A DNA stretch of 49,009 nucleotides from Ferruginibacter sp. (lineage in GTDB: Bacteria > Bacteroidota > Bacteroidia > Chitinophagales > Chitinophagaceae): assembly GCA_030655145.1 (NCBI GenBank), contig JAURWD010000323.1, positions 1 to 49,009 of the forward strand, read 5' to 3'. Under the pieces are notes generated by a model. It was not told where the DNA came from and did no database searches. It saw only the letters and a program-made list of their open reading frames with translations. Each line of letters begins with the position of its first letter. Positions within the stretch are counted from its first letter, which is position 1. Position numbers and translations under genes: made by a program. Below, in pieces: positions 1-49,009 of the stretch.

Positions 1-572
1 TTGTCGGCTGTCAATCTCAGCAAAGCGAGGCCGGTTGCAGTTGTTACTACCGGGGTAGCAGACACTTCTTTGTCTGGTGTTAGAACAACATCCACCGCCA
101 TATCGATGCCAACATTCAATTGTCCACGAACCAATCCACCCGGAACTTGCGTGGAGTGTACGTTGAAGTATAATTGATTAACATCATTCTTCAAACTATC
201 AATAAAGGTTGTCCGAAGACCTGTGACTACCCCGGTTGCTGTTCCACCCGAAAAGGTAGGTGCAAAATTCTGAATCACGGGTCCGTTAGTGATCACGTTG
301 CCCGTATGGATATGGGCTGCAGTTAATGCATCTGTGCCGGCAAGCCCGGTAACGGTGATGGTATACTTGATGGTATTGTCAGAGAGTAATTGAAGGTTCG
401 CAGTGCCCGTTTCGGTTCTGCCCGCAGGCGCAGGATTTTCATTTTTAGCAGACAGTGCGACTGTCCATTCCTTTACGATCGACGCCACGGGTACATCATC
501 ATCTTCACAGGAAGAGAAGGTTACTAGCGATAAAAATGCGCCCAGCGCAAGAAGGGAGATGTTTGTTTTCAT
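1..572 (-). CDS. CHRD-domain lipoprotein, partial (C-terminus runs off window start)
   Basis: Not in the supplied ORF track. Minus-strand translation from ATG at 572: MKTNISLLALGAFLSLVTFSSCEDDDVPVASIVKEWTVALSAKNENPAPAGRTETG...AAHIHTGNVITNGPV...LYFNVHSTQVPGGLVRGQLNVGIDM...; open to base 1. Lipobox-like SSC plus the HIH.G and VHS...PGG.VRGQ motifs typical of CHRD domains. Confidence 0.8.
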   Translation of the reverse strand, partial: MKTNISLLALGAFLSLVTFSSCEDDDVPVASIVKEWTVALSAKNENPAPAGRTETGTANLQLLSDNTIKYTITVTGLAGTDALTAAHIHTGNVITNGPVIQNFAPTFSGGTATGVVTGLRTTFIDSLKNDVNQLYFNVHSTQVPGGLVRGQLNVGIDMAVDVVLTPDKEVSATPVVTTATGLALLRLTAD

Positions 573-806
573 GATAATTGTTTTTAGTGAAACGTATGAA
601 ATTGCCCAAGGGTTGGTTAGCAGGTGTTTTCTTTTAACTGGTTCCAGTAAAAACTGTGCCGTGTATGGCAGGCAGGCGAAGTTGGAAAAATTGACCGGCG
701 ATTTCTAAGGCTGGGGCCTTAACCAGCAAGGTTTTAAGTGTCGAAAAATATTTTAGCCCAAGCTGATGGAAGTAAGAGGCCGGCAATGAAAGTTGAGAAA
801 GGGAAA

Positions 807-1265
807 TTAACCAGCCATGATGTGCTCGGGATAATCACGCCGATCGATGTGCTGTCCACGAATGGAAGTTGGCCGGGTCCAGTCCAGTTGCAAAATGTAG
901 CTGACAGAAGAAACGAGCTCATGAAATTCCATGGGCTTATTGAGATATAGATGTGCACCGGCGCCGTAGGCACGTCGCACAACGTCGGGGTTCTTCGAAG
1001 TGGAATACATGATCACAGGGAAATTGTGCCCTTTTTCGCGGATCCAGTTCAACCAATCAAAACCGCTCCAGGTTGGCATGTTGATGTCGAGGAAAAGAAT
1101 ATCCGGTTTGCTGAAGTCAGTGTGGGGTTGAATTTCGGCGGGGCCGGATAAATAATTCAACTCAATGTTATCATCTAAATTTTTTATGATATCGGAGAAG
1201 ATAAAATATTCGTCCTCATCATCATCGATCAACAGAATTTTAGAAGGAAACTTTTTAGAGGACAT
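807..1265 (-). CDS. single-domain response regulator (CheY-like receiver)
   Basis: ILLIDDDEDEYFIFSDII...PDILFLDINMPTWSGFDWLNWIR...PVIMYSTSKNPDVVRRAYGAGAHLYLNKP; the track ORF starts at 1400 but the MSSKKFPSKILLIDDD start at 1265 is more plausible. Confidence 0.88.
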   Translation of the reverse strand: MSSKKFPSKILLIDDDEDEYFIFSDIIKNLDDNIELNYLSGPAEIQPHTDFSKPDILFLDINMPTWSGFDWLNWIREKGHNFPVIMYSTSKNPDVVRRAYGAGAHLYLNKPMEFHELVSSVSYILQLDWTRPTSIRGQHIDRRDYPEHIMAG

Positions 1266-1449
1266 ATGTAAACTTCTGAAAACCAATTTAAGGCATAGAT
1301 TCAGCTGCACAAAAATAACAAGTGGCCAAAAATAAAACCCGGGCCTGGTGATAAAAATATATACACAATTAAACCGAATAATCTGCGCACAGTCCGCCAT
1401 TGATATCCATCAAAAAGGACATATTTCCAAAGAATTTTAGCCCCGAATT

Positions 1450-2418
1450 TTAGTTGAAACAGCGGTTTAAGCTAACTTCTTGTTGCAGGTCGTGGATGAG
1501 TTTGCTCGTAAGTTTCGAAGCACCCTGCTTGTTGAGATGCAGCCCGTTGTAATAGTTGTCCCGGTCCCGCGTCAGGGGGTCTGTAGAATAATTATAAAAT
1601 GGTATCCCGTACTTCCGGCTGAATTTTTCATACAAAGCGATCACGTCTTCCCGGTTACTGATAAAGCGCTGTCCCACTATAAACTCAGGCGAGTAATGGA
1701 AGACGAGCTGTAGGTGTTTTTCCCGGCACTCCTGCAGGTAGTGATCAAATAACTGGATGCTCGCACTGTCCATCTGCACGGTGTATTTTTCCATCAGGTT
1801 CCTGGCCGCACTCAGATCATTATTCCAAACCTTGTTTTGTGCCTGGAATCCCAAGACGCGAACGGGTGGTTCCCCGATTGTTGGAAGTGTTAATTCAGCG
1901 GCCGTACGGATCGCTTTTTGTTTGCCATAATAGCGCACCAGCGGCACCTGGAAGTCGACCGGCTTATAGCCCTTGTAATTAGCAGTGGCATTTTTCAGAT
2001 CCTTGTTAAAGAGCATATAGGGAAGAAACTGGTCCTGGTTAAAAAGGTCGGGCCGCCGCTGCAGGGTTAAGGCATCAAGCGTTTGAATGATGAGTTTCGG
2101 AGGAGGATTGTATTTGAGCACCTGTTTATGCCGCAGGTATTGCAACTGGAAATTATGACCATCCATCCCGAGGTTATACACCCGCCGATGCAAACTATCA
2201 GCAATGCTTTGGGGATTTACCTGCACCCAGGCGGTCGAACTTCCGTACACCAGGATCTCCGCATTTAGTTTGCCTTCGTAGATGGCATTCCAAACCGAAT
2301 ACTCGTCTGAATACGGGTGACTTTGCTTTAAATATTTGCTCAACACCAGGTCGGCCGGGTAGGCCAGCACCAGCAAGGGCAATACAAAACAGCCGATATG
2401 AAAAAGGAATTTCTTCAT
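1450..2418 (-). CDS. SGNH-hydrolase-like secreted/membrane-anchored protein, partner of the adjacent MBOAT
   Basis: N-terminal hydrophobic segment (MKKFLFHIGCFVLPLLVLAYPADLVL), GSSTAWVQVNP block and a C-terminal GLHLNKQGA block; directly follows an MBOAT gene (2420). Confidence 0.65.
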   Translation of the reverse strand: MKKFLFHIGCFVLPLLVLAYPADLVLSKYLKQSHPYSDEYSVWNAIYEGKLNAEILVYGSSTAWVQVNPQSIADSLHRRVYNLGMDGHNFQLQYLRHKQVLKYNPPPKLIIQTLDALTLQRRPDLFNQDQFLPYMLFNKDLKNATANYKGYKPVDFQVPLVRYYGKQKAIRTAAELTLPTIGEPPVRVLGFQAQNKVWNNDLSAARNLMEKYTVQMDSASIQLFDHYLQECREKHLQLVFHYSPEFIVGQRFISNREDVIALYEKFSRKYGIPFYNYSTDPLTRDRDNYYNGLHLNKQGASKLTSKLIHDLQQEVSLNRCFN

Positions 2419-2419
2419 A

Positions 2420-3868
2420 TCAAAACTGGAAGTAAATAAATTGTTGATTACTGCCTGCAAAAACGCAGATGGCCATCAGGAGGCCATAATAAAAGACCCA
2501 TCTCACCGGGCGGCGCCATTTCGTGCCCACATCCGCAAGCGCATGTTGGTTTGCCCTGCCGCGCCATTCGAGCAATACCAGGCAAAGGATGAAAAAAGAG
2601 GTGGTAAGCAGGACGTCGGTTTTCTGCAAATTCGGTTGGTCAAAAATTGAGCGGGAAAAAATTTTTGCGAGGTAGCGACCGGCGTGGCCGAGACTTTCTG
2701 CCCGAAAAAATATCCAGGCGAATACGGTAAGACCGAAAGTGCCGATCATGGAGGCCAATTCACCAAAAGAAGGAAAAGTTTTACCACTGGCCGCCACATC
2801 GAGGTTGTTACGGTTGGTGCGGGCAATAACGGAGGGAATGATGAAGAGCGCATTAAGCAGCCCCCAAACAATGAAGGTCCAGTTGGCCCCATGCCAGAAC
2901 CCACTCACAATAAAGATGATGAACACGTTGCGGATCTTCCTCCAGGTGCTGCCCTTACTTCCTCCCAGCGGGATATAGAGATAGTCACGAAACCAACTGG
3001 AAAGCGATATATGCCAGCGGCGCCAAAACTCAGCGATGTTCCGCGAGAAATATGGGTAGGAGAAATTGCGCAGCAACTCGATGCCAAAGAGGCGGGCGGT
3101 TCCGATCGCGATATCAGAATAACCAGAAAAATCACAATAGATCTGGAAGGCAAAAAATACAGCCCCGATCACATGCGCACTACCGGGATAATTGGCCGAG
3201 CCGTCAAAAACAGCATTGGCAATGACCGCACAATTATCCGCGATGACCACTTTTTTAAACAGTCCCCACAGTATCTGGCGCAGGCCATCCACCGCTTTCG
3301 TGTAATCGAATACCCGCGGCTGCTGAATTTGTGGCAACAGGTGCGTCGCTCTTTCGATTGGTCCGGCCACTAGCAAAGGAAAAAAGCTAACGAACAAGGC
3401 GTAGTCAACAAAATTGCGTTCCGGTTTTATTTTGTTGTTGTAAATATCGATCACGTAGGAAAGCCCATGAAAGGTATAAAAGGATATGCCTACCGGCAGG
3501 ATGACCTGGAGCGTGGCCGGGTTCGCCTTCAAACCCAGTAACGACAAGCCATCGGCGAAAGACGCCGCGAAAAAATTGTAATATTTGAAAACGCCGAGGA
3601 ACCCAAGGTTTATCGCGATGCTTAGCCAGAACCAAAACCGTTTCTGGTTTTGCCGTGTTGAATTCGCCATTTGGATGGCCGTGAAATAATCGAGCAGCGT
3701 GGAAAAAATGAGCAGGCCAAGAAAGCGGTAATCCCAACATGCATAGAAAAAGTAACTCGCTGCCAGCATCAAATAATTCTGAAGTCGAACGCTCTGCCGG
3801 GTCGCATACCAGTAAAGCAAAAAGATCACCGGGAGAAAAAATGCAAACTGGAGTGAATTAAACAGCAT
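2420..3868 (-). CDS. MBOAT family O-acyltransferase (AlgI-like)
   Basis: MLFNSLQFAFFLPVIFLLYW start; FWRRWHISLSSWFRDYLYIPLGG and SGFWHGANWTFIVWGL MBOAT signatures; many TM segments. Start trimmed from 3982 to 3868. Confidence 0.92.
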   Translation of the reverse strand: MLFNSLQFAFFLPVIFLLYWYATRQSVRLQNYLMLAASYFFYACWDYRFLGLLIFSTLLDYFTAIQMANSTRQNQKRFWFWLSIAINLGFLGVFKYYNFFAASFADGLSLLGLKANPATLQVILPVGISFYTFHGLSYVIDIYNNKIKPERNFVDYALFVSFFPLLVAGPIERATHLLPQIQQPRVFDYTKAVDGLRQILWGLFKKVVIADNCAVIANAVFDGSANYPGSAHVIGAVFFAFQIYCDFSGYSDIAIGTARLFGIELLRNFSYPYFSRNIAEFWRRWHISLSSWFRDYLYIPLGGSKGSTWRKIRNVFIIFIVSGFWHGANWTFIVWGLLNALFIIPSVIARTNRNNLDVAASGKTFPSFGELASMIGTFGLTVFAWIFFRAESLGHAGRYLAKIFSRSIFDQPNLQKTDVLLTTSFFILCLVLLEWRGRANQHALADVGTKWRRPVRWVFYYGLLMAICVFAGSNQQFIYFQF

Positions 3869-4352
3869 CGGCCGCGGGGGATAGAAGGTGATTAAGTACA
3901 GCCATGATGTTACTGGTTGGGGTTTTTTGGAAAACAAAGGGGCAAATCTATTGAATAATTTCACAATGCTTTTCCGGCGCACGTACCCAAAGTTTGTCCC
4001 GTTGCGGGTTCCATGTTAATAACACGTATTTGCGGCATTTATTTCACGTGTTCTTCAAAAAAGGCTTTCCTGCGAGCTAAACCAGCATGTTCTTCGTGTT
4101 CAAAAGGAAATAAGCAGGTTTTGATTCCGGCATGGCCGGGATTAAATAAGCCTGCGTACAGTGATCGATCAAAGATGAAAAAATAGCCGCGCAATTGATT
4201 CCCTCAGCCATCCCCTTCTTTTTCAGCAGGCTCTTGCGAGAAATTTTGGCCATTTAAATCGGCAAGAAAAATTCCTCAGCCAGGCTGGTGAAAATCCTGA
4301 TAACGGTGGGGAGTAACTGCCGGTTCAACAGTTCAAAAGCTTATTGTGATAA

Positions 4353-5285
4353 TCACCCGTTTTTCAGAAGGATGATCAGGACCGATCCGATGATCATGAT
4401 GGTGGACCCGACTAGTTTTTTCCGAATGTCCTGCTCCTTGAAGATGCGATACCCAACCAGCACGCTGATGATGGTTGATAATTGAAAAAGTGATAGCACA
4501 TAGCCCACGGGCATGTGATCAAACGCATAATTGGTGGTGAACTGCATGGTGCCGATACAGGCTACCAGTAAGGCGTAGCTGCTCAGATCCTTAGTCGATA
4601 GTTTTTCCAATTCCCGTAGGGGAGACACGCCATTGAGCAACAAAAGAATGAACGAAAAAAAAGCCCCCAGGATGCACCAGCTCATCAGCGCCAGCGAAAC
4701 TGAGGATGCAATGATGACCTTCTTAACAAACACTGCCTCGATCGCGGTTAAGATCATCGCCCAGAGGCGAAACTGGATCTCCGGTCTTTTGAACAATGCC
4801 AGCGAAAACTTTTCTTCCGTTGTATCCAGCACGAAATAGCTTCCATAAATAATTAGTGCAATGCCAACGATGCCCCAGGCATTTGGTATTTCTCCGAGCA
4901 GGAAAATTCCGACGATGATACCAACGACCGATTTGTAAGAATTGATGGGGCCAAGCACCGAGAGATCGCCTTTCTGCAGCGCCTTCACGAGGAAGCCATT
5001 ACCAAGCGCGCCGACAAGCCCGCCGAGAAGACTGAACAACCAAAACTGCGTACCCAATTCCTTCCAGGGAACCAACCGAAGAAAAAAAAGACAAACGATA
5101 GCAAGGGCGAGGTAGGTCAGGAAGTTGACGACCAGTGGATGATTTCCCCGGTTGGTTAATTGTTTTTGAAAAACATTCGCGACCGGGTTGGATAAAATTC
5201 GAAGCGTAACGGCGAGAGCAATGAAGATTGTTTCGGTCAACAGGATGATTTGTAAAATGAAAGAAGCAGCTGCTTTGTGCTCCAA
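4353..5285 (-). CDS. EamA/DMT-superfamily transporter
   Basis: About ten hydrophobic segments; GALGNGFLVKALQKGDLSVLGPINSYKSVVGIIVGIFLLGEIPNAWGIVGIALIIYGSYFV is typical of EamA repeats. Confidence 0.82.
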   Translation of the reverse strand: MEHKAAASFILQIILLTETIFIALAVTLRILSNPVANVFQKQLTNRGNHPLVVNFLTYLALAIVCLFFLRLVPWKELGTQFWLFSLLGGLVGALGNGFLVKALQKGDLSVLGPINSYKSVVGIIVGIFLLGEIPNAWGIVGIALIIYGSYFVLDTTEEKFSLALFKRPEIQFRLWAMILTAIEAVFVKKVIIASSVSLALMSWCILGAFFSFILLLLNGVSPLRELEKLSTKDLSSYALLVACIGTMQFTTNYAFDHMPVGYVLSLFQLSTIISVLVGYRIFKEQDIRKKLVGSTIMIIGSVLIILLKNG

Positions 5286-5382
5286 AATTAATAAAAGGAG
5301 CGGAAGCGATCAGCTTTCAAAATAATGAGGTAAGGCCTAAGCGATGCCAGCAGACAAGCAGTATGGCGAAATGCAAAAAAAG

Positions 5383-5688
5383 CTAGCGGGCAATCTCCAT
5401 TTCAAGCAACGCATAGCTGAGCGATTTACCATGGGTATCCAAGGTGAGCGAAGTGGTTACGCCGCTCATCAAGGCATTGCTGCAGACAAATAGTAAGGAG
5501 GAAATATTGGGTAATTCAAAGCGGGTGATCTCTCCGGAAACAATGTCTTTTAAATGCGCTCCTACCCTTGCCACAGTTATGGTAGCGCAGAGAAATTCGT
5601 AATCGGCTTCATCATAAGGGATGAGCGAAAGGGTCAGCGTATTTCCTTTATCGCCGGCCCGGCTATGTGCGATGTCGTACAATTTCAT
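5383..5688 (-). CDS. AtuA-like C-terminal (ferredoxin-fold) small protein
   Basis: MKLYDIAHSRAGDKGNTLTLSLIPYDEADYEFL...; overlaps the stop of the DUF1446 gene; known C-terminal partner of AtuA/DUF1446 proteins. Confidence 0.75.
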   Translation of the reverse strand: MKLYDIAHSRAGDKGNTLTLSLIPYDEADYEFLCATITVARVGAHLKDIVSGEITRFELPNISSLLFVCSNALMSGVTTSLTLDTHGKSLSYALLEMEIAR

Positions 5689-7061
5689 GATTGCAATATG
5701 GTGATGGTTGGAAAAATTTCAGCCCGGTCAGTTAACACAGAAACGATGCCAATAACTTCGGTCACATACTTGCGCACGCCACCGCCCGCCGCAGGCCCGT
5801 TGGTGTACAGGGCTTCCACCTCTTCGCCTACCAGGGCTGCACCTGCTGCAGCCTTTGATCTACCTGCCACGCGTAAACGCACTTCGTAAGGCACTGATGT
5901 ATCATCGGCAAAACTGGTACGATGCGTCGCGTTTATGCCTACCTGGTCAATCCGTAATTCGTCTACCTGGCTGCTTAATCTTTGTTTAATAATGTCGCCT
6001 GCAAGCCTTGCCCTACTTACCGCTTCTCTCCCGGCGTACGAGATCTCGGCCTCGCCTAAATAAAATGCTTTATATCCCACGCTCACCTTGTAGGTAGGGA
6101 GTTTTTGCCGGCCCGTGCCTCCACTAACCTGCACCTGGTCTTTCCCTGTCTCTTTCAACCGAACGGTGGTAAAATCGGCTACTACATCAGGCGTGATGTA
6201 AGCGTGCGGATCAACCACTTCATACAACAACTGCTCCTTCGCTGTCTGGAGGTTGACCAGGCCACCGGTACCGGCGACCTTGCTGATAATGGCCTTACCG
6301 TCGGCTGAAACTTCAGCGAAAGGATGCCCGAGCTCAGCGAGGTTTTCCACCGGCTTTTTTACCGGGTCGGCAAAATAACCGCCCGTGACCTGGCCCGCGC
6401 ATTCCAGTAAATGTCCGACAACCGTCCCTTGACCCAACAGGTTATAATCATTCAGCGACCAGCCAAATTCATGGATCATTGGCGCAAGAAACAAAGATGG
6501 ATCCGCAACACGCCCGGTTACGATCACCTGTGCTCCGGACTGTAATGCCTGCAAAATACCTTCGACGCCGAGATACGCATTCGCGGAGATCACCTGTTCG
6601 TTGGAAATGGGATGTTGTTCATGGTGAATGATTTTGTCATCACCGGCAAACGGGAGGAAGTTAGCAAAATGAAATGCCCGATCTGGGTTCCCGGCCTGGC
6701 CGGAAATTACATCGTCGCCGGTAACTGCCGCTACCTTGATATGTACTTGCTGGCTTGTGGCAATTTCGATGATCTTTTGCGCAGCTGCCACCGGGTTAGC
6801 AGCGCCCATATTTGTGATGAGGCAAATGTTATTTTTCATCAACAGCGGTAGCAGGGAAGCGATCCTTCTTTCGAGCAGCGGATCATATCCTTTTGTGGGG
6901 TCTTCCAGCCTGCGTTTCTGTGCCAGCGCAATCGTGCGCTCCGCCAGGCATTCCAGCACGAGGTAATCCAGGTCTCCTTTTTCAGCAAGGACCAGGGCGG
7001 GTTCCAGCCGGTCCCCGGAGAAACCTGCACCACAACCAATTCGAATGTTTTTTTTCATCAT
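5685..7061 (-). CDS. acyclic terpene utilisation AtuA family protein (DUF1446)
   Basis: MMKKNIRIGCGAGFSGDRLEPALVLAEKGDLDYLVLECLAERTIALAQ...; track start 7217 overlaps the next gene, ATG at 7061 preferred. Confidence 0.85.
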   Translation of the reverse strand: MMKKNIRIGCGAGFSGDRLEPALVLAEKGDLDYLVLECLAERTIALAQKRRLEDPTKGYDPLLERRIASLLPLLMKNNICLITNMGAANPVAAAQKIIEIATSQQVHIKVAAVTGDDVISGQAGNPDRAFHFANFLPFAGDDKIIHHEQHPISNEQVISANAYLGVEGILQALQSGAQVIVTGRVADPSLFLAPMIHEFGWSLNDYNLLGQGTVVGHLLECAGQVTGGYFADPVKKPVENLAELGHPFAEVSADGKAIISKVAGTGGLVNLQTAKEQLLYEVVDPHAYITPDVVADFTTVRLKETGKDQVQVSGGTGRQKLPTYKVSVGYKAFYLGEAEISYAGREAVSRARLAGDIIKQRLSSQVDELRIDQVGINATHRTSFADDTSVPYEVRLRVAGRSKAAAGAALVGEEVEALYTNGPAAGGGVRKYVTEVIGIVSVLTDRAEIFPTITILQS

Positions 7062-7150
7062 GAAGATGTTTAAAATTTGCGACTGCAGTTTGACATCATT
7101 TCTTCCGCGGTAAAATTGAATCCCAAAAAAGCCACCCGGTTGGAAAGGAA

Positions 7151-8446
7151 TTACCAATGAATTGAGCCGGAAATCAGGGCGGCGATCGTCATTACGATGG
7201 TTGTTCCCCAGGCCCATTTAAAAGTAAAGCGCTGGTGTTCTCCGAGGTCTACCCCCGACAGCCCGATGAGAAGAAAGGTGGAGGCCGTGAGCGGACTCAG
7301 CGGGAAGCCAACGGTCATTTGCCCCAACAGGGAAGCTCGTGCAATTTCCAGCGGGTCAACGCCCAATTGGCTTGCGGCGTGACTCAGTACCGGCACCACC
7401 CCGAAATAATACGCATCGGGTGTAAAGAAAATACTCGCGGGCATGCTCAGGATAGCGGTTGTCACCGGCAACAGGGAAGCATGCTCCTGTGGTATCAAGG
7501 TCACCAGACTGGTTGCCATCGACTCGATCATTTTACTGCCGGTAAGAATTCCTGAAAAAACGCCGGCCGCGAAAATCATGCTGGAGACAAGAAAAATGTT
7601 GACGCCATGAGATTTCAGCACCTGTTGTTGGTCTGGCAGCCGCGGATAATTCACCAGCAACGCAACGGCTGCAGCAACGATGAACAGAAATGGTGCAGGT
7701 AGTGCCCCCATCATTAGTGAGCCAATCAAGAGGATAGTGAGTACCGCGTTGAAAAGTATGAGCTTCGGTCTTTTAAGGCTTTTTTGCGCCTCTGTCATGT
7801 TTCCGATGTGGTCATAATTCAACGCCACGATACCGAGGCGTTTGCGCTCCTTCATACCCAGGAACCAGCCGACAAAAAACACCCACGCAATCCCGGCAAT
7901 GATAGCCGGGATATTTGGATTGAAAATATGGACGGCGTCAGAACCCGCAGTGGAAATAGCCCGTACGGATGTGCCGGACCAGGGAACGAGGTGCAAGGGA
8001 CCAACACTCAGTGCAACAATGCAGGGCAGGATGAGCTTATTTATTTTTAAAGCCTTGTAGATCGGGAGAAAGGCAGAGAGCACGATCATGAAAGTTGCTG
8101 TGCCATCGCCATCCAAATGAACGATCATGGTTAACACTGCAGTGCCGAGGATTACTTTAAGCGGGTCGCCTTTCACCCAACGAATGATCAATAAGATCAC
8201 AGGGTCAAACAAACCCGCATCAAGCATGGTGGCGAAATACAAGACGGCGAACATGAGGAGGATACCCGTAGGTGCAACCTGCTTGATTCCCTCCAGCGAC
8301 ATTTCTCCTAAAGAAGTAACACTAACCCCCGCCAGCAAGCCAAACACGACCGGCACCAATACCAGCGCCGTGATCACCGACATGCGCTTGGTGAGTATCA
8401 ACAGAAGAAAAACAGCGATGGTGGCAAAACCTAAAAATGCAAGCAT
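7151..8446 (-). CDS. CitMHS family citrate/divalent-metal transporter
   Basis: MLAFLGFATIAVFLLLILTKRMSVITALVLVPVVFGLLAG...HLDGDGTATFMIVLSAFLPIYKAL...TPDAYYFGVVPVLSHAASQLG; CitMHS-like TM organisation. Confidence 0.85.
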   Translation of the reverse strand: MLAFLGFATIAVFLLLILTKRMSVITALVLVPVVFGLLAGVSVTSLGEMSLEGIKQVAPTGILLMFAVLYFATMLDAGLFDPVILLIIRWVKGDPLKVILGTAVLTMIVHLDGDGTATFMIVLSAFLPIYKALKINKLILPCIVALSVGPLHLVPWSGTSVRAISTAGSDAVHIFNPNIPAIIAGIAWVFFVGWFLGMKERKRLGIVALNYDHIGNMTEAQKSLKRPKLILFNAVLTILLIGSLMMGALPAPFLFIVAAAVALLVNYPRLPDQQQVLKSHGVNIFLVSSMIFAAGVFSGILTGSKMIESMATSLVTLIPQEHASLLPVTTAILSMPASIFFTPDAYYFGVVPVLSHAASQLGVDPLEIARASLLGQMTVGFPLSPLTASTFLLIGLSGVDLGEHQRFTFKWAWGTTIVMTIAALISGSIHW

Positions 8447-8467
8447 GCTGATGTATTGGAAAATCGG

Positions 8468-9532
8468 TTATTTTTCAAACTCCAGGTAGTCGTTAAAAAA
8501 AGGCAGTAAGGCATTTAAAACGCGTCCGTCCGTAGACCAAATTTTATTTACATGATCGCCAATGTATTCTTCAGCAAAATGCGCAATGCCGAGGTTCTCC
8601 AGTTTTTGACTGAACATCCCGCATTGCAGCGGGAAGCGACTTGCGTCATTGCGGCCCCAATCCAGTTTAAGTGCGGTGAGTTTGCGCAGGCTGTCAGCGT
8701 ATTTGTCCACCATGTATACCGGCATTTGCTGGTTCCATTTCTCAAGCGTTGGATTGTTCACCAACAGGCTATCGCCTTGATAAACAAATGGGAGATCAAT
8801 AAAGAACGGGGGCTTTGCCGGGTTTGGCGACCAGGCGCGGGCAACCGCAACGAGCACTTTTGGATAATAACTTTTCCTGAGGGCTTCGGTCGTTTTTATA
8901 TTTCCGAGCTCTTTGTAAGAAGTGCTGTTTGGACCGAACTCTTTTACAAACGCCAGCAGCCCCGGGCTCATCGCGTAAACGCTGTTAAACACGCCGGGAT
9001 GAAGCATGCCGATCTTGAGCGCTCCATATCCTCCCATCGAATGCCCGCCAATTCCGCGGCTACCGCGCTTTGCCAGCGTGCGGAAATTCTTATCCATATA
9101 GTCAACGAGATCAAAAGCGGTGAAGTCTGACCAATTACCGGTGAGCGTTGAGTTGCTGTAAAAACTACCCTCGAACAAAGTGAAGTGATCAGCGATCACC
9201 AATATATAAGGCCGAATCTTCCCCTTACTGATGCCCAGGTCGAGGATGTTCTTTATGTTGGGGCCAATACTATCTGTGCCTGTAAATCCGTGCAGGTAGT
9301 AGATCACCGGGTAGCGCCCCTTACTGGTTTCATACCCGGGTGGAAGGTAAACTGAGATCCTACGGTTAGGATTTTCGCCGCCCGTATTCCGGAGGGACGC
9401 TGCATTGATAAAGCGGGTCACCACCTTTCCTGCACTGGTTTGTGCCCGGAGGTTGAGTGAAAGCAATGTCACCAGGAACAACAGGCAAATCTTTCCCATA
9501 CAAATAATTTTTTTGAGGTGAGTTGAGTCCAT
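8468..9532 (-). CDS. secreted esterase, alpha/beta hydrolase (esterase D/feruloyl-esterase-like)
   Basis: RRISVYLPPGYETSKGRYPVIYYLHGFTG..., nucleophile elbow GIGGHSMGGYGALKIGMLHPGVF; signal peptide. Start may be the internal MGKICLLFL (9499). Confidence 0.85.
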   Translation of the reverse strand: MDSTHLKKIICMGKICLLFLVTLLSLNLRAQTSAGKVVTRFINAASLRNTGGENPNRRISVYLPPGYETSKGRYPVIYYLHGFTGTDSIGPNIKNILDLGISKGKIRPYILVIADHFTLFEGSFYSNSTLTGNWSDFTAFDLVDYMDKNFRTLAKRGSRGIGGHSMGGYGALKIGMLHPGVFNSVYAMSPGLLAFVKEFGPNSTSYKELGNIKTTEALRKSYYPKVLVAVARAWSPNPAKPPFFIDLPFVYQGDSLLVNNPTLEKWNQQMPVYMVDKYADSLRKLTALKLDWGRNDASRFPLQCGMFSQKLENLGIAHFAEEYIGDHVNKIWSTDGRVLNALLPFFNDYLEFEK

Positions 9533-11139
9533 TATCTCGGTGCAACCAGCGCAAATAATTCTTTATCCAGTTGCGGCTTCACATCGCATTTATTATCCAA
9601 ATGCATGGTGGCGGTATTGGCCGTGGTATAGGCAGGCCAAGTGGGCAAACCGGCATGATTTGGATTCCCTTTTTTTGCGAAATTGATCCAGGCAAAACTC
9701 ATTTTGTCTGCCAGCGCATAGGCTTCCCTGGTACCTCCGGACATTTCTTCGCAGCGGTTGATGTTGTTGAAAGCAAAGGCAAGTTCCATACAATGAACCG
9801 CTTTGTATTTGCCATCCATTACCGGTGATTGATAGGTAAACAAATACATGTAGACCGGCGCGCCGGATTTAAGGGAAGATTTTTCATTTGCCTGCACCAC
9901 AGCGCCCGGCCGAAACATGACGTCTACATCAATCAGGTCGGTAGGCTTTGTATCCGCGGGGTAGGCTTTCTTCACCGCTGCCAGGTAAGCATCGGCTTTA
10001 TCCCCTTGTTGTTTTTTAATAAACTCAGTGATCTTGTCAAGCGGAGCGTTCGACATACCCTGGAACAGCGAGGGCATAAATTCATTTTTTACAGTGCCAA
10101 CGAGCAGGGGGATATTTTTTGAAAGCTCGAATGCTTCTTTGGAAAAGAGTTGGTACGGCAGGTCTTCGCCATCCCGGCTTGGTCCCCAGCTTAGGCCAAA
10201 ACCGGATACCGGTGTACCCGCGGCTTTTAATTGTTCAGCGACCACTCGAATGGCTTTTTTACCGGCTTCACTCAGGCGGGCAAAGGGAACTGACTGGAGA
10301 CTGTCTGCCTGGTTTGGCTGCAGGTTCAAGGCTTTCAACACCTCGGCTGTCAATGCCTGTGTGGTGGCTTTCTCCAACATATTGGTGCGGAAAGAACCGC
10401 TCTGGTTGATGGCTTTGTGAAACAACCCTTTCGCGGCCGGCATGGCCATCAGGGTATTCACTTTAGCACCACCGCCAGACTGGCCAAAGATGGTAACGTT
10501 GTTTGGGTCGCCACCAAAATTTTCGATGTTGGTCTTAACCCATTCCAGGGCAGCTTTTATATCGATGATACTCAGGTTTGCAGAATGCTTGTATTTATCG
10601 CCGTAGGCGGACAGATCTAAAAAGCCCAGTATGTTGAGGCGATGATTGATGGATACTACTACGACGTCACCTTTTTTTGCAAGATTCTCGCCATCGTACG
10701 AAGGCAATTCCTGTGAAGATCCGGTGGTAAAACCGCCGCCATGGATCCAGAACATCACCGGTCTTTTTTTACCATCGGTGATGCCCGGCGTCCAAACGTT
10801 CACCCGCATGCAATCTTCATTCGTATATCCCCAATCATGATGAAAAATAAATTCGCTTTCATCCTGTACCGAGGTGGTTGGATCCATCAACGGCGCTACA
10901 GGTCCATAAGAAAGGGAACTCCTGATACCTGCCCAGGGTTTCGGTTTCTGTGGCAATTCAAATCTTTTTGCTTCCGCGTAGGGAATTCCTTTGTAGGTGA
11001 AAATAGCGTTGTGTACATAGCCGCGAACTTTGCCGGCATCGGTGTTGGTCACAGCAAAATTTTCGCCCGTTTGTAGTTGTGCAGTAGCTGATATGCAGAT
11101 CATCGCTGCAAGAAAAGAGCAGATCGTTTGTTTTTTCAT
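9532..11139 (-). CDS. carboxylesterase/lipase type B family
   Basis: GIPYAEAKRFELPQKPKPW, SEDCMRVNVW-like NEDCMRVNVWTPG, MFWIHGGGFTTGSSQ, NVTIFGQSGGGAKVN; start trimmed to MKKQTICSFLAAMICISATAQ at 11139. Confidence 0.92.
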   Translation of the reverse strand: MKKQTICSFLAAMICISATAQLQTGENFAVTNTDAGKVRGYVHNAIFTYKGIPYAEAKRFELPQKPKPWAGIRSSLSYGPVAPLMDPTTSVQDESEFIFHHDWGYTNEDCMRVNVWTPGITDGKKRPVMFWIHGGGFTTGSSQELPSYDGENLAKKGDVVVVSINHRLNILGFLDLSAYGDKYKHSANLSIIDIKAALEWVKTNIENFGGDPNNVTIFGQSGGGAKVNTLMAMPAAKGLFHKAINQSGSFRTNMLEKATTQALTAEVLKALNLQPNQADSLQSVPFARLSEAGKKAIRVVAEQLKAAGTPVSGFGLSWGPSRDGEDLPYQLFSKEAFELSKNIPLLVGTVKNEFMPSLFQGMSNAPLDKITEFIKKQQGDKADAYLAAVKKAYPADTKPTDLIDVDVMFRPGAVVQANEKSSLKSGAPVYMYLFTYQSPVMDGKYKAVHCMELAFAFNNINRCEEMSGGTREAYALADKMSFAWINFAKKGNPNHAGLPTWPAYTTANTATMHLDNKCDVKPQLDKELFALVAPR

Positions 11140-11294
11140 TTCGTTGATTGGTTGAAAATGTAGAAGGCTGCTTAAAGATAAGTGAGAACTAAGGAGAAGT
11201 GATTTCCCGGTTGAAAAATTTTCCGTCCCTGGCAATTAGGGAACACAACAAGAAGAAATCACGGTGCGACAAATTATCCATATCTCACCAGGAG

Positions 11295-11592
11295 CAGGAC
11301 TCCGTCCTGTGTCCCATTATTATTGAACCCTGTTATACACCAACCAACCACCAGGCGCAGGACTCCGTCCTGTGTCCCATCATTATTGAACCCTGTTATA
11401 CACAAACCAACAACCAGGCGCAGGACTACGTCCTGTGTCGATTATTATTGAACCCTGTTATACACCAACCAACCACCAGGCGCAGGACTTCGTCCTGTGT
11501 CCCATTATTATTGAACCAGGTTGTACACCAACCAACAACCAGGCGCAGGACTCAGTCCTGTGTCCCATTATTATTGAACCAGTTTATACATG
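11295..11592 (+). repeat. Tandem array of 5 REP-like hairpin units (period 62-63 bp), upstream of RAYT
   Basis: Units start at 11295, 11358, 11421, 11483, 11546. Consensus CAGGAC-NNN-GTCCTGTGTCCCATTATTATTGAACC[C/A]NGTTATACACCAACCAACCACCAGGCG. Stem CAGGAC/GTCCTG invariant; triloops TCC, TCC, TAC, TTC, TCA. Confidence 0.93.
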
Positions 11593-11665
11593 CTATCATA
11601 AGTGACCAATAACATATATTTTTTTACCAATTTTCAATCTCTACATTTATACAAAACTTTTTGTT

Positions 11666-12226
11666 ATGAGCACCAGGTATAAGTTTATAGATAAGGATGC
11701 TGTCTATTTTACTACTTCTACCGTAGTAGGCTGGAGTGATGTTTTCACAAGAGATATTTATAAAAGCATATTATTAGAAAGCATTCGCCATTGCCAGCGG
11801 AACCAGGGATTGGTATTACATTCTTGGGTGCTAATGACGAATCACTTACACACCATTTGCAGTTTTAAAGAAGGAAAAGATCCAGGAATGATTTGGAGAA
11901 ATATCAAAAGCTTTACTGCTATGAAAATAGTAGATGCCATTATCAACAATTCAGAAGAAAGCAGGAAAGAACATTTGCTGCATACATTTGAAGCAGCGGG
12001 CAAAAAGAGCAGCAGCAATTTCAAATATCAATTTTGGCAACATGAAAATCACCCGGTTTTAATAGATACGACAGCCATGTATAATCAAAAAGCAGCGTAT
12101 ATACATTGTAACCCGGTGACTGCTGGGTTTATTGCAGAACCGTGGCACTGGATATACAGTAGTGCAACAGATTATTACACTGATAAGAAAGGCTTGCTGG
12201 AAGTTGTACTTTTAGAAGGGTTCTAA
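11666..12226 (+). mobile_element. REP-associated tyrosine transposase (RAYT, IS200/Y1_Tnp-like)
   Basis: 186 aa: HSWVLMTNHLHTICSF contains the HUH motif (HLH); FWQHENHPVLIDTTAMYNQKAAYIHCNPVTAGFIAEPWHWIYSSATDYY is characteristic of RAYT/Y1 transposases; flanked by hairpin repeat arrays. Confidence 0.93.
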
Positions 12227-12249
12227 ATGCCAAACATAGTAACAAAGGG

Positions 12250-12558
12250 ACGCAGGACGGAGCTCCGGGCCTTACCAGTTTTGAATACCAAACAGTAGTA
12301 ACAAACGGACACAGGACGGAGTCCTGCGCCTCACGACAGGAACACAGGACGGAGTCCTGCGTATGACGACAGGAACGCAGGACGGAGCTCCGGGCCTTAT
12401 CGGTGTTGAATACCAAACAGTAGTAACAAACGGACACAGGACGGAGTCCTGCGCCTGACGAAGGACGGAGCTCCGGGCCTTACCAGTTTTAAATACCAAA
12501 CTGTAGTAACAAAGGGACACAGGACGGAGTCCTGCGCCTGACGAGTCCTGCGCCTGAC
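12250..12558 (-). repeat. REP-like hairpin array downstream of RAYT, opposite orientation, two variant classes
   Basis: Type A AGGAC-GGA-GTCCT cores at 12313, 12346, 12438, 12521 (reverse complement of the upstream units); type B CGGAGCTCCG cores in GGACGGAGCTCCGGGCC at ~12257, 12383, 12466; truncated A half-unit GAGTCCTGCGCCTGAC at 12543-12558. Confidence 0.92.
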
Positions 12559-12632
12559 CTGTTTATTTTACCAGGACATCATGGATTGGGAGATCGGCAT
12601 TGTTGGTAAGCTTTCCGATGAAAACATCCGGG

Positions 12633-14183
12633 TCATTTTGTACTGCCCGGTTCAGTTGACAGTACCAGGCCGGCTTCGCTGTCCTCGTATTTTGCAATTA
12701 ATTTTCGCAATTGACCTTTAAGGTTTTCCGTCAATTTTTGATATCCTTTTTTCCCGAACAAATTGTGCATTTCTGAAGGATCTTTTTGAAGATCATACAG
12801 CTCCCAGGCTTCTACCCTTTTATAAAAACGGATGAGTTTGTATCGTTCCGTGCGAATACCAAAATGCGGCGAAACGGCGTGCTCCCCGTTTTCGTAATAA
12901 TGATAATACATGGCCTTCCGGGCGCTGGTTGACCTCTTGGTCACGAGCGGCAGAAATGATCTACCCTGCATCTCAGCAGGAGTGGAGATTCCAGCAGCAT
13001 CGAGGAGGGCTGGACCGAGGTCAACATTCATCACAAAATCATTTGAGACAATGCCAGGTTGAACCTTACCAGGAAAGCGCATAACCATTGGCGTTCGGAA
13101 AGATTCCTCGTACATAAACCGTTTATCAAACCAGCCATGCTCACCCAGGTAAAAACCCTGGTCAGACATATAAATAACGAGGGTATTTTTTGCCAGCTCA
13201 TTTGCGTCGAGGTATTTTAATAAGCGCCCGATGTTCCGGTCAAGCGACTGGCCGGTGCTCATATAATCCCGCATATAATGTTGGTACTTCCATTCCACCA
13301 GCTTCCTTCCGGAAAGATTAGCAGCTTTTAAAGATGCTTCGATCGGCCCGTAATAAGCATCGAATTTTGCACGTTGAGCGGGGTTCATACGACTGACAGC
13401 CGGCTCCATTGCTTTGCTGTAAGAAAGCATCTTGAGATCATAGCCGAGGAGCATGGTTTTATCGATCGTCATGTCCTGAACCCGCGCTGCTTCCCTACCC
13501 GAGTAATTGTCATAAAAGTTTTTGGGGAGATCAAAATTCACGGAGTCGAAGCTGCCGAGGTCGCTGGTATCCGGTATCCAGGTCCGGTGGGTTGCCTTAT
13601 GCCCTACCACGAGGCAAAATGGTTTCGAGCGATCCCGTTGAGCCAGCCAGTCTTCCGCGAGGTCTTCCGTGATCGTGGTTGCATAGCCTTCGATCCTTTT
13701 AACGCTGCTATCCATCATAATGAAATCCGGGTTGTAATAACTTCCCTGCCCCGGCAACACCTGCCAGAAATCAATGCCCTGTGGTTTTGTTTCGAGGTGC
13801 CATTTACCGATCCAGGCAGTTTGATATCCATGTTGCTTCAACTCTTTGATGAAAGTATGTTGATCGCCATTGAAGCGGGAATGCTCATTGTCTTTGAACC
13901 CGTTTTTATGACTGTATTTGCCCGTAAGGAACACGGCCCTGCTGGGCCCGCAGATGGAATTGGTAACATAGGCCTTATTGAAGAGCACTCCTTCTCTTGC
14001 TATGCGGTCAATATTTGGTGTGCGTACCTGTTTAGCGCCATAGGCACTGATGGCCTGGTAGGCATGGTCATCAGAAATGAGGACGATAATGTTCGGCCGC
14101 TGTTGCGCATAACTGGCATGTATAAGCGCCGTGAGCAAAAACAAGGATAGCAATAATTTCCAGGACTGTTTTATTTCACTCAT
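12633..14183 (-). CDS. secreted type I (FGly) sulfatase
   Basis: Signal peptide, RPNIIVLISDDHAYQAISAYG, sulfatase motif CGPSRAVFLTGKYSHKNG, GKWHLETKPQG, YMSDQGFYLGEHGWFDKRFMYEESFRTPMVMRFPG. Confidence 0.95.
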   Translation of the reverse strand: MSEIKQSWKLLLSLFLLTALIHASYAQQRPNIIVLISDDHAYQAISAYGAKQVRTPNIDRIAREGVLFNKAYVTNSICGPSRAVFLTGKYSHKNGFKDNEHSRFNGDQHTFIKELKQHGYQTAWIGKWHLETKPQGIDFWQVLPGQGSYYNPDFIMMDSSVKRIEGYATTITEDLAEDWLAQRDRSKPFCLVVGHKATHRTWIPDTSDLGSFDSVNFDLPKNFYDNYSGREAARVQDMTIDKTMLLGYDLKMLSYSKAMEPAVSRMNPAQRAKFDAYYGPIEASLKAANLSGRKLVEWKYQHYMRDYMSTGQSLDRNIGRLLKYLDANELAKNTLVIYMSDQGFYLGEHGWFDKRFMYEESFRTPMVMRFPGKVQPGIVSNDFVMNVDLGPALLDAAGISTPAEMQGRSFLPLVTKRSTSARKAMYYHYYENGEHAVSPHFGIRTERYKLIRFYKRVEAWELYDLQKDPSEMHNLFGKKGYQKLTENLKGQLRKLIAKYEDSEAGLVLSTEPGSTK

Positions 14184-14232
14184 ATGACTGGCTTAAAAAC
14201 GAACGCGGGGTGTAAAGCTAAGCCCGAAATGA

Positions 14233-15453
14233 TTACGTTGCTGTAAGCATGGCCGCACCTCCGGCCGAGCTATGGGCCCGATAGGTCTGCAGCATCTGGG
14301 CACAATACCATTCCTGCCGCGGCAGGTGAAACGGCCCTTTAAACAGGTTTCCTTTGGCTGACTGTGCCAGGGTTCCATCGCGGTGCAGGTAGCCAAACCA
14401 TTCACCGTGCTCCCCGTCATGAAAATGCGCATATGCGTAGTCGTGAACCAGTTTGTGCATCACTGCGTATTTTTCGTTGCCTGTCATGAGGTAGGCAGAC
14501 ATGGTGGCAATGATGGCCTCATTGTGCGGCCACCAAAATTTCATATCCTGCCAGTATTCCTGAACCGGCTTGTTATACACATCGCGGAAATAAAAAATAC
14601 CGCCATGTTCCGTATCCCATCCCCGCTCCCACATATAGTCAAGCATCCGGCAACCAAGATTCACCAGTTGCGGGTCGTTATCGCGGTACCTGGCCTCGTG
14701 CAGGATGAACCAGGCTCCTTCAATGGCATGCCCGGGATTGAGCGTCCTTCCATCAATGTGATCAATGATGTCTCCACCCGGCGCCACCTGTTCCATCACG
14801 CAGCGGAGTTCATCTTTTACAAAATAAGTTTCAATCTCCTGTATCCATTTGCTGATCCATTCATCGCAGCGCGGATCGCCGATGGTTTCGCGGAGCTGTT
14901 GTGCCGTGTTCATCATGATCATGGGAACACCAATGCCTCGCGACGGTCGTGATTGCGTAAATTTTGGCTCCAATAATCCCGGGATAGTTGCGTACTCCAG
15001 GGATCTGCCAAACAGGTCCCTGGCCCTTGCGGCCGCCGCTTCATCACCACTGGCTTTCGCGTACGCGGCATTGGCAATCACGGCAAAAGTCTCCGAGAAA
15101 AAATAGCGGCGTTTGCGAACCGGGCTTCCGTTCCTCGTAACATGGAAGAACATACGGCCGTCTGAATCAAAGCAGTGGGTGTTTAAAAAGTCGATCCCGC
15201 TTTTCGCCGCTGCCAGCCATTCCGGCTTTTCTTCAACCGAATTGTATAGAGTGGAAAGCAACCAGGCCGCCCGCCCCTGTATCCAGACGGCTTTATCATC
15301 ATCCAGCAGGCTGCCATCTTTATCCCGCATTAATAAATAGCCACCGTATTCCTCATCAACGCTGCGGGGAAACCAAAAGGGCACCGTATCATTCAGCAGT
15401 TGATCCCTGTAAAAAGTTTCCAGGTTTTTTAGATCGTCACTTGTATAACTCAT
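14233..15453 (-). CDS. AGE family epimerase/isomerase (N-acylglucosamine 2-epimerase-like)
   Basis: YGGYLLMRDKDGSLLDDDKAVWIQGRAAWLLSTLYN..., NPGHAIEGAWFILHEA, WDTEHGGIFYFRD, EYWQDMKFWWPHNEAIIATMSAY; next to sialidase and NanA-like genes. Confidence 0.92.
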   Translation of the reverse strand: MSYTSDDLKNLETFYRDQLLNDTVPFWFPRSVDEEYGGYLLMRDKDGSLLDDDKAVWIQGRAAWLLSTLYNSVEEKPEWLAAAKSGIDFLNTHCFDSDGRMFFHVTRNGSPVRKRRYFFSETFAVIANAAYAKASGDEAAAARARDLFGRSLEYATIPGLLEPKFTQSRPSRGIGVPMIMMNTAQQLRETIGDPRCDEWISKWIQEIETYFVKDELRCVMEQVAPGGDIIDHIDGRTLNPGHAIEGAWFILHEARYRDNDPQLVNLGCRMLDYMWERGWDTEHGGIFYFRDVYNKPVQEYWQDMKFWWPHNEAIIATMSAYLMTGNEKYAVMHKLVHDYAYAHFHDGEHGEWFGYLHRDGTLAQSAKGNLFKGPFHLPRQEWYCAQMLQTYRAHSSAGGAAMLTAT

Positions 15454-15534
15454 GGTAAAATGGAGTAATTTTTTTTGATAGGTTGCAGGAAATGAAGCAG
15501 CTCTTTTTTTCTACAAACAATAATGCACTGAAAA

Positions 15535-17106
15535 TCAGCGGATGATACCAGCTACGGGTATGCGCAAAAAGTAAATGTCTCTTGTGCCTTCGTACAAAAT
15601 GCCGATCGTGTTATCATCGATCTTTGTTAAAGCAGAATAGCCAAAAGATTTCCGCTCATCCACCAGCAACTGGTTTACCGACAGCCAGGTTTCTCCCAGG
15701 TCGAGACTCGCTTTGATCGTTAAGTTAATACGCCCTTCGGAGGAATTGGGATTGCTGAAGAACAATACCTCCTTCATCTGTCCTTTTACATTTACCCTTG
15801 TCTTGATGATACTGCCCATGCACACCGGGTCGGGTAAGGCATTGTGAGAAGTATAGTGCTCTGTCCAGCTGCCGCCCATATCTTTCGTCGTGGCGACACT
15901 TCTAAAGCTTCCGCGATTATCACGCATGTTCAGCATCAATGTGCCCGGTGTTGTTTCAACCACCTGGCTCTCGGTTGTATTTGCTTTAGGGCCGTCCAAT
16001 TTACCTTTCCAGCTGCTGCCATGATCATCGCTGAAAATGATGGTCGACCAGGGCATTCTTTTTTCATCCCAGTATTGCGCCGCGAAAACAATTTTTCCAT
16101 CTTTCATCGCTATACCATTTCCCGGGCCATTAAAAAATAAATGCCAGGCGGGATCTTTCACCTGGGGGGTAATGCTTTGTGGGGCTGACCAGGTAAGGCC
16201 GTCGTCATCACTGCTTACCAATACAAACTGCCCCGTTGTATCCGGCGACAAACCCGGCTTTGAGCCCGCGATTGACCTGTTTCCCTTACTCCATAAGGCA
16301 GCCACCCATATTTTTTTTGTAACCGGGTCAAACAAAATTGCCGGGTCACCTACACCGTTGTTTTCATGGGGTGCCCCCATGTCCATGATTATCTTCATGG
16401 GCTCCCAGGTCTTACCGCCATCGGTGCTGCGGTTCATGCCAACATCAATGTTACCGGGCAGGTCACCGCTATTGACATAGCGCACATCGTAAACGCTGAT
16501 CAAGGTGCCCCTATCCGTTGTAGTTATACCGGGGATGCGGTAGCTGTTCACACTGTCATCCCAGGCATTTCGCAGTGCAACACCGCTCAATTTTTTAAAT
16601 GCTGACCGGTGTTCAGTAATGGGCTGTATTTTATTGTTGACATCAGTTAGCCCCGTGGCATGCAATTCAATGCTGTGCTCAATATCAGCATCCTGCTTTA
16701 GTGTGGCGCTCAGCCAGGCGTAATGCCAGCCGGGGCCCAGGTCAATTTTAACCGGTATGGAAAATTTTGTAGCCGGAGATGTAAGCGTTGCTATCAGATT
16801 TTTCGTGCCGAATAACGGCTCCGTACCCGTGAAATAGACTTCTAGTTTTTCAATTGCCCCTACACCCTCTTTGTTAAGGGAGCCTTCGATGCTGCGATAC
16901 CCGGTACCCGTAGTTTCGGCAGGTACGTATATTTTAACACAGAGCACCGCGTTTGTGGCCAGCCTTTTTAAGACAGGCACCGTTGGTGCGAAGGAGAAGA
17001 TTTTCACCGCTCCAGCTTGCCTGGGTTTCGCTGATTGCTGGGCATTGCCAGTCCCGTGGATAAACAATAAGCAGCAGGTGAGAACTGGAATAAATAATTT
17101 TTTCAT
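15535..17106 (-). CDS. exo-alpha-sialidase, GH33-like, with N-terminal domain
   Basis: YRIPGITTTDRGTLISVYDVRY (RIP motif), Asp boxes STDGGKTW, SSDDDGLTW, SDDHGSSW, TKDMGGSW, SLDLGETW, and FGYSALTKIDDNTIGILYEG. Confidence 0.93.
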   Translation of the reverse strand: MKKLFIPVLTCCLLFIHGTGNAQQSAKPRQAGAVKIFSFAPTVPVLKRLATNAVLCVKIYVPAETTGTGYRSIEGSLNKEGVGAIEKLEVYFTGTEPLFGTKNLIATLTSPATKFSIPVKIDLGPGWHYAWLSATLKQDADIEHSIELHATGLTDVNNKIQPITEHRSAFKKLSGVALRNAWDDSVNSYRIPGITTTDRGTLISVYDVRYVNSGDLPGNIDVGMNRSTDGGKTWEPMKIIMDMGAPHENNGVGDPAILFDPVTKKIWVAALWSKGNRSIAGSKPGLSPDTTGQFVLVSSDDDGLTWSAPQSITPQVKDPAWHLFFNGPGNGIAMKDGKIVFAAQYWDEKRMPWSTIIFSDDHGSSWKGKLDGPKANTTESQVVETTPGTLMLNMRDNRGSFRSVATTKDMGGSWTEHYTSHNALPDPVCMGSIIKTRVNVKGQMKEVLFFSNPNSSEGRINLTIKASLDLGETWLSVNQLLVDERKSFGYSALTKIDDNTIGILYEGTRDIYFLRIPVAGIIR

Positions 17107-17145
17107 ACAAATATTATGTTATGGATCGCCGGGTCCGGTGAGTCC

Positions 17146-18396
17146 TCAGGAATGTTTCGCATCAACAAAATCGTTCATTGTCGGGCGCAGGAAATAAAGT
17201 TGTACCAGTAATGCAACCGACACGATAATGGCCAGCAGGGCAAAATCTTTACCAAGGCTTCCGGCGTCAGCGGATTTTCCTAACAGGTTCGTGATGAACG
17301 CACCGGCAAACACGCCGGTCATATTCATTAAGCCGTAAGCGGTTGCCCGGTACTTAGATGACACAAACTGGCAAAGTATGGGCATGTTGTTGGCATCAAA
17401 CATTCCATAACCCATACCAAAGCAAACAGCGGCTCCCGCCACGTGAAAAACGGTATGGCCAAAACCGATGAGCAGCAACGAGGGAATGGTTAACGCGAGG
17501 CCAATGGCACTCGTATATATTCTTCCCCTTATATTTTTTTGCACCCATTTATCGGATAAGATACCACCAAATATTACCCCGATAAATGAAGAAGCTGCAA
17601 TGGTAATGGTTGACAACGGTCCGGCCTGTGACATGGGTATCTTTAGGTTCTCTGCGAAAAGTGTGGGCAGCCAGTTCTTCGTTGCCCAGCCCGGCAGGCT
17701 CGGGATCGCGAAATAAAACAGGATGATCCAGAATGAAATATTGGTGAACAGCAACGCCAACCCTTTGAAGAGACCTGGCTTTTGCCGCAATGGGTACTGA
17801 TCGGTGTCCTGGATCTCTTCACCGCTTTTCTTCTCCCGCAGAAGGGCAACCAATACGAGGGAAAATACAATACCGATGATACCAAACGAATGAAAAGTAG
17901 CCTGCCACGACCAGGTAGCCGCTACCGTAGCGCCGAAGCCTCCGATCGCCTGGCCCATGTACAGGCCGGTCATATGAATGCCAATGGCAAGCGATCTTGT
18001 TTTGGGAGAATGAAAATCCGCTATCAGTGAAAGGCCGGCAGGGATGTATAAGGCTTCACTAACACCCATGATTGCACGCAGCCAATAAAGCTGGTTAAAA
18101 CTGGTTGCATATCCCATGGCAAATGTTACCCCCGACCAAACAAACAGGCTTCCGACAATGATCCATTTACGATTAAACTTATCCGCAATGATTCCTGAAA
18201 CCGGGCTCATAAAGCCATAGATCCAAAGAAACACTGCCATCAGGTAACCGAAATTGGTGGCAGATTGTAGCTCCGAAATGCCTACCTGCATGGCCGGCTT
18301 CATGGTAGACAACATCTGGCGGTCCATGTAATTCAGCAGGGCTACTACCCAAAGTAATCCCACCAGGATCCAGGGATAATATTTTGACTTTTTCAT
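17146..18396 (-). CDS. MFS transporter, candidate sialic acid uptake
   Basis: 12-TM MFS pattern; LNYMDRQMLSTMKPAMQ...GIIADKFNRKWIIVGSL; located inside the sialic acid gene run. Substrate inferred from context only. Confidence 0.85.
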   Translation of the reverse strand: MKKSKYYPWILVGLLWVVALLNYMDRQMLSTMKPAMQVGISELQSATNFGYLMAVFLWIYGFMSPVSGIIADKFNRKWIIVGSLFVWSGVTFAMGYATSFNQLYWLRAIMGVSEALYIPAGLSLIADFHSPKTRSLAIGIHMTGLYMGQAIGGFGATVAATWSWQATFHSFGIIGIVFSLVLVALLREKKSGEEIQDTDQYPLRQKPGLFKGLALLFTNISFWIILFYFAIPSLPGWATKNWLPTLFAENLKIPMSQAGPLSTITIAASSFIGVIFGGILSDKWVQKNIRGRIYTSAIGLALTIPSLLLIGFGHTVFHVAGAAVCFGMGYGMFDANNMPILCQFVSSKYRATAYGLMNMTGVFAGAFITNLLGKSADAGSLGKDFALLAIIVSVALLVQLYFLRPTMNDFVDAKHS

Positions 18397-18440
18397 TTTT
18401 TTAGATTGATTTGCCGGAGGCTACATTATATCACAAAGCA

Positions 18441-19595
18441 TCATTTAAATTTTCCGGCGAGCACCCGCGGGGTTCTAACACCCGCCCTTATTTCTCCGCT
18501 TGCAATGATCAGGTCCGCTCCCCATTGGCACGCCGTGGTTGTAACGGGCACGTCAAAAGGAATGCTACCGGCGGTTGACCATTCGCCGGTGAGGGTATTG
18601 AACCGTAATACTTCATTGCTAAACCCCGGGTGTGTAGCCTGGAGTTTATTTTTTTCTAGAATAAGTGCCTGTTTTTTTGCCGCATCTTTTTCCAGGCTGA
18701 TGGCCGCAATCAATAGTTCCGTCTTGTGAAAAGTTGCTCCTTTATCACCGCCAAGCATCCATATATCCGAAGAGCCTATGGCCAAACCTGCACCGGCGCT
18801 CAAAGCATACGGAAGCGATTTTTTTACTTTCCAGGTTTTAGAGGTGAGATCGAATTCGTAGACTGATGCGTAGAGGTCACTGGCGCTGCCAGCATTTTTT
18901 TTGCGGCCGCCCAGCAAATACACGGACCTCCCCTCCCCGTTTGACTGCACCGCCAACACCGTATGCGATACTTCCGCATGAACCGGGGGTAGTTGCTCCC
19001 ACCCTTCAGATAGGTTGTTTAAATCAAGACTTAAAAACTGGTCTGTAACTGATGTTGCTGTCTCACCACCCGCTACATACAACCGGTTTCCATTTAAGGT
19101 TGCCGCTGCATTGGTAACAGCAACCGGGAGGCCTGGTAAATTTTTGATCACAACGGTTTCCCTGGCGGCATCCCATTGCACCAGGATCACTCTATCGCTG
19201 AGACCGTTATCATTTTCGCCGCCGGCATATATAACGCCTTGCGGGGCTGAAACAACGGCTGCGTAGGCAATGGGAAATGGAAGTTTGTAGGATTTAGAAA
19301 GAATTTGAACCTTGTTATTTTTCTTTTTGAACACATAGACCTTATCATAGTACTTTTTTTTGCCACCAAGCCAGGGCATGCTGCCGGGAAAATTGGCGCC
19401 ACCCGCGACGAGCAACACATTTTCATGAACGCCAATTACAGGGCCGGCAAGACCAAGCGCTGTTGCCTGACCGTTAGTCGCTGGTAGTTCAGCGGCAATC
19501 CTCCATTCGATGGAGTCAACTTGTTGCTGTTGCGCAACGATTGTTTTTGATACAAGCATGACCATAGCTAAAAAAATAATCAGTGAACTTTTCAT
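18441..19595 (-). CDS. nanM: cyclically permuted mutarotase family protein (NanM/YjhT-like kelch protein)
   Basis: Signal peptide; kelch repeats LLVAGGANFPGSMPWLGGKKKYYDKVYVF, IYAGGENDNGLSDRVILVQWD, LYVAGGETATSVTDQF, VYLLGGRKKNAGSASDLYASVYEFD; adjacent to NanA. Confidence 0.88.
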   Translation of the reverse strand: MKSSLIIFLAMVMLVSKTIVAQQQQVDSIEWRIAAELPATNGQATALGLAGPVIGVHENVLLVAGGANFPGSMPWLGGKKKYYDKVYVFKKKNNKVQILSKSYKLPFPIAYAAVVSAPQGVIYAGGENDNGLSDRVILVQWDAARETVVIKNLPGLPVAVTNAAATLNGNRLYVAGGETATSVTDQFLSLDLNNLSEGWEQLPPVHAEVSHTVLAVQSNGEGRSVYLLGGRKKNAGSASDLYASVYEFDLTSKTWKVKKSLPYALSAGAGLAIGSSDIWMLGGDKGATFHKTELLIAAISLEKDAAKKQALILEKNKLQATHPGFSNEVLRFNTLTGEWSTAGSIPFDVPVTTTACQWGADLIIASGEIRAGVRTPRVLAGKFK

Positions 19596-19601
19596 GTTGA
19601 T

Positions 19602-20543
19602 CTAAGCATTTATTGCCGATGGTATCCGCGAACAAAAGCTACTGAAATTAATGGCTTCCACATCTTTTTTAAATTTCTCAAATTGCTCGCCGCTCATATT
19701 GGCTACCGGGAGCCGGAAGCCGCCACAGTCGAGGCCAATTAATTTCATGTAGGCTTTACCGGTAGCAATGCCCCCGTATTTACCCAGCAGGCGGATCATA
19801 TCGATGGACAATTGCTGGAGCTCCTGGGCTTTTTCCAGGTCGTTCCTGTTAAATGCGTCTATCATTTCGTAGTAGAGCGAAGGCGCGTAGTTAAAGGTAC
19901 TGCCGACAGCGCCGGTGGTTCCCAGGGGAAGAGCGGAAAGCATGTTTTCGTCGCGGCCCCATAGCATGTCATAACGACCATTTTCGAACCTTCTGCAGGA
20001 AAGAAAATCCATGAAATCTTCGTGGGTATATTTCACCCCGGCGAAATTCGGTATGCGGCCGTCCACGGCCTGCAGCAGGTCGTACATGGCAAAATTTACC
20101 CCCGTAAGCACGGGGATATGATAATAATAAAAAGGCATCTCCGGCGCAGCGGCCGCGACTTCAGCACATGTTTGTGCGAGCATCTCCACGCTGGCCGGTT
20201 TAAAATAAAACGGGGCGGTAAACGAAATAGCGTATAGCCCGCACTGTGAGGCATGCACCGCAAGTTGCTTGCAGTCTTCAATGCTGGTGCCACCGAGGAA
20301 CATCATCACTCTAAAATTTTCATCCCCGTTGGTGCAATCGGCCCAGGCGGCTGCGACCTGCATTTTTTCTGCGGTGGTCATCGAAACTCCTTCGCCCGTG
20401 GAACCGCAGATGAAGGCACCCGTCACCCCATTTCCTTTGAGCATTTCATAGTAGGCAGGAATGATGGCCGTGTTGATAGCCCCATCCGGGTACATGGGTG
20501 TGAAGGGAGCAGCGATCAAGCCGGTAAGGTGTTGGTGCTTCAT
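19602..20543 (-). CDS. nanA: N-acetylneuraminate lyase (DHDPS/NAL superfamily)
   Basis: MKHQHLTGLIAAPFTPMYPDG, FICGSTGEGVSMTTAEK, PFYYYHIPVLTGVNF, Schiff-base Lys block NFAGVKYTHEDFMDF; start trimmed from 20657 to 20543, out of the upstream repeat region. Confidence 0.93.
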   Translation of the reverse strand: MKHQHLTGLIAAPFTPMYPDGAINTAIIPAYYEMLKGNGVTGAFICGSTGEGVSMTTAEKMQVAAAWADCTNGDENFRVMMFLGGTSIEDCKQLAVHASQCGLYAISFTAPFYFKPASVEMLAQTCAEVAAAAPEMPFYYYHIPVLTGVNFAMYDLLQAVDGRIPNFAGVKYTHEDFMDFLSCRRFENGRYDMLWGRDENMLSALPLGTTGAVGSTFNYAPSLYYEMIDAFNRNDLEKAQELQQLSIDMIRLLGKYGGIATGKAYMKLIGLDCGGFRLPVANMSGEQFEKFKKDVEAINFSSFCSRIPSAINA

Positions 20544-20551
20544 GATGGTAT

Positions 20552-20895
20552 GTTGAATGATGAATGATAATGTTTTATGAATGCAATTCAAAAGCGGTTC
20601 AAGAGGCGGGTGAGAACACCCGCCACGGCTCATGGCCGCGGTTGGTGTTTTCATCAACCTCTAGCCGCGGTTAATGTTTTCACCAACCGCCGAAGTGAAT
20701 GGCTTTAAATGATAAATATTTTATGAATCCAGTTTAAATATCCTTCAAGTGGGGGGTTCTATCACCCGCCACGGCTCGTGACTACGGTTGGTGCTCTCGC
20801 TTGCCGCGGTTGGTGTTCTCTAGCCGCGGTTGGTGTTTTCACCAACCGCTTAAGTCACGAGATTGGAATGATGAATGATAAATGTTTTCACGAAA
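20552..20895. repeat. Intergenic hairpin/repeat array between susD and nanA
   Basis: Three copies of a GAATGATGAATGATAAATGTTTTATGAA-like sequence (about 20552, 20694, 20865) separated by GC-rich inverted repeats: GGCGGGTG-AGAA-CACCCGCC (20605-20624) and perfect GCGGTTGGTG-TTTT-CACCAACCGC (20826-20849), plus degenerate GCGGTTGGTG half-hairpins. Confidence 0.9.
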
Positions 20896-20908
20896 CTTCA
20901 AATTTTGT

Positions 20909-22438
20909 CTAAAAAGCCGGGTATCCTTCCGTTTGTTTTAGTTCCCTGTTATTCGTCAGTGAGCCCCGATCAATTGGCCAAAGCAATTTATATGCTTCCG
21001 TTGAGGCGACCGTTGTGTGGGCATAAACATAGCTGTCGCCCATCCTGCGGAGATCGTACCACCGCTTGCCTTCAAAAACAAATTCAAAAAAACGTTCCTG
21101 CAGGATGGCTTCTTTCGCATTCGCGTCGATAGCCTGGTTCGGAAATGCATGTACCGCTGCATCATAATTTGTATCAAAGGCGCGGGCACGTACTGCATTG
21201 ATTTCCGTTGCCGGGTCTTCACCCAGGGCCAATTTCGCTTCAGCCAATAGCAACAGCAGGTCGGCATTGCGGTAGACGGGGTAATCATTTGTAAACTGGC
21301 GCCCGGCGGGTGTTTGCTCACCCTGGAATTTGCTTACAAAAGCGCCTGCGATCTGGTAAGTGCCGCCGACCAAATTATAGGCCGGTTGAATGGTTGCCCA
21401 TTTCCGTGAATCTTTATCATTAAATGAACGGAACGTAGCAATCTTCACCGGTGCCCTTAACAAACCGCCCCAATTGTCGGTAGTGACGTTGAATTTCCTG
21501 GCAGCCAGCGAATCATGAAAGTTTGCTATGAGGCCGGACTGGGGAAGAAATATACCTGCGATCGGTAACGCAGCTTCATCCGTTTTAAAACGAGCCGCGA
21601 AAATAATTTCTGCATTGCCTTTGCTTGCCGGAGAAAAAACATTTGCAAAAGAAGGTAACAGTGACGCACCCACGTTCGCCTGGATATCTGTTAAGGCGGT
21701 TTTAGCAGTTCCGGCATCAGCCGTACCACCGCCACGGTAACTGGTCCATAAATAAACTTCTGCTTTTAACATTAACGTTGCAGCCTTTGACCAGAAAGAT
21801 TTGGTGTTTCGGATCGTATAGTTGTTCCCAAAGTTTGTCTCGGAATTACTGATATCTTCCTTTACCAGTTTGATGACGTCCGCTCCAGGTGAGGCAGCCT
21901 TGGCGAGGTTGGAAATATCAATGGAAGTAGTCGGCTCGGTTTGAATAATCACGCTGCCCCAGCTTCGGTACAATTGGAAATAGTAATAGGCTCGCATGCC
22001 CTGCGCAATTCCGAGATAATACTTTTTATTCTCGTCAGGCACATTGGTAGTGCCGCCCAATTTATTGATGAGCAGGTTCAACTGGTTGATGTTGTTGTAG
22101 AACCCGCCGAAATTTGCGACGCCGGGATTGTCCATATCGAGTGTGTTGAGCCAGAGCCGTTCCGTGCCCTGCGTGGCTTCCCCTGTAAAGGCAGAACTCG
22201 AACCTGGGTCTGTACCAAAAATATCGCCGCGCATTTCACCGAGGTATTGGAACTGGGCAACATTGCTGCGAAACCTGCCATGGATGCCGGTTACAAAGAC
22301 ATCTACCTGCTCCGGTGTTTGCCAGAAGTTTTCATCGCTGATGCTGCTGACGGGGGCAAGGTCTAATTTTTTTGAACAGGAACTGTTGAACAGCACTGAC
22401 CCGGTAGCTATAAGAAGGATGGTTATATTCTTTTTCAT
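20909..22438 (-). CDS. SusD/RagB family outer-membrane lipoprotein
   Basis: Lipobox LFNSSCSKKLDLAP; SusD features DENFWQTPEQVDVFVTGIHGRFR, GMRAYYYFQLYRSWG, AILQERFFEFVFEGKRWYDLRRMGD. Confidence 0.95.
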   Translation of the reverse strand: MKKNITILLIATGSVLFNSSCSKKLDLAPVSSISDENFWQTPEQVDVFVTGIHGRFRSNVAQFQYLGEMRGDIFGTDPGSSSAFTGEATQGTERLWLNTLDMDNPGVANFGGFYNNINQLNLLINKLGGTTNVPDENKKYYLGIAQGMRAYYYFQLYRSWGSVIIQTEPTTSIDISNLAKAASPGADVIKLVKEDISNSETNFGNNYTIRNTKSFWSKAATLMLKAEVYLWTSYRGGGTADAGTAKTALTDIQANVGASLLPSFANVFSPASKGNAEIIFAARFKTDEAALPIAGIFLPQSGLIANFHDSLAARKFNVTTDNWGGLLRAPVKIATFRSFNDKDSRKWATIQPAYNLVGGTYQIAGAFVSKFQGEQTPAGRQFTNDYPVYRNADLLLLLAEAKLALGEDPATEINAVRARAFDTNYDAAVHAFPNQAIDANAKEAILQERFFEFVFEGKRWYDLRRMGDSYVYAHTTVASTEAYKLLWPIDRGSLTNNRELKQTEGYPAF

Positions 22439-22457
22439 AAATGATTGTATTGTGATG

Positions 22458-25400
22458 TTATAAACTGATATGAGCGCCGAATACGAAAGTCCTTGCCGTA
22501 GGGTACGTGCCGGTATAAACGCCGGTTGTAACGCCGTTTACCGTTGGCGGCTCTGGGGTTGGCCCGGTAAATTTGGTAACGTAAAACAGGTTGGTGGCAC
22601 TGACAAATAGCCTTGCATTGGTGAGGACCTTTGTCCTTGTCAATAGTTGCTTGCTGAAGTTGTAGGACAAGGAGATTTCCCGGCAAGCGAGGTAATCCCC
22701 TTTCTCATAAAACCTCGAATTATTGCTGTTCAGGTTGGCGCTTGCATTGTTGCTCCGTGTGTAATTCTTTTTGCCCAGCGGGGCCGCTACCTGGTCGGCA
22801 TAGTACACTTTCGGAATGTCCGTTTCGGTATTCGTGGGAGACCACGCAGATTTCTGCAGGTCAAAATAATTGAAAGTGCCCTGGTAGTTCCCGAGCGTTC
22901 TTGCCACGAGGTCGTTATAAATGGTATGTCCCAACGCATAGTCGAAGTTTGCAAACAGGGAGAAGTTTTTATAGCCTACGCTCGCTGAAAAACCGCCGGT
23001 CCATTTTGGATAAATGTTACCGATGTACACCTGGTCGCGGGAATCAATTGTATCATTTCTATCTACGTCTTCCCAGTTCACATCACCGGGCGTTATATTA
23101 CCAGATCCATAAGTTGAACTCGGGCCGCTGATGCCAGCAACCAGGTCTTTCCGGGTGCCGGCGAGTTTTGCGATCTCATCATTGTCGCGGAAGATCGAAA
23201 CCTGCCGGAAGGCATAAATAGCACCAAGGGGCTGACCTTCCTGTGTACCGCCCACCCACGTCACCCTGCCACTAACGGGATCGAATACCTGCAGTCCGCC
23301 CTGCCTGTTCTTTTCATTGCCATTAAAAGGCAATTGCAATACTTTATTTTTTACAAATGATGCATTGGCCCCAAGATCCACCTTCAGGCCGCCCGGCTGG
23401 TTCAGCACATTCGCGGTTACCGCGAATTCGTATCCTTTGTTTTGGTAAGAGCCGAGGTTGGTGCGTACGGAAGTAAAGCCGGTATAGCTCGGTAAGGGCA
23501 GATTCGTTAGCAGGTCGCTGGTCTCGCGGTTGTAGTAATCAAAGACGAGGGTAATGCGATTCTTTAAAAAACCGATGTCAACACCGATATCTGTTGTCTT
23601 GCTTTTCTCCCAGCGCAGGTCGCTGTTGATGATACCGGTATTTAAGAAACCGGCGTTGCCATTGTATAAACCTGTAGACCCGTATGTGCCCTGCACCTCA
23701 TAGCGGCCAAGGCCGGCTACGTTTCCATTCTGGCCATAGCTCACGCGGGGTTTCAGGGTAGAGATTATATCGGAGATACCACTGTTGTCAAAAAACTTTT
23801 CGCGATGAACGTTCCAGCCGGCCGACATACCGGGAAAGAACCCTACCCTGTTCGCTTCTGTAAGGCTTGAAACGCCGTCCTGGCGGAACACCAGGGAGAG
23901 CAGGTATTTCTGGTCGAAATCATAATTTAATCTGCCGAAGGCGGAGATGATCTTGTATTCAGACTTGACAGAATAATTATCGCCGGCGACAAACGTCGTG
24001 GCTGCGTTCACGGTAGTGATGTCATCAGTTGGAGCATTCGTGCCTGCGGCCTGCACACCGTAGGCCTTGGTGCCAAAATATTCAGCGCCCAGCATTGCAT
24101 TAAGGTTATGGTTTTCACCGAAGCTGGTGGTATAGTTAACGATACCGTTGAATTGCTTTTGGAAATCGCGGGAAAAACTTGAAAACGATGCCCGGCTCGT
24201 GCTCGCATACGATGGCGGCGTCGCGTAAATATTACTATAAGTTTGATTCGCCCGGTTGAATCCTTCATTGATCACTTCATTGAGGTAGCCGGAGCCGGAA
24301 ACTTTTACATAGAGCCCGCGAATGATGTCCCATTTAACGGCGGCATTTGCCGTGATCCTGTTGACCTCGTTGTTGCGGTCCGTTTTGCCCAGCCAATATT
24401 TAGGATTGCCATCAGAGTTGCTGTTGCCAGGATTCGGGATCGTTTTCGCAGAATCGATCCAGGGATTAAAAGTTGGCCAGATGGCCATACTGCGGTAGAG
24501 GGTATTTACTTCTCCCCCGATGGTTCCCACCTGCGAAGCGGTTGACATGTTCACACCTGTACTTACTTCGATGTTTGGTTTTACTTTATAGGAACCATTG
24601 ATATCGCCGGAAAAACGTTTGTACCCCGACCCGATGATGACCCCGTCTTCCTTGTAATAATCAAAGCTGGCGAAGTATTTTCCTTTGTCGTTTCCACCCA
24701 TAACATTTATGTAGTGGTCCTGTGTTTTGGTGTCGCGGAAAACAATGTTTTCTACTTCACCTTTATGGTCTTTGAAGATAATGGTGCCACCGTAGGGATC
24801 GCCGACCGTGTCCCAGCCTTTACTCAAAAGTCCGGATGTGGTTGCATCATACCGCCTGATATCAAAGGAGGCGAGGTTGGCGGCATCCGGTAACAAGCCA
24901 TAACCGCGGGACGAATTCACCTGCGCCAGGGTTCTTCCTGAATTGAAGTTGCCCAGCCGGTTGTAATAAATAAAATCTTTCGCCCCCAGGTAATTGTACC
25001 CCTCCCGGCGACTATTGAATCCCTCTGTGAATTTGTAAGAAATCTCTGCCTTCCCCACCTTTCCTTGTTTGGTTGTGATGAGAATGACACCATTATTCGC
25101 CCTGGCACCGTAGATCGCGGTTGCTGCGGCATCTTTCAATACTTCGATGGAGGCAACGTCGTCGGGGGCAATGTCATTATATGCACGGATGATCCCGTCC
25201 ACTACTACCAGGGGTGACCCCGGGCTGTTGATAGATGCCCCGCCGCGTAAGAGGATGTTCGGCGTTGCTCCAGGCTGACCAGATACATTTACCACTTGCA
25301 TTCCCGAGATGGTTCCCTGTAAGGCGGTTCCCAGGTTCGACCTTGGTGCGGTGGCCAGCACCTGGTTGTCGAGTTTCGCAATGGAGCTTGTCACGTTACG

Positions 25401-25754
25401 CCTGGATTGCGTGCCATACCCTACAACTACTACCTCGTCCAGTTTGGCCGTTTCTGCAGCTTCAAGCGAGAGCTCCACGTCAGCAGTGCCGTTCACCTTG
25501 GCCTCCTGCGCCGCAAAACCAGTGTAAGAAAAAACCAGCACCTCTCCACGAGCCGCGTCAATAGAAAACCGGCCTTCCTCATTCGTTTGGGTTCCACCCG
25601 TTTTTCCTTTAACCGTTATCGTGACGCCGGGCAAGGGCTTGCCATCTGTTTCGGAAATTATCCGACCAGAGATCTTTGTCGCCTGGCCCCGGGAATTTAC
25701 CGACAACAGAAAGCATAAAGCGAAAAAGCCTACTTTCAGTAAATGAACTTTCAT
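22458..25754 (-). CDS. SusC/RagA family TonB-linked outer-membrane protein
   Basis: Signal peptide, carboxypeptidase-like domain ISGRIISETDGKPLPGVTITVKG, TonB-plug VVVGYGTQSRRNVTSSIAKL, DVASIEVLKDAAATAIYGARANNGVILITTKQG, beta-barrel C-terminus. Confidence 0.97.
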   Translation of the reverse strand: MKVHLLKVGFFALCFLLSVNSRGQATKISGRIISETDGKPLPGVTITVKGKTGGTQTNEEGRFSIDAARGEVLVFSYTGFAAQEAKVNGTADVELSLEAAETAKLDEVVVVGYGTQSRRNVTSSIAKLDNQVLATAPRSNLGTALQGTISGMQVVNVSGQPGATPNILLRGGASINSPGSPLVVVDGIIRAYNDIAPDDVASIEVLKDAAATAIYGARANNGVILITTKQGKVGKAEISYKFTEGFNSRREGYNYLGAKDFIYYNRLGNFNSGRTLAQVNSSRGYGLLPDAANLASFDIRRYDATTSGLLSKGWDTVGDPYGGTIIFKDHKGEVENIVFRDTKTQDHYINVMGGNDKGKYFASFDYYKEDGVIIGSGYKRFSGDINGSYKVKPNIEVSTGVNMSTASQVGTIGGEVNTLYRSMAIWPTFNPWIDSAKTIPNPGNSNSDGNPKYWLGKTDRNNEVNRITANAAVKWDIIRGLYVKVSGSGYLNEVINEGFNRANQTYSNIYATPPSYASTSRASFSSFSRDFQKQFNGIVNYTTSFGENHNLNAMLGAEYFGTKAYGVQAAGTNAPTDDITTVNAATTFVAGDNYSVKSEYKIISAFGRLNYDFDQKYLLSLVFRQDGVSSLTEANRVGFFPGMSAGWNVHREKFFDNSGISDIISTLKPRVSYGQNGNVAGLGRYEVQGTYGSTGLYNGNAGFLNTGIINSDLRWEKSKTTDIGVDIGFLKNRITLVFDYYNRETSDLLTNLPLPSYTGFTSVRTNLGSYQNKGYEFAVTANVLNQPGGLKVDLGANASFVKNKVLQLPFNGNEKNRQGGLQVFDPVSGRVTWVGGTQEGQPLGAIYAFRQVSIFRDNDEIAKLAGTRKDLVAGISGPSSTYGSGNITPGDVNWEDVDRNDTIDSRDQVYIGNIYPKWTGGFSASVGYKNFSLFANFDYALGHTIYNDLVARTLGNYQGTFNYFDLQKSAWSPTNTETDIPKVYYADQVAAPLGKKNYTRSNNASANLNSNNSRFYEKGDYLACREISLSYNFSKQLLTRTKVLTNARLFVSATNLFYVTKFTGPTPEPPTVNGVTTGVYTGTYPTARTFVFGAHISL

Positions 25755-25777
25755 AATTGCAATTTTAGGTAGATTTG

Positions 25778-25796
25778 TATTATGTATGACATAATA
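25778..25796. promoter_or_regulatory. candidate FadR/GntR-family operator at susC promoter
   Basis: Perfect inverted repeat TATTATGT-ATG-ACATAATA (8-3-8) with GT-N3-AC core; lies between divergent susC and the GntR regulator. Confidence 0.65.
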
Positions 25797-25827
25797 AAGG
25801 TAGGGGGAATTTTTTTAAATTTCCAAA
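25795..25827 (-). promoter_or_regulatory. candidate Bacteroidota-type promoter for the susCD-nan genes
   Basis: On minus strand TTTG (25827-25824), 21-bp spacer, TACCTTTA (25802-25795), one mismatch to the TAnnTTTG -7 consensus; operator overlaps its 3' side. Confidence 0.5.
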
Positions 25828-25938
25828 CAAAAAACAATATATTCTACAATACATTGATTTAAAGCTATATAACCGAATGAATATTAAGAAGAAGTATGAA
25901 ATAATTTTTCATAAATTTGCATTAAGTAATACATATTA

Positions 25939-26649
25939 ATGATGGATACTCTTTTAACAAAGAAAGATTTTACCATAGTGGACACTAGTTCACTTGTAGA
26001 TAAAGTGGAGGCCAGTCTCGTTCAATTGTTGCAGGAACGAAAGCTAAAAGTGGGCGATGCGATCCCAAAGGAAATTGAGTTGGGTGAAACCCTGGGCGTA
26101 AGTCGGACCGTGATCCGGGAGGCCCTCTCCCGCCTGCGGATGATGGGATTGATTGAAACGAAAAAGAAAAAAGGCGCGGTGATCACGAGTCCTGACCTCT
26201 TTGGCATCATGGGAAAAAGCATGAATCCGCACATCCTGAGCCAGGAGACTTTAAAAGAAATATTTGAAATCAGGCTGGTGCTGGAGATCGGGATGGCGGA
26301 TCTGTTATTCCGCCGCATTACCCTGGAGGACATTGAAGAGCTCAAGGCCATCGTCAGCAATGAACCACCCGCCACCCAATATCATTTGTTCAACATAGAA
26401 CATGAAATTGCCTTTCACGGTAAGTTGTACGAGATCACCGGCAATGAGACGATGAAGAAATTTCAAAAAATGTTGTTACCGGTTTTTGATTATGTCCACA
26501 ACAGCGGGTTATTGAAAAAACAACCACTGCTGAAAACATTTCTCTCCCATAAAGGATTGGTTGACATCCTGGAGAATGGCAGTCCCGAGGCATTCCGGAA
26601 TGGTATGCGGGATCACCTTGAAAATCATTTTGCCCGTTTGTTCGAATAG
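25939..26649 (+). CDS. FadR/GntR family transcriptional regulator
   Basis: LVDKVEASLVQLLQERKLKVGDAIPKEIELGETLGVSRTVIREALSRLRMMGLIETKKKKGAVI (wHTH) plus a helical FCD-like effector domain; divergent from susC. Confidence 0.93.
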   Translation: MMDTLLTKKDFTIVDTSSLVDKVEASLVQLLQERKLKVGDAIPKEIELGETLGVSRTVIREALSRLRMMGLIETKKKKGAVITSPDLFGIMGKSMNPHILSQETLKEIFEIRLVLEIGMADLLFRRITLEDIEELKAIVSNEPPATQYHLFNIEHEIAFHGKLYEITGNETMKKFQKMLLPVFDYVHNSGLLKKQPLLKTFLSHKGLVDILENGSPEAFRNGMRDHLENHFARLFE

Positions 26650-26807
26650 GGCTTGTTCTAAACTCCCAATGTACGGTTCGGCTATTGTGGAGCATTTGTT
26701 TATGCCAGCCTGGATTTTAATTACCTCTCGTAATAACAAGAAGGTGCTTTTATTCGCTTCCTTGCTCTAACGCTTTTTCACTTTCTCTTCAACAGAGATG
26801 CTTAAAA

Positions 26808-26954
26808 CTACTTCACGTTATCCCCCCGCTTCCCGACTCCGCGGACGATGCGCCGATCACCGCATGTTTCTTTGATATTCTTCTTGATCCAGATCAATAC
26901 TTTTTCTTGCGCCTTCTCAATGGAATGAAGCTCGTGGTGATGATAGCTTTGCAT
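26808..26954 (-). CDS. putative small protein (48 aa)
   Basis: Minus-strand ORF below the track length cutoff: MQSYHHHELHSIEKAQEKVLIWIKKNIKETCGDRRIVRGVGKRGDNVK*. Composition looks protein-like, no recognised family. Confidence 0.3.
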   Translation of the reverse strand: MQSYHHHELHSIEKAQEKVLIWIKKNIKETCGDRRIVRGVGKRGDNVK

Positions 26955-26992
26955 ACACAAAAATCAACAGCAATTAAACACAAAAGAGCATC

Positions 26993-27568
26993 ATGAAAAA
27001 GTTAACCATCCTTCTTTCCGCCTTCTTCTTATTAACAGCGTTTACCACGGTTGGTACCTGGACAAACGACAAAGCGCATTCGCAGCTAGCCTTTACCGTT
27101 ACCCACCTCGGTGTGTCGGACGTGTCTGGAACCTTCAATGATTTTGATGTAGTTGTTACATCGTCTAAACCCGATTTTAGTGATGCGGCATTTTCGTTTA
27201 CAGCTAAGGTTGCCTCTATTGATACCCGCGTTGAAGCCCGGGACAATCACCTGAAAAGCGCAGATTTTTTCGACGCTGCAAAATTCCCGGAAATGAGTTT
27301 TAAAAGTAGCGGTCTCGTAAAAGACGGTACAAACAAATTTAAGCTGAGCGGTGATCTAACGATCCATGGCGTTACAAAACCAGTCACTATGAACCTGCTG
27401 TTTCGCGGGGTTACAGAGAACCCGATGTCAAAAGCAACACTGGCGGGCTTTCAACTAACTGGTAGCATTAAACGCAGTGATTTCAACCTGGGAGCTGGCT
27501 TTCCCGCACCAATGATCAGCGATGAAGTGACCATTAAAGCAGACGGAGAATTTATTGCAGGCAAATAG
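26993..27568 (+). CDS. YceI family protein
   Basis: Signal peptide then WTNDKAHSQLAFTVTHLGVSDVSGTFNDFDV...RDNHLKSADFFDAAKFPEMSFKS...LSGDLTIHGVTKPVTM. Confidence 0.95.
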   Translation: MKKLTILLSAFFLLTAFTTVGTWTNDKAHSQLAFTVTHLGVSDVSGTFNDFDVVVTSSKPDFSDAAFSFTAKVASIDTRVEARDNHLKSADFFDAAKFPEMSFKSSGLVKDGTNKFKLSGDLTIHGVTKPVTMNLLFRGVTENPMSKATLAGFQLTGSIKRSDFNLGAGFPAPMISDEVTIKADGEFIAGK

Positions 27569-27671
27569 ACCAGGTCGCCAAACGGCTATTTTATGTAGAC
27601 GTTTGAATTAAAGATTTTAAGATTGGGAAATGAAGAGTGGTAAGTGCAGTTGATGGAATATTCCCCGGTAC

Positions 27672-27696
27672 GCCAGGTGCAGATCATGCGCCTGGC
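27672..27696. terminator. hairpin between convergent yceI and hydrolase genes, possible terminator
   Basis: GCCAGGTGC-AGATCAT-GCGCCTGGC, 9-bp stem with one G-T pair, immediately 3' of the convergent hydrolase stop; only a weak T-tract follows. Confidence 0.4.
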
Positions 27697-28734
27697 TTAT
27701 TGATCCAGGTTGATCGAAATATAATTCCGCTGGCGATGCGGATTTTTACCCGCAAAAAGGATTCGATCTACAAAGTCCAGGTCTTGCGAAAAACTTTCCG
27801 GGCTTTTTATTTGTGGATCGCCGTTCACCGCTCCTTCAATTCTCCTTAAGGTCGCGATCATTTTGCCCGTGGCCTCATTCACTTTTTGTTGCATGCTTAC
27901 CGATTGAGAAAAAGGTATAAGTTGGTCTTTGGTGCCATGCACTAACAAGATGGGTGGAAAATCTTTCGTCACCAGTTCAACCGGGTTCATCTCCCGCAGT
28001 TGCGTTTTATTATCCTTCACATTTACTCCCATGATCTTTCCGGCGGCAGCCGACATGGCATCGGGTAATTCGCTGATATCAGAAACCGGGTACCAGGCAA
28101 CCACTCCCTGTACCGCACTTGAAGTGAAAGGATTCCCGAGTGCCCGGTCTTCGAAACCCGGTTGGTTATTTGTCGCTGCCAGCATTTCGGCCAGGTGGCC
28201 ACCAGAGGCCACTCCCCAAACAACAATATTGGTGGCATCCAGCAAATGACGGAACGCATTGGCCCGCACATAGCGGATCGCAGCCTTTGCATCGTGGAGA
28301 GGTTTTGGCCAGGTAACTTCATCAGCGAGGCGATAGTCAACTGAAACAACCGCATACCCCTGGCTGATGGCCTGGAAAATGGGCGCTACTGTTTCAGATT
28401 GTTTACTGCCATAAGCCCAGCCGCCGCCATGAAACACCACGATGCATTTATAGGGTGCCGCACCCGTATCAGGGTAAATGATATCCAATACCTGGCGGGG
28501 ATTTTTTGCAGTTGTATAGGCTATGTCCAGCGCCTTCCTGCGAAACTGGCTCATCCCGATCTTCCTGTCTTTCCCCTGGCGTTGCAGTTCAAATTCTCCC
28601 AGACTCGTCGCTCTTGCGCTATCCTTCGTGGACGTTTCCAAACTTGGCTTTGTCGCAAACTTAGGGGCGGTGCAGGCAAAAAAAACGGTAAGCGCCAGGA
28701 AGGTCGAGCATTGAACGAGTCTATTTGTATCCAT
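27697..28734 (-). CDS. alpha/beta hydrolase (BD-FAE/esterase-lipase-like)
   Basis: QVLDIIYPDTGAAPYKCIVVFHGGGWAYGSKQSETVAP, GVASGGHLAEMLAA nucleophile region, PPILLVHGTKDQLIPFSQS. Confidence 0.87.
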   Translation of the reverse strand: MDTNRLVQCSTFLALTVFFACTAPKFATKPSLETSTKDSARATSLGEFELQRQGKDRKIGMSQFRRKALDIAYTTAKNPRQVLDIIYPDTGAAPYKCIVVFHGGGWAYGSKQSETVAPIFQAISQGYAVVSVDYRLADEVTWPKPLHDAKAAIRYVRANAFRHLLDATNIVVWGVASGGHLAEMLAATNNQPGFEDRALGNPFTSSAVQGVVAWYPVSDISELPDAMSAAAGKIMGVNVKDNKTQLREMNPVELVTKDFPPILLVHGTKDQLIPFSQSVSMQQKVNEATGKMIATLRRIEGAVNGDPQIKSPESFSQDLDFVDRILFAGKNPHRQRNYISINLDQ

Positions 28735-28794
28735 AATTGTTTGTTTTGTCTGAACGCAGCTCGTTCGAGAAAAGCTGTTTGATTTGATTCCTTA

Positions 28795-29352
28795 TTATTT
28801 CATTCGATTGCTGGCTTCAACGCACCACAAAAGTTCTTCCATGTATTTCGCGGTTCGCTTGTCAGTTGCCGGCTTATCTACCGGTTGGCCATCAGCCTGG
28901 AAGCTATCCTGGACTTTCGCTACTAAATACAGCGAAGGCACCAATAACACCCCTATTTTCCACAAAGAAAACGCGAGTGAAGTATTCACCTGCGCTCCAC
29001 CAAATGGACCCGCGGAAGCCGTCGCGATGGCCACAGGTTTCCGTTTCCACTCAGGAAATAACACGTCAATGGCATTTTTGAGGCTGGCCGGGTATCCGCC
29101 ATTATACTCTGGGGTAACAATTATCACGCCATCAGCCTTTTTAATTTTTTCGGAGAAATCGATCACGCCGGGCGCCGGCTCTTTCATGAATTGGAGCCGC
29201 TCGTCGAATAGCGGGAAATTATAAGCATTCAGGTCTAACATTTCTACGGATGCGAGGTTCTTCTCCCGCAGGTATTGTTCAAAATAGAGGGCAACGCGAT
29301 GGCTGTTTCGCCCGATGCGCACGCTGGAGGAAATGATGGCAAGATGATACAT
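28795..29352 (-). CDS. NADPH-dependent FMN reductase-like flavoprotein
   Basis: LAIISSSVRIGRNSHRVALYFEQYL..., DGVIIVTPEYNGGYPASLKNAIDVL, ATASAGPFGGAQVNTSL. Confidence 0.93.
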   Translation of the reverse strand: MYHLAIISSSVRIGRNSHRVALYFEQYLREKNLASVEMLDLNAYNFPLFDERLQFMKEPAPGVIDFSEKIKKADGVIIVTPEYNGGYPASLKNAIDVLFPEWKRKPVAIATASAGPFGGAQVNTSLAFSLWKIGVLLVPSLYLVAKVQDSFQADGQPVDKPATDKRTAKYMEELLWCVEASNRMK

Positions 29353-29383
29353 ACTGTTTTTTTGTTTTGGAAGGGGGAGATTT

Positions 29384-30097
29384 TTAATTCTGGTTAATGG
29401 GAGTTTCGATCACGATAAACTCGGCACCTGGTTCGATGGTTAGGGTCACTTTATCGGTCTCCCAAACGCCGATGCCATCTTTTGCTTCCAGGGGTGTACC
29501 GGCAACATCCATTTTGCCATCCAGGCAAAAAATGAACAGGCATTTGTTTACCGGGTTGAAAGCATACCTGAGCTGCTGGGCGGTTTCATAATAACCAAGG
29601 GAAATCCGGGCGTTTTGATTGATCCAGCAATGTTCCATACCCTCTTCATTGGATATAATCGTCTTGAGTTGATCCCTCCGCGCTGCCTTTGGAAAACTGC
29701 GTTGCTGGTATCTTGGCGTGATCCCCTGCAATTTCGGTTGTATCCAGATCTGCAGGAAATTCACTGTATCGTCACCAATACTATACTCTTCATGCATCAG
29801 CCCGCTTCCCGCGCTCATGATCTGCACCCCACCTTCTTCAATGATGGTTTTATAACCCATCGAATCAATGTGGTTCATCTTGCCCTGCAATAAAACAGAG
29901 ATGATCTCCATGTTGGCGTGCGGATGAATACCGAATCCTTTGCCGCTTTCTACATAGTCATCGTTGAATGCCAGGAGCGTTCCAAAAGCACTACGCATCG
30001 GGTTATAGTAGTTGCTGAAGCTGAAATAGAAATGACTTTTTAGCCAGCCGATGTCCTTGATAAACCTGCCGGATCCTGGAAAAAATTGAGTTTGCAT
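29384..30097 (-). CDS. pirin family protein
   Basis: FGTLLAFNDDYVESGKGFGIHPHANMEIISVLLQGKMNHIDSMGYKTIIEEGGVQIMSAGSGLMHEEYS is a typical pirin/YhaK block. Confidence 0.95.
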   Translation of the reverse strand: MQTQFFPGSGRFIKDIGWLKSHFYFSFSNYYNPMRSAFGTLLAFNDDYVESGKGFGIHPHANMEIISVLLQGKMNHIDSMGYKTIIEEGGVQIMSAGSGLMHEEYSIGDDTVNFLQIWIQPKLQGITPRYQQRSFPKAARRDQLKTIISNEEGMEHCWINQNARISLGYYETAQQLRYAFNPVNKCLFIFCLDGKMDVAGTPLEAKDGIGVWETDKVTLTIEPGAEFIVIETPINQN

Positions 30098-30447
30098 GTT
30101 GTGAATGAAATTTTAAAATTGTTATTCCCGAGCCGGTAACTCTACTAAATCCTGGAAGCAGTAATGGAAAATCCGGAACCCGCTCCGTTTTGAAAAGGCA
30201 ATATTAAAATGAAACAGGTGAAAAAACTTTTTTCATTTTCCCGTTAAAGCAGAAGGTAACCTGGTGAAAAAACATGCATCGCGATAAAACCGGCATTTGG
30301 ACGCCGAGGATTTTTAAGCAAAAAGAAAAGGGAAGTTTAGCGACCAGGGGGTCGATCAGAGACAGCAAGGCATCCGCAATATTGATAGCATGCGTTGCAT
30401 TAAAAATGATGGGAGGTTCACATCAAAAACCTGGGTTTAAAAATTTG

Positions 30448-31272
30448 CTAGTGCTGGGGATGAAGCGCAAGAACGGGAACATGACTGTGCAGTACAAATT
30501 TTTTCACGTGACTGCCGTGCAACAATTTTTCAAAAAATCCATGATGTTTCGGCACCACGATCAGGAGGTCAATGCCCGTCTGGTCAGCAAAACGCATGAT
30601 GCCTTCGTCGACCTGCGCAGTACTGATGAAATGATAAAGTGGAACGATGGGCGAAAACATTTGTTTCAGTTGGCCCGTTTTAAAAACACTCACCTCGTTA
30701 AAGTCTGTTTCCTTACCCGTATGCAAAATGTGCAACTCGGCATCAAAGTCCAACGTCATGCGACGGATCTCTTCAATGGGCAGCATCTTAAAAACATCCT
30801 GGAAATCGCAGGCCAGTCCGACCTTCCTGATCCGCGAAAAGTTAGCCGTCACGGGTACGGTGATGACCGGCCAGTTCAGATTTTTGACAGCATACACAGA
30901 ATGACTGCCAAACAGCAAATGGGTTAAGGCTGTGTTGCCCTGGCTACCCATGACAATGCTATATGGACGCATGCGTTGACAAACCAACTCGAGCTGGTGA
31001 AAGAATTGACCTACACGAAGCTCGGTATGGATGGTGATTTTATTATTGGTCCTGGTAATTAACCTCGCCGCTTCATTATTCAGCGCTACCTGTGCATGTT
31101 GGCGTATAGTGCTAACCGTTACGGCAACGGACACTTCCTGCGGCACGTCAGGGATCTCGTAGGTGTGCAGGAGGACGACGTCTGCCTCAATGACCGCGGC
31201 CATATCAGCGGCATAGCTGGCTGCATTCGCAGCGGCGGGAGAAAAGTCGGTGGCAACAATGATCGTTTTCAT
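30448..31272 (-). CDS. universal stress protein, two tandem Usp domains
   Basis: MKTIIVATDFSPAAANAASYAADMA...YSIVMGSQGNTALTHLLFGSHSVYAVKNLNWPVITVP; second degenerate Usp half. Confidence 0.9.
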   Translation of the reverse strand: MKTIIVATDFSPAAANAASYAADMAAVIEADVVLLHTYEIPDVPQEVSVAVTVSTIRQHAQVALNNEAARLITRTNNKITIHTELRVGQFFHQLELVCQRMRPYSIVMGSQGNTALTHLLFGSHSVYAVKNLNWPVITVPVTANFSRIRKVGLACDFQDVFKMLPIEEIRRMTLDFDAELHILHTGKETDFNEVSVFKTGQLKQMFSPIVPLYHFISTAQVDEGIMRFADQTGIDLLIVVPKHHGFFEKLLHGSHVKKFVLHSHVPVLALHPQH

Positions 31273-31572
31273 GGCTTAAAATTTAAGGTTTTAAAAAAAC
31301 GAGGGTGCGATCGGAACACAAGGGATAAGGGACGAGGGCGAGATGGAGCAATACGTATAAAAAATAATCCGGCAACTATAGAAATTGATACCAGGGTTTG
31401 TTGATAAATACAGCAAATTTCAGACCCAATAAACATGCTTGACGATCTAATAAAGACCGGCGAAAATGCGCAAACAAGAGCCCGGGCAGAAACCAAAGGC
31501 GGATGTGGAACATAGACGCATCAAACGGAGTGTAAAATGGCAGTATCCGGGCTTGAAGTAAGGTAGTTGGGC

Positions 31573-33687
31573 CTATCCGGGTAATTGAATGGTGAATTCC
31601 GTATACAGCCCTTCGACGCTTTGAACGGTAATTTCACCACCGTGCGCTTTTATAATATCATAGCTTAAGGAAAGGCCAAGTCCGGTTCCCTGTCCTGTTG
31701 GTTTGGTGGTAAAGAAAGGTTGAAAAATTTTGTCAATCACGTGTTGCGGGATGCCGATGCCATTGTCTTTTACAGAGAGTTCTACCATATGGCCAATTCT
31801 TTTGGTACTGACTGAAACAAGCGGTTTAAACGGCTCGCCGTTCACGCCGGTTTTCTTATGTACTGCATAAAAAGCATTGTTGTATAAATTCAATAACACC
31901 CTTCCGATATCCTGGGGTACTATTGTTATTTTGCCGACGCTGGCATCAAACTCCGAAACAAAATCCGCATCAAATGATTTGTCTTTAACCTTTAACCCGT
32001 GGTAACTTAAGCGGAGGAACTCGTCAGCAAGCGCATTGATATCGGTGGGTTCTTTCTGGCCCGAACTTGACCGCGAGTGTTGCAACATTCCCTTTACAAT
32101 GGAGTCGGCTTTTTTCCCGTGGAGGCTGATCCTTCCTAAATTTTCTTCCAGGTTTCTTACAATTTCCACCGCTTCTCCCCGGTCTGCTGCAGCTAATTTG
32201 TTCAGGCTCGTGCCCCTTAGTTCTCCGAGCAATTCGACGCTTAGTTCGGAGAAATTATTAACGAAATTCAACGGGTTTTGAATTTCGTGGGCTATACCGG
32301 CCGTAAGCTCACCCAACGAGGCCATTTTTGCTGTATGGATCAATTGCTTTTGAGTTACCTGTAATTCCGTGAGTGCATCCTCTGCCTTGGCTTTTTGTTT
32401 GTCCGTTTCCTGCTTTTGCACCTGTAAAATTTTAAAAGCTTTTTGTTTATGCTTATTGTTCCGTAACAATATGACCAAAATGATCATCGTTAACCCAAGT
32501 ATGACGCCCAATAAAATATTTAAGTTTCGCTCATTTCTTTTTTGACGGTTGACCATATTCAATTCTACCTGTTTTTGAGCAACCAAAAAATTGGTGCGCA
32601 GGTCAGCCATCCTTTGAACGTTATTGATGTCATTGATGCTGTCGCGGTATGCGATGTGTTGCTTATAATAATCAAAGGATAAATTTATGTTTCCCGTCCG
32701 CTCGTAAAGGTTAGATAAACCGAGGCTCGCATTTGCAACCTGTTCCTTTAGCCCAAACTGTTTTGCAAGCTGGAAGCTCCGCAATGCATATCCTAAAGCA
32801 GTTTGAACATTTCCCCTCTCGAGGTAGACGTTAGAAATGGAAACCAGGTAATCACAGATGGGTTGATAATCCTGGGTTTCTTCCAATATCCGGATGGCCT
32901 CATTCATGTTCTTTTCTGCTGCACTGTGTTGCCCGTTGGCAGCATACACCATCCCAATATTACCCAGGCTATAGGCGATCCCGGTTCGGTAATTTACCTT
33001 CCCGAAAATTACTTCCGCCTCCTTAAAATATAAAAGAGCGGAGTCATACTTCCTGATTCGGAGGAGTTCATCCCCGGCATTCAATAGTGCAGAAGCAAGA
33101 CTGATGGAGTCGTTGGCCTGGCGAAGCGTAGTGATTGATTTGTTGTAATAAGAACTGGCATTCGGGTGATCTTTTGCTGTAGAGTAGATATCTGCGACCG
33201 CACCATAGGAATCACCTTCGGCAGTTGCATGGCGCAGTTTTTTTGCCACTTCTGCACTCTTAAAAAAAGCACCGAGGGCCTCATCCAGGTTCCCTAGTAA
33301 TCGTTGTTTTGTTCCTTTTAAAAAATAGCCCGCACCAAGATACCGGGTGTTGCCCGTAGACTCGGATAGGCTGATCAACTCTTCTGCAAATTTCAACGCA
33401 CGTTTAAGGTCTCTTACTTCGTTAAAAGCTAAATCCCGGAGGAGGACGAATCGTGCAGTATCTGGTAGCGTTTGTTGTTCGTAAATACGGGAGAGACTAT
33501 CCGCTATTTTTTGCTCCTGCGCAACAGCGGCGGAAACCAGGAATAACAAAACGGAAAGCAGGTAAACACATCTTTTTGGGTAAGCAATAAATTTGCAGGC
33601 AAACAATTTAGATCGGGGTGGATTGTGCCAGCGAGTTGGAACATGCATGCGGGGAACTTTTTTATGAAGGCCTGCTGATTGGATCAT
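31573..33687 (-). CDS. TPR-containing sensor histidine kinase
   Basis: Signal/TM region, TPR repeats (ASALLNAGDELLRIRKYDSALLYFKEAE...), TM, H-box GELTAGIAHEIQNPLNFVNNFSEL, HATPase N/G boxes NNAFYAVHKK, DNGIGIPQHVIDKIFQPFFTTKPTGQGTGLGLSLSYDIIKAHGG. Confidence 0.95.
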   Translation of the reverse strand: MIQSAGLHKKVPRMHVPTRWHNPPRSKLFACKFIAYPKRCVYLLSVLLFLVSAAVAQEQKIADSLSRIYEQQTLPDTARFVLLRDLAFNEVRDLKRALKFAEELISLSESTGNTRYLGAGYFLKGTKQRLLGNLDEALGAFFKSAEVAKKLRHATAEGDSYGAVADIYSTAKDHPNASSYYNKSITTLRQANDSISLASALLNAGDELLRIRKYDSALLYFKEAEVIFGKVNYRTGIAYSLGNIGMVYAANGQHSAAEKNMNEAIRILEETQDYQPICDYLVSISNVYLERGNVQTALGYALRSFQLAKQFGLKEQVANASLGLSNLYERTGNINLSFDYYKQHIAYRDSINDINNVQRMADLRTNFLVAQKQVELNMVNRQKRNERNLNILLGVILGLTMIILVILLRNNKHKQKAFKILQVQKQETDKQKAKAEDALTELQVTQKQLIHTAKMASLGELTAGIAHEIQNPLNFVNNFSELSVELLGELRGTSLNKLAAADRGEAVEIVRNLEENLGRISLHGKKADSIVKGMLQHSRSSSGQKEPTDINALADEFLRLSYHGLKVKDKSFDADFVSEFDASVGKITIVPQDIGRVLLNLYNNAFYAVHKKTGVNGEPFKPLVSVSTKRIGHMVELSVKDNGIGIPQHVIDKIFQPFFTTKPTGQGTGLGLSLSYDIIKAHGGEITVQSVEGLYTEFTIQLPG

Positions 33688-33830
33688 GCCTGAAGCGGGT
33701 TCGAGTCGGGCTCATGACCTTCGCACCCTGGTAGTTGCTTAAAAAAACTGGCTCGCCAATTCCAGTTGGTTGGCCAGCCAGCTATCGGTAGTATCTTAAG
33801 GAAGTTTGGGTAGGTCGGGATGGGAAAAAC

Positions 33831-34253
33831 TTAGTGTTTATACTTCGCAACACGCTTCCTGCTGTGAAGTGTTTTGTAGAGCAGGAAACCGGACACACAG
33901 GCCACGGCGGCCACCACCAGGAACATCGGCGCCACAATCGGCCGAACAGCAATCTTGGGATCCAAAGTTTTTTCTCCGGCTTTATTGGCTTCCACCCAGA
34001 TGATAGAATAATCCCAATCACCATAGGGAGCGTCCCCGCGAACCGTCAATTCCTCCCCTGTACCGAGGCTGGGGGCCGGACGTTGCGTGAATGGATCGCC
34101 GGGATGTTTTCCTTCGATCCGGAAAGACTCAATTTGCGGGTCATCTATTTTCCATTTTACTGACCGAAAAATGTGCCTGTCCCTGTGGGTGATTCCATTA
34201 TCCGATAATGTGAGGTTGCCATTTTCTACGGATAATTTAATGTTTTTGGCCAT
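33831..34253 (-). CDS. hypothetical protein with C-terminal TM helix
   Basis: MAKNIKLSVENGNLTLSDNGITHRDRHIFRSVKWKIDDPQIESFRIEGKHPGDPFTQRPAP...VAPMFLVVAAVACVSGFLLYKTLHSRKR; no family recognised. Confidence 0.7.
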   Translation of the reverse strand: MAKNIKLSVENGNLTLSDNGITHRDRHIFRSVKWKIDDPQIESFRIEGKHPGDPFTQRPAPSLGTGEELTVRGDAPYGDWDYSIIWVEANKAGEKTLDPKIAVRPIVAPMFLVVAAVACVSGFLLYKTLHSRKRVAKYKH

Positions 34254-34705
34254 AGTGGTAGATTTAAAGGGGTTAATATTTAGGTCTATCTAATATATAA
34301 AAAAAATTATAACTAAACCTGGAAATGTGTAGCTGCAGAAAGATGGAAAGAAACTGCAATGGTTGGCCTGGCAGAAAAACGTGCCTGAATGCTGAAAGCA
34401 AGTGAGCTTATTTCTTGATGCTTTAAGTTAACGCTCACATCTATAGTTTGTGCCGTACCGATGGACCTTGGTGCACAAAAATGAACGCCCGGGTTGGAAT
34501 TCCAGGGGCTGAAAAGCATACCTGTGCAATTCGTCTTGCGGCAGCTGTCTAAACGATAGTGATTTAAAATGTGTGACCTGGGTTCAGTAGTGGAGCGAAG
34601 CAGTCCCGGGCGGCTTGCGAATGTATGTGGTAGGTTTTATTTAACGTGATTCAGTAGGCCTGGAGGCTGCTGCTTCCTGGTATCAAGATGGTTACTGGTA
34701 AACGA

Positions 34706-36403
34706 TTATTTATTTAGCAAGCCTTTCGCAGCTGCCACCATTTCAGCGGCATTGGTTGACGATAACTTACTGATCTCAAAGTTTTTTAATGCGGCTTGCA
34801 GTTCCTGCAGCTTTGCCGTTTGTTTGTTGCGCCTGTATTCATTTCTCAACAATAAAATTTTCTCATGATCCTGGATGCCTTCAATGAGTTTTTCAAAGCG
34901 GATCGAGCTCAGCGGGCCCGGGTAAACCTGGTAAGTATCTCCTGCCGGCCAGGCAGTAAAGCGACTGTCTTTTAACGGGTCTTTCGTCCAGCTATTAAAA
35001 GCCCAGCGGAGGTATCCATCCATATCGGTCGCGGCGGTGTACCACCCGATCCAGACATGTTCGTCAGGTGGTGAAAAGGTGAACCCATTTGGATAGGCCT
35101 CCGTGCAACAGGTGTACCAGGTGCTGATCTTTCCCGCTTTTTTTCTTTTGGCTAAAATTTCGGCGGGGAACTTCCAGCGTGAGGCAACACAGTAATCGTC
35201 AATGTCGTTTTCAATCTCCTCATGATAATCTCCCGCCAGCGTGAGTTTCCAATCTTTATCTACTGATTTTAATAACGCGATCACCGCCTGCATCGCCGCC
35301 AGGGGCCGTTCATCCATCGCAATGGCCGTGATATTAAACCAGCCTTTATTTTTTAAATGTGCTGTAAAATCTTTTAGCATCACTGACCAAAATTCATTGT
35401 AGGCCGGCGTGCCGATCGCCTGCGTAAAAACGGTGTCTTTACCAAGCGCTTCATCATAATATGCAAAAGCAATCTTCCATGGTACCATGCTGTAACAATT
35501 GATGCGATCTGTGATGCCACAGCTCATCACGAACGAAACGTATTTATCAAACAAACTGTAATCATAACTCCAGCCCCCGTCTTTCTTTTTTGTCCATTTG
35601 ACCAGGCTCGGGTAGTCGTCATAAGTTTGATGTCCCCAGGGTTCGTTAACGATGCTTACCGTGATATTTTTCTGGCCGGCAGCGGCCAACATTGTATAAT
35701 ATTTTTTGATGGAAGCAAAATGTGCATCGCTCCAAAGCGTTTCATTGTGAACCCTTGCGATAGCAGCGGGATGTTGCCAAAGATCAAGTTGGTACTTCCA
35801 TTGAGCTGGCGGCGGCAAAGTTTTATTGACGACGGTCAGCGCAACATTTAGAAGATATTTTTCACCTGCATCTACTGTGATGGTTCCAGTGTAACTGCCG
35901 GCAACAGCATTAGCGGGCACCTTTATGCTCAGCCAAACCGGTTGCAACGCATCTTTATCCAAGGCAACATTTTTGATAGTTGTATTGATGATATCCGCCA
36001 CCAGTGAAGAATCAAAATCAGCCGGGGTTCTGTAGCCACAGCCTCCTTTGAACTCATCCGTCATCACCTGCTGCACAAAGCCTGTGCTGATATATTGTTT
36101 ACCGATGACTTGACCTTGTTTGGTTTTAAGATCGCTCACGGTTACGGAGATCGTGCCACTAGTTTTCGCATCCCACACAAGAATTTGCATATGTACTTTT
36201 TCAGCTTTCCAGGCGGAAGTTTTCCATTCTCTACTTGTTTTCACTTGCAGGATTGATTCATTATTGTAGCGCACACTGCTGCTGGCGAAACTGACTTTTA
36301 CATTCGCTATCGCGGATGATGTTTTATGAACAACTACAATTTCGCCTTGCGAGAAAAGAGACAAACTAAAGAGGCTAAACAGGAAAGAAAAAAAACATTT
36401 CAT
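34706..36403 (-). CDS. GH123-like glycoside hydrolase (DUF4091), DE catalytic pair intact
   Basis: Signal peptide; WQHPAAIARVHNETLWSDAHFASIKKYY, GWFNITAIAMDERPLAAM, CCTEAYPNGFTFSPPDEHVWIGWYTAATDMDGYLRWAFNSWTKDPLKDSRFTAWPAGDTYQVYPGPLSSIRFEKLIEGIQDHEK typical of DUF4091/GH123. Confidence 0.87.
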   Translation of the reverse strand: MKCFFSFLFSLFSLSLFSQGEIVVVHKTSSAIANVKVSFASSSVRYNNESILQVKTSREWKTSAWKAEKVHMQILVWDAKTSGTISVTVSDLKTKQGQVIGKQYISTGFVQQVMTDEFKGGCGYRTPADFDSSLVADIINTTIKNVALDKDALQPVWLSIKVPANAVAGSYTGTITVDAGEKYLLNVALTVVNKTLPPPAQWKYQLDLWQHPAAIARVHNETLWSDAHFASIKKYYTMLAAAGQKNITVSIVNEPWGHQTYDDYPSLVKWTKKKDGGWSYDYSLFDKYVSFVMSCGITDRINCYSMVPWKIAFAYYDEALGKDTVFTQAIGTPAYNEFWSVMLKDFTAHLKNKGWFNITAIAMDERPLAAMQAVIALLKSVDKDWKLTLAGDYHEEIENDIDDYCVASRWKFPAEILAKRKKAGKISTWYTCCTEAYPNGFTFSPPDEHVWIGWYTAATDMDGYLRWAFNSWTKDPLKDSRFTAWPAGDTYQVYPGPLSSIRFEKLIEGIQDHEKILLLRNEYRRNKQTAKLQELQAALKNFEISKLSSTNAAEMVAAAKGLLNK

Positions 36404-36881
36404 GCTGGTAAATTATCTTGATGCGGAATGTAAAATAATAAATGGATCACCAGGCAATTGCATTCGTATTTACTGAACTTAAAAACTTGCCTGGAAACAA
36501 ATATAGCCGGTTTGCCAGCTTGCTTTTCCACATTGACCAATGCAATCGTTTGATTGAACCTGGCTATTTTTTTAGTTGATTCGTTTAACTGATCTCTTGG
36601 TGAAAAGTCAACCGAATTCATGAAACACGTTTATGCTCGAATGATTGAATTGCCCGATAAGAAATCATAAAGAGAATCGCAAGCTGTACCAAAAGCCATA
36701 GTCCTGTATTCAATTTGCGAAATTTGTGGAATGATAAAAATTACCAAACAGCGATTCACTTAAATAAAAAAAATGCTTGTGTTGAGACGTTTTCAAATCA
36801 AGATGTGAAATTGTGGCAAATAAAAAATATGATGCCTCCAGAAACTACAATTTGGCTTCAGATCAACCCAATAAGTTCAGT

Positions 36882-38687
36882 TTACTCAAACTCGCGATAA
36901 GCGCCAAAATTTGCTAACTGGTCTTCACCCAATTGCCTGGGAATCGGGTAGCATTCAAGCTTCAGTTGTTTGCACAGTTGTAACCACATTGCAGTCCGGG
37001 TATAGGTTTGATGAACCTTTTGAAAAGGAGTCGTGAGCAACAGGTCTTTTGCTTTTTCAAAAGCACCCTGGTCGATCAGCAATTGTATTTTTCTTTCGAT
37101 CACCGACTCATCCCGCAATGCATCTACCCTCGCGAGCCATGATTCCCGCTCCCGAATGGTTTGCTTTCCGAGGTTACGCAATACTTTATCCCGCTCAACA
37201 ATTACCTGCGGATGTATTTGCAGCCACGGTTCCCTGATACTTTCAAACGCAATCGCAGCGCCTTCCATATCAGCCTTAATTTTTAACAGTCTTGCCAGCA
37301 ACACCTTCGCAACGCCGGTTTGAGCAGCAGCAAGGCTTTCGATAGCAGCATCATTCCGGCCCCGGCCGGCGAGCCACGCGCCGTAATAAAATCTCCAGAG
37401 GTCCGCTTGCGAGCCGGAACTCTTAGCGATGGCCCATTTAAAAGGAGCATCCAAATTTTCCAGGCCAGAGGGTGCCCAATTATTTTGATCGATGGCCGGC
37501 GCCAGTGGAATTGTTGATTTCAATTTGTAAGCTGAGAGCAACTGATTCCAGGGAGCCAGTTCTGCCGGCCTTGCCCATTGAAATGAGGGCACCTGGTTCA
37601 GCGGCCTTAAACCCGGAGCGGGCACTTTCAAGGCATAAATATCCAGTGCCTTGTCGGTCGGTATCCAATACTCTACATGCCATCGTGATTGGTTTGGCAT
37701 CAATTCCAACTTGATGGACTGGTCACCAATAGGGCCCCCCTGCACTTCAAGATACGTTTGATGTTTGGCTGTGCTTAATAAGGACCAGGCACTGTCATTC
37801 CCAACGCCATAGCTCCAGAGTTTGATGCCCGCTGCTATTTTTTCGTCCGCGAAGTGGTACAGACCAGTGCCTAACGAGGGCGTATATGCGCCAAAGGCAT
37901 TGGCTTCCTTTGTCTTCCAGAAATACCCGGTCATCTCCTTGATGTCAGACTCAGTTTTGGGACCTTGTTTTTCCCAGTCGATCGTATCTATCTTAGAAGC
38001 ATGCGATAAAACCTGGCCCCGGGGGAAATCAAATTTGGTACCAGGTGCTGAGGGCAATGCTGCATTGGACCAGGACATCCACGGATAGGTGTGGGTACCG
38101 GGATTATGAAAAACGACCCGTTGCGTGAAAAAATTATCCGCTGCCCCTAACGAATATTCAACCGACCATTGCATGCCGAAACGAAGTTCCCGCTCGCCGC
38201 AGGTAACGTAAGTGCGATCGGTTGTTTTGTCAATCTTATACAATACGGTTTCATTTTGCGTAGGTGAATGAGAGATCGGGAAACTGACTTCTATGCCGCC
38301 GGCAACAAAATAAAAACGCGGGAGGATGCGGGTGTAGCGGATAACATCCGGAACGTATAAAACCTCTTTCCCGGAAGGCTTATGGATCATGGAATAAACC
38401 TTGCCGCCCAGGTCGGGACAGATGGTTACTTTCAAGTGGTCATTCTCCAGGACGATAAACCGGTACTTTTTCAGTACCGGCCGGTTCGAAGTTTCAACAT
38501 AACTAACATAAGGATACACGCCATTCGCATCAAGGGCTGTCGGCACCGGACCTGCGGGCGTTAATAAATGGGTGAGGATATAATCACTAGATTCGACAAC
38601 GGATACATTTTTGCTGTGCTGTGCAAAGCTGTTCAAGACAGATGCGTTTATGGCAACGAGCAACAATACTGTTCTCACACGCAACAT
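36882..38687 (-). CDS. DUF5107-type secreted protein with C-terminal helical/TPR-like region
   Basis: YRFIVLENDHLKVTICPDLGGKVYSMIHKPSGKEVLYVPDVIRYTRILPRFYFVAGGIEVSFPISHSPT (mutarotase-like fold); C-terminal helical repeats. Confidence 0.75.
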   Translation of the reverse strand: MLRVRTVLLLVAINASVLNSFAQHSKNVSVVESSDYILTHLLTPAGPVPTALDANGVYPYVSYVETSNRPVLKKYRFIVLENDHLKVTICPDLGGKVYSMIHKPSGKEVLYVPDVIRYTRILPRFYFVAGGIEVSFPISHSPTQNETVLYKIDKTTDRTYVTCGERELRFGMQWSVEYSLGAADNFFTQRVVFHNPGTHTYPWMSWSNAALPSAPGTKFDFPRGQVLSHASKIDTIDWEKQGPKTESDIKEMTGYFWKTKEANAFGAYTPSLGTGLYHFADEKIAAGIKLWSYGVGNDSAWSLLSTAKHQTYLEVQGGPIGDQSIKLELMPNQSRWHVEYWIPTDKALDIYALKVPAPGLRPLNQVPSFQWARPAELAPWNQLLSAYKLKSTIPLAPAIDQNNWAPSGLENLDAPFKWAIAKSSGSQADLWRFYYGAWLAGRGRNDAAIESLAAAQTGVAKVLLARLLKIKADMEGAAIAFESIREPWLQIHPQVIVERDKVLRNLGKQTIRERESWLARVDALRDESVIERKIQLLIDQGAFEKAKDLLLTTPFQKVHQTYTRTAMWLQLCKQLKLECYPIPRQLGEDQLANFGAYREFE

Positions 38688-38793
38688 GATTTATTTTTTA
38701 GAGGTAAATAGAAAATGGCTAACGGCTAACTCTCCTACTCTTCCTGGATATCAGTAGTTGAGAATTTACCGACCCTTCATTCGTAGCGATCAA

Positions 38794-40608
38794 TTATAAT
38801 TTACTGCTGATCTCCGCGATGAGCGCTCTGCCTTTATCAACATCTGCCTTGATTTTTTCACTGTTGAATTCCTTCTCAACCAGGAAAATTTCCATGTGGC
38901 GGTTTAATTGTTGCAGAAATTCTTTTATTTCTTTCTTCGCGGACTTCGCTGCCAGTTCCTGCACTATTCGCAGTTTTTCATAATCAACAATTCCTTCGCG
39001 GATCTTTTCAAAACGAACACAACTATTGCCACCAGGGTAAACGAGGAAACAATCGCCGGCAGCCCAGAGTTCATGGCGGGCATCACGATTTGGATCCGCC
39101 GGCCAGGCGTCATACGCCCAACGCAGGTAGCCATCATATTTATGTGCACTGGTGTACCAACCCATCCACCGGCCTTCGATGGGCGGAGAGAATACAAAAT
39201 TGTTCGGCACCGGGGGGTTACAACAATTGTAATAAGTTGTCGTGAAACCTTTGGCCGCCCTGCGCTTAACGACTTCAACGCTTGACTCTTCGCCGTACAG
39301 GAAACAATAATCGTCCAATAAATTTTCCAGCTCTGCGTGCCAGTTACCCGCATAGGTGATCTTCCATTTTGGTGAATGTCCTTTCACTACTTTGATCGCC
39401 GCAAGGGTTTCTTCCAATGCATTTTCATTAATGCCGATGTAGGTTTTATTAAACCAGCCTTTTTGCTCCAGGTGTTTTTTCAGGTCGGTTAAAAATATAT
39501 TCCAGAAGGATTTAAACTCCGGCGTAGTTGGTGCCCACGCCACCGTTTGATAGGTGCCCGTTGCTTCATCGAGGTAGCGAAAGCGGTGTCCCCAGGGAAC
39601 GGGTGTGTAGATGGTAATGGCCTTGTCAATACCCACGCTCATCGCGAGTTGCACGTATTCATCAAAAATGGAATAGTCAAATTTCCAGGAACCATTTTTA
39701 CGTTTCAACCACCCGATCATCCCTCCTTCAATATTATAAGAATTATCCGCCCACGGCGAATGAACCGCATAGGTCGTAATATAGGAACCACCCGCATCCG
39801 CGTACAATTGGAGGTGTTTTTTTAATAATAGTTTATGTTCGGCTGACCAGGGTTTTAAATTATTTTCCACGGCAACCACCCAGGGATTTTGCCAGAGGTC
39901 GAGCCGATGTTTCCATTCATGGGGTTTTGGTAGAATGGGTTGCTGAACAGTAATCTTAAGATCGAGCATGGCTGTATAGCCTGCGGCCTTTACTTCGATC
40001 TTGCCACTATACTCACCCGCCGGGGTAGACGCTGGAATATCGAGTGAAACCCATACCGGACGCACCGATTTTCCAGGCACATCAAACCGATCAAATTCTT
40101 CAAAACGATCCGGCATAAGATACAGTCCTTTGTAGGGACTTTCGCCACAAGTCACATCTCTTGCGCCATAAGGATAGTTGCCAACAACATAGCGCACCAT
40201 ATTCAGTTTTAGGCTGTTGCTACTGATCAGTTTTCCTGAGCTGCTCTTAAGGTCAGTGGGTACAAAGTGTACTTGTTCCACAGTGTCGGTACACCACACC
40301 AACACCAGCGCATTCAATCGCTCACCGCGCCAGCCAGCGCCGCTCCAGGATGTTGTTTTTTGAAGCTTCGGCACTTCGCTCCGGAAATAGGATTGATCGG
40401 TGGATGCAAAAGAAACCTGCATCCCTTTTTCTTGTTTTGTCCAGGCAGCCGGATCCAGCGTAGTATCGAAGGTGTACTCGGATTGGTAATGATAGGCGGG
40501 GCGCTGGATTTTTGAGATGTCGATCTGGCCATTGTACACCTGTCCTGTTGCAAAACTTCCCAGGAATAGAAGCATGCAAGCTATTAAGCTATTTTTTTTC
40601 ATATGCAT
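38794..40608 (-). CDS. GH123-like glycoside hydrolase paralog (DUF4091), N-E in place of D-E
   Basis: Same architecture as 34706-36403 (KRKNGSWKFDYSIFDEYVQLAMSVGIDKAITIYTPVPWGHRF...YNCCNPPVPNNFVFSPPIEGRWMGWYTSAHKYDGYLRWAYDAWPADPNRDARHELWAAGDCFLVYPGGNSCVRFEKIREGIVDYEK); start trimmed to 40608. Confidence 0.87.
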   Translation of the reverse strand: MHMKKNSLIACMLLFLGSFATGQVYNGQIDISKIQRPAYHYQSEYTFDTTLDPAAWTKQEKGMQVSFASTDQSYFRSEVPKLQKTTSWSGAGWRGERLNALVLVWCTDTVEQVHFVPTDLKSSSGKLISSNSLKLNMVRYVVGNYPYGARDVTCGESPYKGLYLMPDRFEEFDRFDVPGKSVRPVWVSLDIPASTPAGEYSGKIEVKAAGYTAMLDLKITVQQPILPKPHEWKHRLDLWQNPWVVAVENNLKPWSAEHKLLLKKHLQLYADAGGSYITTYAVHSPWADNSYNIEGGMIGWLKRKNGSWKFDYSIFDEYVQLAMSVGIDKAITIYTPVPWGHRFRYLDEATGTYQTVAWAPTTPEFKSFWNIFLTDLKKHLEQKGWFNKTYIGINENALEETLAAIKVVKGHSPKWKITYAGNWHAELENLLDDYCFLYGEESSVEVVKRRAAKGFTTTYYNCCNPPVPNNFVFSPPIEGRWMGWYTSAHKYDGYLRWAYDAWPADPNRDARHELWAAGDCFLVYPGGNSCVRFEKIREGIVDYEKLRIVQELAAKSAKKEIKEFLQQLNRHMEIFLVEKEFNSEKIKADVDKGRALIAEISSKL

Positions 40609-40763
40609 TTTTTGCAAGACTCTATTAAATGGCAGTCTCGATGGCAACGTGTTTTTGCAGCTGCGTGCCTAACCAATATTTTAGCAACCGTCGTAGGTTG
40701 CAAGATGGCAAATTTTTTATTCGAAAAAAATTTGAAGTCCAGTAATATGTGTTGAAACCTTAA

Positions 40764-40777
40764 TGCAAACGCTTGAG
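40764..40777. promoter_or_regulatory. candidate LacI-type operator upstream of the GH123/DUF5107 genes
   Basis: TGCAAACGCTTGAG, near-palindrome CAAaCGcTTG centred on CG, in the divergent region with the LacI regulator. Confidence 0.35.
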
Positions 40778-41150
40778 ATAACGCTCAACAAAGTTTTTAT
40801 TGTCCACAGCACGGTAGTTTGCGGTTTTGCAGGCAAAATCCGAGTATGTTTCCCCGGCAAGTTTCGTAATTAAGTATTGGGACAAACACGCACAAAACGA
40901 GTGTGGAGATATTAAAGCGATACAAGCAAACTTAAAATCTGTTACGTTCATAAAACGATGGTTCAGAAGATTTTTAGTTATCCGCTTAGTAACTTTTGCA
41001 GAGGATAATTGCGCAAAAACTGATCAATTATTGCCAATACTGTGTCGAACCTGAATACAAGTATGCGTTTACGTTAGCAAATGAGCTGACATACCACACA
41101 GATTTTGTTATTTCAAAAATCCTCCATTCCTTTGAACAAACGGTTACACA

Positions 41151-42179
41151 GTGCCAGACGACAAGGAGATCACGATATATGATATTGCCAAACACCTGAA
41201 TATTTCCGCCGCCACGGTCAGCCGGGGACTGCAAGACAACCCACTCATCAATAAAAATACCCGGAAAAAGATTTTCGAAGCCGCCCAGGTACTAGGTTAC
41301 CGGTCGAATACTTTTGCAAGCAGTTTACGCACCAAACAAACCCATACCATCGGGGTATTGGTGCCGCGGTTGAATAGCTATTTTATGTCGGCCGTCTTGG
41401 CGGGGATGGAGAATGCTGCGAGCCGACATGGGTATAACCTGATCATTGCGCAATCGCTGGAGAACGCGGAAAAGGAAAAGACGAACGCAACAACCATGTT
41501 TAACAAGCGGGTTGACGGCTTGCTGATCTCGCTATCCTACGACACCGAAAATGTACATCACCTGGAGCCCTTCTTCCGCAGGAAGATACCGGTAGTATTT
41601 TTTGACCGGGTCGACTTGCGCAAGGAAAGCACGTCTGTAGTGATTGACAATTTTGGCGCCGCATACGACATAACAAAACACCTGGTTGAACAGGGTTACA
41701 AACGTGTTATGCATCTTGGTGGAAATATCATGCGCAATGTTTACAAGGAACGGCTGGAGGGAATGCGCAAGGCACTAAAAGACCACAAATTACCCTTCAT
41801 AGAAAAGCTTCACTTGACCAGCACACTTTCTGAAGATGCCGGTGTGGAAGCTGCGAAGTTTATTTTAAGCCTTCCTGTGAAAGAGCGTCCTGACGCGGTA
41901 TTCGCGGCAAATGATACTGCCGCCGTTTATTGTATGATCACCTTAAAGGCAGCAGGGCTTCGTATTCCTGAAGACGTGGCATTTGCCGGCTTCAACAATG
42001 ATCCCATCAGCAAAGTGATCGAGCCAAACTTAACTACGGTAAATTATTCCGGGGAAACCATGGGTGAGGTAGCGATCACGAACCTCATCAATCACCTCAA
42101 AGGTGTAAGTGACCTGTCCATCACGAACCTGGTTACCCTGCGGGCCGACCTCATCATTCGTGCCTCTTCTTTAAAATAA
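41151..42179 (+). CDS. LacI family transcriptional regulator
   Basis: ITIYDIAKHLNISAATVSRGLQDNPLINKNTRKKIFEAAQVLGYRSN HTH and periplasmic-binding-like effector domain; GTG start. Confidence 0.95.
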   Translation: MPDDKEITIYDIAKHLNISAATVSRGLQDNPLINKNTRKKIFEAAQVLGYRSNTFASSLRTKQTHTIGVLVPRLNSYFMSAVLAGMENAASRHGYNLIIAQSLENAEKEKTNATTMFNKRVDGLLISLSYDTENVHHLEPFFRRKIPVVFFDRVDLRKESTSVVIDNFGAAYDITKHLVEQGYKRVMHLGGNIMRNVYKERLEGMRKALKDHKLPFIEKLHLTSTLSEDAGVEAAKFILSLPVKERPDAVFAANDTAAVYCMITLKAAGLRIPEDVAFAGFNNDPISKVIEPNLTTVNYSGETMGEVAITNLINHLKGVSDLSITNLVTLRADLIIRASSLK

Positions 42180-42204
42180 CAGCAAGCAATTTATTGCAGG
42201 AGCG

Positions 42205-43392
42205 TCAGGAACTCAGGACTTGGGATTGATCCATGAACCTGGATAGTCCGTATTGCAGCCCACGCAATTCTGCCAGGCCTTTTAACCGACCAATACCCGA
42301 GTAGCCGGGATACGTAGTTTTATGAAGATCATCCAGCATTTGATGGCCATGGTCTGGCCGCACAGGTAAAGAAACATCCCGGCGACCCATCACTAACAGC
42401 AAGGCCTGTACGATCTTAAACATATCGGCATCGCCACCCAAATGATCTGCTTCAAAAAAATTGCCGTTTTCATCGCGTTTGGTATTGCGCAGGTGAAGGA
42501 AATGGATATGCTCACCAAGACGTTCGATGATCCCCAGCAGGTCGTTATCCGGGCGAATGCCCAGTGATCCTGTACAATAACAAAGTCCATTCGCTGGCGA
42601 TGGAACGGAACGAATGATCGCCTCTAAATCTTCCTCAGCACTTACCACGCGAGGAAGCCCAAGCACCGGGTATGGTGGATCGTCCGGATGAATGGCCATT
42701 TTCAACCCCAGCTTTTCTGCTAGCGGGATGATCTCGCCGAGAAAATAAAACAAATTTCCACGGAGCGTAGCCGCATCAATGTCTTTATAAGTAGCGAGGG
42801 CAGCCAATATTTCTTCCGGCGTAAAACGCCCGGAGGTACCCGGCAATCCCAATAAAGCATTCAGGAATACTTGCTGCTTTTCTGCTTCTGTATGACTGTT
42901 CATCCACTCTCCTGCCGCCTGCATTTCCGTTGCTGTGTAATCAGTTTCAGCACCCGGCCGTTTAAGCATGTAAAGGTCAAAGGCAACAAAAGCAAGCCTT
43001 TCAAAATAAAGGGCCTTGCTGCCCGTGGGCAGTGTATGATTTATATCTGTGCGTACCCAATCCAGCACCGGCATAAAGTTATACGTGATTACCTTGAGGC
43101 CACATTGTGCAAGATTTACCAGGCTTTCTTTATAGTTGGCGATGTGAATGTGGTAGTCTCCGCCGCGGCGCTTGATATCCTCGCTCAGCGGTAAACTTTC
43201 CACCACGGTCCAGGTCATTCCGGCGGCCTCGATCACTGATTTTCTTTTTTCAATTTCTTCCACCGGCCAAACTTCGCCAACCGGTACCTGGTGCAGTGCT
43301 GTCACTACCCCGGCGCAACCTGCCTGCCGGATATCTTCCAGGCTCACCGCATCAGTTGATCCAAACCAGCGCATTGTTTCATGCATCAACAT
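42205..43392 (-). CDS. uxuA: mannonate dehydratase
   Basis: MRWFGSTDAVSLEDIRQAGCAGVVTALHQVPVGEVW, MPVLDWVRTDI, GLKMAIHPDDPPYPVLGLPRVVS, CYCTGSLG, HLRNTKRDENGNFFEADHLGGDADM, RPDHGHQMLDD; start trimmed from 43536 to 43392. Confidence 0.95.
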   Translation of the reverse strand: MLMHETMRWFGSTDAVSLEDIRQAGCAGVVTALHQVPVGEVWPVEEIEKRKSVIEAAGMTWTVVESLPLSEDIKRRGGDYHIHIANYKESLVNLAQCGLKVITYNFMPVLDWVRTDINHTLPTGSKALYFERLAFVAFDLYMLKRPGAETDYTATEMQAAGEWMNSHTEAEKQQVFLNALLGLPGTSGRFTPEEILAALATYKDIDAATLRGNLFYFLGEIIPLAEKLGLKMAIHPDDPPYPVLGLPRVVSAEEDLEAIIRSVPSPANGLCYCTGSLGIRPDNDLLGIIERLGEHIHFLHLRNTKRDENGNFFEADHLGGDADMFKIVQALLLVMGRRDVSLPVRPDHGHQMLDDLHKTTYPGYSGIGRLKGLAELRGLQYGLSRFMDQSQVLSS

Positions 43393-43477
43393 AAATCTGT
43401 TTTTAAAATAAATTCTCAAATTATTTAGAAAAAAAATCAACCTTTTGTTTTGAAAACCCACCGCGGCTAAACTATTT

Positions 43478-46228
43478 TCAATTGAGTTTGATCCTTGTTT
43501 CCACCGACGGCATCCCTTCGGATTTCGCCCTGACAATTATGGTTCCGGTAGCGCCTTTTTTCGCCTGCACGATCACCAATGCAAGTCCGCTGAAAGCTTT
43601 ACGATCGGTTGAAGAAAAAGATTCCAGGTCTGCCGGATCACCATTGTCAGTTGCAACAATTTTACCCGGACCAACAATTTCAAACCGTATACGGTTATTG
43701 GCCTGTGGCACGAGACGTCCCTTACTATCGACTACGCTTAGGGTTAAAAAAGAAAGGTCTTGGCCATCTGCTTTTATTTTGGTTCTGTCAGCAACAAGTT
43801 GAAGTTTTGCTGCAGTGCCGACAGTTTGGACGGTATCCTTCGCCCAGGCCTTACCATTTTTGTAAGCAACCACCTTGAGCACGCCCGGTTGATATTGAAC
43901 GCTATCCCATCTGAAGCGATATTCATACGGTCCACGGCGTTTTCTTCCCAGGGACTTCCCGTTTAAGAAAAGCTCGACCTCATCACCAGAGCTAAATACA
44001 TGAACCGGCGTGATTTCTCCAACGCGGTTGGGCCAGGTCCAATGCGGCAGGATATGCGCCATCGCCAGGTTCGGACGCCATCTCGCCTGGTACAAATAGA
44101 AACGGTCTTTTTTAAACCCGGCCAAATCAATGATACCCGAGTACGAACTGCGGGCAGTGTAATACGGCGTGGGTTCACCGAGGTAATCAAAGCCAGACCA
44201 AACGAATTCGCCGGCCACATAGGGATGTTTATCCTGAGACGCAAAGACCTTATCAGGCGAGGCGCCAAAGGCCGCCGTGTACAATTCATAAGCGCTCACC
44301 TGCTGTAGTTTGAAGTCACCACCCGCTCCTTCAGCAATCGGCGCACTAATCCCATCAACTACAGGAAACAGGTAGGTTCCCCTTGTACTCAAGGCGGAAG
44401 AAGTTTCGCTGCTCTGGATAAATTTATCGGGAAACTTTTTTTGAAATGCAGGATACAATGGTGAGGTCCGGATGCCTTTCAATGCCGCGTAAGCCGGTGC
44501 ATCCCTGATCCCTTCGCCCTGGTAATTCAAACTTAGGATATCCATGGCCGTTGGGAAAGGCATATCCGGCCTGGCGTAATTCATAGAGGCCGTAGCAGGC
44601 CTTGTACTATCTTCTTCCCGCACAATCGCCCAAAGCTTTTTGGCAAGCGCTGCCCCTGCTTCCGCAGTGTATTGTTCGCCCACTTCATTTCCAAAACTCC
44701 ATTCGATGATCGACGGATGATTGCGATCTCTCCGGATGAATGACCTTGTATCGGCTTCATACCAATCGGGAAAGATCAAATGAAAATCGTGCGGCGTTTT
44801 GCCCCGCTCCCAACAATCAAATACTTCATTGATCACAAGGAACCCCATGCGGTCAGTGAGATCGAGGAGTTCAGGTGCAGGTGGATTATGTGCCAGCCGG
44901 ATCGCGTTGCAGCCAAGCTCTCTTAAAATTTCTAATTGTCTTTCTGCAGCCCTGGTATTGAATGCGGCACCAAGCGCACCGAGATCATGGTGCTGGTTTA
45001 CGCCCTGCATGCGGATCGCCTTGTCATTTAGAAACAGCCCTTTAACCGGGTCAAATTTGAGGGAACGAATGCCAAAACGTGTTTCATATTTATCCACTAA
45101 TTTATCCCCGGCGTATACCCGCGTTACCGCGAGATACAGGTTTGGGCGCTGGGTCGGCGGTGGTCCCCATAATAATGGATTTTTTAAAAGAACAGAATTC
45201 CGAAGCGTTGATTTCTTTCCTGCCGCTACCATGGTCGTTGCCACCGGGAACGAAACAATTTTGTTGGGGGAGCGAATGAATTGAGTATTCAAACCATATA
45301 CATCAGTAACAATTTTGATTGGTTGATCAACTACCGATTTGTTTTCAATATCCACCGCGAGGTCTAGTGTGGCGGAAGCATTTGAAACATCCCTTGTTGT
45401 AATAAAGCTGCCCCACTGGGCCACATGCGCCGGGCTGACTTTTGTCAGCCAGACATTTCGGTAAAGACCACCGCCCGGATACCAGCGCGCCGAATGATTT
45501 GGATTGTCGATCCGGATTGCTACCTGGTTTACACCGCCGGGCTTTACATACGGCGTTAGATCGAGGCGAAAAGAATTGTAGCCGTAGGGCCAGCCGCCGA
45601 CGAGCACGCCGTTAAACCAAACCATTGCATACGACATGGCGCCATCAATATCGAGAAAAATTGATTTGCCCCTATCCGTTTCCGTTATGTTTAATTTGTT
45701 ACGATACCAGGCAACGCCTTGACTTGGCAAACGCCCCATACCACCGCCTACTACCGGCTTATCTCCTGTGTAGAAAGGCCCTTTGATCGCCCAGTCGTGC
45801 GGAACGGTCACCTCTTCCCAGGCCTTGTCATCAAACCCCGCTTTTACAAAGGGAAAATCGGCGCCGGGATTACCCGAAGGGCGTTGGTGCAATTTGGCGG
45901 TATCCTTTATAAAATCATTCGCGGTAGGCAGGATCCATTTTTTTAAGCTTTGATCAGAGGTCTTTGCCCGACTGGAATCCGTTGCCCTGGTATCCGCAAC
46001 CACGTTGTCATTGTGACTCTCTACCACCGGCCGCTCATCATACACCAGGTTATCCGGCGTTGAGGAGTACCGCATAAACCGCCATCCTTCATTGATGCTG
46101 ACGCGTTCCCGCACCGGGGCATTTACTTTTTTGGATTGGCTCCAAACCAGCGGTGGCGTTGCCAGGAAGCAACAAGCGATCGCCGGCACAAGCAAATTCC
46201 ACCAACTGAACTTCCATGAATACATCAT
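43478..46228 (-). CDS. GH2 glycoside hydrolase (beta-galactosidase/beta-glucuronidase-like) with C-terminal Ig-like domains
   Basis: VTVPHDWAIKGPF, GGGLYRNVWLTKV, MQGVNQHHDLGALGAAFN, LGCNAIRLAHNPPAPELLDLTDRMGFLVINEVFD, WSFGNEVGEQ, GEFVWSGFDYLGEPTPYY; C-terminal DUF4982/invasin-like segments. Confidence 0.95.
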   Translation of the reverse strand: MMYSWKFSWWNLLVPAIACCFLATPPLVWSQSKKVNAPVRERVSINEGWRFMRYSSTPDNLVYDERPVVESHNDNVVADTRATDSSRAKTSDQSLKKWILPTANDFIKDTAKLHQRPSGNPGADFPFVKAGFDDKAWEEVTVPHDWAIKGPFYTGDKPVVGGGMGRLPSQGVAWYRNKLNITETDRGKSIFLDIDGAMSYAMVWFNGVLVGGWPYGYNSFRLDLTPYVKPGGVNQVAIRIDNPNHSARWYPGGGLYRNVWLTKVSPAHVAQWGSFITTRDVSNASATLDLAVDIENKSVVDQPIKIVTDVYGLNTQFIRSPNKIVSFPVATTMVAAGKKSTLRNSVLLKNPLLWGPPPTQRPNLYLAVTRVYAGDKLVDKYETRFGIRSLKFDPVKGLFLNDKAIRMQGVNQHHDLGALGAAFNTRAAERQLEILRELGCNAIRLAHNPPAPELLDLTDRMGFLVINEVFDCWERGKTPHDFHLIFPDWYEADTRSFIRRDRNHPSIIEWSFGNEVGEQYTAEAGAALAKKLWAIVREEDSTRPATASMNYARPDMPFPTAMDILSLNYQGEGIRDAPAYAALKGIRTSPLYPAFQKKFPDKFIQSSETSSALSTRGTYLFPVVDGISAPIAEGAGGDFKLQQVSAYELYTAAFGASPDKVFASQDKHPYVAGEFVWSGFDYLGEPTPYYTARSSYSGIIDLAGFKKDRFYLYQARWRPNLAMAHILPHWTWPNRVGEITPVHVFSSGDEVELFLNGKSLGRKRRGPYEYRFRWDSVQYQPGVLKVVAYKNGKAWAKDTVQTVGTAAKLQLVADRTKIKADGQDLSFLTLSVVDSKGRLVPQANNRIRFEIVGPGKIVATDNGDPADLESFSSTDRKAFSGLALVIVQAKKGATGTIIVRAKSEGMPSVETRIKLN

Positions 46229-46251
46229 TTTTGAATGATCATTTTACCTAG

Positions 46252-46285
46252 TAAAAAAGCAGGAAAGATTTTCGGTCTTCCCTGC
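46252..46285 (-). terminator. rho-independent terminator-like hairpin between susD and the GH2 gene (distal)
   Basis: Stem AGCAGGAAAGA (46257-46267) / TCTTCCCTGCT (46275-46285), one mismatch; on minus strand followed by TTTTTT. Confidence 0.7.
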
Positions 46286-46455
46286 TTCGATATCAAATTT
46301 AAAAAAACGAACCCGGTTTTTCAGTACAGAGTTTGCAACCATTATTTTCTAACATGTCACGGGGTGAATCTCCTATCGCGGTCACCTATTTACCCAGTTA
46401 CTTTAAGTTTGTTATTTAACGGTCTTTGTACGGGGATTTAATTTCCTTTTGAAGT

Positions 46456-46491
46456 TATAAAAACCGGAAGGAGGATTCGCCTGCTTCCGGT
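46456..46491 (-). terminator. rho-independent terminator-like hairpin immediately downstream of susD
   Basis: ACCGGAAG (46463-46470) / CTTCCGGT (46484-46491) with inner AGG/CCT; minus strand continues TTTTTAT. Confidence 0.7.
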
Positions 46492-46526
46492 CTTTAATCA
46501 AACACCACTATTTTTCATTTTAAACT

Positions 46527-48509
46527 TTATTGATACCCTGGATTTTGGTAGGCCAGTTTTTCTTCCGTGCTCATATCCATTCCATCAAGTTGGCTTTGGG
46601 GAATTGGCCGGAGGTAGTGCATTGGCTCGATGGTGCGGGTAACCGTTTGTGGTGTATGACTTCCATAAGTGGCTCCACCGATCTGGTAGGTACCGGCAAG
46701 TTCATTCCATTTCTGGGTACGAACGAGGTCAAACCAACGATGGCCTTCTCCAAAATATTCACGTGAACGTTCTGCCAAAATATAATTGATATCAACTGTT
46801 GCAGGAGTAGCGGCAATCAGCGCAGCGCTATTGTCTGCAACGAATGCGGCATTGTTTTTATTTGAGAATTTCCATTTGCCTGCCCTTGCACGAATGACGT
46901 TCAGCAGATCAGTTGCACTTTTACCAGCTACAGTTATTGCGCCTTTCACCGCGGCCTCAGCAGCAATTAAATATAATTCAGAGAACTTGGCGATTTTGAA
47001 AGGTCGGGTGCTGGTGGCATTCGGTTGGCCTAAACCGTTACCGTTATCAGTGCGGTAAACGCCCATTTTCCAAAGATTAGGGTAAACGATCCTGCTGATA
47101 CCACGCGGATTGACCACGAAATCAGCCCGCCCTGGCAATACCCCGGCGCCCACATTGTTCGAAGTTTTTCCCGGGAAACTGGCTCCGCTGGCGGGGTACA
47201 CTATGTTTGCTGTTTGTGATTCATCTTCGAGAAAGCTTAAAATGGCATCACCAGGAACTACTGGTAAATCATTCGCATTATAAAGCGTTGCATTGCTGGT
47301 ACCACCCTTGGGCCAGTTACCACGATGAACGGTAGCGAAGGTTCCATCGTAACGGGAGTCCAGGGTTTTATCAGCAAACGTGGTTAAAAAAGGACCAATT
47401 GGTGGAGCCATCCTGGTATAGGGCCGTCCTAAAGATTGGGCAGCTTCACGTTGTACTGAGCTAACGCCCGAACCGGTTCCGGTAGCATTGGGAGCGCTCC
47501 TGATAATTGTATAATTCCAGGTCACCATCCATACTGCACCGTTTCGTCCATTTCCAGACTCCCCATCAGAGCCACTGATGATAGGCGCTCCATTATAGAA
47601 TGCACTCTCTTGAGTATGATCCGCATACAGCAGCATTTCTTTGTTGCGGTCATTACCCCCAACATGCAGGTCATAAAACGTATTTTCTAATCCAAAAGAA
47701 CCCGGGGCATCAATACCCTGTGTAGCAATATCGTAAGCTTGTTGAAAATAGTAAGCTGCATCCTTACCTGCAGGGTCAGTTCTTGGAGAAGCAGGATAGG
47801 TGGGAATGTTATTTGGGTTTTGGAGCCACCAGGCATAAGTAAGGTAAGCTTTGGACAAGTAAAGACGGGCCAGGGTTTTTGTTGCGGTACCGGTTGCACG
47901 CGGAGCCACAGGGAGGTCAGCCACAGCTTGTACAAGGTCGGGAAATATCGCCTTCGTGTACACTTCCGGAACGGTGTTCCGTACGGAACCCCTCGATGCA
48001 GAGGTGTTGAACTTTAATTCCCCGGCGCCGAGATCCAATGGAACGCCTCCAAATGTCTGAACAAGAAGGAAGTAGTCGAAAGCACGGAAGAACCGGGCTT
48101 CGGCAACCTGAGCAGGCGTAACGGTAGGTACGGCCGCTGCGTTCTCAATAATACCACTGGCAGTATTGATATTGGAAAACGCAGTACCCCACAAGGCATC
48201 GGAACGACTACTGGCTGCGGTAATGTTTCCAACGCCACTTAGATCCATATCCTTAAAATTCTGATCGGCGCTTGACGCCCAGGTATATTCATCAGTACCT
48301 GTTTCCAAAGTGTTGTAGTAATACGGCTGGCCGTAGATGAAACGCAGGTGAGCATATTGCGATGTTATTCCTCCCAGGATCCCTTTTTCTGTTTTGAAAA
48401 ATTCAGGTGTGTATATACTGCGTGGTTCTTCATCCAGGATTTTTTTGCAACCTGAACCAGCGCTTAAGACCAGCGCCGCCGCAATGAATGATTTTATTAT
48501 AAGCTTCAT
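46527..48509 (-). CDS. SusD/RagB family outer-membrane lipoprotein
   Basis: Lipobox LSAGSGCKKILDEEPRSIYTPEFFKTEKGILGGITSQYAHLR; C-terminal ILAERSREYFGEGHRWFDLVRTQKWNEL. Confidence 0.95.
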   Translation of the reverse strand: MKLIIKSFIAAALVLSAGSGCKKILDEEPRSIYTPEFFKTEKGILGGITSQYAHLRFIYGQPYYYNTLETGTDEYTWASSADQNFKDMDLSGVGNITAASSRSDALWGTAFSNINTASGIIENAAAVPTVTPAQVAEARFFRAFDYFLLVQTFGGVPLDLGAGELKFNTSASRGSVRNTVPEVYTKAIFPDLVQAVADLPVAPRATGTATKTLARLYLSKAYLTYAWWLQNPNNIPTYPASPRTDPAGKDAAYYFQQAYDIATQGIDAPGSFGLENTFYDLHVGGNDRNKEMLLYADHTQESAFYNGAPIISGSDGESGNGRNGAVWMVTWNYTIIRSAPNATGTGSGVSSVQREAAQSLGRPYTRMAPPIGPFLTTFADKTLDSRYDGTFATVHRGNWPKGGTSNATLYNANDLPVVPGDAILSFLEDESQTANIVYPASGASFPGKTSNNVGAGVLPGRADFVVNPRGISRIVYPNLWKMGVYRTDNGNGLGQPNATSTRPFKIAKFSELYLIAAEAAVKGAITVAGKSATDLLNVIRARAGKWKFSNKNNAAFVADNSAALIAATPATVDINYILAERSREYFGEGHRWFDLVRTQKWNELAGTYQIGGATYGSHTPQTVTRTIEPMHYLRPIPQSQLDGMDMSTEEKLAYQNPGYQ

Positions 48510-48521
48510 ATAATGAGATTT

Positions 48522-49009
48522 TTAAAATGTTAAGTTCAAACCAACTATGTAATTACGGGTAGATGGCGTATTATACCCCACTGTCAGAATACGTCGCAGG
48601 TTTTGACTGAGATTTACGGAAGCGTTTTCGTTACCAAAGGAATTGGTTTCGGGATCCAATCCGGATTCGCTGTGGAATGGCGAGAAGAACACAAATGGGT
48701 TTTGAGCCGTTACATACATCCTGAGTTTGGTTGCCGAGTTTTTCATCAGGCTCCGGTTAAAATCATATCCCAATGTGATCGCACGGATCTTCATGAACGA
48801 ACCATCGAAATAGCTAAGGGTACTGCCATACTTTGGATTATCGCTGCTCAGAATGCCGCCAGGACGAGGATACTTTGCATCCGTATTTTCAGGTGTCCAA
48901 TAATCTACATTGATATTATTTCTGCGTCCACTCAACAGGTTAAGATATCCATTGGAACCATGGATGGTACTGAACAGCACGCCACCTTTCCTGTACATGC
49001 CAACAACTC
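48522..49009 (-). CDS. SusC/RagA family TonB-linked outer-membrane protein, C-terminal fragment (continues beyond window)
   Basis: GYLNLLSGRRNNINVDYWTPENTDAKYPRPGG...GSFMKIRAITLGYDFNRSLMKNSATKLRMYVTAQNPFVFF...RNYIVGLNLTF is a typical SusC C-terminus; open toward the window end. Confidence 0.9.
   Translation of the reverse strand, partial: VVGMYRKGGVLFSTIHGSNGYLNLLSGRRNNINVDYWTPENTDAKYPRPGGILSSDNPKYGSTLSYFDGSFMKIRAITLGYDFNRSLMKNSATKLRMYVTAQNPFVFFSPFHSESGLDPETNSFGNENASVNLSQNLRRILTVGYNTPSTRNYIVGLNLTF

Follow-up and report, generated by a model that had tools for sequence, protein, structure and literature searches.

A conserved palindrome at a sialic-acid operon of Ferruginibacter sp. is a predicted operator of the divergent FCD-type GntR regulator

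The window, which is the whole stretch of 49,009 nucleotides that was analysed, carries eight minus-strand genes separated by short gaps. They lie to the left of a palindrome, O1, with a divergent GntR-type regulator gene to its right. A SusC-type NanO, a SusD-type NanU, a lyase, an epimerase, a transporter and a sialidase are all encoded, as in NanOU loci, and the domain content of their products marks the eight genes as a presumed NanOU-type operon for sialic-acid utilisation. Several of the gene names are domain matches under equivalog cut-offs, and the lyase and mutarotase score below theirs. The features are as follows.

12633–20657, minus strand: remaining genes of the presumed operon, for a NanA-like lyase, NanM-like mutarotase, MFS transporter, sialidase, N-acylglucosamine 2-epimerase and sulfatase (Pfam/NCBIfam)
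20909–22438, minus strand: nanU, SusD-family sialic-acid binding lipoprotein (NF033072 NanU, 474.6 bits, above the cut-off of 425)
22458–25754, minus strand: nanO-like SusC/RagA TonB-dependent receptor, first gene of the operon (TIGR04056, 733 bits, cut-off 368)
25778–25796, no strand: predicted operator O1, TATTATGT-ATG-ACATAATA (exact palindrome and conservation)
25795–25802, minus strand: nanO promoter -7 element TACCTTTA (TAnnTTT against O1 in 49/66 distinct regions)
25824–25827, minus strand: nanO promoter -33 element TTTG (at 17–25 nt in 49/66 regions)
25912–25919, plus strand: gntR promoter -7 element TAAATTTG (TAnnTTTG at most 12 nt upstream of O2 in 26/53 regions)
25920–25938, no strand: predicted operator O2, CATTAAGT-AAT-ACATATTA (GT-N3-AC site, matrix score 15.0)
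25939–26649, plus strand: gntR, GntR/FadR-subfamily regulator with an FCD domain, predicted repressor (PF00392, PF07729)

Positions 25778–25796 read TATTATGTATGACATAATA, with perfect arms of 8 bp around a 3-bp spacer, and the inverted repeat described in the first-pass annotation was exact in both letters and coordinates. Besides its own reverse complement, O1 had zero matches at three or fewer mismatches in the 49-kb window, and dinucleotide shuffles gave a match in 0 of 100. Exact TATTATGTNNNACATAATA was matched once only in the 5.3-Mb genome, at O1. When the window was scanned with the operator matrix, zero operators were found beyond O1 and O2; a stretch at 31854–31872, inside a histidine-kinase gene, is a three-mismatch match. 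A chance palindrome was ruled out by the shuffles, the single genomic copy and the genome-wide distribution of the site.

O1 is a palindrome with AT-rich arms and a GT-N3-AC core, as in FadR-subfamily operators. The FadR-subfamily core assigned to it in the first-pass annotation does fit the palindrome (Suvorova 2015, PMC4494728). The further likening to PdhR-type sites stands in part: the comparison with GGT..ACC is partial, as the half-site here is ATGT and the residue at the FadR Arg35 position is hydrophobic.

The family of the window and GTDB genomes together supplied regulator orthologues at 80 loci (L001–L080), the window included; the others are 72–84% identical at the protein level. 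O1 was present in 76 of the 79 orthologous FCD-type GntR loci with an upstream region, the window counted, so that the palindrome passed the comparative test for conservation upstream of orthologous susC genes. The site was also retained in orthologues down to 62–70% identity. Across 66 distinct regions with different flanks, the core columns hold about 2 bits while the flanks mostly hold 0.1–0.6 bits, save for the adjoining promoter bases. Little or no variation occurs at positions 3–8 of the left arm and over most of the right one, the central ATG is strongly conserved too, and the GT and AC of the core are invariant in 66/66 distinct sites, these having been picked by overall similarity to O1. 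Each site is the best O1 match in its upstream region, which somewhat inflates the column conservation and leaves the whole-genome exact-match counts unaffected. The genomes are related and some occur in more than one collection, so their counts are not independent. In the 80 loci the matrix gave a single weak site outside the gntR–nanO region.

A second GT-N3-AC site, O2, missing from the first-pass annotation, was found in the window. It adjoins the gntR ATG directly and makes up essentially the entire predicted gntR 5′ leader. Of 68 distinct intergenic regions, 53 have a site of this type at the same place, next to the start codon of gntR (consensus ATTAAGT-AAT-ACATAWTA) and was not found in the other 15. 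O2 is degenerate, its left half reading TTAAGT, and with a score of 15.0 on the O1 matrix against 28.1 for O1 it is the weaker site. The O1–O2 distance ranges from 79 to 249 bp across loci and tracks intergenic length (r = 0.95), each site holding a fixed distance to its own gene while the intergenic length varies. Suvorova et al. (PMC4494728) take such a pattern as the mark of divergons in which each arm has an operator of its own. Helical phasing of the spacing gave R of about 0.45 at 10–11 bp; it was not counted as evidence of looping because most spacings stem from related genomes.

Both sites lie at promoter elements. The TTTG-N21-TACCTTTA promoter that had been described as overlapping the palindrome was recovered on the minus strand, with TTTG at 25827–25824, then 21 nt, then the -7 element at 25802–25795, whose final two bases fall within the O1 palindrome. 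The two elements follow the Bacteroidota sigma-ABfr pattern (TTTG at -33, TAnnTTTG at -7), the nanO -7 box having 5 of the 6 specified bases; consensus and numbering (T-12 to G-5) are those of Flavobacterium johnsoniae promoters (PMC6847099). A TTTG located 17–25 nt further up from the nanO -7 element occurs in 49 of 66 regions, where shuffling predicts 3.6. On the gntR side, 26 of 53 regions have TAnnTTTG no more than 12 nt upstream of O2, where shuffling predicts 0.8. Both expectations ignore ancestry. For gntR, TAAATTTG is conserved, but a -33 element is not clear. By this numbering, nanO transcription is predicted to start at about 25790, with a 36-nt leader, and gntR transcription at about 25924, with a 15-nt leader. 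Relative to these predicted starts, O1 would extend from about -6 to +13 at the nanO (susC) promoter, and O2 from about -4 to +15 at that of gntR. To the left of O1, TAGATTTG at 25770–25777 is a conceivable plus-strand promoter, but the conserved bases at that spot suit the A-rich nanO leader as well.

Another conserved palindrome, TTGAT-N-ATCAA, was seen in 14 of 68 regions at 65–97 bp upstream of gntR, against 0.6 expected from shuffling (L007, L015, L020, L021, L042, L046, L077 and others). The window holds only the half TTGAT, at 25854–25858. A different regulator that controls gntR may bind this palindrome.

The product of 25939–26649 combines an N-terminal winged helix-turn-helix (PF00392, 56.2 bits, cut-off 27) with a C-terminal all-helical FCD domain (PF07729, 64.7 bits, cut-off 24.3), which places it in the FadR/FCD subfamily of the GntR superfamily. 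The recognition-helix residues S55, R56, T57, V58 and R60 are invariant in the orthologues. The position of FadR Arg35, placed via the conserved E-x-E-L motif and not by a separate FadR alignment, is hydrophobic (Ile46 here, otherwise Leu, Met or Val). In FadR this Arg reads the outer G of GGT-type sites. The hydrophobic residue fits both the ATGT half-sites and the Arg–G correlation described for this position (PMC4494728). Residues R112, E156, H160, H204 and H226, invariant in 92/92 orthologues, align with R128, D172, H176, H222 and H244 of E. coli NanR, which hold Zn2+ and the carboxylate of Neu5Ac (PMC8012715); the zinc/carboxylate site of E. coli-type NanR is therefore present, E156 being a conservative change from Asp. 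This zinc/Arg site is common to many FCD regulators and not specific to NanR, and it argues for a carboxylate rather than for Neu5Ac specifically. The AF2 model (mean pLDDT 85.7) matches FCD structures, and the top TM-scores among the matches listed were 0.55, by query length, for chain D of 6WFQ (NanR–DNA) and 0.53 for chain A of 6ON4 (NanR–Neu5Ac). The global scores are modest, probably because the domain orientation differs.

From these features it is highly probable that O1 and O2 are operators through which GntR represses nanO and regulates its own gene, and from which it is released by a carboxylate ligand, most likely Neu5Ac. A dimer at O1 would lie over the nanO start point as well as the end of its -7 box, blocking initiation of the operon for sialic-acid uptake and breakdown. 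A dimer at the weaker O2 would cover the gntR start point and give negative autoregulation, so that nanO would be under stronger control and gntR under weaker autoregulation. Binding of the carboxylate at the conserved zinc site and Arg112 would release the protein and induce the operon. Binding by GntR, the sign of the regulation and the identity of the ligand are inferred. The anatomy of the sites favors repression of initiation at both promoters, and a site at +1 fits a repressor, an activator role being less probable.

A variant with the same protein at both sites differs in the signal: the ligand could be, for example, ManNAc, GlcNAc-6-phosphate or pyruvate released by the lyase, or GntR could be a ligand-dependent activator. 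Ligand pockets vary among FCD proteins, the His214/Asn215 stretch of E. coli NanR aligns poorly with GntR, and remote relatives neighbor other susC genes. Nevertheless, a carboxylate such as Neu5Ac would suit the conserved zinc site and Arg, whereas ManNAc and GlcNAc-6-phosphate have none, and the neighborhood of SusC, NanU-type SusD and lyase is fixed over most loci. This variant is considered unlikely, while keeping some weight. Within L001–L080 the nanO genes encode SusC proteins of two groups, about 57–71% or about 34–48% identical to NanO of the window, and the lyase remains 59–78% identical. The receptor pair seems, from these identities, to have been exchanged while the switch was kept.

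If GntR is the protein that binds O1 and O2, the sites are expected to follow the regulator, and their distribution across genomes bears on this. Exact TATTATGTNNNACATAATA was found in 29 of 299 family genomes, once per genome; all 29 fall among the 73 with a GntR relative, and in 26 the site is directly upstream of the gene for that relative. The reversed control pattern occurred once in the family genomes, and outside the family the exact site was found in 1 of about 380 sampled genomes of the phylum. At five loci the operator precedes susC or nanO–nanU with gntR unlinked or distant (L101, L105, L107, L114 and L115). Three of these (L107, L114, L115) have a site before nanO–nanU and no gntR nearby. 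In the Pedobacter frigoris genome an O1–O2 pair precedes nanO (L105) and gntR sits on a separate contig with its own site (L072), while L101 has a site before susC 18.5 kb from a gntR that keeps its own (L064). The 3 of 79 loci without O1 (L074–L076) are orphan gntR paralogues outside the nan locus in three Pedobacter genomes, and these genomes do carry O1 at their nan loci (L103, L104 and L106). Sites upstream of nanO–nanU with an unlinked or distant regulator indicate that the palindrome tracks a regulator acting in trans, and their presence there together with their absence from orphan gntR genes shows that the palindrome tracks operon and regulator, not the intergenic region itself. The family sample contains 18 loci that score above the NanU cut-off, and 17 of them have an operator; L117 has no operator site. 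At L116 the better site is upstream of a sialidase gene that precedes nanO, and a weaker one is at nanO. Together with the conservation, these unlinked sites and orphan genes, which make stronger tests than conservation does, support the first-pass proposal that the palindrome is the operator of the divergent GntR; the mechanism proposed with it, a block to polymerase that a sialic acid would relieve, is well motivated as a hypothesis.

The same distribution weighs on another reading, in which the palindrome would be bound by a different transcription factor with a share in nan control, such as one of the ROK or AraC type. Other families do perform this job in the phylum, the sialic-acid regulator NanR of Bacteroides being a ROK protein (BT0433; PMC3878776). 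Nevertheless, GT-N3-AC is a FadR-subfamily core (PMC4494728), exact sites in the family are confined to genomes with a GntR relative, the gntR copies of L064 and L072 retain a site each with no nan neighbor, and O1 and O2 both lie between gntR and nanO, one per promoter. A different factor is accordingly held to be improbable. An RNA hairpin in the nanO 5′ leader, serving as an attenuator or as a stability or translation element, is more doubtful still and was rejected: the minus-strand arms form an 8-bp stem of -4.3 kcal/mol, but the folding z-score is just -1.5, a transcript from the predicted start, which falls within the palindrome, would not include both arms, O2 folds no better than shuffled sequence, and arm changes in the 66 regions were one-sided in 38 cases and compensatory in 1, which shows that sequence is conserved and not pairing.

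Some further sites were recorded. Exact palindromes at L113 (G472) and L109 (G219) are probably unrelated, since the surrounding DNA that was examined has neither nan genes nor gntR. L087 (G191) has an extra exact operator at 1467–1485, 3.6 kb from gntR and some 74 bp ahead of genes for two secreted proteins; judged by eye, these proteins resemble GH16 glycoside hydrolases and are possible extra members of the regulon. At L105 a third operator (12728–12746) lies between lipoprotein-like and sulfatase-like genes, 5.4 kb from the nanO operators. At L100, L116 and L119, which encode more distant FCD GntR proteins (46–51% identity), sialidase or susC genes are preceded by similar GT-N3-AC sites, and the operator type therefore extends past close orthologues.

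As a predicted repressor, GntR was compared with known systems. E. coli NanR (6ON4, 6WFQ), the FCD GntR repressor of the sialoregulon, has the same fold, with Arg128 and the three zinc-site His kept and Asp172 replaced by Glu; it likewise controls genes for sialic-acid uptake and lyase, and its operator coincides with the polymerase site or lies downstream of it. In contrast, the NCBIfam NanR model NF003011 gives 96.5 bits, below its cut-off of 260, though it is the best NCBIfam match. E. coli NanR recognizes (GGTATA)2-3 direct repeats, unlike the GT-N3-AC palindrome with ATGT half-sites here, and owes its cooperativity to a 32-residue N-terminal extension, whereas the N-terminal part of GntR is shorter. 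GntR would also govern an uptake system of the SusC/SusD type. It is proposed that GntR works like E. coli NanR, yet it is not classed as NanR, given the missed cut-off and the different operator type.

In Bacteroides, NanR (BT0433) also controls sialic-acid use (PMC3878776), and deletion of nanR in B. fragilis makes the nan operon constitutive (PMC3969230). As that protein is of the ROK family, the same task would fall here to a non-homologous regulator. One polysaccharide-utilisation locus of Bacteroidota is already known to have a GntR-family repressor: AusR of the alginate utilisation system of Zobellia galactanivorans (Dudek 2020, as cited in the review PMC8286568), which is relieved by breakdown products. 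It differs in its substrate, alginate. The operators of the FadR subfamily (PMC4494728) share the AT-rich palindrome, the TKGT/ACMA boxes, the 3-nt spacing and the separate sites for the divergon arms, but the half-sites here have A as their outer base (ATGT), and GntR and its orthologues carry Ile, Leu, Met or Val in place of FadR Arg35. The FadR set of the Suvorova 2015 survey contained zero Bacteroidetes proteins (PMC4494728).

No published description of this regulon was found in searches of open-access papers. For environmental Bacteroidota that use sialic acid, the analysis yields a predicted regulator–operator pair and a genome-wide target matrix; operator data on FadR-subfamily regulators are scarce in this phylum. 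The natural series of operators with, without and far from the regulator allows testing of how sites track the protein. Tentatively, Chitinophagaceae and Sphingobacteriaceae might have recruited an FCD sialic-acid switch independently of both ROK NanR and E. coli NanR, with an ATGT half-site code of its own that dispenses with the FadR Arg35 contact, twin operators holding both start points and possibly O1–O2 looping. If confirmed, the switch would provide an inducible promoter for genetics in these bacteria.
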